From Granulicoccus phenolivorans DSM 17626 = NBRC 107789 = JCM 15570 (GTDB lineage Bacteria; Actinomycetota; Actinomycetes; Propionibacteriales; Propionibacteriaceae): a stretch of DNA of 64,000 bases. Position numbers and translations under genes: made by a program. The DNA is taken from assembly GCF_000423085.1 (NCBI RefSeq), contig NZ_AUHH01000023.1, positions 1 through 64,000 on the forward strand. The letters are read 5' to 3'. The notes beneath the pieces were generated by a model. That model was not told where the DNA came from, made no database searches, and saw only the letters and a program-made list of their open reading frames with translations. The stretch's first letter is position 1. Each line of letters starts with the position of its first letter. Of this stretch, positions 1 to 64,000 are shown one piece after another.

Positions 1-2
1 GC

Positions 3-230
3 GAGCCCCGCCCTCGTCCAGCGAAGCAACACCCCGAGCAGCTCCCACTGCTGACCTCGCTGCCCGACACGAACCTTCGCTCCATCCCCGCCGGCCCCAC
101 ACTCCCCGGCGCCGGAATCTTCCCCATTCGCCAGGAGGAACTGCGCCGACCGCTCTGCTTGAATGACAAGCGATTCCCACGCCTGCGAGGAGCCTCCCGT
201 GTCGAACCGCGCACCGGTCCCCGACTATGA
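3..230 (+). CDS. 3' end of an unidentified gene (partial)
   Basis: An open frame runs in from the left edge and stops with TGA at 228-230. It would encode about 75 residues, including LPLLTSLPDTNLRSIPAGP and a basic tail. Third codon positions are mostly G or C over the first 150 bases, more so than in the competing frame, which is why I favour this frame. It would overlap the next gene by about 30 bases. I do not recognise the product; an upstream gene of the same EspC/WXG cluster is a guess. Confidence 0.35.
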   Translation, partial: EPRPRPAKQHPEQLPLLTSLPDTNLRSIPAGPTLPGAGIFPIRQEELRRPLCLNDKRFPRLRGASRVEPRTGPRL

Positions 231-561
231 GTCCGTGTCCGTCGAACCCGGCCGGGTCCGGGACTTCGCCCGCTTCCTCGACGCGGTCAGCGAGGAACTC
301 GCCCTGCTCGAGCAGCAGGTTCTGCCGCTGCCGGCCAAGCCGCTGGACTTCGGGGTCTTTCCCGCCGCCGAGCGCGTACGCACCCAGCACTCCGGCACCG
401 TCGATGTCCTCACCGCGAACGTGGTCGCGCTACGGCAACGGTGCGCGGAACTCGCCTCCGGCACCGCGGCGATCTCGCGGCAGTACGCCGACCTGGAGGA
501 TCTCAACAACGCCCTGGCCGACACCATCACCACCGAACTGAACCGGTCGGAGCAGCGCTGA
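199..561 (+). CDS. EspC-like / WXG100-superfamily small protein
   Basis: A 120-residue, soluble, probably all-helical protein. The order (VEPGRVRDFARFLDAVSEEL, a LDFGVFPAAERVR segment, then a long helix with A/L/R heptads) resembles the EspC-like (DUF2580) proteins encoded beside ESX/type VII substrates. The GTG at 199 is preferred over the ATG at 163 because GAGGAG lies six bases before it. The TGA overlaps the ATG of the next gene by one base, so the two are translationally coupled and probably form a pair. The family call rests on length, helical pattern and context; no catalytic motif is present. Confidence 0.6.
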   Translation: MSNRAPVPDYESVSVEPGRVRDFARFLDAVSEELALLEQQVLPLPAKPLDFGVFPAAERVRTQHSGTVDVLTANVVALRQRCAELASGTAAISRQYADLEDLNNALADTITTELNRSEQR

Positions 562-2279
562 TGCTGACCCAACACGACGGCGGCGGGGGCGGCTCGGTCT
601 TCGGCGGACAGACCCAGCGGGAGATCCAGGTGACCGTCGCCTCCCCGGACCGCCCCGGCATCACGACCCATCGCGATACCTGGGACCACGTGGCGACCCG
701 GACCGCGGAACTGCGGACCGAGGTACTCAGCCGACTGAACACCCTGCTGGGTGAGGGCGGCTGGACCGGGCCGGGTGCGGCCGCCTTCCGGAAGGTGCTC
801 ACCACCGACCTGCTCGAGGTCCTGGCAACCCAGTCGACCGCGGCCCGACAGCTGACCGGCCGGGTCGGCGTACTCCAGGAATCGCTGGCCCACACCACCA
901 CGGTCGCCGAGCAGAACGACATCCCCTGGGATCGCGACGTGCAGTGGCAGGTGGTGTGGCACCGGCCCGACCAGACCTTCTTCGGCTGGCTCGACGAGGT
1001 GGTCACCGGCGACGACGACGACCTGGCCCGACGCAGTGCCGAACAACCCTACGAACTGATGAACGGCCGCCAGACGGTACTGAAGCAGATTCCCAAGCCG
1101 CAGTGGGAGGCGATGCTGCAGCAGACCCCGGTCAGCAATGCCAGCGCGGTGTACCGGGCGACCCAGTTCCCGATCAGCGGCGAAACCCATCGCTTCGACC
1201 GGCTGATGGAGCAGCTGAACATGAACACCACGCCGCGCGGGAACGTGTCGAATTCCGCGACCGGGACCAATACTGCCCTCGGCGGTTACTCCCCGCCCGA
1301 GGTCGAGTACGCCACCTTCGCCGACGGGTCGACCGCGCAGCAGCGTACGCAGGGCGCCATTCCGGGCACCCCGGGCTACCGGCCCAACGCGGTCGCCCCG
1401 CACTATCCGAACTCCGCGGATCCGGGGGCGGCCGGGTCCCCGGCGCCCTCGGCCGGGTATGCGCCCTCGGCCGGGTATGCGCCCTCGACCGGGTACGCCG
1501 CGCCGGGCAGCGCCTCCGGCCCGGGCAGCCCCTCCGGTCCGGGAGCAACTTTCGCTCCGGGAGCGTACGCCCCGGGAACCAGCAGCGCCGGGCTCCCGTC
1601 GGCACCGAACGGCCCCGGCCACCCCGGCACCGGCAGCCCGTACGCCCCGAACACCCCGTACGCCCCCGGCACCCCGGGCCTCGCCGATCCGGGCGCCCTC
1701 GGAACCACCCCGGCAGCGGGAACCCCCGGCGCCCCCGCCCCCGGTTGGGCAGCAGCGCCGACGCCGACCCCCGGACCGGGCCCGAGCACCTTCAGCAATC
1801 ACCTTCCCGGCGGCTCCACGATGTCAGCCGCCCTGCCGCTCGCCCTCGCCCCGGGCCTGACCTCGCGCACCCCCGCCGACTCCCGCACCGCACCGGGCAC
1901 CGGGCAGCCCGGAGCAGGTACCCGACAGGATCCGGCCAAGCTCACTCCCGGAAACCTCACCGGCCCGACCCCGGGCAGCCCGACCCCGGGCACCCCGACC
2001 CCGGGCACCCGACCGAAGAGCGGCGGCACCTTCCTGATCGGTCCCGGCGGCCGACCGATGGTCAGCCCCGGCAACGTCGGCAGCCTGGCCGGCCCCGGTG
2101 GGAGCCCGACCGCCGGCGGGACCCCAACCAGCGGGACCTCGACCGGTGCCGGCGGAATGACCCCGATGATGCCGCTGACCGGCCGCGGGCACGGCAAGAA
2201 ATCCGAGACCCGCAACCAGTATCAGAGCTGGCTCGAGGAGGACGAGGACGTCTGGTCCGACCCGCCCGCCGACCGCTGA
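561..2279 (+). CDS. WXG-like protein with long Pro/Gly/Ala-rich C-terminal region
   Basis: A 572-residue protein. Residues about 20-110 form a helical hairpin-like region with GGWTGPGAAAF near residue 66, the WXG turn of ESX-type substrates. Residues 110-250 are a mixed globular region (VQWQVVWHRPDQTFFGWLDE). From about 255 to 530 it is low complexity, rich in Pro, Gly, Ala, Ser and Tyr, with repeats such as APSAGY and PTPGTP. It ends in an acidic segment (EEDEDVW). There is no signal peptide, as expected for type VII substrates. Start: ATG at 561 overlaps the previous stop. By analogy this is a PPE/WXG-like secreted or surface protein, but no ESX ATPase (EccC) is visible in the window. Confidence 0.65.
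   Translation: MLTQHDGGGGGSVFGGQTQREIQVTVASPDRPGITTHRDTWDHVATRTAELRTEVLSRLNTLLGEGGWTGPGAAAFRKVLTTDLLEVLATQSTAARQLTGRVGVLQESLAHTTTVAEQNDIPWDRDVQWQVVWHRPDQTFFGWLDEVVTGDDDDLARRSAEQPYELMNGRQTVLKQIPKPQWEAMLQQTPVSNASAVYRATQFPISGETHRFDRLMEQLNMNTTPRGNVSNSATGTNTALGGYSPPEVEYATFADGSTAQQRTQGAIPGTPGYRPNAVAPHYPNSADPGAAGSPAPSAGYAPSAGYAPSTGYAAPGSASGPGSPSGPGATFAPGAYAPGTSSAGLPSAPNGPGHPGTGSPYAPNTPYAPGTPGLADPGALGTTPAAGTPGAPAPGWAAAPTPTPGPGPSTFSNHLPGGSTMSAALPLALAPGLTSRTPADSRTAPGTGQPGAGTRQDPAKLTPGNLTGPTPGSPTPGTPTPGTRPKSGGTFLIGPGGRPMVSPGNVGSLAGPGGSPTAGGTPTSGTSTGAGGMTPMMPLTGRGHGKKSETRNQYQSWLEEDEDVWSDPPADR
1443..1496 (+). repeat. Three in-frame 18-bp tandem repeats encoding APSAGY
   Basis: The unit GCGCCCTCGGCCGGGTAT occurs three times head to tail, the third copy with two changes. 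It lies inside the low-complexity part of the WXG-like protein and keeps the frame. Confidence 0.8.
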
Positions 2280-3986
2280 TCAACAGAGTTCGGCGCGCGC
2301 CGTCGCCACATCGGGGGCGATGCTGAGCGTGGTCAGGCGTACCGACGCCGCCAGATTCGCCCCGAAGCGGGCCGGGGTCATCGGGGCACTGATCGCCGCG
2401 GTCAGTTCCCGCAGCGGCGCGCACTGCATGATCTCCCGCGCGGCCCGATCGTCGTCGGTGTCCTTCGCCGACGGGGCGGCGTACCGGGCCACCCGCCAAT
2501 GTTCGGGCCGCTCCACATGGCCGATCTTCTCCGGCTGGGTCGGCATCGGGATCCGCGCGGCGATCGGGTCGGCCAGGCCGAGGGTGTCCACGATGATCAC
2601 ATCGGTCCCGGCCACCACCGAATAGACGCCGATCGACGGAAAGGCATGCGCGACCCGGATGCCGTCGGCGGCCGGGAAGAACACGTTGTGCTCAGTGCGG
2701 TAGTACCGCCGCCCGGCCTCGAGATCCCGCCGCGCCTCGGCCCCGCGGACCGCGAAAATGTGCCCCTGCCAATCGGCGATGTGCACGGTCTCATGGCTGG
2801 GCACATAGGTCGTGTAGTGCAGCCGCTCGTCGGTGACCCCGTGGCCGAGCGCGATCACCGGCCGGTACAGCGCCACCGGGTAGATCGCCCACAGCACCAG
2901 CATCGCCACCGAAACCGCCAGCCACCGCCGCGCTGGCGCCCAGTTGACGAACAGCACCCCGATCGGCAGCATCAGCGCGAACAGCGGCGGCAGCAGGAAC
3001 CGGCCGTGCATGAAGTCGCCGCCGACCCGGATCACATAGACCACGTGCGCCAGCGCCGGCACCACGGTCCCGGCCACCAGGGCGATCGCCGCCCGGTTCC
3101 GCTGCCCGATCAGGTGCCGCAGCCGGTACGCCAGCAGCAGCCCGCCGATCAGCAGTGGCAGCCACAGCGCGAACCCGTTGAGGAACAGCCAGGCATAGTT
3201 GCCGCCCAGCCCCCACAGCGCATTCCCGGCCCCCTTGGCCAGGGCGGTGTTGGGCACCAGGATGCCGTAATAGCCCATCCGGAAGATCTGGTACGCCAGG
3301 GGCAGCGCCACCGCGAGCAGCGCCGCGGCCACCCACCCCTTCCAGGAGCGGCGGGACTGCCACAGCAGAGCCACCGCGAACCCGACACTGTACAGCGCCG
3401 CATCGGGCCGGACCAGGTACCCCAGGCCGATCACGATCGGCAGCCAGAGTGGATCCCAGGCCGCCCGGGGTTCGGGTTTCGGCCCCTCGACCCCCGGCAC
3501 CGGCAGCCGCCGGGCCAGCCCCCAGAAGCAGATCGCCAGCCAGGCGAAGGTGATCGCCGGCTCCAGGCCGCTGGTCGCGAAATCCCACATCACCGGGATC
3601 GCCGCCACCACGAGCAGCCCGGCCGGCAGCGGGAAGCCGTCGGCCTGCCCGCTCGCTCGGGCGAACCGGACCGCGCCGAGGGCGGCGAACACGAACGCCG
3701 CGACCGCACAGATCCAGCCGAGCACGACCGCGGTGACCGAGATCTCGGCCGGCACGATCCACGACACCAGCGCGAGCAGGTAGAACCACAGTGTGCTGGT
3801 GGTCAGCTCCACCCGTTCGCCGGGGTTGAACACCGGCCCGTTGCCGGCGTGCAACTCCATCACGACCCGGACGTTGATGAACCCGTCATCCGACATCCAT
3901 CGGCGCTGCCACGCCAGTACCGCGTACCAGACGATGACGACCAGTACGGGTAACCAGCGGGCCCACCGGCCGAGTCGGTGATCCAA
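2280..3986 (-). CDS. GT-C fold membrane glycosyltransferase, AftB/ZomB-like
   Basis: A 568-residue polytopic membrane protein with about ten hydrophobic helices and a soluble C-terminal region from about residue 390. After the first helix is MSDDGFINVRVVMEL and then FNPGERVELTTS. This Asp-Asp loop and the NPGERVE motif are typical of polyprenyl-phosphate-dependent GT-C enzymes, including mycobacterial AftB, whose homologues are often named ZomB. The expected role is transfer of a sugar from a lipid-phosphate donor to a cell-envelope glycan outside the membrane. The acceptor cannot be read from the sequence. The TTG start lies two bases after the purL stop; a later start would remove helix 1. 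It is probably cotranscribed with purSQL by position only. Confidence 0.7.
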   Translation of the reverse strand: MDHRLGRWARWLPVLVVIVWYAVLAWQRRWMSDDGFINVRVVMELHAGNGPVFNPGERVELTTSTLWFYLLALVSWIVPAEISVTAVVLGWICAVAAFVFAALGAVRFARASGQADGFPLPAGLLVVAAIPVMWDFATSGLEPAITFAWLAICFWGLARRLPVPGVEGPKPEPRAAWDPLWLPIVIGLGYLVRPDAALYSVGFAVALLWQSRRSWKGWVAAALLAVALPLAYQIFRMGYYGILVPNTALAKGAGNALWGLGGNYAWLFLNGFALWLPLLIGGLLLAYRLRHLIGQRNRAAIALVAGTVVPALAHVVYVIRVGGDFMHGRFLLPPLFALMLPIGVLFVNWAPARRWLAVSVAMLVLWAIYPVALYRPVIALGHGVTDERLHYTTYVPSHETVHIADWQGHIFAVRGAEARRDLEAGRRYYRTEHNVFFPAADGIRVAHAFPSIGVYSVVAGTDVIIVDTLGLADPIAARIPMPTQPEKIGHVERPEHWRVARYAAPSAKDTDDDRAAREIMQCAPLRELTAAISAPMTPARFGANLAASVRLTTLSIAPDVATARAELC

Positions 3987-3988
3987 GA

Positions 3989-6256
3989 TCAGGCCATCGC
4001 GGCCGGCAGGGTCGCCTGCCAGGCCTCCCGCAAACGGCTCAACGGCAGGTCAACCAGCCCGGCCACGCGGAAGGTGGCGTCAGCTCCCCCGGCGGTGACG
4101 GTGCCCAGCCGGGTCAGCGGGAGCCGGTGCTCCTTCGCCAGTGCGGTCAGGGCGGCCGAGGCGCCCGCGCGAACGGTCACCAGGACCCGGCCCGCGCTCT
4201 CGGAGAACAGCGCCACGGTCGGCTCGGCCCCCTGGGGCAGCGTCACCTCGACGCCGAAGCCACCCTGCTGGCAGGACTCGAACAGCGCCTGGGCCAGACC
4301 GCCGTCGGCCAGGTCGTGCGCCGAGGAGAGCGTCTGCTGGGTCGCGGCCTGCTGCAGCGCGGCGGCCAGCCGCTGTTCGTGTTCGAAGTCGAGCACCGGC
4401 GGCATCCCACCGAGGTGGCCGTTGTGGAACACATCGGCCCACACGGTGCCGGACATCTCCTCGCGGGTCTCCCCGAGCAGCCACACCTCATCGCCGGTCT
4501 CGGCGAAGCCGGAGCGGATCCGCAGCGTGACGTCGTCCATCACCCCGAGCATCCCGACGGTCGGGGTGGGCAGAATCGCGGTGTCCCCGGTCTGGTTGTA
4601 GAAGGACACGTTCCCACCGGTGACCGGCAGCCCCAGCGCGGCACACCCGTCCTTCAGGCCCAGGATCGCCTCGACGAACTGCCACATGATCGCCGGATCC
4701 TCCGGGGACCCGAAGTTCAGGCAGTCGGTGATCGCGACCGGCTGCGCGCCGGTGACCGCCACGTTCCGGTACGCCTCCAGCAGCGCGTGCTGGGCGCCCA
4801 GGTAGGGGTTGAGATAGGCCATCCGGGAGTTGCAGTCGGTCGACAGCGCGATGCCCAGATTGGTCTTCGGGTCGATCCGCAGCATGCCGGCGTCCTCGGG
4901 CTGGGCCAGCACCGAGTTGCCCCGGACGAAGCGATCGTACTGCCGGGTCACCCAAGACTTGTCGCACAGGTTCGGCGCGGCCACCAGGCGCAGCAGCTGG
5001 TTGGTGATCGCCACCGGCGAGTTGTCCCGCGGCAGCTTGTTCGCATCGTTCGCGTGGACCCGGTCCATCCAGGCCGGGTAGGCGTACGGGCGCTGGTAGA
5101 CCGGGCCGTCGGCGGCGACGGTCTCCGGAATGACGTCGACCACGACCTCGCCGTGCCAGGTGATGACCAGCCGGTCGTCGTCGGTGACCTCGCCGACCAC
5201 GGTGGCCTGGACGTCCCATTTGCGGCAGATTTCCATGAAGCGCTCGACCTGGCCGGGTTCGACCACGGCCATCATCCGCTCCTGGGATTCGCTCATCAGG
5301 ATCTCTTCGGGGCTCAGCGACGGGTCCCGCAGCGGGACCCGGTCGAGCTCGACCCGCATGCCGCCGTCGCCGGCGCTGGCCAGCTCCGAGGTGGAGCAGG
5401 ACAGTCCGCCGCCGCCGAGGTCCTGGATGCCGACGACCAGCTTCTCGGCGAACAGTTCCAGGGTGCACTCGATCAGCAGCTTCTCCATGAACGGGTCGCC
5501 GACCTGGACGCTGGGGCGCTTGGTCGGGCCGCCCTCGGTGAAGGTCTCGGAGGCCAGCACCGAGACGCCGCCGATGCCGTCGCCGCCGGTGGCCGCGCCG
5601 TACAGGATGACCTGGTTGCCGACGCCGGTGGCGTGGGCCAGATGCAGGTCCTCATGCTTGAGTACGCCGACACACAGCGCGTTGACCAGGGGGTTCCCGG
5701 CGTACGTGCGGTCGAACATGACTTCACCGCCGATGTTGGGCAGGCCCAGGCAGTTGCCGTACCCGCCGACGCCGGCGACGATCCCCTCGACCACCCGCGG
5801 GGTGTCCGGGCCGTCGATCGGGCCGAAGCGCAGCGGGTCCATCACGCCGATCGGGCGGGCGCCCATCGCGAGGATGTCGCGGACGATCCCGCCGACCCCG
5901 GTGGCCGCGCCCTGGTAGGGCTCGACGTAGCTGGGGTGGTTGTGCGACTCCATCTTGAAGGTGACCGCGTACCCGTGGCCGATGTCGACCACGCCGGCGT
6001 TCTCGCCGATTCCGGCCAGCATCGGGCCGCGCGGGGTGTTCTGGTCGAGTTCGCCGAACTTGCGCAGGTGCACCTTGGAGGACTTGTAGGAGCAGTGCTC
6101 CGACCACATCACCGAGTACATCGCCAACTCCGAGGCGGTCGGGCGGCGCTTCAGGATGTCGCGGATCCGCGCGTACTCATCGGGATTGAGCCCCAGGTCG
6201 GCCCAGGGCTGGACGACGTCGGGGGTCTCGGCTGCGTTCTTGACTGTGTCTGCCAC
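3989..6256 (-). CDS. purL: Phosphoribosylformylglycinamidine synthase subunit PurL
   Basis: A 755-residue small-type PurL, the ATP-dependent synthase subunit of FGAM synthetase (FGAR + ATP + ammonia to FGAM, purine step 4). [10 protein letters not shown] (51-60) carries the catalytic His. ESHNHPS (103-109) and [13 protein letters not shown] are the family's nucleotide-binding motifs, and the C-terminal half contains the second AIR-synthase-like repeat ([21 protein letters not shown]). The length is normal for the split PurS/PurL/PurQ complex of actinobacteria and bacilli. It lies 12 bases after purQ in the same direction. Ammonia is supplied by PurQ, with PurS as the bridging subunit. Confidence 0.97.
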
Positions 6257-6268
6257 GACTCTCCTCGC

Positions 6269-6946
6269 TCAGCCGAGCGCCCGGGCCAGGAAGGCCTGCA
6301 CGCTGGTGAAGAATGGCTTTCCGTCGGTGTTGCCGGTGAGGTCTTCGACGTTGTGTTCGGGGTGCGGCATCAGGCCGACCACGTTGCCGCGCTCATTGGT
6401 GACCCCGGCGATGTCACGCGCGGACCCGTTGGGGTTGCCGACGTAACGGAAGACGACCTGGTTCTCCCCCTCGATGCGGCGCAGGGTCTCCTCGTCGGCG
6501 ACATAGTTGCCCTCGCCGGACTTGAGGACGATCGTGATCTCCTGGCCCGGGGTATAGGTGTTGGTCCACACCGTGTCGATGCTCTCCACCCGCAGGCGCT
6601 GCTCGGTGCACACGAACGTACGCCCGGCGTTGCGGGTGAGGGCACCCGGCAGCAGATGCGCCTCGCACAGGATCTGGAACCCGTTGCAGATCCCCAACAG
6701 CGGCATCCCGGCGTCGGCCCGCTTGATGATCTCGCTCATCACCGGGGAGAACCGGGCGATCGCGCCGCAGCGCAGATAGTCGCCGTAGGAGAATCCGCCG
6801 GGCAGGATGACCGCGTCCACGCCCTGCACCGAGTCCGTGCCGTGCCACAGCGGGACCGGCTTCAACCCGGCCAACTCCACCGCGCGCAGGGCATCGGAAT
6901 CATCCAGGGATCCGGGGAAGGTGACTACTCCGATCCGGGGGATCAC
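6269..6946 (-). CDS. purQ: Phosphoribosylformylglycinamidine synthase, glutaminase subunit PurQ
   Basis: A 225-residue class I glutamine amidotransferase that releases ammonia from glutamine for PurL. The nucleophile elbow is [11 protein letters not shown] with Cys87, and the His-Glu pair is in [11 protein letters not shown] near the C-terminus. [19 protein letters not shown] is typical of PurQ. The length matches the family. The ATG overlaps the purS stop by four bases (ATGA), so the glutaminase and PurS are translationally coupled, as is usual for this complex. Confidence 0.97.
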
Positions 6947-7359
6947 TGCTGCTGCCCCCCGGTGCCGGGCCGCGGCGCCTGCTGGACCGGGCGGGGCTGC
7001 GGCGCGGTCCCCTGGGTCGGCACCGGGCGCGGCGTGGTGGCGGGCCGGGGTGCGGTCTGCTGGGGAGCAGACTGCTGGAGAGCGGCGGCCTGCTGCGGGG
7101 TGCGGCCCTGTTCCGGCGCCGGGGCGGCGTACACGGTGAAGTCCTCGATCACGGTGTTGGCCAGCAACTTCTCCGCGGCGCTGCGGATCTGCGCAAGCAC
7201 CGCCTCGGTCACCTCACCGGCCACCTCGATCTCGAACCGTTTGCCCTGCCGCACGGACAGGCCCTCGAAACCCAGACGCGCGAGCGCCCCGGTGACCGCC
7301 TTGCCCTGGGGGTCCAGGATCTCCTGCTTCGGCATTACATCGACCACTACGCGTGCCAT
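6943..7359 (-). CDS. purS: PurS subunit of FGAM synthase with a Pro/Gln-rich tail
   Basis: Residues 1-79 match PurS, the small dimeric bridge between PurL and PurQ ([19 protein letters not shown], then [17 protein letters not shown], ending EDFTVY). PurS proteins are usually about 80 residues. This one has a further 59 residues made almost entirely of Pro, Gln, Ala, Arg and Thr, with no stop codon or frame change at the junction. The tail is presumably disordered and its role is unknown. It is the first gene of the purS-purQ-purL run, and the spacer to the divergent gene at 7410 must hold its promoter. Confidence 0.93.
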
Positions 7360-7396
7360 GGGGGTGATCCTAGCCGGATGCTGCCCCCGGCGCGCG

Positions 7397-7402
7397 TAGG
7401 CT
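7397..7402 (+). promoter_or_regulatory. -10 box of a probable leaderless promoter
   Basis: TAGGCT lies exactly seven bases before the GTG at 7410, which would put transcription start on the start codon. No Shine-Dalgarno sequence is present. No good -35 was seen. Confidence 0.45.
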
Positions 7403-7409
7403 CATTTGT

Positions 7410-8156
7410 GTGAACGAAGGCACCACCTTGTACGACCCGGCGGTCATCGCGGCCCTGCGGGCGACCGGGGGTGCGGCACTGACTCCGACGACCCGGTTCC
7501 CGGCCCGCTCCCGATGGATCCACCGCGGGCTGCCCGGCGACACCCGCTACACCATCTGTTCTCCGCAGGTGCCCGCCCGGCACTGGAATGTGGTGGGGCT
7601 GGCGTACGCGCCCGGCGACCGGCGGGTTCGGGCCCTGCAGATCGTGGTCCCGCTGGGAATCGGGGTGGTCGTCGGGGCCGTGGCGGGTTGGCTGATCGGG
7701 ACCTTCGTGACCGGGGACTCATTTCCGTTCGCCGCGGTGCTGGCGATCTCGGTCCTGACCGGGCTGGTGATCGCGCTGATCCTGGTCCTCACCCGGGTGC
7801 TGCAGGGCCGCGGGCACGCCCGCCAGGTGGTGACGGTACGCAATCAACATGCCGCTGCGATGGTCGAGATCGACGAGGCCTGCCGGGCCGCGCTCGGGCG
7901 TGGCGTACCCCTGGACTGCGGGCAACTGCTGTGGGAGGCCGCCCACGACGAGCAGCTCGCTCTCGGCGCGGCCCATTCGCTGGCGATGCTGCCCGATGCC
8001 GAGGATGACCGGGTCCTCGGATTCCTGCAGCGCACCCGGGGCACCGAACAGGGCGCCGGGGAGTACACGATGCTCAAGTCGGCCTTCGACCACCGGGACG
8101 AGCGGGGGCGCGACACCGGGGAGCCCGGCGGAATGACCGGCCTGTTCTCCCGCTGA
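7410..8156 (+). CDS. Membrane protein of unknown function
   Basis: A 248-residue protein. Residues 1-75 are soluble (LYDPAVIAALRATGGAAL; SRWIHRGLPGDTRYTI). Two adjacent membrane helices follow at about 77-100 and 106-130, then a soluble tail with two short helical segments (ACRAALGRGVPLDCGQLLWEAAHDEQLALGAAHSLAML). I do not recognise a family. It is transcribed divergently from purS and is followed by gnd 93 bases on. The GTG start is supported by the closely spaced TAGGCT box rather than by a ribosome binding site. Confidence 0.75.
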   Translation: MNEGTTLYDPAVIAALRATGGAALTPTTRFPARSRWIHRGLPGDTRYTICSPQVPARHWNVVGLAYAPGDRRVRALQIVVPLGIGVVVGAVAGWLIGTFVTGDSFPFAAVLAISVLTGLVIALILVLTRVLQGRGHARQVVTVRNQHAAAMVEIDEACRAALGRGVPLDCGQLLWEAAHDEQLALGAAHSLAMLPDAEDDRVLGFLQRTRGTEQGAGEYTMLKSAFDHRDERGRDTGEPGGMTGLFSR

Positions 8157-8249
8157 CCGACTCAGCGGCGGCGGTGGGGCCACACTGCGCGGGGTTCGTG
8201 GGCGCCTGTAGCGTGGCGCTCGGGAATCGCGACGGCGAGGGAGAACAGC

Positions 8250-9131
8250 ATGCAGATGGGCCTGATCGGACTCGGCAAAATGGGCGGGAACATGCGGGAG
8301 CGCCTGCGCCGCGCCGGCCACACGATCATCGGATTCGACACCAACCCCGAGATCTCCGATGCGACCAGTCAGCAGGACATGATCGCGCAACTGACCGACT
8401 CCCCGCGGGTGGTCTGGGTGATGGTGCCCGACCAGGTCACCGACGGGGTCATCGACGAACTCGCCGAGCACCTCTCGGCCGGGGACATCGTCATCGACGG
8501 CGGCAACTCCAAGTGGACCCACGATGCGCGGCACGCCGAAGCGCTCGGGGCCCGCGGGATCCGGTTCCTGGACTGCGGTGTCTCCGGCGGGGTGTGGGGC
8601 CTGGAGAACGGGTACGCCCTGATGTGCGGCGGGCCGGAGGATGCGGTGCAGGCGGTGATGCCGATCTTCGACGCACTCAAGCCGGCCGGTGACTCGGGCT
8701 TCGTGCACGCCGGCGACCACGGGGCGGGGCACTTCGCCAAGATGGTGCACAACGGCATCGAGTACGGCCTGATGCAGGCGTACGCCGAGGGCTGGGAGCT
8801 GCTGGAGAAGGCCGACATCGTCACCCATGTGCCGGAGGTCTTCAACTCCTGGCGCGAGGGCACGGTGATCCGGTCCTGGCTGCTGGACCTGATGGTGCGT
8901 GCCATGGCCGCCGACCCCCATCTGGACAAGATCGAGGGGTACGCCGCGGACTCCGGTGAGGGGCGCTGGACGGTGAACGCCGCGGTCGACATGGGCGTGC
9001 CGGTGCCGACCATCACCGCGGCCCTGTTCGCCCGCTTCGTGTCCCAGATGGACGACTCCCCCACCATGAAGATGGTGGCCGCGATGCGCAACCAGTTCGG
9101 TGGGCACGCCGTCCGCACCGAGGGAGAGTGA
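8250..9131 (+). CDS. gnd: 6-phosphogluconate dehydrogenase, decarboxylating (short NAD-type)
   Basis: A 293-residue short-form 6-phosphogluconate dehydrogenase: 6-phosphogluconate + NAD(P)+ to ribulose 5-phosphate + CO2. The Rossmann motif GLGKMGGNM is at residues 7-15. DGGNSKW and DCGVSGGVWGLENGYALM are the substrate-binding segments, and GAGHFAKMVHNGIEYG (about 158-173) holds the catalytic Lys. The length of about 300 rather than about 470 residues marks the GndA/YqeC subgroup, often NAD-preferring. GGGAG precedes the ATG by about ten bases, and TAGCGT near 8208 is a possible -10 box. It would supply ribose phosphate for the nearby purine and pyrE genes. Confidence 0.93.
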   Translation: MQMGLIGLGKMGGNMRERLRRAGHTIIGFDTNPEISDATSQQDMIAQLTDSPRVVWVMVPDQVTDGVIDELAEHLSAGDIVIDGGNSKWTHDARHAEALGARGIRFLDCGVSGGVWGLENGYALMCGGPEDAVQAVMPIFDALKPAGDSGFVHAGDHGAGHFAKMVHNGIEYGLMQAYAEGWELLEKADIVTHVPEVFNSWREGTVIRSWLLDLMVRAMAADPHLDKIEGYAADSGEGRWTVNAAVDMGVPVPTITAALFARFVSQMDDSPTMKMVAAMRNQFGGHAVRTEGE

Positions 9132-9173
9132 CCGCGGACTAGCATTGAGGAGATCGGACCCGAGGAGGCTGAG

Positions 9174-9740
9174 ATGTCCGCTCTGGTGACGTCCCTGTGG
9201 CCCTCCGGTCCGATCGGCCTCGCGGAGTGGGAGGCGCTCCCCAGTGATGCGGGACTCCGTCTGGAGTGCAGCGAAGGAGTCCTTGTCGTGAACCCTTCAC
9301 CGCGCCTGGGCCATCAGGTTGCGGCCCTGCGGCTGGCGCGCCTGCTGCAGGACCAGCTGGCCGACTGCCTGGTCGCGCCCGAGGTCGACGTACTGCTCAG
9401 CGAGGTGCCCCTGACGATCCGGACCCCGGACCTGGTCCTGATCCGCCCGGAGCTGCTGGCCGGCGACCCCGTCCGACTCCGGGCATCCGACGTGTTGATG
9501 GCCGTCGAGGTGGTCTCGCCGGGCAGCCGGCGTACCGATCGGATCACCAAGCGCAGCGAGTATGCCGAGGCGGGGATCCCGCTCTACTGGGTGGTCGAGC
9601 TGGAGAGTCGTCAGATCACCTGGCATCGGGACCCCCAGGGGGAGGAGTACCGTTCGCGTGAAGTCGTACGCGACCACGCGGTCCTCCCCGCCCCCGGCGG
9701 CACCGTCCGGATCGATCTGACCTCGCTGGTCAGCCGCTGA
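9174..9740 (+). CDS. Uma2 family PD-(D/E)XK endonuclease-like protein (DUF820)
   Basis: A 188-residue protein of the Uma2/DUF820 family. EWEALPSDAGLRLECSEGVL, NPSPRLGHQ, the acidic motif TPDLVLIRPE, AVEVVSPGSRRTD and KRSEYAEAGIPLYWVVE follow the family order. They carry the Asp, Glu-x-Val and Lys positions expected of the restriction-endonuclease fold. GAGGAGG lies about five bases before the ATG, and TAGCAT at 9140-9145 is a possible -10 box. Such proteins are common as stand-alone genes; their substrate is largely unknown. No partner methylase or antitoxin is adjacent. Confidence 0.85.
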   Translation: MSALVTSLWPSGPIGLAEWEALPSDAGLRLECSEGVLVVNPSPRLGHQVAALRLARLLQDQLADCLVAPEVDVLLSEVPLTIRTPDLVLIRPELLAGDPVRLRASDVLMAVEVVSPGSRRTDRITKRSEYAEAGIPLYWVVELESRQITWHRDPQGEEYRSREVVRDHAVLPAPGGTVRIDLTSLVSR

Positions 9741-9774
9741 TCACTTGACGAATCTGATCACTTGACGAGTGAGA

Positions 9775-11403
9775 TCACTTGACGATGAAGCCGCGATAGC
9801 TGTCGTCGCGGACGTCGTCACAGATGCGGCGGTAGCCGTCCAGGCCGCCCACGTACGACATCATCACCTTGGGCTTGCCGGGGATGTTCGCGCCGGTGTA
9901 CCAGGAGTTCCCCTCCGGATACAGGGTGTACGCGGCCATCTCGGCGCAGGTCTCGGTCCACTCGGTCTGGGCGGTCTCGTCGGCCTCGACGGTCTGCACG
10001 TCGTGCTCCTCGAAATGGGCGATCGCCTCGGCGACCCAGTCGACATGCTGCTCGATCGCGCAGACCACGTTGGTCAGCACGTTCGGACTGCCGGGACCGG
10101 TGATCATGAACATGTTCGGGAACTCCGAAACCATGAGGCCGAGGTAGGTTTCCGGCCCGTCGGCCCAGGCGTCAGCCAGCTTCGCACCGTCGCGTCCGGT
10201 GATGTTGAGCTTCAGCCAGGAGCCGGTGACCGCGTCGAAGCCGGTGGCGAAGATGACCGCGTCGAACTCGTGCTCCCCCGACTCGGTCCGGATCCCGGTC
10301 TCGGTGAACTCCAGCAGCGGGTCCTGGCGCAGGTCGACCAGGCGTACGTTCTCCCGGTTGTAGGTCTCGAAGTAGCCGGTGTTCAGCGTCATCCGCTTCG
10401 CGCCGAGCGGGTAGGTGCGCGGGGACAGCGTCTCGGCCAGCGCGGGGTCGGTCACCTTGGAACGGATCTTGCCCCGGAAGAATTCCGAGATGGTGTGGTT
10501 GGCGTCCATGTTGGTGAACAGGTCGGGGTAGACCGCGATCAGGTCGATCGCGCGGTGCCGGTTCCAGCGTTCCTCATAGACCGCGTTGCGCTCCTCCTCG
10601 GAGTGCTCGAGGGCGCTGTGCGGCAGCGGTTCGGTGTACTGGCCGGCCGGGGTGGTGCGGGATTTGTGCACGTAATCATCGAAGTTGGCGACGAACTCGT
10701 CGCGCACCTGGGCATCCATCGGCAGCGGCCCGTAGTCGAGGGAGAAGGCCGGGGTGCGCTGGAAGACGGTCAGCGAGGCGGCCTGCTTGGCGACCTCGGG
10801 GATGACCTGCACGCCGGAGGATCCGGTGCCGATCACCGCGACCCGCTTGCCGGCCAGGTCGACGCCGCCCTTGGGCCAGGTGCCGGTGTGGTAGGTCTCG
10901 CCGCGGTAGTTCGCCAGGCCGGGGAAGTCGGGAATCTGGCCGGTGGACAGGCAGCCGACCGCCGGGATGAACCACTTGCAGCGGTACTCCTCGCCGCGGT
11001 CGGTGCGGATCAGCCAGCGGTTGGCGTCCTGGTCGTAGGTGGCAGACGTGACCCGGGTGTTGAACCGGAAGTGTTCGGTGACCCCGAGTTTGTCGGCCGC
11101 GTTCTGCAGATAGCTCAGGATCTCCGGCTGGGCCGGGTAGCGCTCGCTGGGGCGGAACTCCTCGACCAGGTGACGGAACCGGGTGTACTGGTACTCCAGG
11201 CTGATGCAGTCGCAGCGGGCCCCGGGGTAGCGGTTCCAGTACCACGTGCCGCCCACTCCGGAGCCGGCCTCGATCCCCTGAACGCTGCGGCCCTGCTCGA
11301 GGAGTTGGGCGACCATGTCGATGCCGGAGAAACCGGCGCCGATCACGATGACGTCGACGGTGCGAACGCCGACAGTGGTGGGGCTGATGTCAGTTGCAGT
11401 CAT
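9775..11403 (-). CDS. Flavin monooxygenase, Baeyer-Villiger type
   Basis: A 542-residue class B flavoprotein monooxygenase. It has a first Rossmann motif VIVIGAGFSG (residues 18-27, FAD) and the Baeyer-Villiger signature at about 166 (YRGETYHTGTWP, matching FxGxxxHTxxWP with Tyr for Phe). The second Rossmann motif, VAVIGTGSSGVQV at about 185, binds NADPH. Such enzymes insert oxygen next to a ketone, as in cyclohexanone or phenylacetone monooxygenase; the substrate cannot be predicted. The ATG at 11403 is chosen over the upstream in-frame ATG at 11484 because AGAGG precedes it and the region upstream contains the promoter and operator. It stands alone, convergent with the Uma2 gene. Confidence 0.9.
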   Translation of the reverse strand: MTATDISPTTVGVRTVDVIVIGAGFSGIDMVAQLLEQGRSVQGIEAGSGVGGTWYWNRYPGARCDCISLEYQYTRFRHLVEEFRPSERYPAQPEILSYLQNAADKLGVTEHFRFNTRVTSATYDQDANRWLIRTDRGEEYRCKWFIPAVGCLSTGQIPDFPGLANYRGETYHTGTWPKGGVDLAGKRVAVIGTGSSGVQVIPEVAKQAASLTVFQRTPAFSLDYGPLPMDAQVRDEFVANFDDYVHKSRTTPAGQYTEPLPHSALEHSEEERNAVYEERWNRHRAIDLIAVYPDLFTNMDANHTISEFFRGKIRSKVTDPALAETLSPRTYPLGAKRMTLNTGYFETYNRENVRLVDLRQDPLLEFTETGIRTESGEHEFDAVIFATGFDAVTGSWLKLNITGRDGAKLADAWADGPETYLGLMVSEFPNMFMITGPGSPNVLTNVVCAIEQHVDWVAEAIAHFEEHDVQTVEADETAQTEWTETCAEMAAYTLYPEGNSWYTGANIPGKPKVMMSYVGGLDGYRRICDDVRDDSYRGFIVK

Positions 11404-11441
11404 GAGCGAACCTCTTTGTTCTTCTCGACGATCCAACAGGA

Positions 11442-11484
11442 TAACTATGCGCATAATAGTTACTGATATTTCGCTGAGGTTCAA
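11442..11484 (-). promoter_or_regulatory. Promoter with overlapping palindromic operator
   Basis: On the minus strand TTGAAC (11479-11484) is followed 17 bases later by AACTAT as a -35/-10 pair. Overlapping the -10 is a perfect 10-bp palindrome TATGCGCATA (11446-11455), nested in 7-bp arms TAACTAT and ATAGTTA (11442-11448 and 11456-11462). The layout suits repression of the monooxygenase by a TetR- or MarR-type protein. No such regulator gene is adjacent. Confidence 0.5.
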
Positions 11485-11521
11485 GGGGTCGCGACAACTC
11501 GACGGCGGGCTACTGCGGAAA

Positions 11522-11601
11522 GTGGGCGGATCCTGCCACCAGACACCGGAAATTGCCCCAGATCAGCGGAATTGGGCACGCTGGCGGCAGGATCGGACCA
11601 C
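11522..11601 (+). repeat. 80-bp palindromic interspersed repeat, copy A
   Basis: Starts GTGGGCGGATCCTGCCACCA and ends with the near-complement (CTGGCGGCAGGATCGGACCAC), so it can fold into a long imperfect hairpin. It is nearly identical to the copy at 11931-12010 and shares its ends, but not its loop, with copies near 34 kb and 39.6 kb. Confidence 0.8.
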
Positions 11602-11720
11602 ACAGGGCCGCCGAGCAGCAGCCGGACCACCGGCGGGCACTGCTGCGTCACGCCGTGCTGTCGGTCCGGCGGGCTCGGTCCAGGCTTGTGGAGTGGTGGC
11701 TCGGGGGGGGCGCTCCTGGG

Positions 11721-11760
11721 CCGCGGGTTCTCCGGCGGGTCCGCGGGTTCTCCGGCGGGT
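11721..11760 (+). repeat. 20-bp tandem repeat, two perfect copies
   Basis: CCGCGGGTTCTCCGGCGGGT occurs twice without a gap, followed by a degenerate third start. Confidence 0.8.
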
Positions 11761-11824
11761 CCGCGGGCGCTCCTGACTGCTCGCCGGTCCACATCCGGCC
11801 CGCGGCCCCTGCAGCACCCGCGCG

Positions 11825-11849
11825 CCCGAACTCAACCCGCGCACCCGAA
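11825..11849 (+). repeat. Short dispersed repeat, CCCGAACTCAACCCGCG type
   Basis: The 25-base segment differs at one position from 24693-24717, and both are preceded by CCTGCAG about 20 bases upstream. Both lie downstream of purine genes (purC, purB). Confidence 0.6.
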
Positions 11850-11930
11850 GATAACCCGCGATCGGACCTACCCCGGAGCACCCGAGCCGCGGCGGTCCGG
11901 GACGCAACGGCCCGGGTTTGCGTGGGCACG

Positions 11931-12010
11931 GTGGGCGGATCCTGCCACCAGACACCGGAAATTGCCCCGGATCAGCAGAATTCGGCACGCTGGCGGCAGG
12001 ATCGGACCAC
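11931..12010 (+). repeat. 80-bp palindromic interspersed repeat, copy B
   Basis: Same orientation and length as the copy at 11522-11601 with only a few substitutions, and with the same GTGGGCGGATCCTG and CAGGATCGGACCAC ends. Confidence 0.8.
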
Positions 12011-12041
12011 AGACCGGATCTCACGACCCCGGAAGAGTCCG

Positions 12042-12079
12042 AAAACACCGACGGCCGGCCCCGGAAGGGACCGGCCGTC
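12042..12079 (-). terminator. Intrinsic terminator of purC
   Basis: On the minus strand a GC-rich stem (GACGGCCGG pairing with CCGGCCGTC, 12050-12079) is followed by GGTGTTTTC. It lies 20 bases after the purC stop. Confidence 0.75.
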
Positions 12080-12098
12080 GAGTCCGGGTGCGTCAGGG

Positions 12099-12986
12099 TC
12101 AGTACTCCTGGTCGCCGAACACTTCGCCGGTGAGCCGGGCGTAGGCCTCGGCGTACCGGGCCCGGGTCGCGGCGATCACGCTGTCGGGCAGGGGCGGCGG
12201 CGGGGTGTCGGAGTCCTTGTTCCAGCCCGACTCGTGCAGCAGCCAGTTGCGCACATACTGCTTGTCGAAGGACTCCAGCGAGTTGGGCCAGGCCGAGGCG
12301 TCCCAGAACCGCGACGAATCAGGGGTCAGCACCTCATCGGCGAGCACGATCGACCCGTCGGGGCGTACGCCGAACTCGAACTTGGTGTCGGCGAGGATGA
12401 TCCCGCGGTCCCGGGCGATCCGTTCGGCGCGGGCATAGATCGCCAGGGTCAGATCGCGGATCGCGGCGGCCCGATCGAACCCGATCAGCTCCACCACCCG
12501 GTCGAAGGAGATGTTCTCGTCATGATCGCCGAGGGCCGCCTTGGTGGCCGGGGTGAAGATCGGAGCCGGCAGCCGGTCCCCGTCATTCAGCCCCTCGGGC
12601 AGGGCGACCCCGCAGACCGAGCCGGTCTTCTGGTACTCCACCCACCCGGACCCGGTGAGGTAGCCCCGGGCGACGCATTCGACCGGGATCATCTCCAACT
12701 GCTCGCAGATCGCGGCCCGCCCGGCCACCACGTCGGGCACCTCGGTGGTCAGGACGTGGTTGTCGACCAGGTCGTGCAGTTGAGCGAACCACCAGTGCGA
12801 CAGCTGGGTGAGGATGATCCCCTTGTCCGGGATCTGGGAGTCCAGCACCCAGTCGAAGGCCGAGATGTTGTCGGTGGTGACGATGAGGATGGCGTCGCGG
12901 TCATTGACCGGCGGCACCGCGTACAGCTCACGGACCTTCCCGGCGTGAATCAGGGGCAGACCGAGGGCGGCTTCGAACGTGCTCAC
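12099..12986 (-). CDS. purC: Phosphoribosylaminoimidazole-succinocarboxamide synthase (SAICAR synthetase)
   Basis: A 295-residue PurC: CAIR + aspartate + ATP to SAICAR (purine step 8). HAGKVRELY near residue 15 is the ATP-binding loop. TTDNISAFDWVLDSQIPDKG, VECVARGYLTGSGW and the ILADTKFEFG / LADEVLTPDSSRFW segments are typical of the family. The length suits the longer actinobacterial/yeast-like form. The GTG start has no Shine-Dalgarno sequence but has TAAGCT six bases upstream, suggesting a leaderless transcript. It is monocistronic, ending at a strong hairpin. Confidence 0.97.
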   Translation of the reverse strand: MSTFEAALGLPLIHAGKVRELYAVPPVNDRDAILIVTTDNISAFDWVLDSQIPDKGIILTQLSHWWFAQLHDLVDNHVLTTEVPDVVAGRAAICEQLEMIPVECVARGYLTGSGWVEYQKTGSVCGVALPEGLNDGDRLPAPIFTPATKAALGDHDENISFDRVVELIGFDRAAAIRDLTLAIYARAERIARDRGIILADTKFEFGVRPDGSIVLADEVLTPDSSRFWDASAWPNSLESFDKQYVRNWLLHESGWNKDSDTPPPPLPDSVIAATRARYAEAYARLTGEVFGDQEY

Positions 12987-12992
12987 CGGGGC

Positions 12993-12998
12993 AGCTTA
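12993..12998 (-). promoter_or_regulatory. -10 box of purC, probably leaderless
   Basis: TAAGCT on the minus strand lies six bases before the purC GTG; no ribosome binding site is present. Confidence 0.45.
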
Positions 12999-13170
12999 TC
13001 CAGTCGGTCGAGGGCGAGTGCGGCCAGTGCCCCAAGCGACCCGCCCCGGGTGGGGGTCTCCGTGGGTGGCCCCGGCGACCAGGGTGGAAGCGATGACCCG
13101 CCTGTGGACACCCTTCGGACCCCGCTGACTTGCCGTCGGCGGGGCGGGGTGGAGCGATTCGGCCGGGCGG

Positions 13171-14555
13171 CTACAGCTGGGTCGCCGGGCTGTCGGCAGT
13201 AACGTGCTGCGGATGAGCCGTGGTGCCATTGCCGGTCACGGTATATCGATAGCCGAGCGGAGAAACCCAGTGGAGCACTCCCTGCTCGGGTTGTTCTACC
13301 AGCCAGCCACCATGAGTCTTCACCCGATGCGACCGCTGCCCCAACGGCGCCAGGTTCCCCAGCCTGGTCTGCCCCGCCCCGCGCTGCCGCTCGTGGTCGT
13401 AGGCAACGGTGTGATCCCATTGACACCGCCGGGCCGGCGTCGTCGCGTACGGGAACATGTCATAGGGCATCTGCGCCTCCAGAACCCGCCCCATCCAGGT
13501 GGGCACCCGATAGCCGTCCTGCGGTTCGGCCCGCGCCACATCAAGGATCGGCTGCACCTTGACCCGACAACCGCGCAGCAGCTCGGCGAGCTGATTGGTC
13601 AGCACATGGCCGTACCGGTCCAGCTCTGCCGTCGAAGCCAGATTCACTTCCCCGGAGTAGGGATCGGCCCGACCGGCCAGGTGCACCACGAGCTCGACCG
13701 ACCGCGGCCGCCGGACACCGCGGCTCGAATCCGGAAGGTGGTCCGTCACCTCGGCCCGGAGGTGATCGAAGGTTTCGGGCGGCCCCAATGGTAGTTGCTC
13801 GGGCAGCGCCGCAACGCCGAGCGCATTGCGTGCCAACAGGCCCAGCCCACGGGCCCGACGCTGCCCGACCGTACTCCGGTCTCCCGCCGGGAGTGCGTCG
13901 GCAATCCGGTCCAGCGCGGTGTCCAGGGCGACGCCGTCGGCGGCCCCCAGTCGGGCCCAGACATCGACGTGACCGCGGTCGATCCGCGACACGCGGACCT
14001 CGCGGAACGCTGCCGCATCCTCGATCTTGCGCATTGCCAGGTGGGGATCGGCCAGCAGGATCAATCGATCGACCTCGCGCTGTGCGCGACCCCACGACAA
14101 CCCGATCAGGGCGGCGGCCGCCGGCTCGTCGATGACGGCACAGTCCTCCCGGCTCAGATCGCGAGCCCGGTCGGTCACAATACGCGCCTGCCACGGCGCC
14201 ACATGACCGGCAATCACCCGTGCCCACAGGTGGGGGTGCCGATGTCGCAGATTGAGCACGAAGGCGATCCGCGACGCGGCCTCCGAGGGCTGACCCGCAA
14301 CCTCGGCCCCAGTTCGTGGGCGAGGAATTCCCCGATCATCGGCGTTCCGTCCGAGCCGCCGGCGTACACCTGCTCGCACCCCTTGAGCAGGACCGTTCGA
14401 TCCACGTCATAGAGGTCACAGGCTGCGGCGATGGCCAGGATCTGCGCAATCTCGCCGGCCCGCGCCTGGGCGACACCGTGATCGAGCGCAGCCAGGGCCT
14501 CTCCGAGATGGCGCGGCGGAGAGTGCACGACTTCCACATCCGTTATCGAACTCAT
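13171..14555 (-). pseudogene. DUF222-HNH endonuclease (13E12-like), broken by a -1 frameshift
   Basis: Two frames together make one DUF222-HNH protein. The first (from ATG 14555) gives residues 1-84, through GGSDGTPMIGEFLAHELG. The second continues with EVAGQPSEAASRIAFVLNLR and runs to the stop at 13171. They join in a G4 run (plus-strand C4 at 14307-14310). A fifth G would restore one frame reading LGAEVAGQ. The HNH part looks intact: CQWDHTVAYD, then GNLAPLGQRSHRVKT. Either the gene is inactivated or the run was miscalled. Such genes are multicopy in many actinobacteria and are often associated with mobile DNA. Confidence 0.75.
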
Positions 14556-14643
14556 GTTTCAATACTGCCAGAGCCCACCGACAGTTTTTGAGCATGCGCC
14601 CGACCCGGTGAAAGGGAACGGACGCACGCCCAGGAGAAGTGGC

Positions 14644-16974
14644 TCAGTCGTAGAACACCGCAGTGTCGTACGCCAGGGCCGCCGCGGCGTGCTGGCCGTA
14701 CTCGGCCGGATCGCCCGGCTCATAGCGCACCGAGTGCAGCCGACCGGTGTAGGGGTAGGTGCCGTGCGCGGCGTAGAGATCCCAATGCACCGGGCCGCCG
14801 GCGTTGCGGCCGACCGAGATCCCGCTGAACGGGGCCATCCCGACCAGTTGCCACAGCCCCGTCCGGCGGGGCGCCCCGACCCCGTCCACCCCGACCCGCA
14901 GTTCGGTCCGGAAGTCCGGTTCCGGCGTGGCCTCGAGGCTGATCCGGTGCTCTCCCTCGCCGATCGCGATCGGGTCCAGCTCGGAGAGTTCCCCGTACGC
15001 GTTGTAGGCGACCCGGAGCTGCCCGTCGGCGACCCAGACCACGTACCCACCGCTCTGGTCACCATGGGCCAGCAGGATGCCCGCATCTCCCGCCGCGACG
15101 TGGACGTCGATCAGCACCCGCCAGGCCCGCAACTGGATCAGCGCCGCCGAGCGGTAGCGCTCCAGCCGCGGGGTTCCCGGCAACAGGGTCACCGCGCTCC
15201 CCAGGTGCTGGGCCTCGTCGGGTCGGCGTACGCCCCCGACCCCGGCGTCCAGCGGGAACACGGTGTTCGCCCAGGCGGCCCGTTCCCAGGCCGCGGCGAG
15301 TTCGGCGACCCGGTCCGGCTCGGCGGCGGCGAGGTTGTGCAGCTCGGTCGGGTCGGTGGCGACGTGGTACAGCTCCCATTCGCGATCGTCGAAGTCCGCC
15401 CCCGGCGCGTGCCGGGTGACGATCTTCCACCCGTCCGCGTAGTAGCCCCGGTTGCCGCCGAACTCGGCGTACTGCTCGGGGTGGGTGCTCGGCGCATTCT
15501 CCCGGGCCACCGGCGCGAAGCTCACCCCGTCGATCTCCTTGGCCGGCAGATTGTGCCGCTGCCCCGGATGCTCCAGCCCGGCCAGGTCGAGCACGGTCGG
15601 CAGGATGTCGGTGACGTACTGGTACTGCTCCCGGACGCCGGTATCCCCCTCGGCCCGGGGCAGCCCGGCCGGCCAGGACACGATCAACGGAACCCGGACG
15701 CCGCCGGCGAAGGTCTGCCCCTTGTAGAGCCGGAACGGGGTGTTCGACGCCATCCCCCAGCCGCGCGGATAGTGCACCATCGAGCGCGGCCCACCGATCA
15801 GGTCCGGGTCGCGGTTCACATCGGGTTCCCAGTCCACCGGCAGGTTCGGGATGTGCGCGAAGCGGCTGAAGTAGCTGCGGGTCCCCTCGGCCCCGCCCTC
15901 ATTGGTGCCGCCGTTGTCGGAGGTGAACACGATCAGGGTGTTGTCGAGTTCGCCGAGGGTCTCCAGCAGGTCGACGATCCGGCCCAGGCTGTCATCGACG
16001 CTGGTCACCATCGCCGCGTACACCTCCATGTAGCGGGCGTACCGGTCGCGGGTCTCGGCATCGAGATCGTCCCAGGCGTCCACTTCGAGCCCGGGTTCCC
16101 AGTTCCGCGGGGCCAACTCGGTGCCCGCGGGGAACAGGCCGTCGGCGAGCTGGCGACCGAAGCGCTCCTCCCGGATCCGGTCCCAGCCTGCGGCGTACCG
16201 ACCGCGCTGAGCGGCCAGGTCCTCCGGCTTCGCCCCGAGCGGCCCGTGCATCGCGGTGTGCGCGAAGTACAGGAAGAACGGCCGGGTGGTGTCGCTGGCG
16301 CGCAGCGACTTGATCATCGCCAGCGCCTGATCGGTGTAGTCGTCGGTCAGGTAGTAGCCGTCAGGGGTCTCCTCGATGTCGACCGCCGAGTTGTCCCGGA
16401 TCAGCTGGTTCGGGTGGAAGAAGCTGTTCAGCCCCTCCAGCGATCCGTAGTAGCGGTCGAACCCGCGCTGGATCGGCCAGGTGTGCTTCGGCGCGGCGGC
16501 GTTGATCAGCGCATCGCGGGTCAGGTGCCATTTGCCGACGCCGTAGGTGGCGTACCCGTGCCCGCGCAGCGCCTCGGCCAGGGTGACCACGTCCTCATCC
16601 AGTTCCAGCCGCAGCCCCGGTACGCCGGGGTCGGAGTTTGCCACCGAGCCATAGCCGGCCCGGTGCGGATTGAGCCCGGTCAGCAGGGCCGCCCGGGCCG
16701 GGGAGCAGACCGGGGTGGTGTGGTAGTTGGTGAACCGCAGTCCGGCAGCGGCGAGCCGGTCCAGGTTCGGGGTGGGGATCTCCGAGCCGAACGGGCCGAT
16801 GTCGCTGTAGCCGAGGTCGTCGACCAGGATCACCACGACGTTGGGCGAGCCCTCCGGCGCCCGCTTCGGCCTGGGCCAGGCGCGTTGGGAGTCGCCCACG
16901 GTACGCCCGATCCGGGCGGGCCAGTTCTCGTACCCACGGGCGTACCCGGGCAGGGCGGGGTTGGCTTCAGTCAT
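14644..16974 (-). CDS. Arylsulfatase, formylglycine type
   Basis: A 776-residue sulfatase hydrolysing sulfate esters. VVVILVDDLGYSDIG (residues 46-60) gives the paired Asp ligands of the metal. TTPVCSPARAALLTG (87-100) holds the CxPxR signature, whose Cys90 becomes formylglycine and whose Arg94 stabilises it. VGKWHL and FTSDNGGTNEGG are further active-site segments. There is no signal peptide, so it is predicted to be cytoplasmic like Pseudomonas AtsA. The length is nearer to mycobacterial AtsA (about 790) than to the Pseudomonas enzyme (about 535), the C-terminal region being extended. Its ATG overlaps the stop of the binding-protein gene by one base. No formylglycine-generating enzyme gene is in the window. 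Confidence 0.92.
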   Translation of the reverse strand: MTEANPALPGYARGYENWPARIGRTVGDSQRAWPRPKRAPEGSPNVVVILVDDLGYSDIGPFGSEIPTPNLDRLAAAGLRFTNYHTTPVCSPARAALLTGLNPHRAGYGSVANSDPGVPGLRLELDEDVVTLAEALRGHGYATYGVGKWHLTRDALINAAAPKHTWPIQRGFDRYYGSLEGLNSFFHPNQLIRDNSAVDIEETPDGYYLTDDYTDQALAMIKSLRASDTTRPFFLYFAHTAMHGPLGAKPEDLAAQRGRYAAGWDRIREERFGRQLADGLFPAGTELAPRNWEPGLEVDAWDDLDAETRDRYARYMEVYAAMVTSVDDSLGRIVDLLETLGELDNTLIVFTSDNGGTNEGGAEGTRSYFSRFAHIPNLPVDWEPDVNRDPDLIGGPRSMVHYPRGWGMASNTPFRLYKGQTFAGGVRVPLIVSWPAGLPRAEGDTGVREQYQYVTDILPTVLDLAGLEHPGQRHNLPAKEIDGVSFAPVARENAPSTHPEQYAEFGGNRGYYADGWKIVTRHAPGADFDDREWELYHVATDPTELHNLAAAEPDRVAELAAAWERAAWANTVFPLDAGVGGVRRPDEAQHLGSAVTLLPGTPRLERYRSAALIQLRAWRVLIDVHVAAGDAGILLAHGDQSGGYVVWVADGQLRVAYNAYGELSELDPIAIGEGEHRISLEATPEPDFRTELRVGVDGVGAPRRTGLWQLVGMAPFSGISVGRNAGGPVHWDLYAAHGTYPYTGRLHSVRYEPGDPAEYGQHAAAALAYDTAVFYD

Positions 16975-17960
16975 CAGTTGCCTCCGGTGAGGGTGTCGTT
17001 GAAGCGGGTGTCGTATTCGGCGCTCACGTCGAGCTTGGCCCTGAGCAGGCCCTGGGCGTGGTAGACGTCGGCCTGCTTCTGCTGTTCGGCGATCACCGCG
17101 TCGTCGATCGGGACGAAGGTGAAGTTCTCCCGCGCCAGGACTGCCCGGGCGACCTCGGGCTTGAGTCCGGTCAGCGCGGTGTACTTGGTGGCCCAGGCCT
17201 CGGGGTTGGCGTGGGCCCAGGCGTAGCCGCGTCGGATCCGCTGGAGCAGGTCCTCGATCGCGGCGGTCTTGCCCGGATCGGCCAGGGCCTTGTCGGTGGC
17301 GAGGACGTAGCTGTAGCCGGAGGTGACGCCACGGCCGTCGGCGATGCTGCGAGCCCCACTCAGTTCGAGCTGGGACAGCTGCGGATCGACGCTGGTGATC
17401 GCGTCGACGTCACCGGACCGGAAGGCGGCCAGGGCGTCGGCCGGGGGCAGATTCACCACCTGGATGTCGTTGAGGGTGAGGCCGGCACCGGCCAGCACCT
17501 GGATCAGCGTGTACTGCAGGATCGTCGCCTCGGTCGTGGCGACTTTCTTCCCGCGCAGGTCGGCCGCCGACTGCAGCGCCGAGCCGCCCTGGGCCAGCAC
17601 CGTCACGTACGCCCGGTCCTCGCGTACCGTCCGGGCGACGCCGACGGCCTTGACCGGGATCTGGTTGGCCTGAGCGAAGATCGCGGGGGTGTCGGCGGTG
17701 ATGCCGACATCGACCGAGTCGCTGGCGACCGCCTCCAGGAAGCCGGGGCCGGCGGGGAACAGCTTGTAGTCGACCCGGTAGTCGGTGGGGGTCTGGCCGG
17801 AGGCCTCGAGCAGGGCTTCGATCAGTTTGGCCGAGCCGAGCTGGCCGTAGTTGATCGTCACCTTCGATCCGCTGCCGGCGGCGGCATTTGCGCAGCCGGA
17901 CAGGCCCAGGACGCCGAGGGCGGTGAGCAGCGCGAGCAGCACGGGAGCGATTCGTTTCAT
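16974..17960 (-). CDS. ABC transporter substrate-binding lipoprotein (SsuA/AtsR-like)
   Basis: A 328-residue lipoprotein: Met-Lys-Arg, a hydrophobic stretch and the lipobox GLSGC with Cys23 as the lipidated residue. The mature part has the SsuA/THI5-like layout (INYGQLGSAKLIEALLEASG, DSVDVGITADTPAIFAQANQ, LRGKKVATTEATILQYTLIQ) of proteins binding taurine, alkanesulfonates or sulfate esters. It lies between the importer ATPase and the arylsulfatase in one operon, an order like the Pseudomonas ats cluster, so an organic sulfate ester is the likeliest ligand (inference). Confidence 0.88.
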   Translation of the reverse strand: MKRIAPVLLALLTALGVLGLSGCANAAAGSGSKVTINYGQLGSAKLIEALLEASGQTPTDYRVDYKLFPAGPGFLEAVASDSVDVGITADTPAIFAQANQIPVKAVGVARTVREDRAYVTVLAQGGSALQSAADLRGKKVATTEATILQYTLIQVLAGAGLTLNDIQVVNLPPADALAAFRSGDVDAITSVDPQLSQLELSGARSIADGRGVTSGYSYVLATDKALADPGKTAAIEDLLQRIRRGYAWAHANPEAWATKYTALTGLKPEVARAVLARENFTFVPIDDAVIAEQQKQADVYHAQGLLRAKLDVSAEYDTRFNDTLTGGN

Positions 17961-18003
17961 GGGAGTCGTGTCCTTCGGGTGAAGCAGTGGGGAGGTGGGG
18001 CGA

Positions 18004-18768
18004 TCATTGGTCGTCGTCGACGACGCCGAGTTCGCTGAGCAGTCGGCCGCGGAGTTGGACGAATTCGGGCAGGTGGCGGCGGCCGCTGTGCGGCAGGTCG
18101 ATGCGCTGATCCAGGGAGAAGCGTCCCTCGGTCAGCACGATCACCCGGTCGGCGAGCAGGATTGCCTCGTCGACGTCGTGGGTGACCAGCAGGACGCCGG
18201 GCCGGTAGCGGTCGCAGAGTCGGCGGACCAGCTGGTGCATCCGGATCCGGGTGAGCGCGTCGAGGGCGCCGAACGGTTCGTCCATCAGCAGCAGTTCGGG
18301 CTTGCGGGCCAGTGCCCGGGCCAGGGCGGCCCGCTGGGCCTCGCCGCCGGAGAGGGTCTTCGGCCAGGCCCGCTCATGATCGGCCAGGCCGACCTCGGCG
18401 AGCAGTTCCCGGGCGTGGGTCAGGGAGTCCGTGCCGCGCAGGCCGAGGGTGATATTGGCCAGGACCCGCCGCCAGGGCAGCAGGCGGGAGTCCTGGAAGG
18501 CCACCGAGGGCAGCTGCGGACCGGTGAGGGTGCCGGTGAAGTCGGCGTCGAGCCGGGCCAGGATCCGCAGCAGGGTCGACTTGCCGGAGCCGGAGCGGCC
18601 CAGCAGGGCGACGAATTCGCCGCGGTGAATCTGCAGATCGATGTCGAACAGGACGCCGCGGCCGTCGAAGGCGCGGCTGACCCCGGCCAGTTCGGCGACG
18701 ACGGGCTGTTCCGGTGCCGGCGCAGCGGCCCGGTCGGTGGTCAGCGGTACTGAAACGTGGAGCGCCAT
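18004..18768 (-). CDS. ABC transporter ATP-binding protein (SsuB/TauB family)
   Basis: A 254-residue importer ATPase. Walker A is GRSGSGKST (57-65), the Q-loop Gln lies in VAFQDSRLLPWR (89-100), the signature LSGGEAQ starts at 139, Walker B is LLLMDEP (159-165) and the switch His is in LLVTHDVDEA. VAFQDSRLLPW is characteristic of the nitrate/sulfonate/taurine branch. Its start overlaps the end of the permease gene by 28 bases. It would energise import of the substrate bound by the lipoprotein encoded next. Confidence 0.9.
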   Translation of the reverse strand: MALHVSVPLTTDRAAAPAPEQPVVAELAGVSRAFDGRGVLFDIDLQIHRGEFVALLGRSGSGKSTLLRILARLDADFTGTLTGPQLPSVAFQDSRLLPWRRVLANITLGLRGTDSLTHARELLAEVGLADHERAWPKTLSGGEAQRAALARALARKPELLLMDEPFGALDALTRIRMHQLVRRLCDRYRPGVLLVTHDVDEAILLADRVIVLTEGRFSLDQRIDLPHSGRRHLPEFVQLRGRLLSELGVVDDDQ

Positions 18769-19601
18769 GCGAGGGCCTTCCCTTCGAGGAAACGGACGAG
18801 GGTGTCGGAGAGCAGCCCGAGCAGGGCGTACACGATCAGGCCGACGACGATCACGTCGGTGGCGCTGATGCCGCGGGCCTGGGTCATCAGGTAGCCGATG
18901 CCGCTGGAGGCGTTGATCTGCTCGGAGACCACCAGGACCAGCCAGCAGACCGAGGCCGCGAAGCGCAGGCCGGTGAAGAAGCCGGGCAGGGCGCCGGGCA
19001 GGACGACGGTGCGGATCAGTTCGAGCCGGGACAGTCCGAGGGTCCGGCCCAGGTCGAGGTAGCGCGCGTCCACCGCCCGGATCGCGGCATGGGTGTTCAG
19101 GTACATCGGGAACGTGACGCCCAGCGCGACCAGGAAGATCTTCACCTCTTCGCCGATCCCCAGCCAGACGATCGCCAGCGGCACCAGGGCCAGGATCGGC
19201 ATCGCGCGGGCCATCTGCATGTTCGCGTCGACCAGGTTCTCGCCCCAGCGGAAGAGTCCGGCGACCAGCGCCAGCCCGGTGCCGGCGACCACGCCGATGC
19301 CCAGGCCGATCATCGCCCGGCTCAGCGAGATGAGCAGGTGCTGCTGCAGGGTTCCGGCCGCAAGCAGCCGGCCGGCGGCGGCCCCGACCTCGCTGGGCGA
19401 GGGCAGGACGGAAGAGTCCACCAGCCCGCCCCAGGTCACCGCCGCCCAGGCGATCAGCACCAGCAGGGGTCCGATGAGGCGGCCCAGCCCCCAGCGGTTG
19501 GCGCGCTTGGCTCGGGGCGTACGCAGGCGATCATCCACGCCCGGGGTCAGGGCCTGATCCGGCTTCACCGCTACGTCCGGGTTGGCCTGGGTGGCAGCCA
19601 T
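18741..19601 (-). CDS. ABC transporter permease (SsuC/TauC family)
   Basis: A 286-residue inner-membrane permease with about six helices. The EAA loop lies at DARYLDLGRTLGLSRLELIR (about residues 173-192), the contact for the ATPase. MPILALVPLAIVWLGIGEE is typical of sulfonate/taurine/nitrate permeases. It is the first gene of the permease-ATPase-binding protein-sulfatase operon. A strong AAGGAGGT lies five bases before its ATG. The 140-base spacer to the divergent ridA gene is AT-rich near 19640-19660 and probably contains the operon promoter, but I could not define boxes with confidence. Confidence 0.9.
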   Translation of the reverse strand: MAATQANPDVAVKPDQALTPGVDDRLRTPRAKRANRWGLGRLIGPLLVLIAWAAVTWGGLVDSSVLPSPSEVGAAAGRLLAAGTLQQHLLISLSRAMIGLGIGVVAGTGLALVAGLFRWGENLVDANMQMARAMPILALVPLAIVWLGIGEEVKIFLVALGVTFPMYLNTHAAIRAVDARYLDLGRTLGLSRLELIRTVVLPGALPGFFTGLRFAASVCWLVLVVSEQINASSGIGYLMTQARGISATDVIVVGLIVYALLGLLSDTLVRFLEGKALAWRSTFQYR

Positions 19602-19747
19602 CGCGACCTCCTTCTCTCCTCAGCTATCAGATTTCAGAATGGATCTATAGCTTTTTGTTTGACCCTGGGGAGTCTAGGAGCGGGTCGGAGAGGCCGACAG
19701 CGTTAGAATCAGGCTGAACTTAACCCGGTGAGCGCGAAGGGGCTGTC

Positions 19748-20134
19748 ATGCGGGAGATCGTGACTCCGGATGCCCCGGGCCACACCGGGCCGGTACCGCA
19801 GGCCGTCGAATCGGGCGGTTGGATCTACGTCTCGGCCCTGTTCGGGAAAGCTCCGGGCGAGGCGGCCCTCCCGGCAGACGCCCGCGCCGAGGCGGAACAG
19901 ATCTTCGCCAACCTTCGGGCCGTCCTGGCCGCTGCCGACGCCGACCTGCACCACGTGGTCCAGGTACGCATCGTGATGCGGCACCTGCAGCGGGATCGAC
20001 CGCTGTTCAACGAGGTCTGGACCGAACAGTTCGGGGCCCATCGACCGGCCCGCTCGGCGATCGAGGCCGGCGACTTCGGTCGCCCCGGCGAGGGTCCCCG
20101 GTTCATGATCGAGGCGGTCGCCCACCGCCCCTGA
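19748..20134 (+). CDS. RidA/YjgF family protein
   Basis: A 128-residue RidA-family protein. Members form trimers that hydrolyse reactive enamine/imine intermediates to keto acids and ammonia. The family layout is clear: VPQAVESGGWIYVSALFG, AEAEQIFANLRAVLAAADAD, VVQVRIVM, and HRPARSAIEAG with Arg102 at the position of the conserved active-site Arg. The C-terminal glutamate motif is not clearly conserved. TAGAAT at 19704-19709 is a candidate -10. It is divergent from the sulfur importer operon, with no evident functional link. Confidence 0.88.
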   Translation: MREIVTPDAPGHTGPVPQAVESGGWIYVSALFGKAPGEAALPADARAEAEQIFANLRAVLAAADADLHHVVQVRIVMRHLQRDRPLFNEVWTEQFGAHRPARSAIEAGDFGRPGEGPRFMIEAVAHRP

Positions 20135-20158
20135 CCGATGGGTGGTCAGCCCACCGAG

Positions 20159-22459
20159 TCAGCGGTACGCGCGCAGCGTCATCACCTCGAAGGGCCGCAG
20201 GTCGAGCAGGTGCGCGGTCCCCTCGACCGGATCCCCGATCGGCCGTTCCAGGGTGTCGCAGCGCCCGATCGCATCGGCCAGGAAGCCGACCTCGACGCTC
20301 CCGCGCGCCCGGCCGCCGCAGGCTTCGTAGAGCCGGATGATCACATCCCCCGAACCGTCGGCCGCCATCTTGATCGCCTCGACCGCGACCCCCTCGCCGA
20401 CCACCTCGACCACCGGCGGCACATCCTGGCCGCCCCGGATGATCCGATGTCCGAGATTCAGCAGGTACCCGGCGCGGATCGCGGCATCGACCCCACCGGT
20501 GGTGAGGGCGAACCGGAGCCGATGCCGACCCTGATCCGCCGGGCCGAGCAGGATCGGGCTGACCACGGTGCGATGGCCCTGCCGCTGGATCCGGTGGGAA
20601 TAGGTGGAATCGTTGGCCAGCGCGACCCCGAAGCCGGTCTCGGCGACGTGCACCCAGCGTCCGGTCGGGTACTGGGTCGCGTCCGGGTCGCCGGCCGTGG
20701 CCCGGGTGGGATGGGTCACGAAACCGAAGCCGCATTCGGTGGCGGCGCTGGTGGTGTGCAGGTCCAGCGGCAGGTCGAAGCGCAGTTCGGCCGGCTCGTG
20801 CCAGTCGATGTCGAACTGGATCTCCAGCCGGTCGTCGGTCAGCCGATAGGTCTCCCCCACCCAGGAGTCACCGAAGCGCCGTTCCACGCTGACGTGCTCG
20901 CGGGTGTTGCCCAGCTTGTCGATCTCGGTCACCGGGGTCCGCCGGCTGGGATCGGCCGGGTCGACCAGGACCAGCCCCGGCGCCGCCGCGAGCAACTCCC
21001 GGCCGGCCCAGCGGGCCGAGGTGAGCTGCCCGGCGAGGTCGAGCCGGACCGCCCACCGTCCCTGGGCCAGTCGGTAGTGCGATCCGGCCACCTCGACCTC
21101 GTGATCGTCGACCGGCTCCCCGCGGCCGGCGGCGTACGCGGCCACCCCGCGCTCGCGGAACGGGGAGGCGTTCAGCAGGATCTTCGCCCCGCCGGCCCCG
21201 ACCAGCGCCTGGGTCGCGGTCGCGATCAGGGTCTCCAGTTCGCTGACGGTGCGTGCGTACGCCCGGTCCGCGTCGGCGACCGCGGCCGGGTCGGCCCCTT
21301 CCGCCCGGTCGGCGGGCTGCTGCAACCGCAGCACGGTACGCCACAGCCGATCCAGCGCCTGGTCGGGATAGGGAAAGTCGCGCTGCACAGTGGCCGCGGT
21401 CGACCAGAGCTCGGCCTCGCGCAGCAGCGACTCGCACCGCCGGTTCCAGGCCCGGGCGCGCTGCCCGGCCCAGGGGCCGGGGCGGGCCGGGACGGTCAGT
21501 TCACAGGGTGTGGCCAGGTCGGTCTCGGCCAGCCCGAGTCGGGCCGAGACGGCGGCCACGTCGGGCCGCGACGGGAGCAGCCGCGGACTGCGCCCCTCCA
21601 GATCGGCCCAGCGCTGGGCCAGTCCGGCGACATCGGGGACCGCGGCGTACGCGACCAGATCGGCGGAGGTCTCGGCGGCGAGTTCGACGACGGTCTGCGG
21701 ACGGACGGTCTGCACCGAAACCAGCCGGGTCCCGTCGGCCCCGTCGATCCAGCCGGCCGTGGCCAGGCCGAGGACGTTCTGCTTCCCCGCGGCCCGGGCG
21801 ATCGCCGGGTAGCCCGGGGAGAAGCCGCCCGCCGGATTCAGCCAGACCTCGTCGCCGCCGGCCAGCTCGCCGGCCCAGGAGGCCGCGGCCAGGAATTGCC
21901 GGCTCAGCGACTCGGCCGACGCCAGGGTCTGGTCGGCGCCGACCCAGGTGCTCCCCGGGATGATCCGGCCCTTGCCGACCAGATCGTGCAGCCGCCGGGC
22001 CAGGGCCGAATCGAGCCCGGCCCAGTCCAGGGCCTGGACGTTGTCGATCAGCACGGTCAGTCCGGGGGTCCGTTCGACCAGGTCGACGGTCTCCGCGACG
22101 GCCTCGAGGCTGTGCCGCACCGCTGCCTCGCCGGTGCGGGACCAGCCAGTGTCGATCGACCGGTACGCGAAACTGTGCCGCACCGGCGTCCCCGGATAGG
22201 CGCGGGCGCCCAGCAGCGGGGCCAGAGCCATCCGGGCGATCCCGGCCGACCCGGCCGAGGGGGTCTCGATCGCCTGTTTGGCCTGGCCCAGGCCGGTCCC
22301 GACCTGCTGCCAGCGCGGATCGGCCTCGTGCAGCACATCCAACTGGGCCGCCAGGGCGAGGATGTCGAGCGCGAGCCCGCGGGTCTCGGCGTCGTCGGCG
22401 GTCAGGTGTGCATTGACGAACTGGCGCCAGTACTCCGCATGGCTCTGGGTCTCGCTCAT
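20159..22459 (-). CDS. GH38 alpha-mannosidase-like protein lacking catalytic residues
   Basis: A 766-residue protein with the GH38 architecture. The C-terminal beta domain is clear: DIDWHEPAELRFDLPLDLHT, then GRWVHVAETGFGVALANDST. In the N-terminal catalytic domain the metal-binding HxD motif (usual HIDxAWLW) reads SIDTGW, so the His is lost. WVxxDxNLPSGESLVRQ reads WVGADQTLASAESLSRQ, keeping the nucleophile-position Asp. The usual WLPDVFGYS reads WLNPAGGFSPGY, losing the Asp, and the later HDILPGS motif is missing. Family membership is well supported, but mannosidase activity is unlikely. The start is the ATG at 22459, seven bases after TACTGT. Confidence 0.72.
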   Translation of the reverse strand: MSETQSHAEYWRQFVNAHLTADDAETRGLALDILALAAQLDVLHEADPRWQQVGTGLGQAKQAIETPSAGSAGIARMALAPLLGARAYPGTPVRHSFAYRSIDTGWSRTGEAAVRHSLEAVAETVDLVERTPGLTVLIDNVQALDWAGLDSALARRLHDLVGKGRIIPGSTWVGADQTLASAESLSRQFLAAASWAGELAGGDEVWLNPAGGFSPGYPAIARAAGKQNVLGLATAGWIDGADGTRLVSVQTVRPQTVVELAAETSADLVAYAAVPDVAGLAQRWADLEGRSPRLLPSRPDVAAVSARLGLAETDLATPCELTVPARPGPWAGQRARAWNRRCESLLREAELWSTAATVQRDFPYPDQALDRLWRTVLRLQQPADRAEGADPAAVADADRAYARTVSELETLIATATQALVGAGGAKILLNASPFRERGVAAYAAGRGEPVDDHEVEVAGSHYRLAQGRWAVRLDLAGQLTSARWAGRELLAAAPGLVLVDPADPSRRTPVTEIDKLGNTREHVSVERRFGDSWVGETYRLTDDRLEIQFDIDWHEPAELRFDLPLDLHTTSAATECGFGFVTHPTRATAGDPDATQYPTGRWVHVAETGFGVALANDSTYSHRIQRQGHRTVVSPILLGPADQGRHRLRFALTTGGVDAAIRAGYLLNLGHRIIRGGQDVPPVVEVVGEGVAVEAIKMAADGSGDVIIRLYEACGGRARGSVEVGFLADAIGRCDTLERPIGDPVEGTAHLLDLRPFEVMTLRAYR

Positions 22460-22466
22460 GGCGTCC

Positions 22467-22472
22467 ACAGTA
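22467..22472 (-). promoter_or_regulatory. -10 box of the GH38-like gene, probably leaderless
   Basis: TACTGT on the minus strand lies seven bases before the ATG at 22459, with no ribosome binding site. Confidence 0.4.
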
Positions 22473-22505
22473 GTTGCCCGGGGTTGACGCCCTGCCGGGC
22501 CGGGG

Positions 22506-22970
22506 TCAGCTCGGCGGCAGCTTGCGGAAATCCCAGCTGGAGATCTTGTCCGGGGTCACCTTCAGCCAGGCGTGGTAGCCGTCGGGCTCGAACTCCTCCC
22601 CCGCGCGGTACTTCTGGTTGGTCAGGCGTTCGGGCGCCTCGAGTTCGGGAACCTCCGCCCCGACCCGGGGCACGTCGCCGACCGCCGCGGCGCGGCCCTC
22701 GATCGTCACCCCGCGCAGTTCCCCGTACGCCTGCCCCTCATCGACGGTCAGCGAGACCCGCGGATTGCGCTCGATGTCGCGCCAGCGCTGGCTGCGGGTG
22801 ACCGAGCTGATCCAGATCGCGCCCTCGTGCCACAGGAACCACACCGGGGAGACGTGCGGCTGCCCGTTGGTGCCGACGGTGGCCAATCGGCAGGTCCACG
22901 CCTGCGCCAGGAAGGTGTCCAGTTCCTCCGGCGTCATGGCGATCGACCGGCGCCTCTTCTGCTGTTTCAT
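22506..22970 (-). CDS. Pyridoxamine 5'-phosphate oxidase-like flavin/F420-binding protein
   Basis: A 154-residue split-barrel protein of the PPOX superfamily. WTCRLATVGTNGQPHVSPVW is the first strand pair with the flavin/deazaflavin phosphate contact, WISSVTRSQRWRDIERNPRV the second. The C-terminus (YHAWLKVTPDKISSWDFRK) resembles the actinobacterial TIGR03618/F420-dependent subgroup. The cofactor (FMN or F420) and substrate are unknown. The second of two consecutive ATGs is chosen because GGAG lies five bases before it. It is single, between the GH38-like gene and an MFS gene transcribed in the same direction. Confidence 0.8.
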   Translation of the reverse strand: MKQQKRRRSIAMTPEELDTFLAQAWTCRLATVGTNGQPHVSPVWFLWHEGAIWISSVTRSQRWRDIERNPRVSLTVDEGQAYGELRGVTIEGRAAAVGDVPRVGAEVPELEAPERLTNQKYRAGEEFEPDGYHAWLKVTPDKISSWDFRKLPPS

Positions 22971-23068
22971 CATGGCTCCTCTCCGCGGCCACCCTCCCAC
23001 AGCGTCGGCGCGGCCGCGGGTGAACCCGGGGGACCGTCCCAAGCTGGGACACTCCCCCGGTACGCAGC

Positions 23069-23097
23069 GCCGGCCCGGACCACAGGTCCGGGCCGGC
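23069..23097 (-). terminator. Hairpin after the MFS gene
   Basis: A 13-bp stem, GCCGGCCCGGACC with loop ACA, lies about 20 bases beyond the MFS stop. There is no T-run on the minus strand, so it may be a non-canonical terminator. Confidence 0.55.
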
Positions 23098-23119
23098 AGG
23101 CACACGTGCGGTGCCGCGG

Positions 23120-24406
23120 TCAGAGGTTGATCTGCTCCACCCGGGGGGCGTCCTCCGGATCCGGGTCCTTGCCGCCCGGCAGGGCGATCGAGGCCGGGAA
23201 CGGGTACTTGCCCAGGGTCAGGATCAGGCCGATGGTGACCAGCAGCAGGATGCCGAAGACCAGGAAGGCCCCGTTGTAGTTGCCGCCCAGATCGTAGGCC
23301 GCGGCGTAGGCGGCCGGGCCGATCGAGTACCCCAGCGCCAGGATGCCGTAGAACAGGCCGTAGATGGTGCCGAAGGACTTCATGCCCATGTAGCGGGAGG
23401 CCATGAAGCCGACCAGGTCGGACTCGCCACCCATCGCGAAGCCCATCAGCAGGGCCCCGAGCAGCGGCACCGGGCCCGAGCCGAAGGCGATCATCACGAA
23501 GCCGAGCACCGGCAGCACGAAGATCACCGCGGCCACGTAGGGAGCGTGCACCTTGTCCAGCAGGAAGCCGCCGACCATCCGGCCGGCCATCGCCGCGATC
23601 GCGAAGAAGGACAGCGCGGCCAGCGCCTGAGCCTGGGGGACGCCCTTGTCGGTCAGCATCGGCGCCAGGTGCACCAGGGCGCCGGGGATCGCCGAGCCCA
23701 CGATGGCGGTGGTGATCAGCAGGATCCAGAAGGGCCGGGTGCGGACCGCCTGGGCCAGGGTGAGGCCGGGCAGGTCCCGCTCCTCGTGCAGTTCCTGCTC
23801 GCCCAGGGCGGCGCTCTCAGCAGCGGTCGGCTCGCGCAGCACGAAGATCAGCGGCAGCAGCGCCACGAGCACCGCGAAGATGGCCAGACCGATGAAGGAG
23901 GCCCGCCAACCGAAGTTGGCCGTCAGTACGCCGACCAGGGGCGGGCTGATCGCCTGACCCAGGGCCAGGCCGGTGCCGATGATGCCGATCGCCAGACCGC
24001 GGCGGCGATCCACCCAGCGGGCGCCGAGCCGGATCAGCGGCATCCCGTTGACCGCGGCCGAGATCAGGCCGAGCAGACCCATCACGACCATCCAGATGCC
24101 GTAGTGGTTCGGCAGGAAGGCCAGCAGGGCGAGGCCCACGGCGGTCAGTGCGGTGCAGGGGATAGCGACCTTGCGGGTGCCGTACTTGTCCAGCAGCTTC
24201 CCGACGACGGGGACGACGAAAGCGGCCAGCAGGGCGAAGATGCTGACCAGACCCGAGGTCTGGCTGCGGGACCAGCCGAACTCCTCGCTGATCGGCACCA
24301 TGAGTGCGCTGAACGGCGCCAGTACCAGGGACGAAACGCTGGCGGTGATCGCGACGGTGGACCAGCCGACCTGCCACCACGCCTTCTTGTGAATGTTGGT
24401 CTCCAT
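23120..24406 (-). CDS. MFS transporter, OFA/monocarboxylate-like
   Basis: A 428-residue protein with twelve predicted helices. The FGWSRSQTSGLVSIFALLAAF start, the GxxxDKYGTRK loop after helix 2 (LLDKYGTRKVAI) and the WVDRRRGLAIGIIGTGLALG segment resemble the oxalate/formate antiporter-type and monocarboxylate MFS families. The substrate is unknown. The start is the ATG at 24406, preceded by GGAGAG; the open frame continues upstream but is Arg/Gly-rich and unlike coding sequence. A hairpin follows the stop. No metabolic gene is clearly linked to it. Confidence 0.8.
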   Translation of the reverse strand: METNIHKKAWWQVGWSTVAITASVSSLVLAPFSALMVPISEEFGWSRSQTSGLVSIFALLAAFVVPVVGKLLDKYGTRKVAIPCTALTAVGLALLAFLPNHYGIWMVVMGLLGLISAAVNGMPLIRLGARWVDRRRGLAIGIIGTGLALGQAISPPLVGVLTANFGWRASFIGLAIFAVLVALLPLIFVLREPTAAESAALGEQELHEERDLPGLTLAQAVRTRPFWILLITTAIVGSAIPGALVHLAPMLTDKGVPQAQALAALSFFAIAAMAGRMVGGFLLDKVHAPYVAAVIFVLPVLGFVMIAFGSGPVPLLGALLMGFAMGGESDLVGFMASRYMGMKSFGTIYGLFYGILALGYSIGPAAYAAAYDLGGNYNGAFLVFGILLLVTIGLILTLGKYPFPASIALPGGKDPDPEDAPRVEQINL

Positions 24407-24692
24407 TGACTCTCCGTTGTCAGTGGCCACGGGAGAGCCAATCCAGCCGGCGCCCGTGCCCTGTTGCTGTTGCGGCATCAGTACAGAGCACGCGGCCACC
24501 ATCGGCCGAGCAGAGCGTGCCGGGGATCGGACCGGTCCGCCGAATGGACCGACCCGGTCCCCCGGCCAGCCCCGCGGAGCCGCCAAGAAGGACCCAGCAT
24601 TGCCCCGCCCTACCCCGCTTTCCCGCTGTTCGCGGGCCGAACTGCCATCCGCTGGCCGGCGTACCACCCGCGGTCCCTGCAGGCCCAGCAAA

Positions 24693-24760
24693 CCCGAACT
24701 CAACCCGCGAACCCGAACTTCCGCCCGCGACCAGCGAACTCAACCCGCGAACCCAAACTC
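24693..24760 (+). repeat. CCCGAACTCAACCCGCG-type repeat, two units
   Basis: CGAACTCAACCCGCGAACCC occurs at 24695 and again about 40 bases later, the surrounding bases differing slightly. The first unit matches 11825-11849 at 24 of 25 positions. Confidence 0.65.
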
Positions 24761-24788
24761 CGCCCAAGGTTCGGGTCGGGAAATGACG

Positions 24789-24819
24789 CGGCCGCATTCC
24801 CGAGTGGGGAATGCGGCCG
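24789..24819 (-). terminator. Intrinsic terminator of the purA-purD-purB operon
   Basis: A perfect 13-bp stem (CGGCCGCATTCCC with a 5-base loop) lies 24 bases beyond the purB stop and is followed on the minus strand by CGTCATTTCCC. Confidence 0.75.
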
Positions 24820-24842
24820 TTGCCGTCAGTTGTACGCGGGTG

Positions 24843-26276
24843 TCAGAGCACCGCGCCCGGGGCGTACGCCGCCCCCTCGGGATGTGCCTGCGCGATCACC
24901 GCCACCTGCTCGACAATCCGCGCCACCTGCGCCCCGGCGGCGCCACTGAGTTCCAGCGGCGATCCGGCCAGGTTCTGCAGGCGTTCCTTGCTCAGTCCCA
25001 GCCGCGGATCCGCGGCAAGCCGGTCGAACAGATCATTGGTCCGGGATCCGGTCTCGCGCATTTCCAGCGCCACCGCGACCGCGTGCTCCTTGATCGCCTC
25101 GTGGGCCTGTTCCCGGCCGATGCCCTCGCGGACGGCGGCCATCAGGATCTTGGTGGTGGTCAGGAACGGTAGGTACCGCTCCAGTTCCGCCTCGATCACC
25201 GCGGGGAAGGCGCCGAAGTCGTCCAGCACGGTCAGGAAGGTCTCGAACATCCCGTCCAGCGCGTAGCAGGCGTCCGGCAGCGCGACCCGGCGGACCACCG
25301 AGCAGGACACGTCGCCCTCGTTCCACTGCCCCCCGGCGAGTTCGCCGACCATCGAGGCGTACCCGCGCAGCAGCACCACGAACCCGTTGACCCGCTCGCA
25401 GGAGCGCGTGTTCATCTTGTGCGGCATCGCCGAGGACCCGACCTGGCCCGGCTTGAAGCCCTCGGTGACCAGTTCGTTGCCGGCCATCAGCCGGATCGCC
25501 AGCGCCAGATCGCTCGGGCCCGCGGCGACCTGGACCAGGGTGGTCAGCACGTCGTAGTCCAGCGAGCGCGGGTAGACCTGACCGGTCGAGGTCAGGGTCC
25601 GCTCGAAGCCCAGGTGGGTCGCGATCCGGGCCTCCAGCTCGGCCAGCTTCGCCGCGTCCCCGCCGAGCAGGTCGAGCATGTCCTGGCTGGTCCCGACGGG
25701 GCCCTTGATCCCGCGCAGCGGGTAGCGCGCGATCAGCTCGTCCAGCCGTCGGTAGGCGACCAGCAGCTCATCGGCCGCGGTCGCGAACCGCTTGCCCAGC
25801 GTGGTCACCTGGGCGGCCACGTTGTGCGAGCGGCCGGCCATCGCCAGGTCGGCGTACTCGCTGGCCCGTCGGGCCATCCGGACCAGCGCCGCGACGGTCT
25901 TCTCCCGCAGCACCAGCAGCGATTCGCGCAGCTGCCACTGTTCGACGTTCTCGGTCAGGTCGCGGCTGGTCATGCCCTTGTGCACGTGCTCGAAGCCGGC
26001 CAGGGCATTGAATTCCTCGATCCGGGCCTTGACGTCGTGCTTGGTGATCCGTTCCCGATCCGCGATCGAGGCCAGCTCCACCTGATCCACGACCCGCTCG
26101 TACGCCGCGATCACCGCATTCGGATCATCCCCGCCGAAGTCGACGCCGAGATCGCGCTGCGCGGCCAGCACCGCCAGCCACAGCTTCCGCTCGGCGACGA
26201 TCTTGTACTCCGGGGACCAGATCTCCCGGATCCGCGGGGAGGCGTACCGGTTGGCCAGGACGTTGGGAACGCTCAC
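24843..26276 (-). CDS. purB: Adenylosuccinate lyase
   Basis: A 477-residue member of the fumarase/aspartase superfamily. It cleaves SAICAR to AICAR and adenylosuccinate to AMP, releasing fumarate. SRDLTENVEQWQLRESL, AGRSHNVAAQVTTLGKRFA (with the catalytic His), GTSQDMLDLL and the signature GSSAMPHKMNTRSCERV (flexible loop with the catalytic Ser) are present. The length matches actinobacterial PurB. Its ATG overlaps the purD stop by four bases, so translation is coupled in the operon purA-purD-purB, which ends at the hairpin at 24.8 kb. Confidence 0.97.
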   Translation of the reverse strand: MSVPNVLANRYASPRIREIWSPEYKIVAERKLWLAVLAAQRDLGVDFGGDDPNAVIAAYERVVDQVELASIADRERITKHDVKARIEEFNALAGFEHVHKGMTSRDLTENVEQWQLRESLLVLREKTVAALVRMARRASEYADLAMAGRSHNVAAQVTTLGKRFATAADELLVAYRRLDELIARYPLRGIKGPVGTSQDMLDLLGGDAAKLAELEARIATHLGFERTLTSTGQVYPRSLDYDVLTTLVQVAAGPSDLALAIRLMAGNELVTEGFKPGQVGSSAMPHKMNTRSCERVNGFVVLLRGYASMVGELAGGQWNEGDVSCSVVRRVALPDACYALDGMFETFLTVLDDFGAFPAVIEAELERYLPFLTTTKILMAAVREGIGREQAHEAIKEHAVAVALEMRETGSRTNDLFDRLAADPRLGLSKERLQNLAGSPLELSGAAGAQVARIVEQVAVIAQAHPEGAAYAPGAVL

Positions 26277-27565
26277 GCCTTCGTCGCCTTCTCGTCCCCG
26301 GGCTGCGGCACCCGGATCTCCCCGAGCACGGCCTTCTCACCGATATCGCGGCGGAAGAAGGTGCCCGGCAGGTACAGCGAGTTCAGCGTCGCGTACGCCA
26401 TGTTCCGGGCGAACTTCAGGCTGGAGCCGCGGGCGACCGCACACATCACCCGGCCGGCGGCGATCTCCAGATGGTTGTCGTCGTTGGCCCGGCGGGTGCC
26501 GGAGTGGAACAGCTTCACCTGACCGGTGTGGAACTGCCGGCGCGGGATCCGGCCGCCGGTCTCGTTGTGCTCCGGATACCCGTCGGCGGCGACCACGATG
26601 CCGATCGCGGCACCCTTGTGGAACTTCGGCGCCTCCACCGAGCTCAGTCGGCCCTGCGCGGCGGCGTACAGCAGCTGGCCCAGCGGGGACTCCAGCAGGG
26701 TGAGCAGCGGCTGGGTCTCCGGATCACCGAAGCGGGCGTTGAACTCGATCACCTTCGGCCCGTCGGCGGTCAGCGCCAGCCCGGCGTACAGCAGGCCCTG
26801 GAACGGAATCCCGCGCTTGGCCATTTCGGCGATCACCGGGTTGATGATGGTCTTCATCACCCGGTCGTTCAGGTCGGCCGGGGCCCACGGCAGCGGGGTG
26901 TACGCCCCCATGCCACCGGTGTTCGGGCCGGTGTCCCCGGCGCCGACCCGCTTGTAGTCCTGGCAGGCCAGCATCGGGTACGCCAGCTTCCCGTCGCACA
27001 CCGCGAAGAAAGACACCTCCGGACCCTCGAGGTACTCCTCGACGACCACCTTGTGACACTTCTCCGCGTGCGCGAGCGCCTCCTCGGGGCTGTTGGTGAC
27101 GAGCACGCCCTTGCCGCCGGCGAGCCCGTCCTCCTTGATCACGTAGGGGGCGCCGAAGCGCTCCATCGCGGCCTTGACCTCGTCCAGGTTCGCGCAGACG
27201 ACCGACGCGGCGGTCGGGACCCCGGCGGCGGCCATGATCTCCTTGGCGAAGGACTTGGAGCCCTCGATCATCGCCGCTTCCTTGGTCGGACCGAAGCAGG
27301 CGACCCCGGCCGCGCGGACCGCGTCGGCGACCCCGGCGACCAGCGGGGCCTCCGGGCCGATGACAACAAGGTCGACACCCAGTTCGGTGGCCAGCTTCGC
27401 CACCGCGGCACCGTCCATGATGTCGATGTCCTCATGCAGATCGGCGACCAACTCCATCCCCGGATTGCCCGGGGCCGCGTGCACCTCACGGACCTCGGGG
27501 TCGCGCGCGATGGTGTCGGCCAGCGCATGCTCGCGGCCGCCGCTGCCGATGACCAGTACCTTCAT
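26273..27565 (-). CDS. purD: Phosphoribosylamine-glycine ligase (GAR synthetase)
   Basis: A 430-residue ATP-grasp enzyme: phosphoribosylamine + glycine + ATP to GAR (purine step 2). MKVLVIGSGGREHALA at the N-terminus, the ATP-grasp segments YVIKEDGLAGGKGV and VVVEEYLEGPEVSFFAVCDG, and NARFGDPETQPLL are the classic PurD motifs. It is not fused to other purine domains. It is the middle gene of purA-purD-purB, 10 bases downstream of purA, with a four-base overlap to purB. Confidence 0.97.
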   Translation of the reverse strand: MKVLVIGSGGREHALADTIARDPEVREVHAAPGNPGMELVADLHEDIDIMDGAAVAKLATELGVDLVVIGPEAPLVAGVADAVRAAGVACFGPTKEAAMIEGSKSFAKEIMAAAGVPTAASVVCANLDEVKAAMERFGAPYVIKEDGLAGGKGVLVTNSPEEALAHAEKCHKVVVEEYLEGPEVSFFAVCDGKLAYPMLACQDYKRVGAGDTGPNTGGMGAYTPLPWAPADLNDRVMKTIINPVIAEMAKRGIPFQGLLYAGLALTADGPKVIEFNARFGDPETQPLLTLLESPLGQLLYAAAQGRLSSVEAPKFHKGAAIGIVVAADGYPEHNETGGRIPRRQFHTGQVKLFHSGTRRANDDNHLEIAAGRVMCAVARGSSLKFARNMAYATLNSLYLPGTFFRRDIGEKAVLGEIRVPQPGDEKATKA

Positions 27566-27575
27566 TCTTCGCTCC

Positions 27576-28880
<1,305 letters not shown>

Positions 28881-29027
28881 TCATGGACAAAGGCCCGACA
28901 CCGGCTCCGTCCCGACCCCCGCCGTGCCGCACCGGACGACCGAGGGCGACGGTATACAGGGTGGGCCTCGGGGGCCGATCGCAGACCTTCTGACGCTTCA
29001 CCTTATCCGAACCGATGCCCGAAACCT

Positions 29028-29507
29028 CTACTCGCCGGCCTTGCCGGGAGCCTCCATCGGCAGCGTTTCGGTCAATTCGTCGTAGGCGGTGAACGAGGAG
29101 TCCCGCAGGAACTGGGCGCAGCGCTTGGCCTCCGATTCCTCCCCGATCCGGTGCGCGGCCACCGCCAGTGCCCACAGGCAGCGCAGGAAACCACGGTTCG
29201 GCACGTGCTCCCACGGCACCGGGCCCGAGCCCTTCCAGCCCGCCCGGCGCAGCGCGTCCAGGCCCCGGTGGTAGCCGGTGCGGGCGTACGCGTACGCGGT
29301 GATGTTCAGGTCGGGGGTGTTCTGCTGCAGCGCGCCCTCGGCCAGCAGCGCCCAGCACAGACTCGACTCCGGGTGCCGGGTGACGATCTCCAGGAACCCG
29401 GCGGCGCCCCGTTCGCTCAGCTCGGCGGCAGCCGGGTCCTCGGGCAGCTTGGTCGCGGCCACGGTGCCCTGGGAGGCCAGCAGGTTCTCACGCGTCGAAT
29501 CAGTCAC
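29028..29507 (-). CDS. DUF3151 family protein
   Basis: A 159-residue soluble protein, conserved in actinobacteria next to or near central metabolic genes. LPEDPAAAELSERGAAGFLE, HPESSLCWALLAEGAL and YAYARTGYHRGLDALRRAGWKGSGPVPW follow the DUF3151 pattern, whose tandem helices resemble tetratricopeptide-like packing. No biochemical role is known. The GTG start is fixed by TAGGCT seven bases upstream with no ribosome binding site. It precedes purA in the same direction but with a 165-base gap. Confidence 0.85.
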   Translation of the reverse strand: MTDSTRENLLASQGTVAATKLPEDPAAAELSERGAAGFLEIVTRHPESSLCWALLAEGALQQNTPDLNITAYAYARTGYHRGLDALRRAGWKGSGPVPWEHVPNRGFLRCLWALAVAAHRIGEESEAKRCAQFLRDSSFTAYDELTETLPMEAPGKAGE

Positions 29508-29514
29508 AAGGGCC

Positions 29515-29520
29515 AGCCTA
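29515..29520 (-). promoter_or_regulatory. -10 box of the DUF3151 gene, probably leaderless
   Basis: TAGGCT on the minus strand lies seven bases before the GTG at 29507. Confidence 0.45.
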
Positions 29521-29565
29521 ACGGTGGGACCGGACCTGTGGCCGGGGAACTCGCAGTTCAGGCAC

Positions 29566-30435
29566 TCAGGCCAGCCGGGTGATCGACACCTCCACGCTGA
29601 GCCGCTCCAGCGGTGCCCCGGAATAGACCCCCTTGAACGGCGGCACATCGTCGTAGTCGCGGCCCCGGGCCACCACCACATGGTCCAGGCTGACCCGCCG
29701 CAGGTTGGTCGGATCGACCCCGAGCCACGATCCGCCCCACCACTCGACCCAGGCGTGGGATTCCCCGATCGCTTCCTGGCCGACCTCGAGGTCCTTCTTC
29801 GGGGTGAGGTAGCCCGACACGTACCGGGCCGGGATCCCCAGCTGCCGCAGCAGGCCGATCGCCACGTGGGAGAAGTCCTGGCAGACCCCCTTGCGAGCCT
29901 CCCAGGCGTCCTGGGCGCTGGAGCGTACGCCGGTCACCCCGGCCTGGTAGTGCAGCTGCTCCCAGGTGATGTCGATGACCCGCTTCACCGCCTCCTGCGG
30001 GGTCATTCCCGCGACCTGGTGTTCGACCCAGGCGAAGACCTCCGGGGCCAGCGTGGTCCGCGGGCGGGGGTCCAGCCACTCCGAGCGGCGGTCGCGTTCG
30101 TTCTCATCGCGCAGTTCGTCCCAGGTGATGGTCACCTCCCGCGGCTCGGTCTCGTAGCGCTCGACCGTGGAGATCGATTCGATGTCGAGTTCGCCGTGCG
30201 GGCCGGTCGCCTCGATCGCGGTCACCGAGGTGCCGAAGTAGTCGCGGTAGGTGTGGCCCCACGACAGCGGCCGGATCCGCAGCCGGGACTCCAGCGAGGT
30301 CTGCCCGGTGGTGGTCGGCGGGGTCATCCGGACCTCGTTGTGCGAGGCGGTCACCGTGCCGGCGTAGCTGAAATGGGTCCGGTGGGCGATCTGGTAGCGG
30401 CGTACGCTCGAGCGGTCCCGGTCGGCCGGATTCAT
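29566..30435 (-). CDS. Transglutaminase-like family protein
   Basis: A 289-residue protein: an N-terminal beta domain (YQIAHRTHFSYAGTVTASHN) and a transglutaminase core with catalytic Cys185 (RKGVCQDFSHVAIGLLR), His227 (ESHAWVEWW) and Asp241 (GVDPTN). This bacterial type acts as a cysteine peptidase or amidase rather than a cross-linker. It is third in the ATP-grasp/alpha-E/transglutaminase operon, and its ATG overlaps the alpha-E stop by four bases. That conserved trio has been proposed from comparative genomics to make and cut a small peptide or peptide tag. The substrate is unknown. Confidence 0.9.
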   Translation of the reverse strand: MNPADRDRSSVRRYQIAHRTHFSYAGTVTASHNEVRMTPPTTTGQTSLESRLRIRPLSWGHTYRDYFGTSVTAIEATGPHGELDIESISTVERYETEPREVTITWDELRDENERDRRSEWLDPRPRTTLAPEVFAWVEHQVAGMTPQEAVKRVIDITWEQLHYQAGVTGVRSSAQDAWEARKGVCQDFSHVAIGLLRQLGIPARYVSGYLTPKKDLEVGQEAIGESHAWVEWWGGSWLGVDPTNLRRVSLDHVVVARGRDYDDVPPFKGVYSGAPLERLSVEVSITRLA

Positions 30436-31358
30436 GACGAGACCCCCTCGGTCCAGAAGGTGAGCGGGGTGCTCGGGAAGTACCGCCCCGCGATGTGTTC
30501 GGAGACCTGGGAGACCGCCCGCTGCACCCGGCGCATCTGCACCGGTAGATCGGCCAGGACGTCATCCTCGGTGGAGAACTCCAGCGCGGTCCGCATCTGC
30601 CCGAGCAGCCGTCGCCCGTCGTCGGCGAACCCGATCGCGGGTTGGTGCGGTTCCATCCGGGTCAGGCACGCCTCGGCCTTGCGCAGGGCGTAGAGCACCG
30701 AGCGGGGGAACTGCCGGTTCAGCACCAGGAACGCCGCGACCCGCCGGTCGGTGGCCAGACCGGAGTTGCTGCGCAGGAACGCCTGTTGGCCGCCGCAGGA
30801 GGACAGCACCGACTGCCAGGACAGGCCAACGATGGGCAGGGTGCCGGTGTTCACCATCCGGGCGGTCATGTCGGCGCGCTCGAGGAACCGGCCGACCGAC
30901 AGGAAGTTCCAGGCGTCGTCGTGGCTCATCGTGGAGTCGGCGATCCCGGCGACCAGAATCGCCCGCTCCCGGGCCCAGTGCAGGTGGCGGGCGGTGCGGT
31001 CGGGCGTACCCAACTGGCGCCAGCGCAACCAGGCGGTGTTGATCGCCTCCCACAGGTCGACCGAGAGGGTTTCCCGGGCGCGGCGGGCGTTCTCCCGGGC
31101 GGCGTACCAGGAGCCCGCGATGGAAGACGGGTTCGACTGGTCGAACACCAGCCGGTCGCGCAGGTCGTCGTAGCGGACGCCGCCGCCGGGCGTACCGCCC
31201 ATGATGGCGCTGAGCACCAGTTGGGCGGAGGCTTCCCGGGCGTGCGCCGGTCCCTCCAGCATGCTCAGCCGGACCACGTCGACGATCCGGGCGGTCCCGT
31301 CGACGCGTTCGACGTAGCGGCCGATCCAGAACAGCGATTCGGCGATGCGGCTCAGCAT
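30432..31358 (-). CDS. Alpha-E domain protein (DUF403)
   Basis: A 308-residue all-helical alpha-E protein. MLSRIAESLFWIGRYVERVD is the characteristic start. SSIAGSWYAARENARRARET and WNFLSVGRFLERADMTARMV repeat the ExxR/ERAD theme of the family. Its function is unknown, but it is almost always encoded beside a circularly permuted ATP-grasp protein and a transglutaminase, as here. The ATG at 31358 overlaps the ATP-grasp stop by seven bases. The open frame reaches far upstream inside the ATP-grasp gene, but that part is a shadow frame. Confidence 0.9.
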   Translation of the reverse strand: MLSRIAESLFWIGRYVERVDGTARIVDVVRLSMLEGPAHAREASAQLVLSAIMGGTPGGGVRYDDLRDRLVFDQSNPSSIAGSWYAARENARRARETLSVDLWEAINTAWLRWRQLGTPDRTARHLHWARERAILVAGIADSTMSHDDAWNFLSVGRFLERADMTARMVNTGTLPIVGLSWQSVLSSCGGQQAFLRSNSGLATDRRVAAFLVLNRQFPRSVLYALRKAEACLTRMEPHQPAIGFADDGRRLLGQMRTALEFSTEDDVLADLPVQMRRVQRAVSQVSEHIAGRYFPSTPLTFWTEGVSS

Positions 31359-32953
31359 GCTCCGGCCCCCGGTCCCTGGTGCGTCTGTTGCGTCTGTTGC
31401 TGTTGTTGTTCCTGCTGATCCTGCCAGTCGTCCTCGTCGGCCATCTCCGGCGGGGTCATCACGATGATCTCGGCCGAGGGCAGCCCGGGCTCGTCGGTCT
31501 CCTCCGCGTCGGTCTCGGGGGCGAGCACCCAGGTGTCCTTGGACCCGCCGCCCTGGGAGGAGTTCACCACCAGTTGCCCCTCCGGCAGCGCGACCCGGGT
31601 CAGTCCGCCGGGCAACACGGTGACATTGCTGCCGTCGTTGACCGCGAAGGGTCGCAGGTCGACGTGCCGGGGCCGGAACTCGCCGTTGATCAGGGTCGGC
31701 ACGGTCGACAGTTGCACCACCGGCTGCGCGATCCAGCCCCGAGGATCGGCCAGCAGCTTCTCCCGCAGTGCATCGAGGGTGGCCCCGCTGGCCTTGGGGC
31801 CCATCACCAGGCCCTTTCCGCCGGACCCGTCGACCGGCTTGACCACCATCTCGTCGAGATGGGCCAGGACGTGATCGCGGGCCGCGGGTTCCACACAGCG
31901 ATAGGTGTCCACGTTCGGCAGGATCGGATCCTCCTCGAGGTAGAACCGGATGAAGTCGGGGACGTAGCTGTAGACCAGCTTGTCGTCGGCGACCCCGTTG
32001 CCGATCGCATTGGCGATGGCCACCTTGCCGGCGCGCTGGGAGTCGACCAGGCCGGGGCAGCCCAGCAGTGAATCGGGCCGGAACTGCACGGGGTCGAGGA
32101 ACTCGTCGTCGATGCGGCGATAGATCACATCGACCTGCTGTTCGCCGTCGGTGGTCTTCATCCGGACCGCGCCGCCGGTACAGACCAGGTCGCGTCCCTC
32201 GACCAGTTCGACGCCCATCAGCCGGGCCAGCAGGGCATGTTCGAAGTAGGCGGAGTTGTGCACCCCGGGGGTCAGCACCACCACGGTCGGATCCGGGTTC
32301 CCGTCCGGAGCCGCGGCCCGCAGCGCCTCCAGCAGGGTCCGCGGATAGTCGTGCACCGGGCGGACATGCTGGTTCTCGAAGATTTCCGGCAGCACGTTGG
32401 TCATCGCCCGTCGGTTGGAGATCACGTAGGAGACCCCCGAGGGCACCCGGACGTTGTCCTCCAGGACCCGGAAGACTCCCTCGGCGTCGCGGATCAGGTC
32501 GATGCCCGAGACGTGGCAGCGGACCTCGTTGTGCGGGTGGATCCCGGCGACCGCGCGATGGAAGTGCGGGGAGTTGCGGATGATCCGGGCCGGCAGCAGG
32601 CCCGCCTCGACCACCCGGGGCAGGCTGCTGCCCTCGCGGCCGTAGACGTCGGCGAGGAAGGCCTCCAGCGCCTTCACCCGCTGGGCGACGCCGGACTCGA
32701 TGACATCCCATTCGTCGGCGGTGATGATCCGGGGCACCAGGTCCAGCGGGAAGGCCCGCTCCTCCCCGGCATAGTCGAAGGTGACGCCCTGGTCGAGGTA
32801 GCTGCGGGCCAACGCATCCGCGCGGTGCTCGAGTTCCCCGCCCATCCGGTTCAGCGTGTCGCGGATCGGTTGGTACTGGCTGCGCGTACGGCCATCGCCG
32901 GCGAGCATTTCGTCCCATGCCGCAAGGCGGGGATAGTCAGCGAAAAGGGCCAT
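31352..32953 (-). CDS. Circularly permuted ATP-grasp type 2 protein (DUF404/DUF407)
   Basis: A 533-residue predicted amidoligase. FDYAGEERAFPLDLVPRIIT, GIHPHNEVRCHVSGIDLIRD, VLEDNVRVPSGVSYVISNR and VVKPVDGSGGKGLVMGPKAS mark the family, the last being the ATP-binding Gly-rich loop. Such enzymes are predicted to form amide bonds with acyl-phosphate chemistry. After the folded part is an acidic stretch (ETDAEETDE) and a Gln-rich tail (EQQQQQTQQTHQ), probably disordered. The ATG at 32953 is chosen over the GTG three codons upstream because TATAGT lies seven bases before it. It is first in the three-gene operon. Confidence 0.9.
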   Translation of the reverse strand: MALFADYPRLAAWDEMLAGDGRTRSQYQPIRDTLNRMGGELEHRADALARSYLDQGVTFDYAGEERAFPLDLVPRIITADEWDVIESGVAQRVKALEAFLADVYGREGSSLPRVVEAGLLPARIIRNSPHFHRAVAGIHPHNEVRCHVSGIDLIRDAEGVFRVLEDNVRVPSGVSYVISNRRAMTNVLPEIFENQHVRPVHDYPRTLLEALRAAAPDGNPDPTVVVLTPGVHNSAYFEHALLARLMGVELVEGRDLVCTGGAVRMKTTDGEQQVDVIYRRIDDEFLDPVQFRPDSLLGCPGLVDSQRAGKVAIANAIGNGVADDKLVYSYVPDFIRFYLEEDPILPNVDTYRCVEPAARDHVLAHLDEMVVKPVDGSGGKGLVMGPKASGATLDALREKLLADPRGWIAQPVVQLSTVPTLINGEFRPRHVDLRPFAVNDGSNVTVLPGGLTRVALPEGQLVVNSSQGGGSKDTWVLAPETDAEETDEPGLPSAEIIVMTPPEMADEDDWQDQQEQQQQQTQQTHQGPGAGAC

Positions 32954-32960
32954 GGCGTGC

Positions 32961-32966
32961 ACTATA
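32961..32966 (-). promoter_or_regulatory. -10 box of the ATP-grasp operon, probably leaderless
   Basis: TATAGT, one base from the consensus, lies seven bases before the ATG at 32953, so the transcript would start on the codon. No ribosome binding site is seen. Confidence 0.5.
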
Positions 32967-32995
32967 CGAACCCCGTGTTACGGCAGGTTACGGCG

Positions 32996-33011
32996 CCGCA
33001 CCCGGGTGCGG
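32996..33011 (-). terminator. Short palindrome after the DUF3883 gene
   Basis: CCGCACCCGGGTGCGG is a perfect 16-base palindrome 17 bases past the DUF3883 stop. It could end that transcript, but there is no T-run. Confidence 0.3.
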
Positions 33012-33027
33012 GCCCGGAAGCGGCGCC

Positions 33028-33867
33028 TCAGCGCGGTCCGGCCACGTAGCTCGCGGGATCGAGCCACAGCGTGTCGGCCAGCGGCCCGGTGAGCCGGAAG
33101 TGCTCCGGCACGCGGGTGCGGGAGGGTGGGCCGAACTGGTACACCCGCGCCAGGCAGTACGCCTCGCCCACTTCGGCGGAGAAGTCGACCTCGTTGCGGG
33201 TGACGTGGAAGGGCAGTTCCTTGGCGAGGCGGGTGGTCTTCACCTCGATGTAGCGCGGCGCCTCGGTCCCGGGATCGAAGGAGGCAATGTCGTAGCCGAG
33301 CCCGTCCCCGTCCTCGACCGACACGTGCCGTACCTGCGCTGCCAGGTCGTCCCGCCCGGCCGCGCGCAGGGTTCGCCGCTCGAAGTCGACGATCGCGAGC
33401 TCACCGGCCAGGCCGAGGGACCGGTTCGCCGCCTCCCGGGCGGCGTAGTCGATGTGGCGGCCGAAACGGGCCCGGGACCGATGGCCGACCGGGGTACTCG
33501 GCGCGATCTGGATCTCCCCGAGCGGCACATGAACATCGATATCGGCGCTGGCATCGGCGGCCCGGATCATGTCTCGGCGCAGATCGACGTCGGCGTCGTA
33601 GCGTTCCCGCACCCGGTCCCGCAGGAGCTGTTGGACATTGCTGCGGGGCTTGTAGCCGGGGATCCACGCAGCGCCCAGATCGTCGAGGACTGCGGAAATG
33701 TTCTGGAACTTGAACTCCAGCGATCCCCGGGAGCGATCCACCTGCTGCGCCAGGGCGCGGATGAACTCCCGCTTCACATAGTCCTCGTGGGCCAACTCGA
33801 GCCCGAGCATGGCGAAGTAGGTGTCGATGGTGTGCTCGACCTCATCCTCGCTCCACGCGCCCGCCAT
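33028..33867 (-). CDS. DUF3883 (nuclease-like) domain protein
   Basis: A 279-residue protein. The C-terminal half holds the DUF3883 pattern: DGLGYDIASFD, a strand RYIEVKTT, then FHVTRNEVDF and YCLARVYQFG. The D...ExK spacing is that of PD-(D/E)XK nucleases, and DUF3883 is common in defence and restriction proteins. The N-terminal half (YFAMLGLELAHEDYVKREFI, SRGSLEFKFQNISAVLDDLG) is a helical domain also seen in restriction-like proteins. The ATG at 33867 has GGGAGGG before it. It is a single gene with no helicase or methylase beside it, so a defence role is only suggestive. Confidence 0.75.
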   Translation of the reverse strand: MAGAWSEDEVEHTIDTYFAMLGLELAHEDYVKREFIRALAQQVDRSRGSLEFKFQNISAVLDDLGAAWIPGYKPRSNVQQLLRDRVRERYDADVDLRRDMIRAADASADIDVHVPLGEIQIAPSTPVGHRSRARFGRHIDYAAREAANRSLGLAGELAIVDFERRTLRAAGRDDLAAQVRHVSVEDGDGLGYDIASFDPGTEAPRYIEVKTTRLAKELPFHVTRNEVDFSAEVGEAYCLARVYQFGPPSRTRVPEHFRLTGPLADTLWLDPASYVAGPR

Positions 33868-33913
33868 CCGCCCTCCCTGGGGACCAGGGTAATGAGCTCC
33901 GATCGGCCCGGGC

Positions 33914-34204
33914 CCCGGGGTACCCGGCCAATGTGGGCGGATCCTGACACCAGAGGCCCCGATTCGGCCGAACCAGCCCAATTTCGTCGACTGGTGGCAG
34001 GATCGGCCCACCACTCTTGGTCCAGCTGCCCAATCGCGGGCCCGGATCCCCACCCGGTGCCGGACGCGGCTCCGGGCCCCATGCGCGGGCTCACCAGCCC
34101 ATCCGCGGGCCCACATGCCCACCCGCGGGCCCATATCCCGTGCGCTGGCCCCGCACAGCCCGCGCCACACATGTCAGCCCGCGAAAAGACGATTGCCTCG
34201 CTGG
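33914..34204 (+). repeat. 291-bp composite interspersed repeat (copy C, complete)
   Basis: In order: a CCCCGGGGTACC flank, a 79-bp palindrome (33933-34011, GTGGGCGGATCCTGACACCA to CAGGATCGGCCCAC), a GGTGCCGGACGC segment, degenerate roughly 20-bp GCGGGCCCA units, and CACACATGTCAGCCCGCGAA near the end. A complete inverted copy lies at 39399-39690 with almost the same length and the same order. Confidence 0.8.
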
Positions 34205-34216
34205 ATGTCCCATTGG

Positions 34217-34384
34217 GCCCCGGGTACCCGGCCAATGTGGGCCGATCCTGACACCAGAGGCCCCGATTCGGCCGAACCAGCCCAATTCCTTCGTCTGGTG
34301 GCAGGATCGGCCCACCAGTCCGGACCCGGGCCCGTCCGCGAGCCCAGATCCCGACCCGGGTGCCGGACGCGGCCCGGCTGCGCC
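34217..34384 (+). repeat. Partial composite interspersed repeat (copy D)
   Basis: A second copy in the same orientation starts 13 bases after copy C: CCCGGGTACCCGGCCAATGT, the 79-bp palindrome at 34237-34315, and the GTGCCGGACGCGG segment. The tandem GCGGGCCCA units are missing. Confidence 0.75.
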
Positions 34385-34393
34385 GAAGACAGC

Positions 34394-34421
34394 GATGGCC
34401 CGCTCCGAGGAGCGGGCCATC
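34394..34421 (-). terminator. Hairpin terminator of fba
   Basis: A 13-bp perfect stem (GATGGCCCGCTCC with its complement) lies 30 bases beyond the fba stop. On the minus strand GCTGTCTTCGG follows, only moderately T-rich. Confidence 0.65.
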
Positions 34422-34450
34422 CGTGACTCAGGACTGATCCAAGGCAGCGA

Positions 34451-35479
34451 TCAGGCGTGCGTGCCGGCGGAGCCGAGGTCCTGGCAGGCCTGGATGACCC
34501 GCTTGGCCATCCCGGCCTCGGCCGCCTTGCCCCACGAGCGCGGGTCGTAGGCCTTCTTGTTGCCGACCTCCCCGTCGACCTTCAGCACACCGTCGTAGTT
34601 GGTGAACATGTGCGCGGCGGCCGGGCGGGTGAAGGCGTACTGGGTGTCGGTGTCGACGTTCATCTTCACCACACCATAGGACACGGCTTCGGCGATCTCC
34701 TCGGGCAGCGAGCCGGACCCGCCGTGGAAGACCAGGTGGAACGGCTTGGAGCCCTCCGGCAGGTTGAACTCCTTGACCACGGCCTCCTGGGCGGCCTTGA
34801 GCACCGACGGCTGCAGCTTCACGTTGCCCGGCTTGTAGACCCCGTGCACGTTGCCGAAGGTCAGCGCGGTCATGTAGTAGCCCTGGTCGCCGTACCCGAG
34901 CGCCTTGGCGGTCGCCACGGCATCTTCGGGGGTGGAGTAGAGCTTCTCGTTGATCTCGTTGGCGACGCCGTCCTCCTCACCGCCGACGACCCCGATCTCG
35001 ACCTCGAGGATGATCTTGGCGGCCTGGCACAGCGCGTGCAGTTCCTTGGCGATCTCGAGATTCTCCGCCAGCGGCACCGCGGAGCCGTCCCACATGTGCG
35101 ACTGGAACAGCGGGTTCTGTCCGTTCTTCACCCGGTCGGCGGAAATGGCCAGCAGCGGGCGGACGAACCCCTCCAGCTTGTCCTTGGGGCAGTGGTCGGT
35201 GTGCAGGGCAACGTTCACCGGGTACTTCTCGGCGACGATGTGGGCGTACTCGGCCAGCGCGGTCGCCCCGGAGACCATATTCTTGACCGTCGGGCCGGAC
35301 AGGTAGTCCGCGCCACCGGTGGAGACCTGGACGATGCCGTCCGAACCCGCCTCCGCGAAGCCGGCCAGCGCGGCGTTCAGCGTCTGCGACGACGACACAT
35401 TGATCGCCGGGTAGGCAAAGCCCTCCCGCTTCGCCTTGTCCAGCATCTCGGCGTAGACCTCGGGTGTGGCAATGGGCAT
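34451..35479 (-). CDS. fba: Fructose-bisphosphate aldolase, class II
   Basis: A 342-residue zinc aldolase cleaving fructose 1,6-bisphosphate to dihydroxyacetone phosphate and glyceraldehyde 3-phosphate. YPAINVSSSQTLNAALAGF, ALHTDHCPKDKL (catalytic Asp and zinc His), EIGVVGGEEDGV, TALTFGNVHGVYKPGNVKL (zinc His) and FHGGSGS (phosphate loop) are all present. The length matches the class IIA bacterial enzymes of actinobacteria. AAGGAGCG lies a few bases before the ATG. It is monocistronic, with a hairpin after the stop. Confidence 0.97.
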   Translation of the reverse strand: MPIATPEVYAEMLDKAKREGFAYPAINVSSSQTLNAALAGFAEAGSDGIVQVSTGGADYLSGPTVKNMVSGATALAEYAHIVAEKYPVNVALHTDHCPKDKLEGFVRPLLAISADRVKNGQNPLFQSHMWDGSAVPLAENLEIAKELHALCQAAKIILEVEIGVVGGEEDGVANEINEKLYSTPEDAVATAKALGYGDQGYYMTALTFGNVHGVYKPGNVKLQPSVLKAAQEAVVKEFNLPEGSKPFHLVFHGGSGSLPEEIAEAVSYGVVKMNVDTDTQYAFTRPAAAHMFTNYDGVLKVDGEVGNKKAYDPRSWGKAAEAGMAKRVIQACQDLGSAGTHA

Positions 35480-35596
35480 GTCCGCTCCTTAGTGGAAGTC
35501 TCGTGTAGGCCCAAGTCTGGCATCTCACGGGCCGGCCCGTGGCGGCGGGGCTGCGGCTGTTGCGCGGGTCACACCGGGTTTGCCGGCGGGATCGCC

Positions 35597-36145
35597 TCAG
35601 TCGTCCAACTGGCGCAGATCGACCCCCAGGCGCCCGCCGGAGTACGCCCGGACCGCCGAGTCGACCACCGCGGGAGAGACGTCGAGGCCGTTCAACGGGA
35701 CATCGATCGGGGTCTGCGTCGCCTCGCCCGGCTCGGCCCGGGTGAACTGCAGCCGCGGGCTGCGGCCGATCCCGTTCCCGGTGACCGCGACCCGGTCGAT
35801 GTTCGCCCATGGGATCTGCCCGGCGGCGGTGGCCACGCCGGCCCGGGACAGGATCAGCGCGAGGCCCTCCCCCACCCCCTGGGCGTCGGCGCGCAGGCGT
35901 ACCCACCACAGCATCCGCAGCGCGATCGAGGCGATGGCGACGATCCCGACCAGCGCGAGGGTGACCAGCAGCGAGGACGCCCCAACCAGCAGCCACACCA
36001 CCAGCACCACCGCGGTCGACAACAGCCCGAACGCGACCGCGACGATTAGGGAGACCAGCGCGCCGGAGGCCCGGGTGCGCGCCGGCACCGGATCGAAGCT
36101 GATGGCCAGTTGGTCCTCGACGCGGGTTGACTGCATGGTTCCCAT
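35597..36145 (-). CDS. PH-like domain membrane protein
   Basis: A 182-residue protein with two closely spaced membrane helices (about residues 28-75: LIVAVAFGLLSTAVVLVVWL and TLALVGIVAIASIALRMLWW). They are followed by a soluble beta-rich part (GQIPWANIDRVAVTGNGIG, RLQFTRAEPGEATQTPIDVP) resembling bacterial PH-like domains. There is no known catalytic role. The ATG at 36145 or 36136 could be used; neither has a clear ribosome binding site. It follows the MFS gene 40 bases downstream in the same direction and may share its transcript. Confidence 0.65.
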   Translation of the reverse strand: MGTMQSTRVEDQLAISFDPVPARTRASGALVSLIVAVAFGLLSTAVVLVVWLLVGASSLLVTLALVGIVAIASIALRMLWWVRLRADAQGVGEGLALILSRAGVATAAGQIPWANIDRVAVTGNGIGRSPRLQFTRAEPGEATQTPIDVPLNGLDVSPAVVDSAVRAYSGGRLGVDLRQLDD

Positions 36146-36185
36146 CTTGCCGTACGCCGGAAGCCCCGGCCGATCCCGTCGGCGC

Positions 36186-37631
36186 TCAGGCCCGCTGGGG
36201 ATCCCCGCCAGTGCCCGGCGCGGTCGGGTCCGGCGCCGCGGCGAGCTCCCGGTACGCCGCGGACACCCGGCGATACACCGGACTGAGCAGGGCCAGGGCG
36301 GCGGCAAGCATCATCAGCAGCCCGGTGACCAGGAAGATCAGCGCAATCCCGCGGGCCGCGCCATACCCCAGCAGCGGTGCCAGGGTCCGCGCCCCCTCGG
36401 GTCCGGCCGCCCAGGGGATGATCCACAGTTGGGCCAGCGGCGCGAGCAGAAAAGCGGTGATCGGTGCCGCGCTCGCCTCGAAGGCGCCGGCGAAGCCGAA
36501 GACCCGACCCTGCCGGGCCAGCGGCACCACCCGCTGGATCACGGTCTGCTCGGCGGCCTCTACTGCCGGGGTGAGCATCATGTAGACCCAGATCCCGGCG
36601 ATGAACAGCCACGGCCACTCGCGCAGGGTGAACAGTACGCCGATCAGCCCCATCCCGACCACCGCGAGCAGCATGGTCCGCAAGGGATTGGGGCCGAGGC
36701 CGACGCGGGCCACGAGAATCCCCCCGCCGATGAACCCGGTCGCGGTGACCGCGTACACGGTCCCCCAGACCTGCACGGAGAACATTTCCAGGCCGTAGGG
36801 GTCCAACAGGGCCAGATAGCCTCCGCCCAGCAGGTTGTTGAACGTGGAGAACAGGATCAACGAGAACAGCCCCGGCACGCCACGCACCGCCCGGATCGAT
36901 CCGCGCAGATCGAAGTGACCGGTGGCGTCGGTGGCTGCCGGGCGTACTTCCTCGGGCATCCGCAGCGCCAGCAGATGGACCAACGCCAGCGCGACCAGAC
37001 CGACCGCGACCACCAGGGTGCCGCCCATCCCGAGAAAGCCGATGGACAGCCCGGACAGGAGGCTGGTCACCATGAACGCAACGCCCTGGACCGTGCCGAC
37101 CGCACCGTTGGCGTTGGCCCGGCGATCGGGGTCGACCAGGATGGTGACGGTGGTGGCCAGCGCGATGTTGCGCAGGTTCTCCACCACGGCGCCGAGCAGA
37201 ATGACCACCGCGAACAGCCACAGCCAGGGCTGGGTCATCGAGGTCATCGCCGCCCCACCGAGCCGGTAGATCAGCAGGGCGGCCAGGAAGCAGCCGAGGG
37301 TGACCAACGCCGAGGCCCGCATCACCACCAGCTTCAGGTGCCGGTCGACCAGGGTGCCGAAGCTGATGCTGGTCGCCGCCATCAGCAGCATGAAGGCGCC
37401 GCCCACCACGCCGGTGGCGATCACGTTGCGCGTCCGGAGGTAGATCCAGAAGGTCAACGCGAACCAGAGGTAGCTGGTGGTGATGCCGGCCAACCCGGTG
37501 TTGATCAGGACGTGGGTGAAGGTACGCATCCGCGCGGGCGCCGGTCGGATGGCCCGGTTCACTGCGGCCGGGTCAGCCAGGGGTTCGGCGGTGACGTCCG
37601 GGGTAGGTGTCACGCCGAAATGGTCGGACAT
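36186..37631 (-). CDS. MFS transporter, macrolide-efflux-like
   Basis: A 481-residue protein with about twelve helices. The early GTLVDRHLKLVVMRASALVT loop and the LVDPDRRANANGAVGTVQGVAF segment resemble MefA-like and related efflux MFS proteins. The substrate is unknown. A 55-residue hydrophilic N-terminus precedes helix 1. The ATG at 37631 lies seven bases after TAGAAT, a near-perfect -10, indicating a leaderless transcript. The open frame upstream of this ATG is Arg-rich and not coding-like. Confidence 0.8.
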   Translation of the reverse strand: MSDHFGVTPTPDVTAEPLADPAAVNRAIRPAPARMRTFTHVLINTGLAGITTSYLWFALTFWIYLRTRNVIATGVVGGAFMLLMAATSISFGTLVDRHLKLVVMRASALVTLGCFLAALLIYRLGGAAMTSMTQPWLWLFAVVILLGAVVENLRNIALATTVTILVDPDRRANANGAVGTVQGVAFMVTSLLSGLSIGFLGMGGTLVVAVGLVALALVHLLALRMPEEVRPAATDATGHFDLRGSIRAVRGVPGLFSLILFSTFNNLLGGGYLALLDPYGLEMFSVQVWGTVYAVTATGFIGGGILVARVGLGPNPLRTMLLAVVGMGLIGVLFTLREWPWLFIAGIWVYMMLTPAVEAAEQTVIQRVVPLARQGRVFGFAGAFEASAAPITAFLLAPLAQLWIIPWAAGPEGARTLAPLLGYGAARGIALIFLVTGLLMMLAAALALLSPVYRRVSAAYRELAAAPDPTAPGTGGDPQRA

Positions 37632-37638
37632 GCGATGA

Positions 37639-37644
37639 ATTCTA
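37639..37644 (-). promoter_or_regulatory. -10 box of the MFS gene, probably leaderless
   Basis: TAGAAT on the minus strand lies seven bases before the ATG at 37631. Confidence 0.5.
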
Positions 37645-37672
37645 GGTTTCCGGGGCCGGGCGGCCCACCGAT

Positions 37673-38350
37673 TTAATTGCCGCCCGGGTGGGCCACCCCC
37701 GACCCCGGATCGGCCCACTGCTGCGCCCAGGCGTACATGGCGATGGCCGCGGCGGCCCCGGCGTTGATCGACCGGGTCGAGCCGTACTGGGTGATCGCCA
37801 GCAGCTGCGTACAGGCGGCGGCGAGTTCGTCGGTCAGCCCGGAGGTCTCCGAGCCGAACACCAGCATCGCCGCTTCGGGCAGCGCGGCGGTCTCCAGCGG
37901 GACCGACCCGGGCAGGTTGTCGATCCCGATCATCGTGTAGCCGTGCTCGGCGCAGAATGCGGCCAGCTCCGCGGCGGACTCGTGGTGCAGCACGTGCAGG
38001 TAGCGGTCGGTGACCATCGCGCCACGGCGGTTCCAGCGCCGCTTGCCGACGATGTGCACCCCGGCGACGTTGAACGCGTTCGCGGTACGGACCACCGAGC
38101 CGATGTTGAAATCGTGCGACCAGTTCTGGATCGCGATCCGCAGCGGGTGTCGGCGGGTGTCCAGGTCGGCGCGGATCGCCGCGAGGGTCCAGTACCGGTA
38201 GCGATCCAGCACGTTGCGGGTGTCCCCGGCGGCCAGCAGCTCCGGGTCCAGGCGCGGATCATCGGGCCATGGCTGCGGGTGCGGCCCCACCCCCGGGACG
38301 TGTTCGGCGGGCACCCGGTCGGGGACGTTCTCGGTCTGGTCGTCACTCAC
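37673..38350 (-). CDS. SpoU/TrmH family RNA methyltransferase
   Basis: A 225-residue SPOUT methyltransferase. WSHDFNIGSVVRTANAFNV is motif 1, LVFGSETSGLTDEL motif 2 and YGSTRSINAGAAAAIAMYAW motif 3, which together form the trefoil knot binding SAM. The likely reaction is 2'-O-methylation of ribose in tRNA or rRNA; the exact nucleotide cannot be assigned. A roughly 45-residue N-terminal extension precedes the domain. The GTG start has TACGCT six bases upstream and no ribosome binding site. It is divergent from the peroxiredoxin-like gene. Confidence 0.88.
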   Translation of the reverse strand: MSDDQTENVPDRVPAEHVPGVGPHPQPWPDDPRLDPELLAAGDTRNVLDRYRYWTLAAIRADLDTRRHPLRIAIQNWSHDFNIGSVVRTANAFNVAGVHIVGKRRWNRRGAMVTDRYLHVLHHESAAELAAFCAEHGYTMIGIDNLPGSVPLETAALPEAAMLVFGSETSGLTDELAAACTQLLAITQYGSTRSINAGAAAAIAMYAWAQQWADPGSGVAHPGGN

Positions 38351-38356
38351 CCGCAG

Positions 38357-38362
38357 AGCGTA
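38357..38362 (-). promoter_or_regulatory. -10 box of the TrmH-like gene, probably leaderless
   Basis: TACGCT on the minus strand lies six bases before the GTG at 38350. Confidence 0.4.
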
Positions 38363-38491
38363 CGCGGATTTCGGCGGCTCCGGCCGGTTCGGCAGGGGTG
38401 GCCAGCACACCGGGCGACAGCGGCTCCTCACCGGCGAAGAGCACCATGGATGGGAACCATCTTTTGCTGAGAACCACAGTTCGGAGGCCCG

Positions 38492-39065
38492 ATGTCCCCC
38501 CCAGCCCGACCCCGGACAGCTGGCGGCCGGGGCCCGGATCAGCCCCCGAATCCTGACGGCCATCGATGGCGCCCCCGTGCCCCTACCGGCCCCGGAGGGA
38601 ATCACCCATCTGCAGTTCCGGCAATTCGCCTCCTGCCCGATCTGCAATCTCCACCTGCGTACCTTCGTCACCCGGTACGCCGAACTGCAGGCCGTCGGGG
38701 TGCACGAGATCGTGGTGTTCCACTCCACCGTCGAGCAGATGCGACCTCACCAGGGCGCGCTGCCGTTCTCGGCGATCGCCGACCCGGAGCGGATCCTGTA
38801 CGCCGAGTTCGGGGTCGGCCGCTCGCTGCTGGCGGTGCTGCACCCGCGAGCCTGGGTCGCCCCCTTGCAGCCCGAGGCCTCGCGAGTGAGGCAACGCGAA
38901 CGCCGGGCCCGCCGGATCCGCGGTTCGGCCGGCGACAACGACGAGCTCGGCCTCCCGGCGGACTTCCTGATCGGGCCCGACGCCGTGGTGCGACACGCGC
39001 ACTACGGCCGCCACGCCAGCGATCACTGGTCGCTCGAGCAGGTCCTCGCCCTGAGTCAGCCCTGA
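38492..39065 (+). CDS. Peroxiredoxin-like (AhpC/TSA fold) protein with a C7-run frameshift at its start
   Basis: The frame ending at 39065 encodes a thioredoxin-fold protein: ITHLQFRQFASCPICNLHLR with a CPIC pair, HEIVVFHSTVEQMRPHQGAL, IADPERILYAEFGVGRSLLA and LGLPADFLIGPDAVVRHAHY. This matches the peroxiredoxin-like AhpC/TSA group. The only well-placed start is the ATG at 38492 with GGAGG before it, but it is one base out of frame because of a C7 run at 38496-38502. With six Cs the protein would begin MSPQPDPGQLAAGARISPRI. The only in-frame GTG (38577) falls inside the domain. So this is a base-calling error, slippage, or a recent inactivation. Confidence 0.7.
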
Positions 39066-39096
39066 CCGCGCAGCCGCCGCCGGGTTTCCGGTCGGA

Positions 39097-39335
39097 TCAG
39101 GGATTCAGAAACTCGTCGATCAGGCTGTTGACGCGGTCGGGGCACTGCCGGGTCGACCAATGCCCGGCCCCTTCGATCAGTTCATAACGCGCATGCGGGT
39201 CGGCCAGTCGAGGGCTTACACCCGGTGGGTCCGGGCGAGCACCGGGATCGCGCGCCGCCAGCTGAGTGAAATGTTGTTATTGCCGGCGCCGCTGAGCAGG
39301 AGCACCGGCGAGCCGGTGTCGCCGGGGTGATGACG
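39097..39335 (-). pseudogene. Alpha/beta-hydrolase remnant with large internal deletion
   Basis: On the minus strand an N-terminal hydrolase piece (GDTGSPVLLLSGAGNNNISL, then SWRRAIPVLARTHRV) ends at a stop. After about 30 bases a C-terminal piece follows: YELIEGAGHWSTRQCPDRVN, then SLIDEFLNP and the stop at 39097. GHW is the catalytic His motif of epoxide-hydrolase-like proteins. The roughly 200 residues between, with the nucleophile and lid, are absent, and no start codon is evident. It lies beside the composite repeat. Confidence 0.7.
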
Positions 39336-39398
39336 CGCAAGGAGCCTTCGGGCTGCGGGATCGGGCCCGCGCCCGGCATCGGGGTTCGGGGTCGCAAC

Positions 39399-39690
39399 CA
39401 GCGAGGCAGTCGTGGTTTCGCGGGCTGACATGTGTGGCGCTGGCCGTGCAGGGCCAGCGCACGGGATCTGGGCCCGCGGATGGGCATGTGGGCCCGCGGA
39501 TGGGCGTGTTGGCCCGCGCATGGGTGCCAGGAGCTGCGTCCGGCACCGGGTGGGGATCTGGGCCCGCGAAGGGGCAGCTGGACCCGGACTGGTGGGCCGA
39601 TCCTGCCACCAGACGACGAAAATGGGCTGGTTCGGCCCGAATCGGGGCCTCTGGTGTCAGGATCCGCCCACATCCGCCTGGTACCCCGGG
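39399..39690 (-). repeat. 292-bp composite interspersed repeat (copy E, inverted)
   Basis: Reverse complement of the element at 33914-34204: CAGCGAGGCAGTCG end, GCGGGCTGACATGTGTGGC, GGGCCCGCGGATGGGCATGT units, GCGTCCGGCACCGGGTGGGG, then the 80-bp palindrome at 39592-39671 and the GTACCCCGGG flank. The tandem units differ slightly in number and sequence. Confidence 0.8.
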
Positions 39691-39751
39691 TCTGGGCCGG
39701 CGAGACACCGGCCGCGGGGTCTCGTGGTCGTGACCTGGCCTCATGTGGGTA

Positions 39752-39769
39752 GTGCAGTAATCACTGCAC
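39752..39769. promoter_or_regulatory. Palindromic operator candidate upstream of the Tcp-like operon
   Basis: GTGCAGTAATCACTGCAC is symmetrical at 16 of 18 positions and lies 167 bases before the first gene of the secretion-like operon. The size and shape suit a GntR- or TetR-type dimer. No such regulator gene is nearby. Confidence 0.4.
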
Positions 39770-39935
39770 CGGGGCCGCGTCCGATCCCGAGTTCACCAAC
39801 AATTCACCGGCCCAGGATCACCGGTTCGCAGTCACCCCGCTGCCGTCACCGAAGTGTCCCCCTCGTCTGGTAGGAACATCGAGTGCCCACCCCGGGGACC
39901 GCAGGACCAGCAGACCAGATCCGGAAAGTTGACCG

Positions 39936-41486
39936 ATGAACGGCGGACCGAACAGCTTCTCGAGGCCCACTTTCGGGTCCCCGCAGCAGGTACGCCCGAC
40001 CCCGCCGCTCGACCCCGGCACACCGCCCGAGCCGGCCGAGGACGCCACGATGCTGCGCTCGGATCTGGTGCGGGCCGAGCAGGCCCGCGCCGCTGAACAG
40101 GCCCGCGCCACCGCCCACGCCCGCGCCACCGAGCAGACCCGGGCCGCCGAGCGCGCCCGGCTGCAGCAGGAGGCCCGGGCCTCGGCCGCCCCGGCCCAGT
40201 CGGCCCCGGCCCAGCCGGCGCCCGGGTCGCTGCCCGCTCCTCACCCGTACACCGCCCAGCCGACTGCCGAGCCCCGCCCCGCAGCCCACCGGGACCGCCA
40301 GTGGGCCGCCGCCGGGCAGGAGCCCCCGAAGGCGGCCGACCTGCGCTCCCTGCTCGACGACTACCCCGAGGCCGGACCCGGCTCCCCGGGCAGCGCCGAA
40401 CCCGGCTCCCCCGGCAGTGCCCAGACCCGTCCCGACCGGACCCGAACAAAACACCACCGGGTCCGCACCGGCGATGGCACCGACCTGGTCGTCCCGATGC
40501 CCGGCCACCGACTCAGCGATGCGCGCAGTTCGGCCCGGCTCGGCCGCGGCCTGGCGATCGGCGCTCTGGTCCTGGGGCTGTTGCTCACTGCGGGGGCGGG
40601 CGGTTTCGCCGCGGTCCTGCTCACCCGGAGCACGAACAGCGCGGCCGGTTCGGGGGCGGTCGCCGCCGACACCTTCAACTTCCCGGCCGCCTCGACCTAC
40701 GCCAGTCGGTACCTGACCTGGTGCCTGAACCGGTACGCCGACCGCACCCAGGACGACTCCCGGCTACGGGCCGCCGACGCGATGAGCACCGTGCCCGATC
40801 CCGCCTGTCGGGACTCGGCCGGCAGCCAGATCGAGGCCCGAGCGGTCTCCCGGGTGGAGTACAACGGACAGCACTCCCCCGTCCCGGGGATCTCCGGCGC
40901 CCGGTATCTCGGCTTCACGATCGACACCACCAGTGGGCCGCTGGCGTACGAGGTGCCGGTGAGCCTGGACGATCCGGTCGCCGGCACCGGCCCCCGGGTC
41001 GCGGGCTTCCTCGGGGTGCTGCCCAGTGTCCCGCGTGGCGAACCGCGCCCCGACCGGCCCGGCGCCGACCCCCCGGTCACCGATGTGGAGACCGCCCGGA
41101 CGCTGCAGACCTCCTTCCTGCCCGGCTTCTTCGAGGCCTGGATGCGATCCGACGGGGTGGATCAGTACCTCAGCCCGGACGCGACCGACTCGGCGCGCCG
41201 CGGCCTGGCGCAGGCGCTGAGCGGTCCGGAGATCACCCGGGTCACCGTGCTGCCGCCCGAGCAGGCGACCCGCAGCGGCAGCACCTTCCGCTATCCGGAG
41301 AATGTTCCGGTCGAGATCCAGGTGCAGTTGCGGGCGACCGCCCGCGGCCCCGACGGCCGCCCGCGCGACCCGGCGTTCGCCACCTATCGGGTGATCGCCA
41401 AGCAGGCCGGCGGCAAGTGGCTGGTCCATGACATCCGGGGCGGCCTCGCCGAGGTGCCCAGCCATCCCGCCCCTTCCCCGAGCTGA
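39936..41486 (+). CDS. TcpC-like conjugation/secretion channel protein
   Basis: A 516-residue bitopic membrane protein. Residues 1-200 are cytoplasmic and rich in Ala, Pro and Arg, with an Ala/Glu/Arg helix (REAQARAAEQARATAHARAT-like heptads). A single membrane helix is at about 206-230 (LAIGALVLGLLLTAGAGGFA). The extracytoplasmic part has two domains resembling the tandem NTF2-like folds of TcpC/VirB8: YASRYLTWCLNRYADRTQDD, then ETARTLQTSFLPGFFEAWMR, VPVEIQVQLRATARG and ATYRVIAKQAGGKWLVHDI. It is the first gene of the operon; GGAAAG precedes the ATG. The assignment rests on architecture and neighbours. Confidence 0.7.
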   Translation: MNGGPNSFSRPTFGSPQQVRPTPPLDPGTPPEPAEDATMLRSDLVRAEQARAAEQARATAHARATEQTRAAERARLQQEARASAAPAQSAPAQPAPGSLPAPHPYTAQPTAEPRPAAHRDRQWAAAGQEPPKAADLRSLLDDYPEAGPGSPGSAEPGSPGSAQTRPDRTRTKHHRVRTGDGTDLVVPMPGHRLSDARSSARLGRGLAIGALVLGLLLTAGAGGFAAVLLTRSTNSAAGSGAVAADTFNFPAASTYASRYLTWCLNRYADRTQDDSRLRAADAMSTVPDPACRDSAGSQIEARAVSRVEYNGQHSPVPGISGARYLGFTIDTTSGPLAYEVPVSLDDPVAGTGPRVAGFLGVLPSVPRGEPRPDRPGADPPVTDVETARTLQTSFLPGFFEAWMRSDGVDQYLSPDATDSARRGLAQALSGPEITRVTVLPPEQATRSGSTFRYPENVPVEIQVQLRATARGPDGRPRDPAFATYRVIAKQAGGKWLVHDIRGGLAEVPSHPAPSPS

Positions 41487-41496
41487 GGAGTGAACC

Positions 41497-41730
41497 GTGA
41501 CCGAGATCATTCAGAACCTGTCCAACCAGGTCGCCACGATCGGCGGCGCGCTGGCCACCCTGGCGTTCATCCTGCTCGGCATCAAGGCGATCGTCACCTT
41601 CAACAAGGGCGGCGGGCTGCGCGAGGTGCTCTCCGGTGGCGGGGTGATCTTCCTCGGCCTGATGCTGATCGGGGCCGCCGGCGTCCTGGTGGGCGCGATC
41701 CAGGCGATGGCCAAGGCCCTCGGGGCCTGA
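41497..41730 (+). CDS. Small two-helix membrane protein (TcpD/VirB2-like position)
   Basis: A 77-residue protein with two membrane helices: GGALATLAFILLGIKAIVTF and FLGLMLIGAAGVLVGAIQAM. They are separated by a basic, Gly-rich loop (NKGGGLREVLSGGG). The size, topology and position between the TcpC-like and TcpE-like genes match the TcpD or VirB2/pilin-like subunit of conjugation systems. GAGGAG lies a few bases before the GTG/ATG start region. No signal peptide cleavage site is obvious. The function is inferred from context. Confidence 0.65.
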   Translation: MTEIIQNLSNQVATIGGALATLAFILLGIKAIVTFNKGGGLREVLSGGGVIFLGLMLIGAAGVLVGAIQAMAKALGA

Positions 41731-41749
41731 GCCGGCCCGGGAGGAAGCT

Positions 41750-42247
41750 GTGCGTTCGTTCGACTACACCAGTCTGAAACAGCGGGAGAACAAGCTCTGG
41801 GAGTTCGGCGGGATCGCCATTCCCGGCGGCCTGTCCACGATCCGGGCCGGGATCGCCGGTGGGGTGTTCGTGGCCGGGGCGGCCCTGGTCGCAATCATCG
41901 GGCAGTTGGCGAAGGCGCCGCTGCTGACCGTCGGCGGGATGGTCCTGGCCGCGATCGTGGCGGTGCTGGCGTACGTCTGGGCGGGGCGGCCCAGCAGCGA
42001 CCGGATGACGTTGCCCCAGCAGGCGGCCGTGTTCGCCGACTATGTCTTCTCCCAGCCCCGGCGGATCAGCGGCTTCAGCCGCGACGTCGAGCCGGACCGG
42101 ATCCACTGGCAGGCGATCGTGTGGGAACCCACCGACGCGGACTGGTGGACCACCCATGATGTCTACGCCCGGCACTACCTCCAGCGCGCGATCGCCGAGC
42201 AGGAGGCGTCAGGGTGGGCGTGGCCGGGGACGGCGGGGCGACGATGA
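41750..42247 (+). CDS. TcpE-like membrane protein (VirB3/PrgI type)
   Basis: A 165-residue protein starting with GTG after GGGAGGAAG. An N-terminal YTSLKQRENKLWEFGGIAIP is followed by two membrane helices at about residues 33-75 and a soluble tail (FADYVFSQPRRISGF, WQAIVWEPTDADWW). TcpE/PrgI/VirB3 proteins have the same two-helix layout and dock the VirB4 ATPase at the membrane. Its stop overlaps the ATG of the VirB4-like gene (ATGA at 42244-42247), indicating coupled synthesis. Confidence 0.7.
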   Translation: MRSFDYTSLKQRENKLWEFGGIAIPGGLSTIRAGIAGGVFVAGAALVAIIGQLAKAPLLTVGGMVLAAIVAVLAYVWAGRPSSDRMTLPQQAAVFADYVFSQPRRISGFSRDVEPDRIHWQAIVWEPTDADWWTTHDVYARHYLQRAIAEQEASGWAWPGTAGRR

Positions 42248-45200
42248 TGCGGATCATCCTGTACGTCCTGCTGGTCATCGCGGCCGTCGTCGCGGTCGGG
42301 GTGGTGATCGCCGCGGTGAACGGGCGCCGCAATTCCGGACCCGGCCCGCGTACCGGCGGGGGCCCCGGCCCGAAGAGTTCGGGTCCGCGGGGGCAGCAGC
42401 CCGGGCGCGGGGAGGATCTGCGGCTGGGCTACCGCTACGACGCCGGCGCGGTATTCGTCCATCGGAACACGGTCTGGACCGGGGTGAAACTGGAGCCGGT
42501 CGGGAACATGTACCTGTCGGCCACCGATGTGGAGGCGCTGGCCAATCAGGCCACCCAGGCGCTGGTGAACAGTGCGGTCGACGCCGATCCGGTGCAGGTG
42601 CAGTTCCGGTTGACCCACCAGCCGTTCAACGTCGATGAGTGGAAACAGCAGCTGCTGGCCAACTCCTGGCACCCCTCGAAGCTGTACCGCGGCTACCTGG
42701 ATGCGACCGCGTTCTTCCTGCGGCACACCAAGACGGTACGCCCGGTGGCGTACCTGCTGGTCCAGATCGACACGCTGGAACCGAGCCGCCTCAGTGAGAT
42801 CCGGCGCTCGGCGAACGCGGCGCTGCTCGGCTCCGACGACGAGTTCATCCCGCCGGATCTGGCCGCGAAATGGGAGATCACCGCGCAACGAGTGATGCGC
42901 AATGTGACCAGCCTCGGCCCGATCGAGCCGATCGGCCGGGAAGACCGGATGTGGCTGATCCGCAAACCGCTGGCCGGACACTTCGCGCCGAGCATGAACG
43001 ACTTCCCGCGGACCAAGCCGTGGGGCGAGGGCGAGTTCGCGCTGTGGGTGGACTTCACCGCGGAGAACAAGCGGCAGTATCTGCACATCGAGACGTTGAA
43101 CGAGAACGTCACCGAGGCCGACCGCAACGAGGATTCCGACCAGTTGCACTCCTATACCGCCTGCCTGGCGGTCGCCGAATGGCCGGAGCACTCCGAGACC
43201 AACGCCAACAACGACTGGATCCGGCACTTCGCCGGCGAAGGGGTCGAGGTCTCCTACCGGATGGAACTGCTCCCGCCGCGCAAGTTCCGCGAGGAACTGG
43301 AGAAGATCAACAACAACCTGCGCTCGGAGCTGAAGAACATGGGCGCGGCGACCGGCGGCGGGGTCACCGACGTGCTGGTGGTCGATGAGCAGTCCCGGGC
43401 CCAGGAGGCGGTCAACCGGGCCCGGCAGACGCACAAGCCCGGGGTGAACGGGCAGGTGATGATCCAGGTGTCCGCGCCGACGCTGGAAGAGCTGAATGCC
43501 CGGGTCGAGGCGCTGATCATCAATGCGAAGAATGCACTGAACGACACGATCCTGGTCCGGCCCAGCCGGTACCAGTGGCGGATGCTGGAGTCCTTCCTGC
43601 CCGGGACCGGTCCGGCGCTGCCGGCGGTTCCCTATGTCCGGCTGACCGAACCGGAGACCTTCGGGATCGGCTTCCCGCGCGCCGGGGTAGTGATCGGCGA
43701 CCGAGTGACCCGGGCCGCCGACGGCCACACCCTCGGCTGGGTCGGCAACTACATCGGCGAGTCCCAGGGGGTACCGGTGTTCCACTCCCCGCACTCGGGG
43801 ATCGCGCGGAACTCCGGCGGTGGGGTGTTCATCGTCGGTGGCTCCGGTGGCGGGAAGTCGTCGCTGGCGCTGCTGATGTTCTTCCAGGCCTCCGAGTCCG
43901 GCGTCCAGTCGGTGGTGCTCGACCCGAAGACCGACTTCGCGCAGTTCTGCTACTACCTGTCCTTCGGGGCGCAGGTGAACCATCCCGACTTCCGGGTCGA
44001 AGCGGCGGCGGGGACGCTCGGGCAGCCCGGATCCCGGTTCACCCCGGTCAATCCGGAGTTCTGGGCCGAGACCGAGGTGATCGACATCGTCGCCTCGCCG
44101 GCCGGCGTCCTGGATCCGTGGCAGGTCGAGGGGAACCTCGAGGCCGGGGCGCTGCTGGCCGACGAGATGCTGACCATGTTCCTCGGCAAGCGGGTCCGCG
44201 ACCGGCTCGACGATGTGGTGGTCCCGGCGATCGACACGGTCAAGCAGCGGTATCAGTTGCGGGTCGAGGCGGCGGTCCGGGCGTACCTGCAGGCGCAGCC
44301 GGTGGACGAGCGGGACCGCGCCCGGGTGGCCGATCAGGTCGCGGCGACCGTGCCGATGCCGACGCTGTGGGAGGTCGTCCAGGTCGTCCAGGAGGAGGCG
44401 GCGCGGGTCGATGCGCTGCCCGATGTGCCGTATGAGTCGAAACGGGAACTGACCCGGGCCGCGATCCAGTTGCGGCAGTTGCTGGGCCTGCCGTACGCCT
44501 CGCTGGCCTTCGCGGAGCGACCGCACGGGTTCGCCCGGCTGCGCAAGCGGCGCACGGTGTTCACCCTGCGCGGGATGAAACTGCCGAAGGGCCAGATCGA
44601 TGAGGAGATGTGGTCCAAGGAGGAACGGCTGGCCTCGGCGATCATGTACGTGCTGGTGAAGTACGCCGCGCAGATGCTGGACAACAAGGTGATCCTGAAT
44701 CCGGAGACCGGGCGCAGCGGGGTGCAGCCCAAGATGTTGTTCGTCGACGAGTCCTACCTGGTCACCTCGACCAAGGGCGGGCGGGAACTGCTGCTGACCA
44801 CGCTGGCGCAGGGTCGCTCGTACGGGCTGATCACTGTGCTGATCGATCAGCTGGCCAAGCGGCTGGGGCAGATCGAGTCCTCCGGCCGGGACTCCGACGG
44901 GCCGTCGGCGAACCAGGTGCAGTCGGTGTTCGCGTTCCTGCAGCGCTCCGATGACGATGCCCGCTCGGTGGCGCCGTTGTTGACCCGGGGGCAGAACTCG
45001 GAGACGATCGCGCAGGCGTTGCTGCCGATCGGCATGGGCGGGCACCTGGAGACCGGTCGGGCGCTGTTCCGGGACCTGGATTTCCATGTCGCGCTGACCG
45101 ACATCGACCTGCTGTTCAAGGAATTGCTGCGCGCCTCCGACACCAACCCGGCGACCCGCAGCATGTCGCAACGACACTCCATCTCCCCGGATCCGTGGGA

Positions 45201-45366
45201 GTGGGAGTTCATCACCAACGACGACCGGGAGGCGGCGATCACCGAGGCCGAACAGCAGGCCGAGGAGGAACTCGCCGCCGAACAGGCGACCCTGCCGCCG
45301 GTGGCGACACCGGGTCAGCTCGGGCCGGGTCAGCTCGGGCCGGATCAGCTCGGGGCCCGGCGATGA
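42244..45366 (+). CDS. VirB4/TcpF-like type IV secretion ATPase
   Basis: A 1040-residue ATPase with one N-terminal membrane helix (about residues 3-22). A VirB4-type N-terminal domain (about 60-450) is followed by the motor domain. Walker A is VGGSGGGKSSLAL near residue 532 and Walker B is KMLFVDESYLV near 829, with LLTTLAQGRSYGLITVLIDQ after it, as in VirB4/TraC/TcpF ATPases. Two overlapping ATGs (42244, 42247) are possible. VirB4 proteins power assembly of the channel and substrate transfer. The four-base overlaps with the genes on both sides show one coupled operon. The C-terminus carries a GQLGPGQLGPDQLG repeat. Confidence 0.85.
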   Translation: MMRIILYVLLVIAAVVAVGVVIAAVNGRRNSGPGPRTGGGPGPKSSGPRGQQPGRGEDLRLGYRYDAGAVFVHRNTVWTGVKLEPVGNMYLSATDVEALANQATQALVNSAVDADPVQVQFRLTHQPFNVDEWKQQLLANSWHPSKLYRGYLDATAFFLRHTKTVRPVAYLLVQIDTLEPSRLSEIRRSANAALLGSDDEFIPPDLAAKWEITAQRVMRNVTSLGPIEPIGREDRMWLIRKPLAGHFAPSMNDFPRTKPWGEGEFALWVDFTAENKRQYLHIETLNENVTEADRNEDSDQLHSYTACLAVAEWPEHSETNANNDWIRHFAGEGVEVSYRMELLPPRKFREELEKINNNLRSELKNMGAATGGGVTDVLVVDEQSRAQEAVNRARQTHKPGVNGQVMIQVSAPTLEELNARVEALIINAKNALNDTILVRPSRYQWRMLESFLPGTGPALPAVPYVRLTEPETFGIGFPRAGVVIGDRVTRAADGHTLGWVGNYIGESQGVPVFHSPHSGIARNSGGGVFIVGGSGGGKSSLALLMFFQASESGVQSVVLDPKTDFAQFCYYLSFGAQVNHPDFRVEAAAGTLGQPGSRFTPVNPEFWAETEVIDIVASPAGVLDPWQVEGNLEAGALLADEMLTMFLGKRVRDRLDDVVVPAIDTVKQRYQLRVEAAVRAYLQAQPVDERDRARVADQVAATVPMPTLWEVVQVVQEEAARVDALPDVPYESKRELTRAAIQLRQLLGLPYASLAFAERPHGFARLRKRRTVFTLRGMKLPKGQIDEEMWSKEERLASAIMYVLVKYAAQMLDNKVILNPETGRSGVQPKMLFVDESYLVTSTKGGRELLLTTLAQGRSYGLITVLIDQLAKRLGQIESSGRDSDGPSANQVQSVFAFLQRSDDDARSVAPLLTRGQNSETIAQALLPIGMGGHLETGRALFRDLDFHVALTDIDLLFKELLRASDTNPATRSMSQRHSISPDPWEWEFITNDDREAAITEAEQQAEEELAAEQATLPPVATPGQLGPGQLGPDQLGARR

Positions 45367-48002
45367 GCCGGCGTCCGGGAGCACGGCCGCGGTTGCGGCG
45401 GTGGGGGCCGGTGCGGGTGCTGCTCGCGGTGGTCTTCGTGGTCACCGCGGCGCTGATCGTCCTGCCGGCGAACACCTCGCAGGCCGCCGAGCCCGCCGAG
45501 TGTGCGCCGCTGCCGATGTTCTCCGCGCATCAGCCGTACGCCAAGGACGCCGCCCAACTGATGGCGGTCGAGCCGGGACTGGACCCCAAGGACAAGGTCG
45601 AGGTCTGGGACACCGCCAAGGGCCGTCCGGCGCAGGGTTTCACGCTGTACCAGGCGATGGGCATGTCCGGGGCGACCTGGTCGAGCACCAAGGTGGTGCA
45701 GCAGCAGGGGTTCACCGGGGGCCAGGAGGGTGCCGGGGAGTGGGCCTGCGCGTACCTGCCGAGCACGCTGAACATGGTCGCGAACTCGATGTTCGACCTG
45801 GCGAAACTCATCACCGCCGGGACGATCTCGTTCCGGTCGCTGGCGGCGAACCCGCAACTGGTGGTGAATCTGTTCGATCAGGCCGTGGCGCCGGTGAACC
45901 AGATCTCCACCCAGCTGTTCCTCGGCATGTCGGTGGTGATGGTGATGCTGACCGGGGCGTACGTGGTGCTGACCGGGGCGCTGCGGAACCGGAACCGGCA
46001 GCGGGAAACCCTGCAGGCGCTGCTCGGGGTGGGCGTGTTCATGCTGATCGGCACGTTCCTGGTGATTCCGTCGACCCAGCACAACGAGCGCAAACCGAAC
46101 TACTACTGGCTGACCACGTCGGCGCTGAACACCATCAATTCCGGCAATCAGGCGCTGGCCTCGACGCTGCTGCCGAAGACCTCGAGTGCGTACTGCAGTT
46201 CCGACGATGCCCGGCGTACCTTCGATTGTCTGCTGTACCAGAACATGGTCTTCGAGCCGTGGGCGAACGGGCAGTTCGGCACCGACCTGGCCGAGCCGAT
46301 GCCGGTCCGCAGTGACGGGTTGGCGAAGTTCGGCGCGACCGTCGACGGGGTGATCCCGACCGCGGAGCAGGGCCAGTCGGATCTGCGATTGGTGCAGTTG
46401 TGGACCCAGGGGTACACCGCTTCGGAGGTGGCCCACGGGCCGCGGCCGGCGGGCAATCCGCAGGATCTGGCGAACGCGAAACCCGAGGAGCGCCAGGGCC
46501 AGTGGAATGCGGTGCGGGAGGTGATGTGGACCCACTACAACCCGCACTATCCGACCTGGCAGGGGGCCAACGCCGGGGAGCGGGTGAATCTGGCGTTCTT
46601 CGCGCTGTTGTTGTCGATCCTGGTCGGGGCGTTCGTGGTGGTGACCTCGGCGCTGCTGCTGTTGTGGAACTGCGTACTGGTCGTGCTGTTCTTCTTCCTG
46701 CCGATCCTGGCGCTGGCCGGGCTCTTCCCGCCGACGCAGCGGATCTTCCGAACCTGGCTGACCACGTGGTTGAAGGCGCTGGGGCTGAGTTTCGTGTTCC
46801 AGCTGGGGCAGACGCTGGCGATGCTGATGGTGACTGCCGCGCTCAGCCTGCCCAATGTCGGGATGGGGATGAAGGCCGCGCTGCTGCTGATCATGCTGCT
46901 GGCGCTGTGGAAGGTGATCGGGTTCACCCGCAACGAGATGTCGGTGACCGCGCGCGCGGAGACCCCGGCGCATGAGGCGAAGGCGGCCGACACCTCCCGG
47001 GTGAACGTGAACACGATCACGATGCCGGCGGTGACGGCGGCCGGGACTGCGCGGGCGACGGCGAATCCGGTGACCGCGGCGGCGTCGCGGGGTCCGGGGG
47101 TGGCGCGGACGAATCCGCAGGCGTTGAGTACGCCGGGCAAGCGGCGCGAGGCGAAGTTGTCGGCGTTGCTGGCCGAGGCCGAGGAACGCTGGGTCGCCGA
47201 GCACGGCAATCCGATGGACGAGCGGACCCGGGTGCGGGTACGCGAGGACCTGCTGCGCAGCCAGGGCGTGGTCGATGACACCGCCCGGACCGGGACCCGG
47301 CGCCGATCGGCGGCGCTGGGGGCGGCGGTCCGCAATGATCGGCGCGGCCGGGAAGCCGTTGCGGCCAAGCATCAGGTGGCGGCCGAGCGGGCCGGGCAGG
47401 TGGACCGCTCGGAATCGGCCGCCGGAGCCGATGGTGCGTCCTCGGCCGCGGCGGCCGGTCCGACGGTCAACCACACGACGAACAACTACAACTTCCTGCG
47501 CACCGATCGACCGAAGCCGCCGGAGCGGGCGGCCCGTGGGAGCTCCGGGTCCGGGCTGAGCGGGCCGGGGAACCGGATCCGGCGCGGCACGATCAACCGG
47601 TCCGCGGCGCCGGAGACCCGCGAGCTGGCGAACGAGGCCCGCCGGATGGAGGCGGAGTACCGCCGCCGCGGGGTGTCCTCAAACGGCTATTCCTCCGGGG
47701 ACCCGATGACCCCGGGAATCGCTGCCAAACTGCGCGCCACGAGTTTCCGGGAGCAACTGGTCGCCGCGCAGCAGGAGCACGGTCGCGCGGTGGTCGAGCG
47801 GGACAAGGCGGCGCGGGAGTTCCAGCTGGTCAGCGGGCAGCGGGCCAAGGGGCAGGCGACCGACGAGCAGGTCGACTCCGCCCGCCGGACCGCGCGGCAG
47901 GCATCGGTCGCCCTGGAGCAGGCAACCGTGTTGGTGCAGAACCGGACGCGAGTGTCGCGGGAGGCGGACCGGCAGGCCGACGAGGCGGGCGGCGCCGGAT
48001 GA
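45363..48002 (+). CDS. VirB6/TrbL/TcpH-like polytopic membrane protein
   Basis: An 879-residue protein. Residues 1-45 form a probable signal peptide (VRVLLAVVFVVTAALIVLPA, then SQAAEPAEC). A loop domain of about 170 residues follows, then helices clustered at about 185-250 and 420-560 (LLSILVGAFVVVTSALLLLW, VLVVLFFFLPILALAGLF). From about 570 on it is hydrophilic, Ala/Arg/Glu-rich and largely helical or disordered. This layout is that of VirB6/TrbL/TcpH, the membrane pore component. Its ATG overlaps the VirB4-like stop (ATGA), and its own stop overlaps the next ATG the same way. Confidence 0.75.
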   Translation: MSRRPGARPRLRRWGPVRVLLAVVFVVTAALIVLPANTSQAAEPAECAPLPMFSAHQPYAKDAAQLMAVEPGLDPKDKVEVWDTAKGRPAQGFTLYQAMGMSGATWSSTKVVQQQGFTGGQEGAGEWACAYLPSTLNMVANSMFDLAKLITAGTISFRSLAANPQLVVNLFDQAVAPVNQISTQLFLGMSVVMVMLTGAYVVLTGALRNRNRQRETLQALLGVGVFMLIGTFLVIPSTQHNERKPNYYWLTTSALNTINSGNQALASTLLPKTSSAYCSSDDARRTFDCLLYQNMVFEPWANGQFGTDLAEPMPVRSDGLAKFGATVDGVIPTAEQGQSDLRLVQLWTQGYTASEVAHGPRPAGNPQDLANAKPEERQGQWNAVREVMWTHYNPHYPTWQGANAGERVNLAFFALLLSILVGAFVVVTSALLLLWNCVLVVLFFFLPILALAGLFPPTQRIFRTWLTTWLKALGLSFVFQLGQTLAMLMVTAALSLPNVGMGMKAALLLIMLLALWKVIGFTRNEMSVTARAETPAHEAKAADTSRVNVNTITMPAVTAAGTARATANPVTAAASRGPGVARTNPQALSTPGKRREAKLSALLAEAEERWVAEHGNPMDERTRVRVREDLLRSQGVVDDTARTGTRRRSAALGAAVRNDRRGREAVAAKHQVAAERAGQVDRSESAAGADGASSAAAAGPTVNHTTNNYNFLRTDRPKPPERAARGSSGSGLSGPGNRIRRGTINRSAAPETRELANEARRMEAEYRRRGVSSNGYSSGDPMTPGIAAKLRATSFREQLVAAQQEHGRAVVERDKAAREFQLVSGQRAKGQATDEQVDSARRTARQASVALEQATVLVQNRTRVSREADRQADEAGGAG

Positions 48003-48370
48003 ACCGGGAACCGGCGGACGGGTCGGCGGGCCGGTTGGGCCCGGTCCCGGCGGCGTTGCTGGGGGTCGGGTTACTGCTGGCCTACTGGCTGTATCTGTTC
48101 GTGGTGGTGCAGGGCTCGATGCTGGCGGCCGAGGACCCGGTCGGGGTAGCCCTGCCCGGGTGGTTGCTCGGCCCGGCGGCAGTGGTGGCGCCCTGGGTGT
48201 TCGGCAACGCCGTGGGTGGGGTTGCGTCGTTGCGCCGGCGGCGTACGCTCCTGGGCCTGCTCGGGTCGGTCGTGGCGGTCGGGGTGATGGTCTACTCCCC
48301 CGCCGCCGGGGCGATCCTGGGCCTGGCGTGGGTGGTCGGCGTGCAGTTCTGGCCGACGCGACAGGCCTGA
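47999..48370 (+). CDS. Small membrane protein of the Tcp-like operon
   Basis: A 123-residue protein with about four membrane helices (LGVGLLLAYWLYLFVVVQGS; LLGPAAVVAPWVFGNAVGGV; LLGLLGSVVAVGVMVYSP; AILGLAWVVGVQFW). I recognise no family. The four-base ATGA overlap with the TcpH-like gene places it in the operon, and small helical proteins at the end of conjugation operons often assist channel assembly. The role is unproven. Confidence 0.65.
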   Translation: MNREPADGSAGRLGPVPAALLGVGLLLAYWLYLFVVVQGSMLAAEDPVGVALPGWLLGPAAVVAPWVFGNAVGGVASLRRRRTLLGLLGSVVAVGVMVYSPAAGAILGLAWVVGVQFWPTRQA

Positions 48371-48498
48371 ACCGGCACGGCATCCTGGTCGGGCTCGGCC
48401 TGCGGATCCTCAACGCCCGGAAGGTGCCGGTCGCGAACCTGCTGCCGGCCTTGGTGGTCGCACCGCTACTGGTCGAGATCGTCGCCCGGCTGCACTGA
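48328..48498 (+). CDS. Possible small membrane-associated peptide ending the operon
   Basis: A frame from GTG 48328 (or CTG 48367, which overlaps the previous TGA) to 48498 encodes 43-56 residues with one hydrophobic helix near the C-terminus (VPVANLLPALVVAPLLVEIV) after a basic stretch (RILNARK). The sequence is protein-like rather than a shadow frame, and it directly follows the previous stop. The start is uncertain and no ribosome binding site is clear. Confidence 0.4.
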   Translation: MGGRRAVLADATGLNRHGILVGLGLRILNARKVPVANLLPALVVAPLLVEIVARLH

Positions 48499-48510
48499 GA
48501 AGGACCCGCC

Positions 48511-48528
48511 TTCACGGAATCTTCACGG
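48511..48528 (+). promoter_or_regulatory. Direct repeat, OmpR-family response-regulator box candidate
   Basis: TTCACGG occurs at 48511 and again at 48522, an 11-base period as in PhoB/PhoP-type boxes, about 67 bases upstream of the DUF2202 start. An OmpR-type regulator gene lies 2 kb away in the same block. Confidence 0.5.
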
Positions 48529-48594
48529 TGGAGCCCCGACCTCCTCCACACCCGCGCGGTGACATGGAGTCAGGAACCACACAGGAGGACTCCG

Positions 48595-49281
48595 ATGAGA
48601 ACCCCACGCAGGACAAAGACACGAATGACGAGGACACGCATCGTCACCGGGCTCACGATCGCCACGCTCACCGTCGGGGGTGGCTGGCTCGCAGTCGCCG
48701 CCACCGGCCTCGCGACGGCTGCCCCACCCAGCACCGCACCCCGGGTCGGCGCCTCGCTCGCGGCGGCCTCGCCGCTCTCCGACGCGGAGAAGGCCGACCT
48801 GCTGCGGATGGCGGACGAGGAGCGGATGGCGAAGGACCTCTACACCACCCTGGCGCAGACATACCCCGACGCCACGACCTTCAGCCGCATCGCGACCAGC
48901 GAGCAGCGCCACGAGGAGCGCGTGATGGCCCTGCTGGATCGCTACGGTCTCACCCACCCCTCGTCGACCGCAGGGACGTACGACAACGCCGAGGTCCAGA
49001 AGCTCTACAACAGCTGGCTCGAGCAGGGACGGAGCTCCGAAAGTGCCGCGTACCAGGTGGGGGTGGACCTGGAGACCGCTGACATCGCGGACCTCCGGAC
49101 CGCGATCGACACCTCCGACAACGCCGACCTCGACCAGGTGTACGGCCACCTGCTGACCGCCTCCGAGCAGCACCAGAAGGCGTTCGCCGCCGGCCCGGGC
49201 GGGACCGCCGCCCTCGGCCCCAACGGTCAGGGCCAGATGAACCGCCAGGGCCTGCGCGACGGGAGCTGCCTCAACGGCTGA
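48595..49281 (+). CDS. Secreted DUF2202 ferritin-like protein
   Basis: A 228-residue exported protein. Residues 1-45 hold a basic start and a hydrophobic signal stretch (IVTGLTIATLTVGGGWLAVA) ending near AAP. The DUF2202 domain follows: LLRMADEERMAKDLYTTLAQ, FSRIATSEQRHEERVMALLD, LEQGRSSESAAYQVGVDLET and HLLTASEQHQKAFAAG. It keeps the Glu and ExxH-like pairs of a ferritin-like four-helix bundle, so metal binding is plausible. The role is unknown. AGGAGG lies seven bases before the ATG. It is convergent with the histidine kinase gene, the stops overlapping by 11 bases. Confidence 0.85.
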   Translation: MRTPRRTKTRMTRTRIVTGLTIATLTVGGGWLAVAATGLATAAPPSTAPRVGASLAAASPLSDAEKADLLRMADEERMAKDLYTTLAQTYPDATTFSRIATSEQRHEERVMALLDRYGLTHPSSTAGTYDNAEVQKLYNSWLEQGRSSESAAYQVGVDLETADIADLRTAIDTSDNADLDQVYGHLLTASEQHQKAFAAGPGGTAALGPNGQGQMNRQGLRDGSCLNG

Positions 49282-50464
49282 CCGTTGCCCCGGTCGTCGC
49301 GCCCGCCCGTGGCGACCGGGGCAGCACCAGGCGGAAGGTCGCCCCGAGCCCGGCACCGGGCGACGACGCCAGCACATCGCCGCCGTGCGCACGGGCGATG
49401 CTGCGGGAGATCGTCAACCCGATGCCGGAGCCGGTCCCGGCCCGCGTCCCGGTCTCCTTGTCGGGCACCCGGTAGAACCGCTCGAAGACCCGGGCCAGGT
49501 CCTCGGGCGCCAGTCCACGTCCGGTGTCGGACACCGTGACGACGGCCTGTCCGGCCTCCTCGGCCACCGCGAGGGTCACCGTGTCCCCCGGCGAGCAGGC
49601 GCGCAGAGCATTGCCCAGCAGATTGGTGACGACCTGGCCGATCCGGTCCCGGTCGGCGGTGACGGTGAGGGACGGGGACGACGCGACGGTGAGGGTCACC
49701 CCGGCGTCGTCGAACTGCGGGCGCAGTCGCCGGGCCACGTCGCCGACCAGTCCGCTGAGGTCGAAGTCCGCCGGGGCCAGTGCCAGTCGTCCCTCCTCCG
49801 CCCGCGACAGCGCGGACAGGTCCTCGGCCAACCGGTGCAGCACCCGGGCCTCCTCGGACACCGCGGACAGGCGGTCCGGCGTCGGCTCGAACACCCCGTC
49901 GATCATCCCCTCGACGTAGCCGTCGATCACGGTGAGGGGCGTGCGCATCTCGTGCGCCACCTCCCCGATCAAGCGGACCCGTCGGGCTTCGGACTCCTGC
50001 AGCGCGCCGGCGAGGGCGTTGATGTCCTCGGCCAGGCGGGCCAGCTCGAGTTCCCGGGGCACCTCCACCCGGGTCGTGTAGTCCCCGCCGGCGAGCGCCC
50101 GGGTTGTCGTACGGACCCGCTCCAACGGCCGTAACAACCTGCTCACCGCCAGCCAGGCCAGCACTGCCGCGATGACGACGGCGGCCACCAGACCGACCAC
50201 CAGTGCCTGGTTGATCGCCGCATCGAACGCGGCCAGGAGCGTATGTCCCCGGCCGGTGGCGGCCGAGCCGCCCCCCGTCCCTGCGCCCGTCCCGGCACCG
50301 AGCCCCGATCCTGCCCCGGGCCCGGGTCCCAGGCCGGCGCGGCGGGCGAAGTCTGCCGGGGCCAGCAGCCGGACGACCACGAACGCCACGGCGGTCCCGA
50401 CCACGGCCACCGCGAGGTGGGACAGCAGCAGCCGGGTGCTCAACCGGTCCAGGAGGCGTCTCAT
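49271..50464 (-). CDS. Sensor histidine kinase
   Basis: A 397-residue membrane kinase. It has helix 1 (about 11-33), an extracytoplasmic Gly/Ala-rich loop, helix 2 (about 88-108), a HAMP domain, HisKA with His171 in GEVAHEMRTPL, and a HATPase domain with N box (NLLGNALRA), G1 (DTGRGLAPED), F box (FERFYR) and G2 (GTGSGIGLTISRSIA). All motifs needed for activity are present. The sensing loop is short and low complexity, so no ligand can be suggested. Its ATG overlaps the response-regulator stop by four bases. Confidence 0.93.
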   Translation of the reverse strand: MRRLLDRLSTRLLLSHLAVAVVGTAVAFVVVRLLAPADFARRAGLGPGPGAGSGLGAGTGAGTGGGSAATGRGHTLLAAFDAAINQALVVGLVAAVVIAAVLAWLAVSRLLRPLERVRTTTRALAGGDYTTRVEVPRELELARLAEDINALAGALQESEARRVRLIGEVAHEMRTPLTVIDGYVEGMIDGVFEPTPDRLSAVSEEARVLHRLAEDLSALSRAEEGRLALAPADFDLSGLVGDVARRLRPQFDDAGVTLTVASSPSLTVTADRDRIGQVVTNLLGNALRACSPGDTVTLAVAEEAGQAVVTVSDTGRGLAPEDLARVFERFYRVPDKETGTRAGTGSGIGLTISRSIARAHGGDVLASSPGAGLGATFRLVLPRSPRAGATTGATVSR

Positions 50465-51156
50465 CGCGGTGTCGCCACGCACCTGTAGCCCACGCCCCGG
50501 ACGGTCCCCACGAACCGCGCCGCGCCCGGATCGTCGCCCAGAGCGGCCCGGATGGCGCGGATATGCACGTCGACGATCCGTTCGTCGCCGAAGAAGTCCC
50601 CGCCCCAGACCCGTTCCAGCAACTGGCGGCGGGAGAAGACCCGCCCCGGGGCGTCGGCCAGTGCCGCGAGCAGGTCGAAGTCCAGCGCGGTGAGCTCCAC
50701 CGCCCGACCGTCCACCTGCACCTCGCGCCGCCCCGGGTCGATCACCAGTCCGTCGAACTCCCGCCGGTCGTCGGGGGGATCGACCGGCGCCGGCCGGCGA
50801 CCGCGGCGCAGCACGGCGTCGACCCGTGCCACCACCTCGCGCGGGCTGAACGGTTTGGTGATGTAGTCATCGGCGCCCAGTCGCAGTCCGACGAGTCGGT
50901 CCAGTTCCTCGGCGCGGGCGCTGACGACCAGGACGTACGCCTCCGTTGACGCCGCGAGGTCACGCATCACCTCGAGCCCGTCCCGGTCGGGCAGGCCGAG
51001 GTCGAGCAGCACCACGTCGGGTCCGCGGCGACGGGCCAGGTCGATCGCGGTCGCGGCATCACCTGCCTCGAGCACCTCGTACGCGGACGCCTCGAGATAA
51101 CCCCGGAGCACGTCACGGATCGCAGCTTCGTCGTCCACCACCAGGACACGCGGCAT
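50461..51156 (-). CDS. OmpR-family response regulator
   Basis: A 231-residue regulator. The receiver domain has the acidic pair Asp8-Asp9 (VLVVDDE), the phosphorylation site Asp52 (LLDLGLPDRDG) and the conserved Lys in DYITKPFSPREVVARV. A winged-helix DNA-binding domain follows (LTALDFDLLAALADAPGRVF, IVDVHIRAIRAALGDD, GTVRGVGYRC). GGAGGGGGAG precedes the ATG. It is coupled to the kinase gene downstream. The TTCACGG direct repeat before the DUF2202 gene is a plausible target. Confidence 0.93.
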   Translation of the reverse strand: MPRVLVVDDEAAIRDVLRGYLEASAYEVLEAGDAATAIDLARRRGPDVVLLDLGLPDRDGLEVMRDLAASTEAYVLVVSARAEELDRLVGLRLGADDYITKPFSPREVVARVDAVLRRGRRPAPVDPPDDRREFDGLVIDPGRREVQVDGRAVELTALDFDLLAALADAPGRVFSRRQLLERVWGGDFFGDERIVDVHIRAIRAALGDDPGAARFVGTVRGVGYRCVATPR

Positions 51157-51238
51157 CGTCGGCTCCCCCTCCGTCAGCACCAGTATCCCCGTCCGGGCAG
51201 ATGCCTGCCGGGGTATCGACGGTGCGAAGATGGTCCCC

Positions 51239-51748
51239 ATGGCCAAGCGCTCCCGAAAGCCCCACGAGGCGACCGGCACCCCCGCCCTGCAGGCGGTGGT
51301 CAGGGCCGGGATCGCCCACACCCTGCACGAGCACGCCGTCGACATGCACGCCGAGGGCGAGCTCGGACCCGAGTCGGCCCGGCAGCTGGGCGTCAGCCCC
51401 GATCGGGTGTTCAAGACGCTGATCGCGGACTGTTCCGGCCGGCTCGTGGTGGGCGTGGTGCCGGTCAGCCATCACCTCGATCTGAAGGCCCTCGCCCGCG
51501 CCGTCGGGGCGAAGAAGGCCCAGATGGCCGACCCCGCCGCCGCCGAACGCTCCAGCGGCTACGTTGTGGGAGGGATCTCCCCGCTGGGTCAGCGCGCCCC
51601 GCTGCCCACCGTCGTGGACGACTCGGCGCTGGACCACCCGACGATCTTCGTCTCCGCCGGCAAGCGCTCACTCAAGCTCGAGATCGCCCCCGGCGACCTG
51701 GTCCGGCTGCTCGGGGCCACCGTCGCCACGATCCGGACCCTCGACTGA
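51239..51748 (+). CDS. ybaK: Cys-tRNA(Pro)/Cys-tRNA(Cys) deacylase, YbaK type
   Basis: A 169-residue YbaK/EbsC editing-domain protein, hydrolysing mischarged Cys-tRNA(Pro). TPALQAVVRAGIAHTLHEH, ESARQLGVSPDRVFKTLIAD (with the conserved Lys), VSHHLDLKALARAVGAKKAQ and GYVVGGISPLGQRAPLPTVV are the usual YbaK motifs. The ATG at 51239 fits the family N-terminus; the ATG at 51230 is an alternative. It is divergent from the response regulator and followed by a repeat-containing spacer. Confidence 0.93.
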   Translation: MAKRSRKPHEATGTPALQAVVRAGIAHTLHEHAVDMHAEGELGPESARQLGVSPDRVFKTLIADCSGRLVVGVVPVSHHLDLKALARAVGAKKAQMADPAAAERSSGYVVGGISPLGQRAPLPTVVDDSALDHPTIFVSAGKRSLKLEIAPGDLVRLLGATVATIRTLD

Positions 51749-51995
51749 CCGGGACCCCGGCGGTTCCGGGGCGAAGGCGCTCCAGATCAGCACGACCAGG
51801 ACTGCGGCGAAGGGCCAGAGCAGCACCGCCAGCACGTACGCCAGAGCCGAAGGCCACTGGGCGGGCAGGCGCCGCGCCGGGGTGGGAGGGCCTATTCGAG
51901 ACTTCCCAGAAGATCGTGATGTCGAAGTCGTGATCCGGCGGTAATGCGGATAGAAACCTGCCTGAATCCCATCGAGCTTCAGGATTTCCATCCAA

Positions 51996-52091
51996 CGTCA
52001 CTTTTGGTAACCCAGCTTCTGGGCGCCCGGACGTTGGGTTGCCCGGAGTGACGCTGGATGACCGGACGGCCGCGTCCCGGCCGAATCAGCC
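51996..52091 (-). repeat. 96-bp direct repeat with internal palindrome, copy 1
   Basis: It shares nearly all bases with 52413-52508, including AGCTTCTGGGCGCCCGGACG and GTCCCGGCCGAATCAGCC. Its CGTCACT and AGTGACG ends can pair. Confidence 0.8.
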
Positions 52092-52322
52092 GGTGCCGCC
52101 GGGTTGGCTGGACATCAGCTTCACGCCGGTTGACCAGATAGAATTTTTGAAAGGATTCCGAAGGACCGTTTGAAGGTGCCGCCAGATCTGCAACCAGGGC
52201 GGAAAGACTCACCTTGCCATCACTCCTGCGTGCGCTAGGGCGCGGACACGGCTTGATCGAAGAGTTCCGTGAATTTGTGCGCAGCAAGTCCGAACTCGGT
52301 GAATCTCGAGCAGCTTGATGTA

Positions 52323-52359
52323 CGAGCGTGCCACCCGAGGCCGTCGGGTGGCACGCTCG
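52323..52359. terminator. Perfect 16-bp stem hairpin
   Basis: CGAGCGTGCCACCCGA pairs with TCGGGTGGCACGCTCG across a 5-base loop. It lies 144 bases past the MinD-like stop. It could terminate that transcript, but another structural role is equally possible. Confidence 0.5.
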
Positions 52360-52412
52360 ACGCCTTGGACCCTGGCTCGAACACCACGGCAGCGTTCGCC
52401 CGGGCCATCGAG

Positions 52413-52508
52413 CGTCACTGTGGGCAACCGAGCTTCTGGGCGCCCGGACGTTGGGTTTCCCGGAGTGACGCTGGATGACCGTACGGCCGCGTCCCGGCCG
52501 AATCAGCC
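52413..52508 (-). repeat. 96-bp direct repeat with internal palindrome, copy 2
   Basis: The second copy includes AGCGTCACT...AGTGACGCT (52411-52472), a 9-bp perfect terminal stem. It reaches the stop codon of the MinD-like gene, whose TGA (52503-52505) lies inside the repeat. Confidence 0.8.
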
Positions 52509-54071
52509 CCGGGTCTGCTGCTCCCCGAAGCCCTTGGCCACCTCGTACGCCAGCTCCATGAACGCTTCCTGGGTCTGCGGCAGCAACTGGTCCCAGACGA
52601 AGTGGTGCCCGGCCTTGAGCAGCGGATCGTGCGGGATCGGAACCACCGCGCGGACCCGGCCGGCCAGCCCGCGGCGCATCTCGGCCTCGTGGGCCTCCTG
52701 CTCGGCGGCGAACTCCTCGATCATCGCGCGCAGTTTGCGGCCCTTGGGCGGGTTCGACTGATCGGGCAGGGTGAAGGTCTGGATCCGGGCCAGTGGCATC
52801 ACCGCATTGCGCACCAGTTCCGGCCCGTGGATCGACTTCTGTTCCCACCAGTCCAGGGTCTCGGTCGCCAGCCGCCAACCGTCGGCAGCCGTGGTGGCGG
52901 GCACGACCAGGGTGTCGGTGGAGTTGTACACCTCGCGCATCAGCGGCAGCAGCAGGTCGGTCCCGGTATCGGTGATCACCAGCGGCCGGAAGGTCAGGAT
53001 CACCTGCAGCGCCGCCTGGTACTCCTGGGCGGAGAAGCTGATCTGCTTCTCCGGGTCCTTCTCCGACGCCAGCACCTCCAACCGCGATCGGCTCATCGAG
53101 GTGTAGCGCCGGAAATCCGACGCGGTGTGGATGTTCGACAGGTTCGTCAGCAGGTCGCGTACGGTCCGCGGGTGCTCCTCGCCCAGCCGCTCGGCCAGCG
53201 TCCCGCGGTGCGGGTTCGCGTCGATCGCGGTCACCGAGTCGCGGCGGTACAGCGACAGCGCGGTCCCCAGCCCGAGCACGGTCGTGGTCTTCGACACGCC
53301 ACCCTTGAGCGAGGACACCGTGATCCGGTGCGAATCGACCGGGGTGTCGATCACGTCGCGCATCGCCTCCCACTCCTGCGGGGTGAACCGGCCCTGCGGT
53401 TCGATGTCGCGCCGGCCGAACAGGCCCTTGCGCCGCGGCCGGGGCTGGGGCCGGGGCTCCCGGATCCCGAACGCCATCCCGGGCTCCGGGGTCGACGCCG
53501 GAGCCACGTCCTGCGCCGGCGCCACGTCCTGCGCCGGGCTCGGGGCCGCGGTCGGGGCGGGCGCGGGTGCAGCGGCCGGCCGCCCGGAGGGTGCGGGCTG
53601 GTTCGTGGGGTACGCGTCGGGTCCGGCGTACGGCTGCTGCGGGAACGACTCGGGCCGGTACGCCGGCTGATCGGCGTGATGCAGCGGCGGGCGGCCGACG
53701 GGACCCTGGGGTCCCGGCCCGACCGACGGCGGCGCGGTGGTCGGCCCCGCCCCGGGCTGCGCCGGGTGGCCCGACTGGGGGTGGCCCGCCTGGGGATAGC
53801 TCGGTTGAGGACTGGCCGGCGGCTGTGGTGCCGACGGGTGGGAGGCGGGCGGCTGCTGCGGGTGCAGCGCGGCGGCGTACCCCTCGAAAGCCAGCGTCGG
53901 CGCCCCGTCCGCCGGCTGCTGCCCGTTCGGCGGCGGGACCTGCCCGTTCGGCGGCGGGATCTGCCCGGGCGGTGCCCAGCGCACCTCGTCGGGATCCGGC
54001 TGATACCACGCCTGGGCCGCGCCGGGCGGCGCCGGCGGCCAATTCCCCGTCGGCGGCTGCTGCTCAGACAA
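52503..54071 (-). CDS. MinD/ParA-like ATPase with Pro-rich N-terminus (EspI-like)
   Basis: A 522-residue protein. Residues 1-200 are rich in Pro, Gln, Ala and Gly (PPPNGQVPPPNGQ, ASHPSAPQPPASPQPSYPQ). A basic linker (PRPRRKGLFGRRD) and a deviant Walker A, SLKGGVSKTTT near 260, follow. The switch-like VTAIDANPHRGTL and the Walker B-type LVITDTGTDLLLP are typical of MinD/ParA proteins. This architecture resembles mycobacterial EspI and related ESX-associated ATPases. No ParB gene or parS-like site is adjacent. It lies with the second part of the Tcp-like cluster, and a positioning or regulatory role is inferred. The stop lies within a duplicated repeat. Confidence 0.8.
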   Translation of the reverse strand: MSEQQPPTGNWPPAPPGAAQAWYQPDPDEVRWAPPGQIPPPNGQVPPPNGQQPADGAPTLAFEGYAAALHPQQPPASHPSAPQPPASPQPSYPQAGHPQSGHPAQPGAGPTTAPPSVGPGPQGPVGRPPLHHADQPAYRPESFPQQPYAGPDAYPTNQPAPSGRPAAAPAPAPTAAPSPAQDVAPAQDVAPASTPEPGMAFGIREPRPQPRPRRKGLFGRRDIEPQGRFTPQEWEAMRDVIDTPVDSHRITVSSLKGGVSKTTTVLGLGTALSLYRRDSVTAIDANPHRGTLAERLGEEHPRTVRDLLTNLSNIHTASDFRRYTSMSRSRLEVLASEKDPEKQISFSAQEYQAALQVILTFRPLVITDTGTDLLLPLMREVYNSTDTLVVPATTAADGWRLATETLDWWEQKSIHGPELVRNAVMPLARIQTFTLPDQSNPPKGRKLRAMIEEFAAEQEAHEAEMRRGLAGRVRAVVPIPHDPLLKAGHHFVWDQLLPQTQEAFMELAYEVAKGFGEQQTRG

Positions 54072-54113
54072 CTCGTCCCTCTCGTTCCACCGCTGTGACC
54101 GGGCCGAACACGC

Positions 54114-54626
54114 TCACCGGAGCGAGCCGATCAGCATGATCAGCAGGAAGACGACCAGCACCGCAGCCGCGGCCCCGATCTGATATTTCACCGGAATGTT
54201 GGACAGCCAGCGGTCCGCCTGATCCGCCCCGGTGGACCGGCTGAGCCGAGCCAGCAGCGGCGTCCGCGGGCGCTGCCCCTCCGTGGAATCGGATGCCTCC
54301 GCCTCCGAATCGAGGGTATCGCGATCCATCGCGTCATTCCCCATCGCGAACGCGCCACCCTGTCGCCGCCGCACGTCGCTGACCGCCTCCAGCAGGTTCC
54401 CCTGCAGCGGAATCGCGATCCCGTCGAGCGCATCCCCGGGCCACACCACGAGTTCGGCGGTGAACGGGTCGCCCGGTACCTGTTCGGTGATCTGCCACTC
54501 CAGCTGCTGCGCCCCGTACGCCGGTTCGCCGGTCGCCGAAGGCGGGTACGCCGGCTCCCCCACCGGTGTCGATGTCGGCCCGTAGTGCGGTTCCTGCTGC
54601 GGGGGCGGCGGGGCGGTGCCGGACAT
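54114..54626 (-). CDS. Tail-anchored membrane protein of unknown function
   Basis: A 170-residue protein. A Pro-rich start (APPPPQQEPHYGPTSTP) precedes a small globular part (LEWQITEQVPGDPFTAELVV, DALDGIAIPLQGNLLEAVSD) and an acidic linker. A C-terminal membrane helix then runs to the end (IGAAAAVLVVFLLIMLIGSL). I do not recognise the family. GGAGAC precedes the ATG at 54626. It is the gene upstream of the MinD-like ATPase, with 42 bases between, so the two are probably cotranscribed. The Pro-rich starts of both may interact with the same partner. Confidence 0.65.
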   Translation of the reverse strand: MSGTAPPPPQQEPHYGPTSTPVGEPAYPPSATGEPAYGAQQLEWQITEQVPGDPFTAELVVWPGDALDGIAIPLQGNLLEAVSDVRRRQGGAFAMGNDAMDRDTLDSEAEASDSTEGQRPRTPLLARLSRSTGADQADRWLSNIPVKYQIGAAAAVLVVFLLIMLIGSLR

Positions 54627-54711
54627 GGTGTCTCCTTCGACCGGTCGTCGGCCGGGGTGGGCCGGTGGCAGACTGGCTGCGCTCACGCTACTACCCGAAG
54701 GGGGCGCCCCC

Positions 54712-54954
54712 GTGGCCCGAAGTCGACGCCGCCGACAGCTGATCCTGGGCCTGGTCGGGTGCTGCTGGCTGGTCCTGATCGGGGTCGCCAGCTGGCTGGT
54801 CGGGTACGCCCTGACCGTCCGCGGGAACCCGCTGCGGTACGCCGCCGGGGTGGCGAATCTGTGGCCCCTGGCGTACGGGGCCTGGGTCGGGCTTCCGCTG
54901 CTGCTCGGCGCGCTGTGGAACCTGCGCTGGCTGCGCGGTCGGCTGCCGGGCTGA
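54712..54954 (+). CDS. Small two-helix membrane protein
   Basis: An 80-residue protein starting with GTG. It has a basic N-terminus (ARSRRRRQ), helix LILGLVGCCWLVLIGVASWL, a short loop, and a second helix near LWPLAYGAWVGLPLLLGALW, then a basic tail. No family was recognised. It is divergent from the tail-anchored protein gene and convergent with the peptidoglycan hydrolase gene, the stops being ten bases apart. GGGGGC upstream of the GTG is a weak ribosome binding site. Confidence 0.5.
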   Translation: MARSRRRRQLILGLVGCCWLVLIGVASWLVGYALTVRGNPLRYAAGVANLWPLAYGAWVGLPLLLGALWNLRWLRGRLPG

Positions 54955-54963
54955 GCCGATACC

Positions 54964-56724
54964 TCAGATCTGGACGCCGTTGGCCCGCAACCAGGCCACC
55001 GGATCGGTCGCGGCGTAGATGTCCTCGGGCCCGACGCCGGGCGGGTGATACTCCATGTGCAGGTGCGGGCCGGTGGAGTTGCCGGTCGAGCCGAGCTTGC
55101 CGATCTCCTGCCCGGCGCGGACCCGGGTCCCCGGTGGCGTGGTGATCGCCGACAGGTGGGCGTACACGGTGATGTGTCCGCCGGGATGCTGCACCACCAC
55201 GTTCAGCCCGGCCCAGGCCTGCTTGATCGGCGGCAACACGGTGCCGTCCATCACGCTGAACACCGGGGTCCCCGTCGGCGCGGAGAAATCCTCCCCGGTG
55301 TGCGTGCTGGACCAGTTCGCCCCACGCCGGCCGAAGGAGTTGTTCACCTTGTACGTCCCCGCCGGCAGCGGCGCGACGACCCCGCCCGAGCCCGCCGGGA
55401 GGGCGACCGGTTGGGTCGGCATCGTGGTGCCCCGATTCCCGAAAGTGGTCACATGGACGTGGTCCCGGTGCGCGGCGGTGTCGTCGGGGCCGGCGTAACA
55501 GCTGGCCTGCCCGCAGGGCCGCCACCCCTCCGCGGCCCGGCCGACCGACCAGATCTGGGCGTTCCAGATGATGTGGTCGACCCCGAGGGCATCGGCGTGG
55601 GCCCGGATGAACTCGGCGATATCGGTGCCGAGTTTGACCCCCGCCGGGGATTTGAAGTCCGCGAGAGCGCTGGAAATCATGATGTCCAGGCCGCGCCCGG
55701 ACGGGTGGTACGGCAGCGCATCGGGCCGCACCCCGCCGTACACCTTGATCTCCGGCCACTTGTTGGCGACCGCGGCCGCGACCAGCATCGTGTCGGGTTG
55801 GACGCCGGGCAGCATCGCGGTCAGCCAGTCGGGGGCCGGGGCATTCACCGCCCCGTCGTACGCCCGCGGCCCGCACCCGATCGGCACCCCGGCCACCTCG
55901 AGGTTCGGCGCCGCCACTCCGATGCTCGGCCCGATCCGGGCGAGCAGTTGCTGGGCGAAGTGCTCGAACTCGGCGTACCGGCCGGGGAACGCCGAGCGCT
56001 GGACCGACTGCACGGCCGCCCCGGGATCCATCTGCTGCCAGTTCGGCTTGTCCCGCAGCCCGGGCGGGTCCCCGGATTCCTTGCCCTCCAGGAACAGATA
56101 GGTGGCCCGCCGGATATCCATCCGTTCGGCCGGGGTGCCGTGCCAGTGCTGCTGCTGAAACATCCCGACCGAGCGATGATCGACCGAGACGCCGTCGTTG
56201 GGATAGTTCAGCGAGTCGGCCTCGGTCGGCGCATCGGAGGCCAGGTTGTACAGCCGGGTCTCCACCATCGCGGCCATGAACAGCAGCACGATTTCCTGAT
56301 CGGTGGCGTGGAACTCCCGGGCCGCGGTCGCGATCGCGGTCGCGTTGCGCAGCTGGGTCTCATTCAGCGTGTCGATGGTGGTCGGGGCGTACCAGTGGGC
56401 GTTGCGGACCGGCGGCCCGCCCGGGTTCGGGGTCGTCATCGGCTGCGGGGACACTCCGCCCGGCGGCATCGGCTGCTGGGTCGCCACCCGACAGTTGGTC
56501 GCGGCCTGCCCGGGCGTACGCGGCGGCACCGGAACGGGCACCAGGCTGACGATCGACATCGGCACGGTCACCACGGCGGCCACGGCCAGCACCCCCAGCA
56601 GGCCCAGCCACAGCGGGCCCCGCGGTGACCTCCGCTGCGGCGCCCCGCGGCCGGTGCGGGGTCGCCGCTCGACGACGACCAGCCGGGACCGCAGTTGCTG
56701 GGCAAGGCCGACCGGGCGCGGCAT
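54964..56724 (-). CDS. Peptidoglycan hydrolase: lysozyme-like + M15-like + M23 domains
   Basis: A 586-residue bitopic protein with one membrane helix at about 40-65. Three extracytoplasmic parts follow. Residues about 105-260 resemble a lytic-transglycosylase fold (HATDQEIVLLFMAAMVETRL, RSVGMFQQQHWHGTPAE). Residues about 330-430 carry HPSGRGLDIMI and RDHVHVTTFG, the metal-binding pattern of M15-like ARB_07466 domains. Residues about 465-575 are an M23 peptidase with HTGEDFSAPTG and GPHLHMEYH. Such enzymes open the wall for secretion or conjugation machines; TcpG is the functional analogue. Its ATG overlaps the stop of the gene upstream. Confidence 0.85.
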   Translation of the reverse strand: MPRPVGLAQQLRSRLVVVERRPRTGRGAPQRRSPRGPLWLGLLGVLAVAAVVTVPMSIVSLVPVPVPPRTPGQAATNCRVATQQPMPPGGVSPQPMTTPNPGGPPVRNAHWYAPTTIDTLNETQLRNATAIATAAREFHATDQEIVLLFMAAMVETRLYNLASDAPTEADSLNYPNDGVSVDHRSVGMFQQQHWHGTPAERMDIRRATYLFLEGKESGDPPGLRDKPNWQQMDPGAAVQSVQRSAFPGRYAEFEHFAQQLLARIGPSIGVAAPNLEVAGVPIGCGPRAYDGAVNAPAPDWLTAMLPGVQPDTMLVAAAVANKWPEIKVYGGVRPDALPYHPSGRGLDIMISSALADFKSPAGVKLGTDIAEFIRAHADALGVDHIIWNAQIWSVGRAAEGWRPCGQASCYAGPDDTAAHRDHVHVTTFGNRGTTMPTQPVALPAGSGGVVAPLPAGTYKVNNSFGRRGANWSSTHTGEDFSAPTGTPVFSVMDGTVLPPIKQAWAGLNVVVQHPGGHITVYAHLSAITTPPGTRVRAGQEIGKLGSTGNSTGPHLHMEYHPPGVGPEDIYAATDPVAWLRANGVQI

Positions 56725-57290
56725 CAGTGGCCGAACTTCTCCAGCGAGGCCACCGCCCAGCCGCGGGGGGCGTTGGCGTCCTGCACCAGCCACATCCCCC
56801 ACCAGGAGTCATCGGTGAGCTGCACATGGGCGTACGCGCGGGTCGCGGTGCCCGCGCTGGGATCCAGCGCGGCGTCGCGGTTCGGTACCCGGGTCGCGGC
56901 CGGCACCCGGGACTGGTCGATCTCGGCGATGTCGACCAGGTTCTGCGGGGTCGCCAGTCCCTGCAGTGCCGTTTTGCGCGCCTCGGTGGAGCCGGCCGCC
57001 AGGAACGCGTCGATGTAGTCGTTGGCCAGCTGGATCTGGGTGCGCTGGGTGTCGTTGGCCGGGAGATCCTCGCGATGCTCCGGCGGCATCGTCGGCGCCG
57101 CCGAGGGTGCCGCGGTCGCCGACGGCGTACTGATCGGTCCCGTGGCGTGGGGGTCAGGGTCTGCCGCCTGTCCGTCCTGCCCGGAAGTGACCACCAGGAT
57201 GATCACCGAGACGAGCACGATCACCGCGACGCCGACCACGGCGGCGATCAGCTTCGGGCGCGTGGCATCGCGCAACGCGGCAGGACGCAC
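56724..57290 (-). CDS. Bitopic membrane protein, TcpC/VirB8-like
   Basis: A 188-residue protein: a short cytoplasmic start, a membrane helix (LIAAVVGVAVIVLVSVIILV), a Ser/Pro/Ala linker and a small extracytoplasmic domain (LANDYIDAFLAAGSTEARKT to AYAHVQLTDDSWWGMWLV) that looks like a compact NTF2-like fold. The layout matches the small TcpC/VirB8-type proteins. AAGGAG precedes the GTG. Its stop overlaps the start of the peptidoglycan hydrolase gene by one base, so the two are made together. Confidence 0.65.
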   Translation of the reverse strand: MRPAALRDATRPKLIAAVVGVAVIVLVSVIILVVTSGQDGQAADPDPHATGPISTPSATAAPSAAPTMPPEHREDLPANDTQRTQIQLANDYIDAFLAAGSTEARKTALQGLATPQNLVDIAEIDQSRVPAATRVPNRDAALDPSAGTATRAYAHVQLTDDSWWGMWLVQDANAPRGWAVASLEKFGH

Positions 57291-57401
57291 GGTCGACTCC
57301 TTGGGCGCTCCGGGGGTGGGCGGGGTCAGCGTACCCCGCCTCCCGGCTCACCGAATCGGAATGTTCCGGCGGCTGCTCGGGCCTCGGCAGACGTCCCGGC
57401 G

Positions 57402-58283
57402 TCAGCTGCGCCCGGGTCGGGCGGCGGCGGTCGGCCGCAGTGCCCGGGGCGGATTGTGGGTCACCTGGGGCGCATGGACCGGCGGCGACTGCGGCGGGCG
57501 CGGGGCCCGGGCCGGCTGCGTCGGCGCGGCCGCCGGGGTCTGCTGGGGTACGAGCGGTCGGGTCGGGCCTGCCGCGTCGGGGGCCGGCCGGACCGGTACC
57601 GGACGCGTCTGCGCCGGGCGCGTCTGCTCCGGACCCGGCTGCGCCGGCCGGGCCTGCTCGGGGCGGGCCTGCTCCGGACGCACCTGCGCAGGGTGCGGCG
57701 CGGCGCCCGCCGGCACCGGGGGCTGCGCGGGCGCGGAGGTGCCGAACGGCATCGCCGGGGAGAACTTGAAGTAGTGCGCCACCCACCGGGTACCGCGGTT
57801 CTGCTCCAGCCCGCCGTTGTACGCCTCGACGAGTTGGTTGTACTGCTTGCGATTGTTGGACAGCTGCTTCTGTTCCTGCGCCAGCGTCTGCTGGGCGGCG
57901 AGGAAGTTCCGGTTGCCGGCCAGGTCGGGGTAGGCGTACCCCAGTGACAGCAGACCGCGGACCGCCACGGTCAGCTCCCGTTCGGCGTCCGCGCGTCGGT
58001 CCGACGGCGCGGTGCCCTCGGTGATCGACAGTTCCTGGGCGGCCTGCCGCAGGGCGTCGACCTCGTCGGTGATGCGGGTCTCGGCGGGGGCGTACCGGCG
58101 AACCAGCCGGGTCAGCTCGGCGATCGCGTCGTAGCGCCCCTGGAGGCGGCCGTCGACGCGCTTCCAGGCCTCCTTGATCGCGGTGCGCTGGTACTGGAAG
58201 TTCGTGTACGCGACCATCGCGGCGAGTCCGGCGACCAGCAGCACGATCAGGACGATCAGAACGAGCACGATGATCCAGTTCAC
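57402..58283 (-). CDS. LemA family protein with Pro-rich tail
   Basis: A 293-residue LemA-type protein: N-terminal membrane helix (IVLVLIVLIVLLVAGLAAMV) and a helical LemA domain (IKEAWKRVDGRLQGRYDAIA, LTRLVRRYAPAE, GYAYPDLAGNRNFLAAQQTL, YNQLVEAYN) to about residue 185. It then has over 100 residues of Pro, Ala, Arg and Gln with EQARP-type repeats. LemA proteins have no settled function. The long tail is unusual. GGAGGAAA lies before the GTG. It stands alone between the Tcp-like cluster and the ABC ATPase gene. Confidence 0.88.
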   Translation of the reverse strand: MNWIIVLVLIVLIVLLVAGLAAMVAYTNFQYQRTAIKEAWKRVDGRLQGRYDAIAELTRLVRRYAPAETRITDEVDALRQAAQELSITEGTAPSDRRADAERELTVAVRGLLSLGYAYPDLAGNRNFLAAQQTLAQEQKQLSNNRKQYNQLVEAYNGGLEQNRGTRWVAHYFKFSPAMPFGTSAPAQPPVPAGAAPHPAQVRPEQARPEQARPAQPGPEQTRPAQTRPVPVRPAPDAAGPTRPLVPQQTPAAAPTQPARAPRPPQSPPVHAPQVTHNPPRALRPTAAARPGRS

Positions 58284-58483
58284 GGTTTCCTCCGCCCGAG
58301 CGGTTGCAGGTTGTCCGTAGTTTACCGAGTGGACACCAACTTCCCGATCCCGAATGATTCCGGTTGGCTAACGCTGCTGATCCCGTTGGCCAACGCGGCG
58401 ATGTCGTGGCCGGGGCGGCCTCGGCTAAGCTCAATCAACAGCGCCGCCTGGCCACGGCCGCTACGTACCGAAGGGAGCCGAGT

Positions 58484-59959
58484 GTGGATGCTGTTGTGAC
58501 TGCCGATCCTGTTGTGACCAGCGCTCCTGCTGTCAGCATCAGGAATCTCACCAAGAGCCACGGAGGTCCGCCGGTCCTCAAGGGCGTCGAGATCGATCTG
58601 TACGCCGGCGAGATTCTCGGCCTGGTGGGCGAGAACGGCGTCGGCAAGTCGACCTTCATGCGCATCCTGGCCGGTGAGTACACCGCCGACTCCGGCGAGA
58701 TCATCCTGGACGGGGAGCCCTACCATCCGCGGAATCCGGCTGAGGCCAAGGAGTTCGGCGTCGGGATGATCCATCAGGCGCTGCACCTGGATCCCAAACT
58801 GACCGTCGGCGAGGCAGTGCTGCGGACTTCCCCGCACCTGCGCCACACCCCGGAGGACGCCACCCGCTCGGCCGAGCGGGCGCTGAAGGCGATCGGTTCG
58901 CAGCTTCGCCCCGACCAGCGGATCGCCGAACTGCATCCGGCCGAACAGGCGCTGGTCGAAGCGGCCCGGTTGTACGCCGAGCGGGCCCGGCTGATCATCA
59001 TGGACGAGGTCACCGCGACCGCGAATGCCGGCGAACTGGCGGCGATGCACCGGATCGCCCGGGTGTTCGCCGCCCAGGGCCGCAGCATCATCTACATCTC
59101 CCACCGGCTCACGGAACTGCACGACCTGTCCGACCGGATCGCGGTGATGCTGGACGGGCAGATCGACGTGATCTTCGATGCCGACCAGGTCACCCCGGAC
59201 CACATCGCCGACGCGATGCTCCCCGACGGGTACGCCACCCCCGAGCACGACCGGGCGGGTCATCCGACCGACCGACCGCTGCTGGAGGTGCGCGGGCTGA
59301 CCGTCGGCGACAAGCTCTCCGGCGTCGACTTCACCGTGCACCGCGGCGAGGTGCTCGGGTTCGTCGGGCCGCGCCGCAGCGGCGTCCGCGAGGTCGCGCT
59401 GGCGCTGTCCGGGACAGCCGAGAAGGCGACCATGCAGGCCCGCTGGGACGGTCGGGAGGTCCGGCTGGCCAGTCCGGAGGATGCGGCGAAGCTGGGGATC
59501 GCGTACTTCTCCGACCAGCGGCACGAGGACGGCCTGAACGCCGAGCACACCGTGGCCCAGCAGCTGGCCGAATCCGGGCATCCGGAGACCCCCGAACAGG
59601 TCGCCGAACGGCTGCGGCTGCAGGAGGAGCACCTGTACGCCGAGGTCGCCATCCTCTCCGAGGGGCAACGGCAGAAGCTCGCCCTGCAGCGCTGGGTCAC
59701 CGAGCAGCGGGAACTGGTCATCCTGAACGAACCCACCCGGGGCCTGGACGTCGGTTCCCGGCGCGAGATCTACGCCATGCTCGCCGAGCACACCGAGCGG
59801 GGGCATGCGGCGATCCTGTTCACCTCCGACCCGACCGAGTTGCTCGACTGGTGCGACACGATTGCGATGATCCGCGAGGGCAAGCTGACCCGAATCGCGC
59901 CGGCGGCCGAGCTCGATGATCTGGAGATCACCCGGGCGATGAGCGCCCGGGCGTACTGA
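58484..59959 (+). CDS. Sugar-type ABC transporter ATPase (RbsA/MglA family), orphan
   Basis: A 491-residue protein with two ATPase halves. The first has Walker A GENGVGKST and the linker LHPAEQALVEAARL, but Walker B reads MDEVTA rather than DEPTA. The second has a degenerate Walker A (GPRRSGVREVA), usual for this family, the linker LSEGQRQK, and Walker B LNEPTRGLDVGSRRE with Asn for Asp. The H-loop HRL of the first half is kept. No permease or binding-protein gene is adjacent. The GTG at 58484 is preceded by GGGAG; TAAGCT near 58423 is a possible -10. Transport of a sugar or nucleoside is the family role; the substrate is unknown. Confidence 0.82.
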   Translation: MDAVVTADPVVTSAPAVSIRNLTKSHGGPPVLKGVEIDLYAGEILGLVGENGVGKSTFMRILAGEYTADSGEIILDGEPYHPRNPAEAKEFGVGMIHQALHLDPKLTVGEAVLRTSPHLRHTPEDATRSAERALKAIGSQLRPDQRIAELHPAEQALVEAARLYAERARLIIMDEVTATANAGELAAMHRIARVFAAQGRSIIYISHRLTELHDLSDRIAVMLDGQIDVIFDADQVTPDHIADAMLPDGYATPEHDRAGHPTDRPLLEVRGLTVGDKLSGVDFTVHRGEVLGFVGPRRSGVREVALALSGTAEKATMQARWDGREVRLASPEDAAKLGIAYFSDQRHEDGLNAEHTVAQQLAESGHPETPEQVAERLRLQEEHLYAEVAILSEGQRQKLALQRWVTEQRELVILNEPTRGLDVGSRREIYAMLAEHTERGHAAILFTSDPTELLDWCDTIAMIREGKLTRIAPAAELDDLEITRAMSARAY

Positions 59960-59977
59960 TCGGCGCGGGAGCGGTCC

Positions 59978-60535
59978 TCAGCCGAGGCCGAGTTCGGCGG
60001 CGCTGACGGCGTACCGATAGGGCAGGCCGGCCTGCTCGATCGCCTCCCGCGCACCGGTGTCGCGGTCCACGATCCCGGCGACCGCGATCACCTCACCGCC
60101 GGCTTCGCGGACCGCTTCGACCGCAGTCAGCGCGGAACCGCCGGTGGTCGAGGTGTCCTCGACCACCAGGACGCGCCGGCCGGCCACGTCGGTCCCCTCG
60201 ATCCGGCGCTGCAGCCCGTGCGCCTTCTCCGACTTGCGGACCACGAAGGCGTCCAGCCGCTCCCCGGCCGCCGCGGCGGCATGCAGCATCGCGGTCGCGA
60301 CCGGATCCGCGCCCAGCGTCAACCCGCCGACCGCGTCGAAGTCGAGATCGGCGACCAGCGCCCGCATGACCCGACCGACCAGCGGGGCGGCGTACCCGTC
60401 CAGGGTCACCCGGCGCATGTCGACGTAATAGTCGGCCTCGCGGCCGGAGGACAGAATGACCTTCTGGTGGACGACGGCGAGCTCGGTGATCTGCGCGATC
60501 AGGGCTGCCCGGTCCTCGGCGTGGGAGTCGCTCAT
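59978..60535 (-). CDS. pyrE: Orotate phosphoribosyltransferase
   Basis: A 185-residue PyrE: orotate + PRPP to orotidine 5'-phosphate. SSGREADYYVDMRRVTLDG, LGADPVATAMLHAAAAAGE, FVVRKSEKAHGLQRRIEG and the PRPP loop VLVVEDTSTTGGSALTAVEA are the classic motifs. The length is typical of the actinobacterial enzyme. The ATG has TAGGGT seven bases upstream and no ribosome binding site, so a leaderless transcript is likely. It is convergent with the ABC ATPase gene. Confidence 0.95.
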   Translation of the reverse strand: MSDSHAEDRAALIAQITELAVVHQKVILSSGREADYYVDMRRVTLDGYAAPLVGRVMRALVADLDFDAVGGLTLGADPVATAMLHAAAAAGERLDAFVVRKSEKAHGLQRRIEGTDVAGRRVLVVEDTSTTGGSALTAVEAVREAGGEVIAVAGIVDRDTGAREAIEQAGLPYRYAVSAAELGLG

Positions 60536-60542
60536 GGGCGCA

Positions 60543-60548
60543 ACCCTA
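60543..60548 (-). promoter_or_regulatory. -10 box of pyrE, probably leaderless
   Basis: TAGGGT on the minus strand lies seven bases before the ATG at 60535. Confidence 0.45.
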
Positions 60549-60601
60549 CGGGCTGATCGCTCGCCCGGGGTCGGTTCTTGCCCGGGTCGGTCTAGCGCGG
60601 G

Positions 60602-61372
60602 TCAGTTCTTGTTCGTCTGGCTGGTCAGTTCGGCAAACCCGATGGACCGATCGGCGGAGCGGAACAGGTCCTGGCAAGTGGTGAGCGTCAGCAGCGGTTT
60701 GGCGGCCTGCTTGGTGGGTTCGCCGGGCACCGGGTCGAGGACCCAGGTGTCGTGGTCCTGCACGGTCAGGTCCTTGGGTTCGACCATGATCGTGTAGGTG
60801 TAGATCTTGTCGCGGGTCTCCACGATGACCGGGTCGCCCTTGCGCAGTTCGAGCAGCTTGGCGAACGGTTCCCCGTGGGTCACCCGGTGGCCGGCGATGG
60901 CGAAGTTGCCGACCTGGCCGGGGGCGGCCGAGGACTCGTACCAGCCCACTCCCCGGGTCAGCGTGTCGGTGTCGGTGCCGGTCAGGATCGGCACCTCGAA
61001 GTCGGCGCCGAAGCGCGGGATCCGCAGCAGCGCGATCGCCTCGCCCGGGATCCGCTTGCCCGCGCTCGCTGTGCTCGGGTCGGGCTTGCCGGAGTCGGCC
61101 TTGCCGGTGGTCGGCTGCGCCGAGGCGGCCGGCGTACGCGCGGGGCTGCTCGGGGCGTTGGGGCTGCTCGGCTGTCCGGCCTCCTGGTCCCACTTGGACC
61201 GCAGTTCGCTGCGATGTTCCTGGAAGGCCTGCTGCGACACGGCGTTGGTGCCGAAATACTGATACCCCAGCCAGCCCAGGGCGCTGATCCCGATCACCAG
61301 GAGCAACACGCCGAGGACGGTGAACGGGGAGAGCTTCTTCTTCCCACGCGAGCGCTGTGCCATGGGGGTCAT
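60602..61372 (-). CDS. Class E sortase
   Basis: A 256-residue membrane transpeptidase. It has a basic start, one membrane helix (FTVLGVLLLVIGISALGWLG), an Ala/Pro/Ser linker and the sortase barrel. Catalytic His is in FAIAGHRVTHG (about residue 161), Cys in LLTLTTCQD (about 233), and Arg follows in FRSADRS. Actinobacterial sortases of this class attach proteins with LAxTG-like signals to the wall. No sortase substrate or pilin is encoded nearby. The start could be the ATG at 61372 or 61363. It is divergent from the DUF2510 gene. Confidence 0.9.
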   Translation of the reverse strand: MTPMAQRSRGKKKLSPFTVLGVLLLVIGISALGWLGYQYFGTNAVSQQAFQEHRSELRSKWDQEAGQPSSPNAPSSPARTPAASAQPTTGKADSGKPDPSTASAGKRIPGEAIALLRIPRFGADFEVPILTGTDTDTLTRGVGWYESSAAPGQVGNFAIAGHRVTHGEPFAKLLELRKGDPVIVETRDKIYTYTIMVEPKDLTVQDHDTWVLDPVPGEPTKQAAKPLLTLTTCQDLFRSADRSIGFAELTSQTNKN

Positions 61373-61418
61373 TCTTGCCGCGCGTCGGGCCGGTTCCCAA
61401 GTCGAAATGGGCGGAACA

Positions 61419-61424
61419 TACCCT
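61419..61424 (+). promoter_or_regulatory. -10 box of the DUF2510 gene, probably leaderless
   Basis: TACCCT lies six bases before the GTG at 61431; no ribosome binding site is present. Confidence 0.4.
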
Positions 61425-61430
61425 GCTGAG

Positions 61431-62213
61431 GTGAGCATCCCCGGTTGGTATCCCGATCCCGAGCAGCCGAGCCGGGAACGCTATTGGGACGGCACCCGCT
61501 GGTCGGACCGGTTTCGCTCCCCCGCGACCGCGCGCCGTCGGTTTCCGGTGGTGCCGGTGATCGTGATCGGAGTGGTCCTGGTTCTGATCGTCGTGGGGGT
61601 GGGGTGGCTGACCGGTGGAGCCGAGCCGACCGATCGGCCCCGGCGTGATCCGGCGGGGGGCCGGCCCACGCGGGAACCGTGCCCGCGCCGCGACACCAGC
61701 AGTCCGCTGCCGCAGCCGAGCGATGGCCGGGTCCATGCCGGCCCGTTGTCCTTCCCGCAACTGCCGGGGCCGTGGGAGGCGCCGCGCTACGAGCCGCGGA
61801 TGCCGTACGGCCAGGGAGCGATCCATCAACGGATCGTCACCGACACCTCCCCGTCGTGGATGGCCGAGATCGGCGTTGCCACGCTGAGTGCCGGGGACGG
61901 CTATTTCGAGCCGCAGGAGGGCGCCGAACGGATCCTGGCGTGTCTGACCGCCTCGGTGTTCCTCGGCCATCCGATGGACTTCCACCCTCGGTCGGCCGGC
62001 CCGATCACGGTGAGCGGCCAACCGGGCTATCGGATCGATGTCACAGCGACCTTCGACATCCCCGACCTGAACACCACCTCGGAGCAGACCACCATCATCG
62101 TGGTGAGCAACGGTCGGGAGTCAGCCGGCTTCCTCGGGTCGGTGCCGGACTCACATCCACACTACCGGGCCGGGGTGGAGACGGCTGTCGCCGGGCTGCA
62201 GATGCAGCCCTGA
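61431..62213 (+). CDS. DUF2510 membrane protein
   Basis: A 260-residue protein. The N-terminal DUF2510 motif (GWYPDPEQPSRERYWDGTRW) is directly followed by a membrane helix (VVPVIVIGVVLVLIVVGVGW). An extracytoplasmic domain follows from about residue 100 (LSFPQLPGPWEAPRYEPRMP, GYRIDVTATFDIPDLNTTSE) with a few conserved-looking Cys. DUF2510 is an actinobacterial cytoplasmic motif usually joined to a membrane helix; the outer domain was not recognised. The GTG start is given by the DUF2510 boundary and the closely spaced TACCCT. Confidence 0.8.
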   Translation: MSIPGWYPDPEQPSRERYWDGTRWSDRFRSPATARRRFPVVPVIVIGVVLVLIVVGVGWLTGGAEPTDRPRRDPAGGRPTREPCPRRDTSSPLPQPSDGRVHAGPLSFPQLPGPWEAPRYEPRMPYGQGAIHQRIVTDTSPSWMAEIGVATLSAGDGYFEPQEGAERILACLTASVFLGHPMDFHPRSAGPITVSGQPGYRIDVTATFDIPDLNTTSEQTTIIVVSNGRESAGFLGSVPDSHPHYRAGVETAVAGLQMQP

Positions 62214-62220
62214 CCGCCGC

Positions 62221-62397
62221 TCAACGCCACAGGCCGACCAGCAGCGTCTCGGCCAGACCGATCCCGAGCGCGACCAGCAGCCCCATCACGATGGCCACCA
62301 GCACGGTCATCAGCAGGGCGCGGCCCTTCCCGTACCCGATGCGGCCGGATTCCGACGCACGTTCGGTCATGGCGTCCCCCGTCTCGTCGTCTGCCAT
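62221..62397 (-). CDS. Small single-helix membrane protein
   Basis: A 58-residue protein: a hydrophilic start (DDETGDAMTERASESGRIG), a basic patch and one membrane helix to the end (LLMTVLVAIVMGLLVALGIG). GGGAGGTT lies four bases before the ATG at 62397, a strong ribosome binding site that supports a real gene. It is not recognised. It is convergent with the DUF2510 gene and 46 bases downstream of the spermidine-synthase-like gene, probably in the same transcript. Confidence 0.65.
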   Translation of the reverse strand: MADDETGDAMTERASESGRIGYGKGRALLMTVLVAIVMGLLVALGIGLAETLLVGLWR

Positions 62398-62443
62398 GGC
62401 AACCTCCCGGAACACCGTACCCAGTCGCCGGTAACCGGCGGGT

Positions 62444-63247
62444 TCAGCTGAAGACCGTGTCCCCGACCGGTGGCGGCGGGGACGGCTCGCAGTCCTGGTC
62501 GGTGTACGCCGCGGCCCCACCGACGAAGCGGCGCAGTTCGGTGCCGTAGAGCACGCGGTACGGGAACGGGGACGCGGCCGCCCGGCGGGTGAGCGCCTGG
62601 ACCGGTGGGGTGGCCCGGGCCGCCAGGGCGATCAGGTTCCCGAAGCGCCGTCCCTTGAGGGTGGCCGGCTCGGCCTCCAACAGCGTTTCGGGGAAGATCT
62701 GAGCGAGGCCGGCCATCACCCGGCGGGTGTAGTGCAGCGGTCCGCGATCGGTGACGTTGACCAGCAGCATTCCGTCGGCGGCGAGCACCCGGGAGATGTC
62801 GGTGAAGAACTCCACGGTGGTCACGTCGGCGGGAACACTGGCCTCGGCGAAGGCATCGAGGATGATCACATCGGCGTACTCACCGGGCATCGCCGCGATC
62901 CCGGTCCGCCCGTCGGTGGCCCGGACCTTGATCCCGGAGTTGCGGGGCAGCGGAGCGGCCTGGCGTACCTCCTCGGTGAGGGAGGCGTCCGGCTCGAGCA
63001 CGATCTGCGGGGAGGTGGGGCGGGACACCGCGACGTAGCGGGCCAGGCTCATCCCGGCGCCGCCGATGTGCACCACCCGCATCCGCTCCCCTTCGGGCCG
63101 GTGCACGTCCAGGGCGTCGGCGATGCGCTGCATGTAGTCGAACTCGAGTCGGGTGGGTTCGTCCGGATCGATCCAGGAATGGTCGGTTCGGTTGATCCGG
63201 ACGTAGTACGCGCCGGGTACCTCGGGATCGGGGACGAGTCTGCTCAT
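62444..63247 (-). CDS. Spermidine synthase-like SAM-dependent methyltransferase fold protein
   Basis: A 267-residue protein with the spermidine-synthase fold. RLEFDYMQRIADAL precedes MRVVHIGGAGMSLARYVAVS (the GGG-type SAM loop), VLEPDASLTEEVRQA, DVIILDAFAEASVPADVTTVEFF and a following helix. The polyamine-binding Asp residues of true spermidine synthases are not evident, so it may be one of the fused or orphan SpeE-like proteins common in actinobacteria. The ATG at 63247 overlaps the stop of the PTH2-like gene by four bases. Confidence 0.8.
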   Translation of the reverse strand: MSRLVPDPEVPGAYYVRINRTDHSWIDPDEPTRLEFDYMQRIADALDVHRPEGERMRVVHIGGAGMSLARYVAVSRPTSPQIVLEPDASLTEEVRQAAPLPRNSGIKVRATDGRTGIAAMPGEYADVIILDAFAEASVPADVTTVEFFTDISRVLAADGMLLVNVTDRGPLHYTRRVMAGLAQIFPETLLEAEPATLKGRRFGNLIALAARATPPVQALTRRAAASPFPYRVLYGTELRRFVGGAAAYTDQDCEPSPPPPVGDTVFS

Positions 63248-63930
63248 GCTTGCTTCCAGTCGGGCCAGTGCGCGGGCGGCCACCACGCCCGCACGGTTTC
63301 GGTGGGGCCGTCGAGCTCGGTGAACCCGGCATCGACGACATGGATCTGTCCCGGCTGCCTCGCCCAGTGCGCGGGCGTCGCGGTGGTGACGCGGACCCGG
63401 TAGGCATCGGCGGCCCAGGTGGCCCGTTGCTGCGGCGTCATCGCCTCCCAGGACAGTTGGGCGGCGTGGCCGCACTGGGCGGCTGCCTTCCCGGTGGTCA
63501 TCTCGATGTGCGGGTTCAGCGCGATCAGCAGATAGGCGCCGACGGTGCTGCTGGGCCCGGTCCGCGGGAGTTCGGTTCCCTCGACCTGGAGCTTCGCCAG
63601 TTCGGGGGGCAGTGGGCGGACCGGAGCGGGCACGAATGCCCGGGCCGCGGCCTTGCCCTGGGTCACGGTGACCCCGGGCAGGTGCTGGACGCCGAGCCAG
63701 GGGGCCGGGCGGGCGCGCCGGACGAGTTTGCGGATGGCGGCATCGCGCCAGATCCGGATCGGTTCGGACCAGGCGCCGTGTTGGGCGTCCTCGGAGGCGA
63801 GCAGCGCCACGACCGCCCGGGCGGCGACCTCACAGGTGCTCACGTGGTCGGCGGGGTCCGCGCGTTCGTAGCGCACGGCGATCTGCATGGCCCACGGGAT
63901 GCCGTGGTCGTCGGGTTCGGTCACCGCCAC
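63244..63930 (-). CDS. Peptidyl-tRNA hydrolase PTH2-like protein
   Basis: A 228-residue protein. The C-terminal part (about 128-225) has the PTH2 pattern: AYLLIALNPHIEMTTGKAAA, QCGHAAQLSWEAM and VVDAGFTELDGPTETVRAWW. The N-terminal 125 residues (MQIAVRYERADPADHVSTCE, QGKAAARAFVPAP) look like a second, more diverged copy or a separate domain. PTH2 enzymes release peptides from stalled peptidyl-tRNA; actinobacteria usually rely on Pth1, so the role here is uncertain. The GTG start at 63930 overlaps the end of the next gene upstream by ten bases. Confidence 0.8.
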   Translation of the reverse strand: MAVTEPDDHGIPWAMQIAVRYERADPADHVSTCEVAARAVVALLASEDAQHGAWSEPIRIWRDAAIRKLVRRARPAPWLGVQHLPGVTVTQGKAAARAFVPAPVRPLPPELAKLQVEGTELPRTGPSSTVGAYLLIALNPHIEMTTGKAAAQCGHAAQLSWEAMTPQQRATWAADAYRVRVTTATPAHWARQPGQIHVVDAGFTELDGPTETVRAWWPPAHWPDWKQA

Positions 63931-64000
63931 GCGTCGATCATCTGTTCGGCGATGTGCCGGGGCACGCTGGTGGCGTCCTCGTACGCCTGGATCGCCCCGG
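63921..64000 (-). CDS. C-terminal end of an unidentified gene (partial)
   Basis: Minus-strand frame entering from the right edge and ending in TGA at 63921-63923. It encodes GAIQAYEDATSVPRHIAEQM, then IDAWR. It overlaps the start of the PTH2-like gene by ten bases, the close packing expected within one operon. Too little is present to assign a function. Confidence 0.6.
   Translation of the reverse strand, partial: GAIQAYEDATSVPRHIAEQMIDAWR

What the first reader, a model, noticed from the sequence alone, without database searches (positions are those of the whole stretch)
33914..34384. Composite interspersed repeat with a palindromic head and tandem GCGGGCCCA tail
Seen: a 291-bp unit (33914-34204), a partial second copy directly after it, and an inverted 292-bp copy at 39399-39690. 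All have the same order of parts: CCCGGGGTACC flank, 79-80-bp palindrome, GTGCCGGACGC, GCGGGCCCA-type units, TGACATGTG end. The heads can form a long hairpin with ends GTGGGC..GATCCTG/CAGGATC..GCCCAC. No coding capacity is seen. Inference: a non-autonomous mobile repeat (MITE- or REP-like), possibly undescribed.
Basis: partly seen in the sequence, partly recalled or inferred. Interest (0 to 1): 0.62.

Follow-up and report, generated by a model that had tools for sequence, protein, structure and literature searches.

The report
Dispersed palindromes with a partner nuclease
The repeat's 80-base head is one of about fifty scattered palindromes in this bacterium, and related palindromes in many other bacteria sit beside genes for a DNA-binding nuclease that probably spreads them, much as known bacterial palindromes are spread by an unrelated enzyme.

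Summary
The repeat is real, but only its head is interspersed. The head (33933-34011, 34237-34315, 39592-39671 minus) belongs to a family of about 51 palindromes, nearly all intergenic and 80 bp long, in this 4.12-Mb genome. The arms are conserved (~21-23 bp). The centre differs from copy to copy, yet its length is fixed (17 of 19 sites 38 bp and 2 of 19 37 bp, in a search allowing 23-53) and its A/T is phased every ~10 bp, as in bent double-stranded DNA. The 291-bp composite is a local duplication. Related palindromes with other arms occur in 61 of 197 family genomes (this one included). Among gene clusters beside them, one had all four members there: AbiEi-like DNA-binding domain plus DUF559 nuclease, related to a homing endonuclease. 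In 27 genomes whose genes did not build the search model, 15 genes have a palindrome within 250 bp. Flanking arms match dispersed arms of the same genome (12 of 29 palindromes at 17 or more of 20 bases; no cross-genome comparison). This genome has one such gene for the main family and one for a subfamily, and no RAYT was found in it. Best reading: a REPIN/RAYT-like selfish system with an unrelated nuclease. Association shown; binding, cutting and copying inferred. No description found in the library searched.

The parts
33933..34011 (+). dispersed palindromic element ('head'), copy 1, 79 bp; arms 33933-33953 and 33991-34011
34237..34315 (+). dispersed palindromic element, copy 2, 79 bp, same centre as copy 1 (local direct pair, 304 bp apart)
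39592..39671 (-). dispersed palindromic element, copy 3, 80 bp, inverted relative to copies 1 and 2
11522..11601 (+). another member of the same family, 80 bp
11931..12010 (+). another member, 80 bp, 77 of 80 identical to 11522-11601; homology stops 0 and 1 bp outside the element
33914..34204 (+).
34218..34377 (+). partial direct copy of the composite unit
39398..39690 (-). inverted copy of the composite unit, 91% identical
34078..34180 (+). tail of about 20-bp CGCGGGCCC-type units (GC-rich array type seen elsewhere in the genome); limits approximate
   Evidence: (D2, D8)
39457..39536 (-). same tail array in the inverted copy
   Evidence: D2

Best explanation
The head is a member of a genome-wide family of non-coding 80-bp elements that are the DNA sites, and most likely the non-autonomous mobile units, of a two-domain protein encoded elsewhere in the genome: an AbiEi-type winged-helix DNA-binding domain followed by a DUF559 (Vsr / I-Bth0305I-like) nuclease. 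Likely working: one protein binds each ~23-bp arm, as AbiEi binds its 23-bp inverted repeats. The 33-34-bp spacer, about three helical turns and A/T-phased every ~10 bp, bends so that the two bound proteins meet. The nuclease then nicks or cuts, and repair copies the element with few or no flanking bases to a nearby or distant intergenic place. The gene often lies between two direct copies of its palindrome, so gene plus palindromes would be the autonomous unit and solitary palindromes its passengers or remnants. Gene lineages have their own arms, giving species-specific families, as RAYT transposases do for REPINs, but with an unrelated enzyme. Shown: dispersal, fixed length, phasing, gene-palindrome linkage, cognate arms for nine genes, domain content. 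Inferred: binding, bending, cutting, copying, selfish upkeep.
For: Dispersal: 52 places in the own genome (C22:336 and C5:123 are probably one place at two contig ends, so about 51), 51 of 52 outside called genes. Fixed length: 48 of 52 are 80 bp and 4 are 79; an arm-only pattern allowing spacers of 23-53 gave 19 sites, 17 with 38 and 2 with 37, reversed control 0. Phasing: 31 non-redundant copies, 0 of 1000 shuffles at periods 8-12.5; 15 of the 19 arm-selected sites; at 9.5-10.5 also 0 of 1000 circular shifts; 30 loci from 30 other genomes; flanks flat. Other genomes: 61 of 197, own included. Gene link: of 722 ORFs beside elements of 14 genomes, nine clusters lay near elements in two or more genomes; this was the only one of four or more members with all of them near (4 of 4, 3 genomes). 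In 30 gene loci taken by gene score, 27 of 30 palindromes lie within 250 bp of the gene, 18 of 30 genes have one and 7 have one on both sides; without the three genomes that built the model, 23 of 26 palindromes, 15 of 27 genes, 6 both sides. Within 500 bp 19 of 30 (16 of 27), against 20 of 214 slices around another gene in other taxa. Cognate arms: 12 of 29 flanking palindromes (9 genes, 6 genomes) match dispersed arms of their own genome at >=17 of 20 and no cross-genome comparison exceeds 16. Co-occurrence: 57 of 61 element genomes hold the gene, 75 of 136 others. Domains: DUF559 in 29 of 29, an AbiEi model in 24 of 29; PDB 3r3p 'mobile intron protein' E 2.3e-6. Copying: eight same-centre local pairs at 71-79 of 80, the window pair 75 of 79, with homology ending 0-41 bp outside. 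AbiEi precedent: two 23-bp inverted repeats, bending (PMC7319586, passages).
Against: No movement was observed; no other genome of this genus was among those searched. No target duplication. 11 of 30 genes had no palindrome within 500 bp at the strict threshold, 6 of 26 gene loci had none, and 17 of 29 flanking palindromes matched no sampled dispersed family, so many genes may have no passengers. The gene is also in 75 genomes where the 80-bp model found no element. At one place in genome G401 a copy is shared at the same position with relative G268, outer arms kept, which shows vertical upkeep, not movement. Upstream palindromes about 90-215 bp before the gene also suit an autoregulatory operator. 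Gene/element co-occurrence is not corrected for relatedness or genome size. One local pair, C5:28560/28866, is only 47 of 80 alike without gaps. In family f7 the palindromes are about 53 bp, so the three-turn spacing is not universal.
Confidence: 0.65

Rival explanations
1. The palindromes are operators of a regulon or of a genome-wide architectural role: the AbiEi-DUF559 protein is a repressor/nucleoid-type protein, and copies are kept because they serve the host.
For: AbiEi and Rv2827c are autorepressors bound to 23-bp inverted repeats in their promoters (PMC7319586, passages); an upstream palindrome about 90-215 bp before many of these genes; phased A/T; one copy kept at the same place in two species.
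Against: Copies are over-represented, per gap of 100 bp or more, between convergent genes (11 of 17 such gaps against 30 of 122 others, p 0.0014, in loci chosen around elements), where an operator has nothing to regulate; downstream palindromes beside the gene; arms differ strongly between species of one genus; same-centre local duplicates. The acidic residues E196, D225, E236, D238 and D252 are invariant in 29 of 29, which pure regulation would not need.
Confidence: 0.16
2. The genomic copies are decoys or self-marks of a defence or addiction system: the nuclease is held on, or restrained by, its genomic sites and released on invasion, or punishes loss of the locus.
For: AbiEi-type and DUF559-type domains both occur in defence models; intact nuclease motifs.
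Against: The matches are to single domains, not to a named complete system; the 80-bp model found no element in 75 of 132 genomes with the gene. A partner toxin or defence island was not searched for, so this rival is little tested.
Confidence: 0.1
3. Classical REPIN/REP system with a RAYT (Y1 HUH) transposase, or a MITE of an ordinary transposase.
For: Inverted doublets of conserved ends with a spacer of conserved length and variable sequence are the definition of REPINs (PMC3116915, passages).
Against: No Y1_Tnp (PF01797) match in G000, G027, G010, G004, G015 or G006; 2 of the 8 genomes searched have one. Arms do not co-vary inside the genome (208 of 500 shuffles reach the score), whereas compensatory changes are reported as common in REPINs. 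Centres not homologous and no target duplication, against a MITE. DDE transposases were not searched for.
Confidence: 0.04
4. Only a local duplication and inversion in the window.
For: True of the 291-bp composite.
Against: The head has 49 further places besides the three copies.
Confidence: 0.02

Closest known systems
REPINs with RAYT transposases (TnpA-REP)
   Same: Short extragenic inverted doublets, conserved ends, spacer of conserved length but freer sequence, tens of copies, several arm families per genome, genes with nearby copies of their own family (compare PMC3116915, passages).
   Different: Enzyme is an AbiEi-DUF559 protein, not a Y1 HUH transposase; no compensatory pairing within the genome; 10-bp A/T phasing of the spacer (not mentioned in the passages I saw for REPINs).
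CGTC-tagged REPs
   Same: Palindromic repeats, predominantly dimers, said to lack a dedicated transposase (PMC3733652, abstract and passages).
   Different: Unit stems of 8-9 bp with a CGTC tag in the paper's table; the words actinobacter, propionibacter and mycobacter do not occur in its main text. No direct sequence comparison was made.
AbiEi / Rv2827c antitoxin operators (type IV toxin-antitoxin)
   Same: N-terminal domain family; inverted repeats of about 23 bp; bending of the promoter DNA reported for AbiEi (PMC7319586, passages). Spacers 3, 13, then here 33-34 and 65 differ by about whole helical turns.
   Different: C-terminal domain is a nuclease; sites are dispersed in dozens of copies; the 53-bp palindromes of family f7 (spacer 7 if arms are 23) do not fit the spacing series.
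I-Bth0305I-type (EDxHD, Vsr-like) homing endonucleases
   Same: Homologous nuclease domain (3r3p, E 2.3e-6; that 3r3p is I-Bth0305I is recalled); selfish spread by a site-specific nuclease is the analogous logic (recalled).
   Different: Not known to be in an intron or intein; the presumed recognition site is a dispersed palindrome, not a conserved host gene; the gene often lies between two copies of the site.
MITEs (for example Correia elements)
   Same: Short, non-coding, terminal inverted repeats.
   Different: No shared interior except in local pairs, no target duplication; Correia features are recalled, not tested.

Membership tests
REPIN/RAYT | inverted doublet of conserved extragenic sequences with spacer of conserved length | tested here: met
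REPIN/RAYT | cognate Y1 (HUH) tyrosine transposase gene in the genome | tested here: not met
   no PF01797 match in G000 (98.46% complete draft)
REPIN/RAYT | gene flanked by its own palindromes and matching dispersed copies | tested here: met
   met in organisation for nine genes, with a DUF559 protein instead of a RAYT:
REPIN/RAYT | compensatory changes keeping a single-strand hairpin | tested here: not met
   covariation 0.058 against 0.057 shuffled within G000; arms change together only between genomes
MITE | shared interior sequence between copies | tested here: not met
   centres share only a weak A/T-phased consensus, apart from local pairs
MITE | target-site duplication | tested here: not met
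   no excess of equal flanking 2-8-mers in 52 copies
AbiEi-type DNA-binding protein | N-terminal AbiEi domain | tested here: met
   one PADLOC AbiEi model in 24 of 29 members, best 9.2e-27; Pfam AbiEi_4 in 8 of 29. Weak for the own C22 protein itself, which has no AbiEi row in either call
AbiE type IV toxin-antitoxin system | adjacent DUF1814/AbiEii toxin gene | not tested
   no systematic search of neighbours for the toxin was made
DUF559 / Vsr-like nuclease | domain match and conserved acidic motif | tested here: met
   Pfam DUF559 in 29 of 29; E196, R197, D225, E236, D238, D252 invariant
homing endonuclease | site-specific cleavage leading to copying of the gene | not testable with these tools
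   homology only (3r3p)

The most novel reading that the evidence does not exclude
A previously unrecognised superfamily of bacterial mobile DNA: palindromic elements moved not by a transposase acting on single strands but by AbiEi-DUF559 nucleases acting on bent double-stranded sites. It is spread over many genera of at least two families, with nuclease gene lineages founding their own species-specific repeat families. It would give a function to a large part of the unexplained AbiEi/DUF559 genes in these bacteria.
Probability: 0.5. Interest if true: 0.86.

Novelty: new variant of a known kind. Interest (0 to 1): 0.74.

Why it matters
REPINs are the best-studied case (as I recall) of short repeats kept for long times inside bacterial genomes, and their known enzymes are the RAYTs. 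A second, independent enzyme with the same genomic pattern would show that this life style evolved more than once and would let its rules be compared. It also proposes a concrete role for AbiEi-DUF559 proteins, which are common in the genomes searched here (132 of 197) and for which I found no study, and a testable link between antitoxin-type DNA binding, DNA bending and a homing-type nuclease. The binding and cleavage tests are simple.

Tried and rejected
Composite mobile repeat: rejected, only local copies found. RNA family: none in Rfam at gathering scores; no tRNA. RNA or ssDNA hairpin under selection inside the genome: not supported. RAYT: no match in G000. Gene remnants between local pairs: tblastn of four nucleases against the window and 36 own loci found only the two genes themselves. 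Phage carriage: a scan of viral contigs matched 48 stretches, one a partial relative. Transcription terminator or promoter role: no fixed orientation to genes, though convergent gaps are over-represented; genes were called with my own crude codon-position script, and the loci were chosen around elements. Other gene clusters beside elements: nine reached two or more genomes. The largest (17 members, 5 near) is ABC transporters, another (6 members, 3 near) aldo/keto reductases, and two more are an MFS transporter and a pyrimidine phosphorylase-type family; I read these as ordinary neighbours. Four clusters of two members each, both near, were not looked into. An Lrp-like octamer was considered, because the dyads lie 31 bp apart, and dropped when the AbiEi link appeared. 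Empty-site test for the nuclease unit of G178: flanking homology of relatives stops at about the start of the upstream palindrome and the unit is absent in G135, but the other side differs too, so there is no clean empty site. Empty-site test in G401: of nine relatives, G268 shares the copy, G518 lacks it, G563, G531 and G517 have other sequence there, and G565, G544, G535 and G508 could not be anchored. Alignment A4 used wrong frames and was discarded; A5 replaces it.

Rows dropped: C31:11398-11464 (67 bp, E 0.07), leaving 52 places; that search scored 150 of 8310 candidates, so 52 is a lower bound. One search used 15 of the 19 sites (two of 79 bp and two with a shared centre left out). One search used 31 of 48 (near-identical centres left out). 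Loci were picked by a covariance model whose centre was trained partly on this genome, and the model is 80 positions long, so lengths and phasing found with it are not independent; searches are free of that for this genome. include three genes that built the protein model; one search gives the counts without them. At looser palindrome thresholds one search gives 26 of 30 genes (16 of 20 bases; 41 palindromes within 250 bp, 18 farther) and 30 of 30 (15 of 20; 65 against 124 farther, so mostly background).

Full report
What was checked. The window is G000:C21:1-64000 of a 4.12-Mb, 74-contig draft genome. The aldolase gene next to the repeat is closest, among named genomes, to an Intrasporangiaceae MAG, Propioniferax innocua, an Actinomycetota MAG and Nocardioides (80-82% identity), so a Propionibacteriaceae-like actinobacterium is my guess.

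The head is dispersed and the composite is not. BLAST with the 291-bp unit found the full unit only in the window, but its first ~98 bases, or part of them, in many other places. A covariance model of 31 heads (A1, R1) found 52 places in the genome at E <= 1e-3, 48 of exactly 80 bp and 4 of 79. A pattern that fixes only part of the arms and lets the spacer vary from 23 to 53 found 19 sites, 17 with a spacer of 38 and two, both in the window, with 37; the same pattern read backwards found none. So the length is a real constraint. Arms read GTGGGCCGATCCTGCCACCAG ... CTGGTGGCAGGATCGGCCCAC with variants (GTGGTC, GTGTCC, and a weaker GTGTGC subfamily). 51 of 52 copies lie outside called genes: 15 between convergent, 25 between tandem and 7 between divergent genes, 4 undetermined; one overlaps the end of the nuclease gene described below.

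Anatomy. Centres are not alike between copies, except in local pairs and for a weak consensus. Columns 22-59 show A/T peaks at about 30-32, 39-42 and 49-52, in step with A/T in and next to the arms (9-10, 20-22, 59-61, 71-72). The ~10-bp period is far above shuffles in 31 non-redundant copies and in 15 copies selected by arms alone, also against circular shifts. Thirty elements of 30 other genomes show the same, with flat flanks, though these were picked with a model partly trained here. Each arm is itself an imperfect palindrome (GTGGnnnGATCnnnCCAC, dyad at 9.5; read from the sequence), so dyads stand at 9.5, 40.5 and 71.5, 31 bp apart. Within this genome the arms do not co-vary more than shuffles; between genomes they change together. 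This suits two protein sites on one side of bent double-stranded DNA better than a hairpin kept for its pairing.

Other genomes. With R1, 7 of 57 genomes searched (the own one included) had matches, among them 79-bp elements in G027 and 111-bp elements in G010 (31 bp longer). A generic model from six genomes (A2, R2) found matches in 61 of 197 genomes of the family, 16 of 29 genera, the listed ones almost all of 79 or 80 bp (the model itself has 80 positions) and with other arms. In the loci fetched from G178, arm-only palindrome detection shows three dispersed families with different arms.

The partner gene. I called ORFs in loci of mostly 8 kb around elements of 14 genomes (722 ORFs, own crude caller) and clustered them. 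Nine clusters lay within 600 bp of elements in two or more genomes. The largest is ABC transporters with 5 of 17 members near. Only one cluster of four or more had every member near: four members in three genomes, two of them in this genome. They are ~280-aa proteins with a DUF559 nuclease domain and an AbiEi-like N-terminal half. In 29 members DUF559 is matched in 29 and one AbiEi model in 24, and the acidic motif is invariant; for this genome's own C22 protein the N-terminal assignment rests on the alignment, since no AbiEi model hit it directly in those calls. The closest solved structures are 3hrl and 3r3p, 'mobile intron protein', which I recall as I-Bth0305I. The gene is in 132 of 197 family genomes at E <= 1e-20. 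Of the 61 genomes with elements 57 have it, of the other 136 75 do (p 2.5e-8, not corrected for relatedness).

Gene and palindromes belong together. In the 30 best-scoring gene loci, one per genome, 27 of 30 de novo palindromes lie within 250 bp of the gene. 18 of 30 genes have one there and 7 have one on both sides. Three of these genomes had supplied the genes for the model; without them it is 23 of 26 palindromes, 15 of 27 genes and 6 on both sides. Within 500 bp it is 19 of 30 (16 of 27), against 20 of 214 slices around the aldolase gene of other actinobacteria. In one search, 20 of 26 gene loci show at least one flanking palindrome. The usual layout is one centred about 90-215 bp upstream and one about 20-110 bp downstream, in direct orientation where both share arms; in L317 and L318 of G178 the pair shares its centre. 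Of 29 flanking palindromes at 18 of 22 gene loci, 12 (nine genes, six genomes) match dispersed arms of their own genome at 17 or more of 20 bases, and no cross-genome comparison exceeds 16; the other 17 matched no sampled dispersed family. In this genome the C22 gene (about 43792-44643 minus) carries the main arms and the C13 gene (about 37453-38292 plus) the GTGTGC arms. The window heads therefore most likely belong to the C22 gene. Two further genes of the family, C1:177757 and C18:36927, have no or unrelated palindromes.

Beyond the family. In a sample of the class, 20 of 296 genomes have the gene at E <= 1e-30: three of this family, 14 of family f7 and three of other families. 12 of 28 loci looked at have a palindrome within 400 bp of the gene (two of the 12 in this family); in f7 several are about 53 bp. 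An arm-only, length-blind pattern found 18, 9, 7, 5 and 0 copies in five f7 genomes, none with the reversed control, and 38 of the 39 have the same length; in G401 a copy lies on each side of a gene. One G401 copy is shared at the same place with G268, outer arms kept and centre changed, and is missing in G518.

Copying. Ten local pairs were compared. Eight are 71-79 of 80 identical, the window pair is 75 of 79, and C5:28560/28866 only 47 of 80 without gaps. Homology reaches 0-41 bp outside the element; for C21:11522/11931 and C7:68545/70399 it is 0-1 bp. That points to copying of the element itself. No target duplication was found. In G178 the unit palindrome-gene-palindrome of L317 is absent in G135 at the corresponding place.

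Mechanism and comparison. AbiEi binds two 23-bp inverted repeats 3 bp apart and bends the DNA; Rv2827c binds pairs 13 bp apart (PMC7319586, passages only). With 23-bp arms the spacer here is 33-34 bp, and 65 bp in G010, that is about 2 and 5 helical turns more than 13. The 53-bp palindromes of f7 do not fit this series. REPINs share the doublet, the conserved spacer length and the cognate gene (PMC3116915, passages only), but no gene of their enzyme family was found in this genome. CGTC-tagged REPs are said to lack a dedicated transposase (PMC3733652, abstract and passages). I read the system as REPIN-like in behaviour and not a REPIN by membership. Binding, bending, cutting and movement are inferred.

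Novelty. Full-text searches for DUF559 with AbiEi (0 papers), DUF559 with palindrom (2 unrelated), palindromic repeats in Propionibacteriaceae (1, unrelated by its title and abstract start) and REPIN, RAYT, Vsr or AbiEi combinations (listings only, several capped at 12 rows) showed no description of it. The library lacks most subscription papers.

Noticed in passing
whole genome G000; window 34078-34180 and 39457-39536; for example L425 (G000:C5:77185, 77593, 77798), G000:C7:10-542: A second dispersed repeat: palindrome CGCGGNNNCTGCAGNNNCCGCG, 70 sites with up to 1 mismatch against 3 for the reversed pattern, many at contig ends. Around several of the eight loci looked at lie ~20-bp units with CGCGGG on one side and CCCGCG on the other, unit sequence differing by locus. 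Three local head pairs enclose one. CGCGGGYCC is denser near heads (0.50 per kb within 400 bp, 0.07-0.13 farther out, window excluded), but among intergenic gaps only 0.36 against 0.18 per kb.
   Followed up: partly
window 41497-48002: A run of genes that look like a conjugation/type IV secretion-type operon (large ATPase-like ORF 42214-45366 and membrane protein ORF to 48002). The naming is from recall of motifs, not from a family search.
   Followed up: no
L396:17066-18583 (G401): A 1.5-kb stretch, 99% identical to another place of G401 (C1:646188), begins inside a 53-bp palindrome, perhaps an insertion sequence that targets these palindromes.
   Followed up: no
L252:4177, L253:3707 (G191): A further long inverted repeat (about 125 bp, TTCGGCAGGCCCAGGGAACGACC... 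in L252) in two places of G191 near the palindromes.
   Followed up: no
G000:C5 and C22: Copies cluster: 12 of 52 on the 185-kb contig C5 and 5 on C22, none on the 277-kb C1; C22:336 and C5:123 are identical and probably the same place at two contig ends.
   Followed up: partly
L080, L082 (G008:C29:18277 and 77264): G008 has two Y1_Tnp genes as well as the new palindromes, so both repeat systems may coexist there.
   Followed up: no
L069 and L072 (G054): Two 80-bp palindromes about 67 kb apart are exact inverted copies of each other, including the flanks shown.
   Followed up: no
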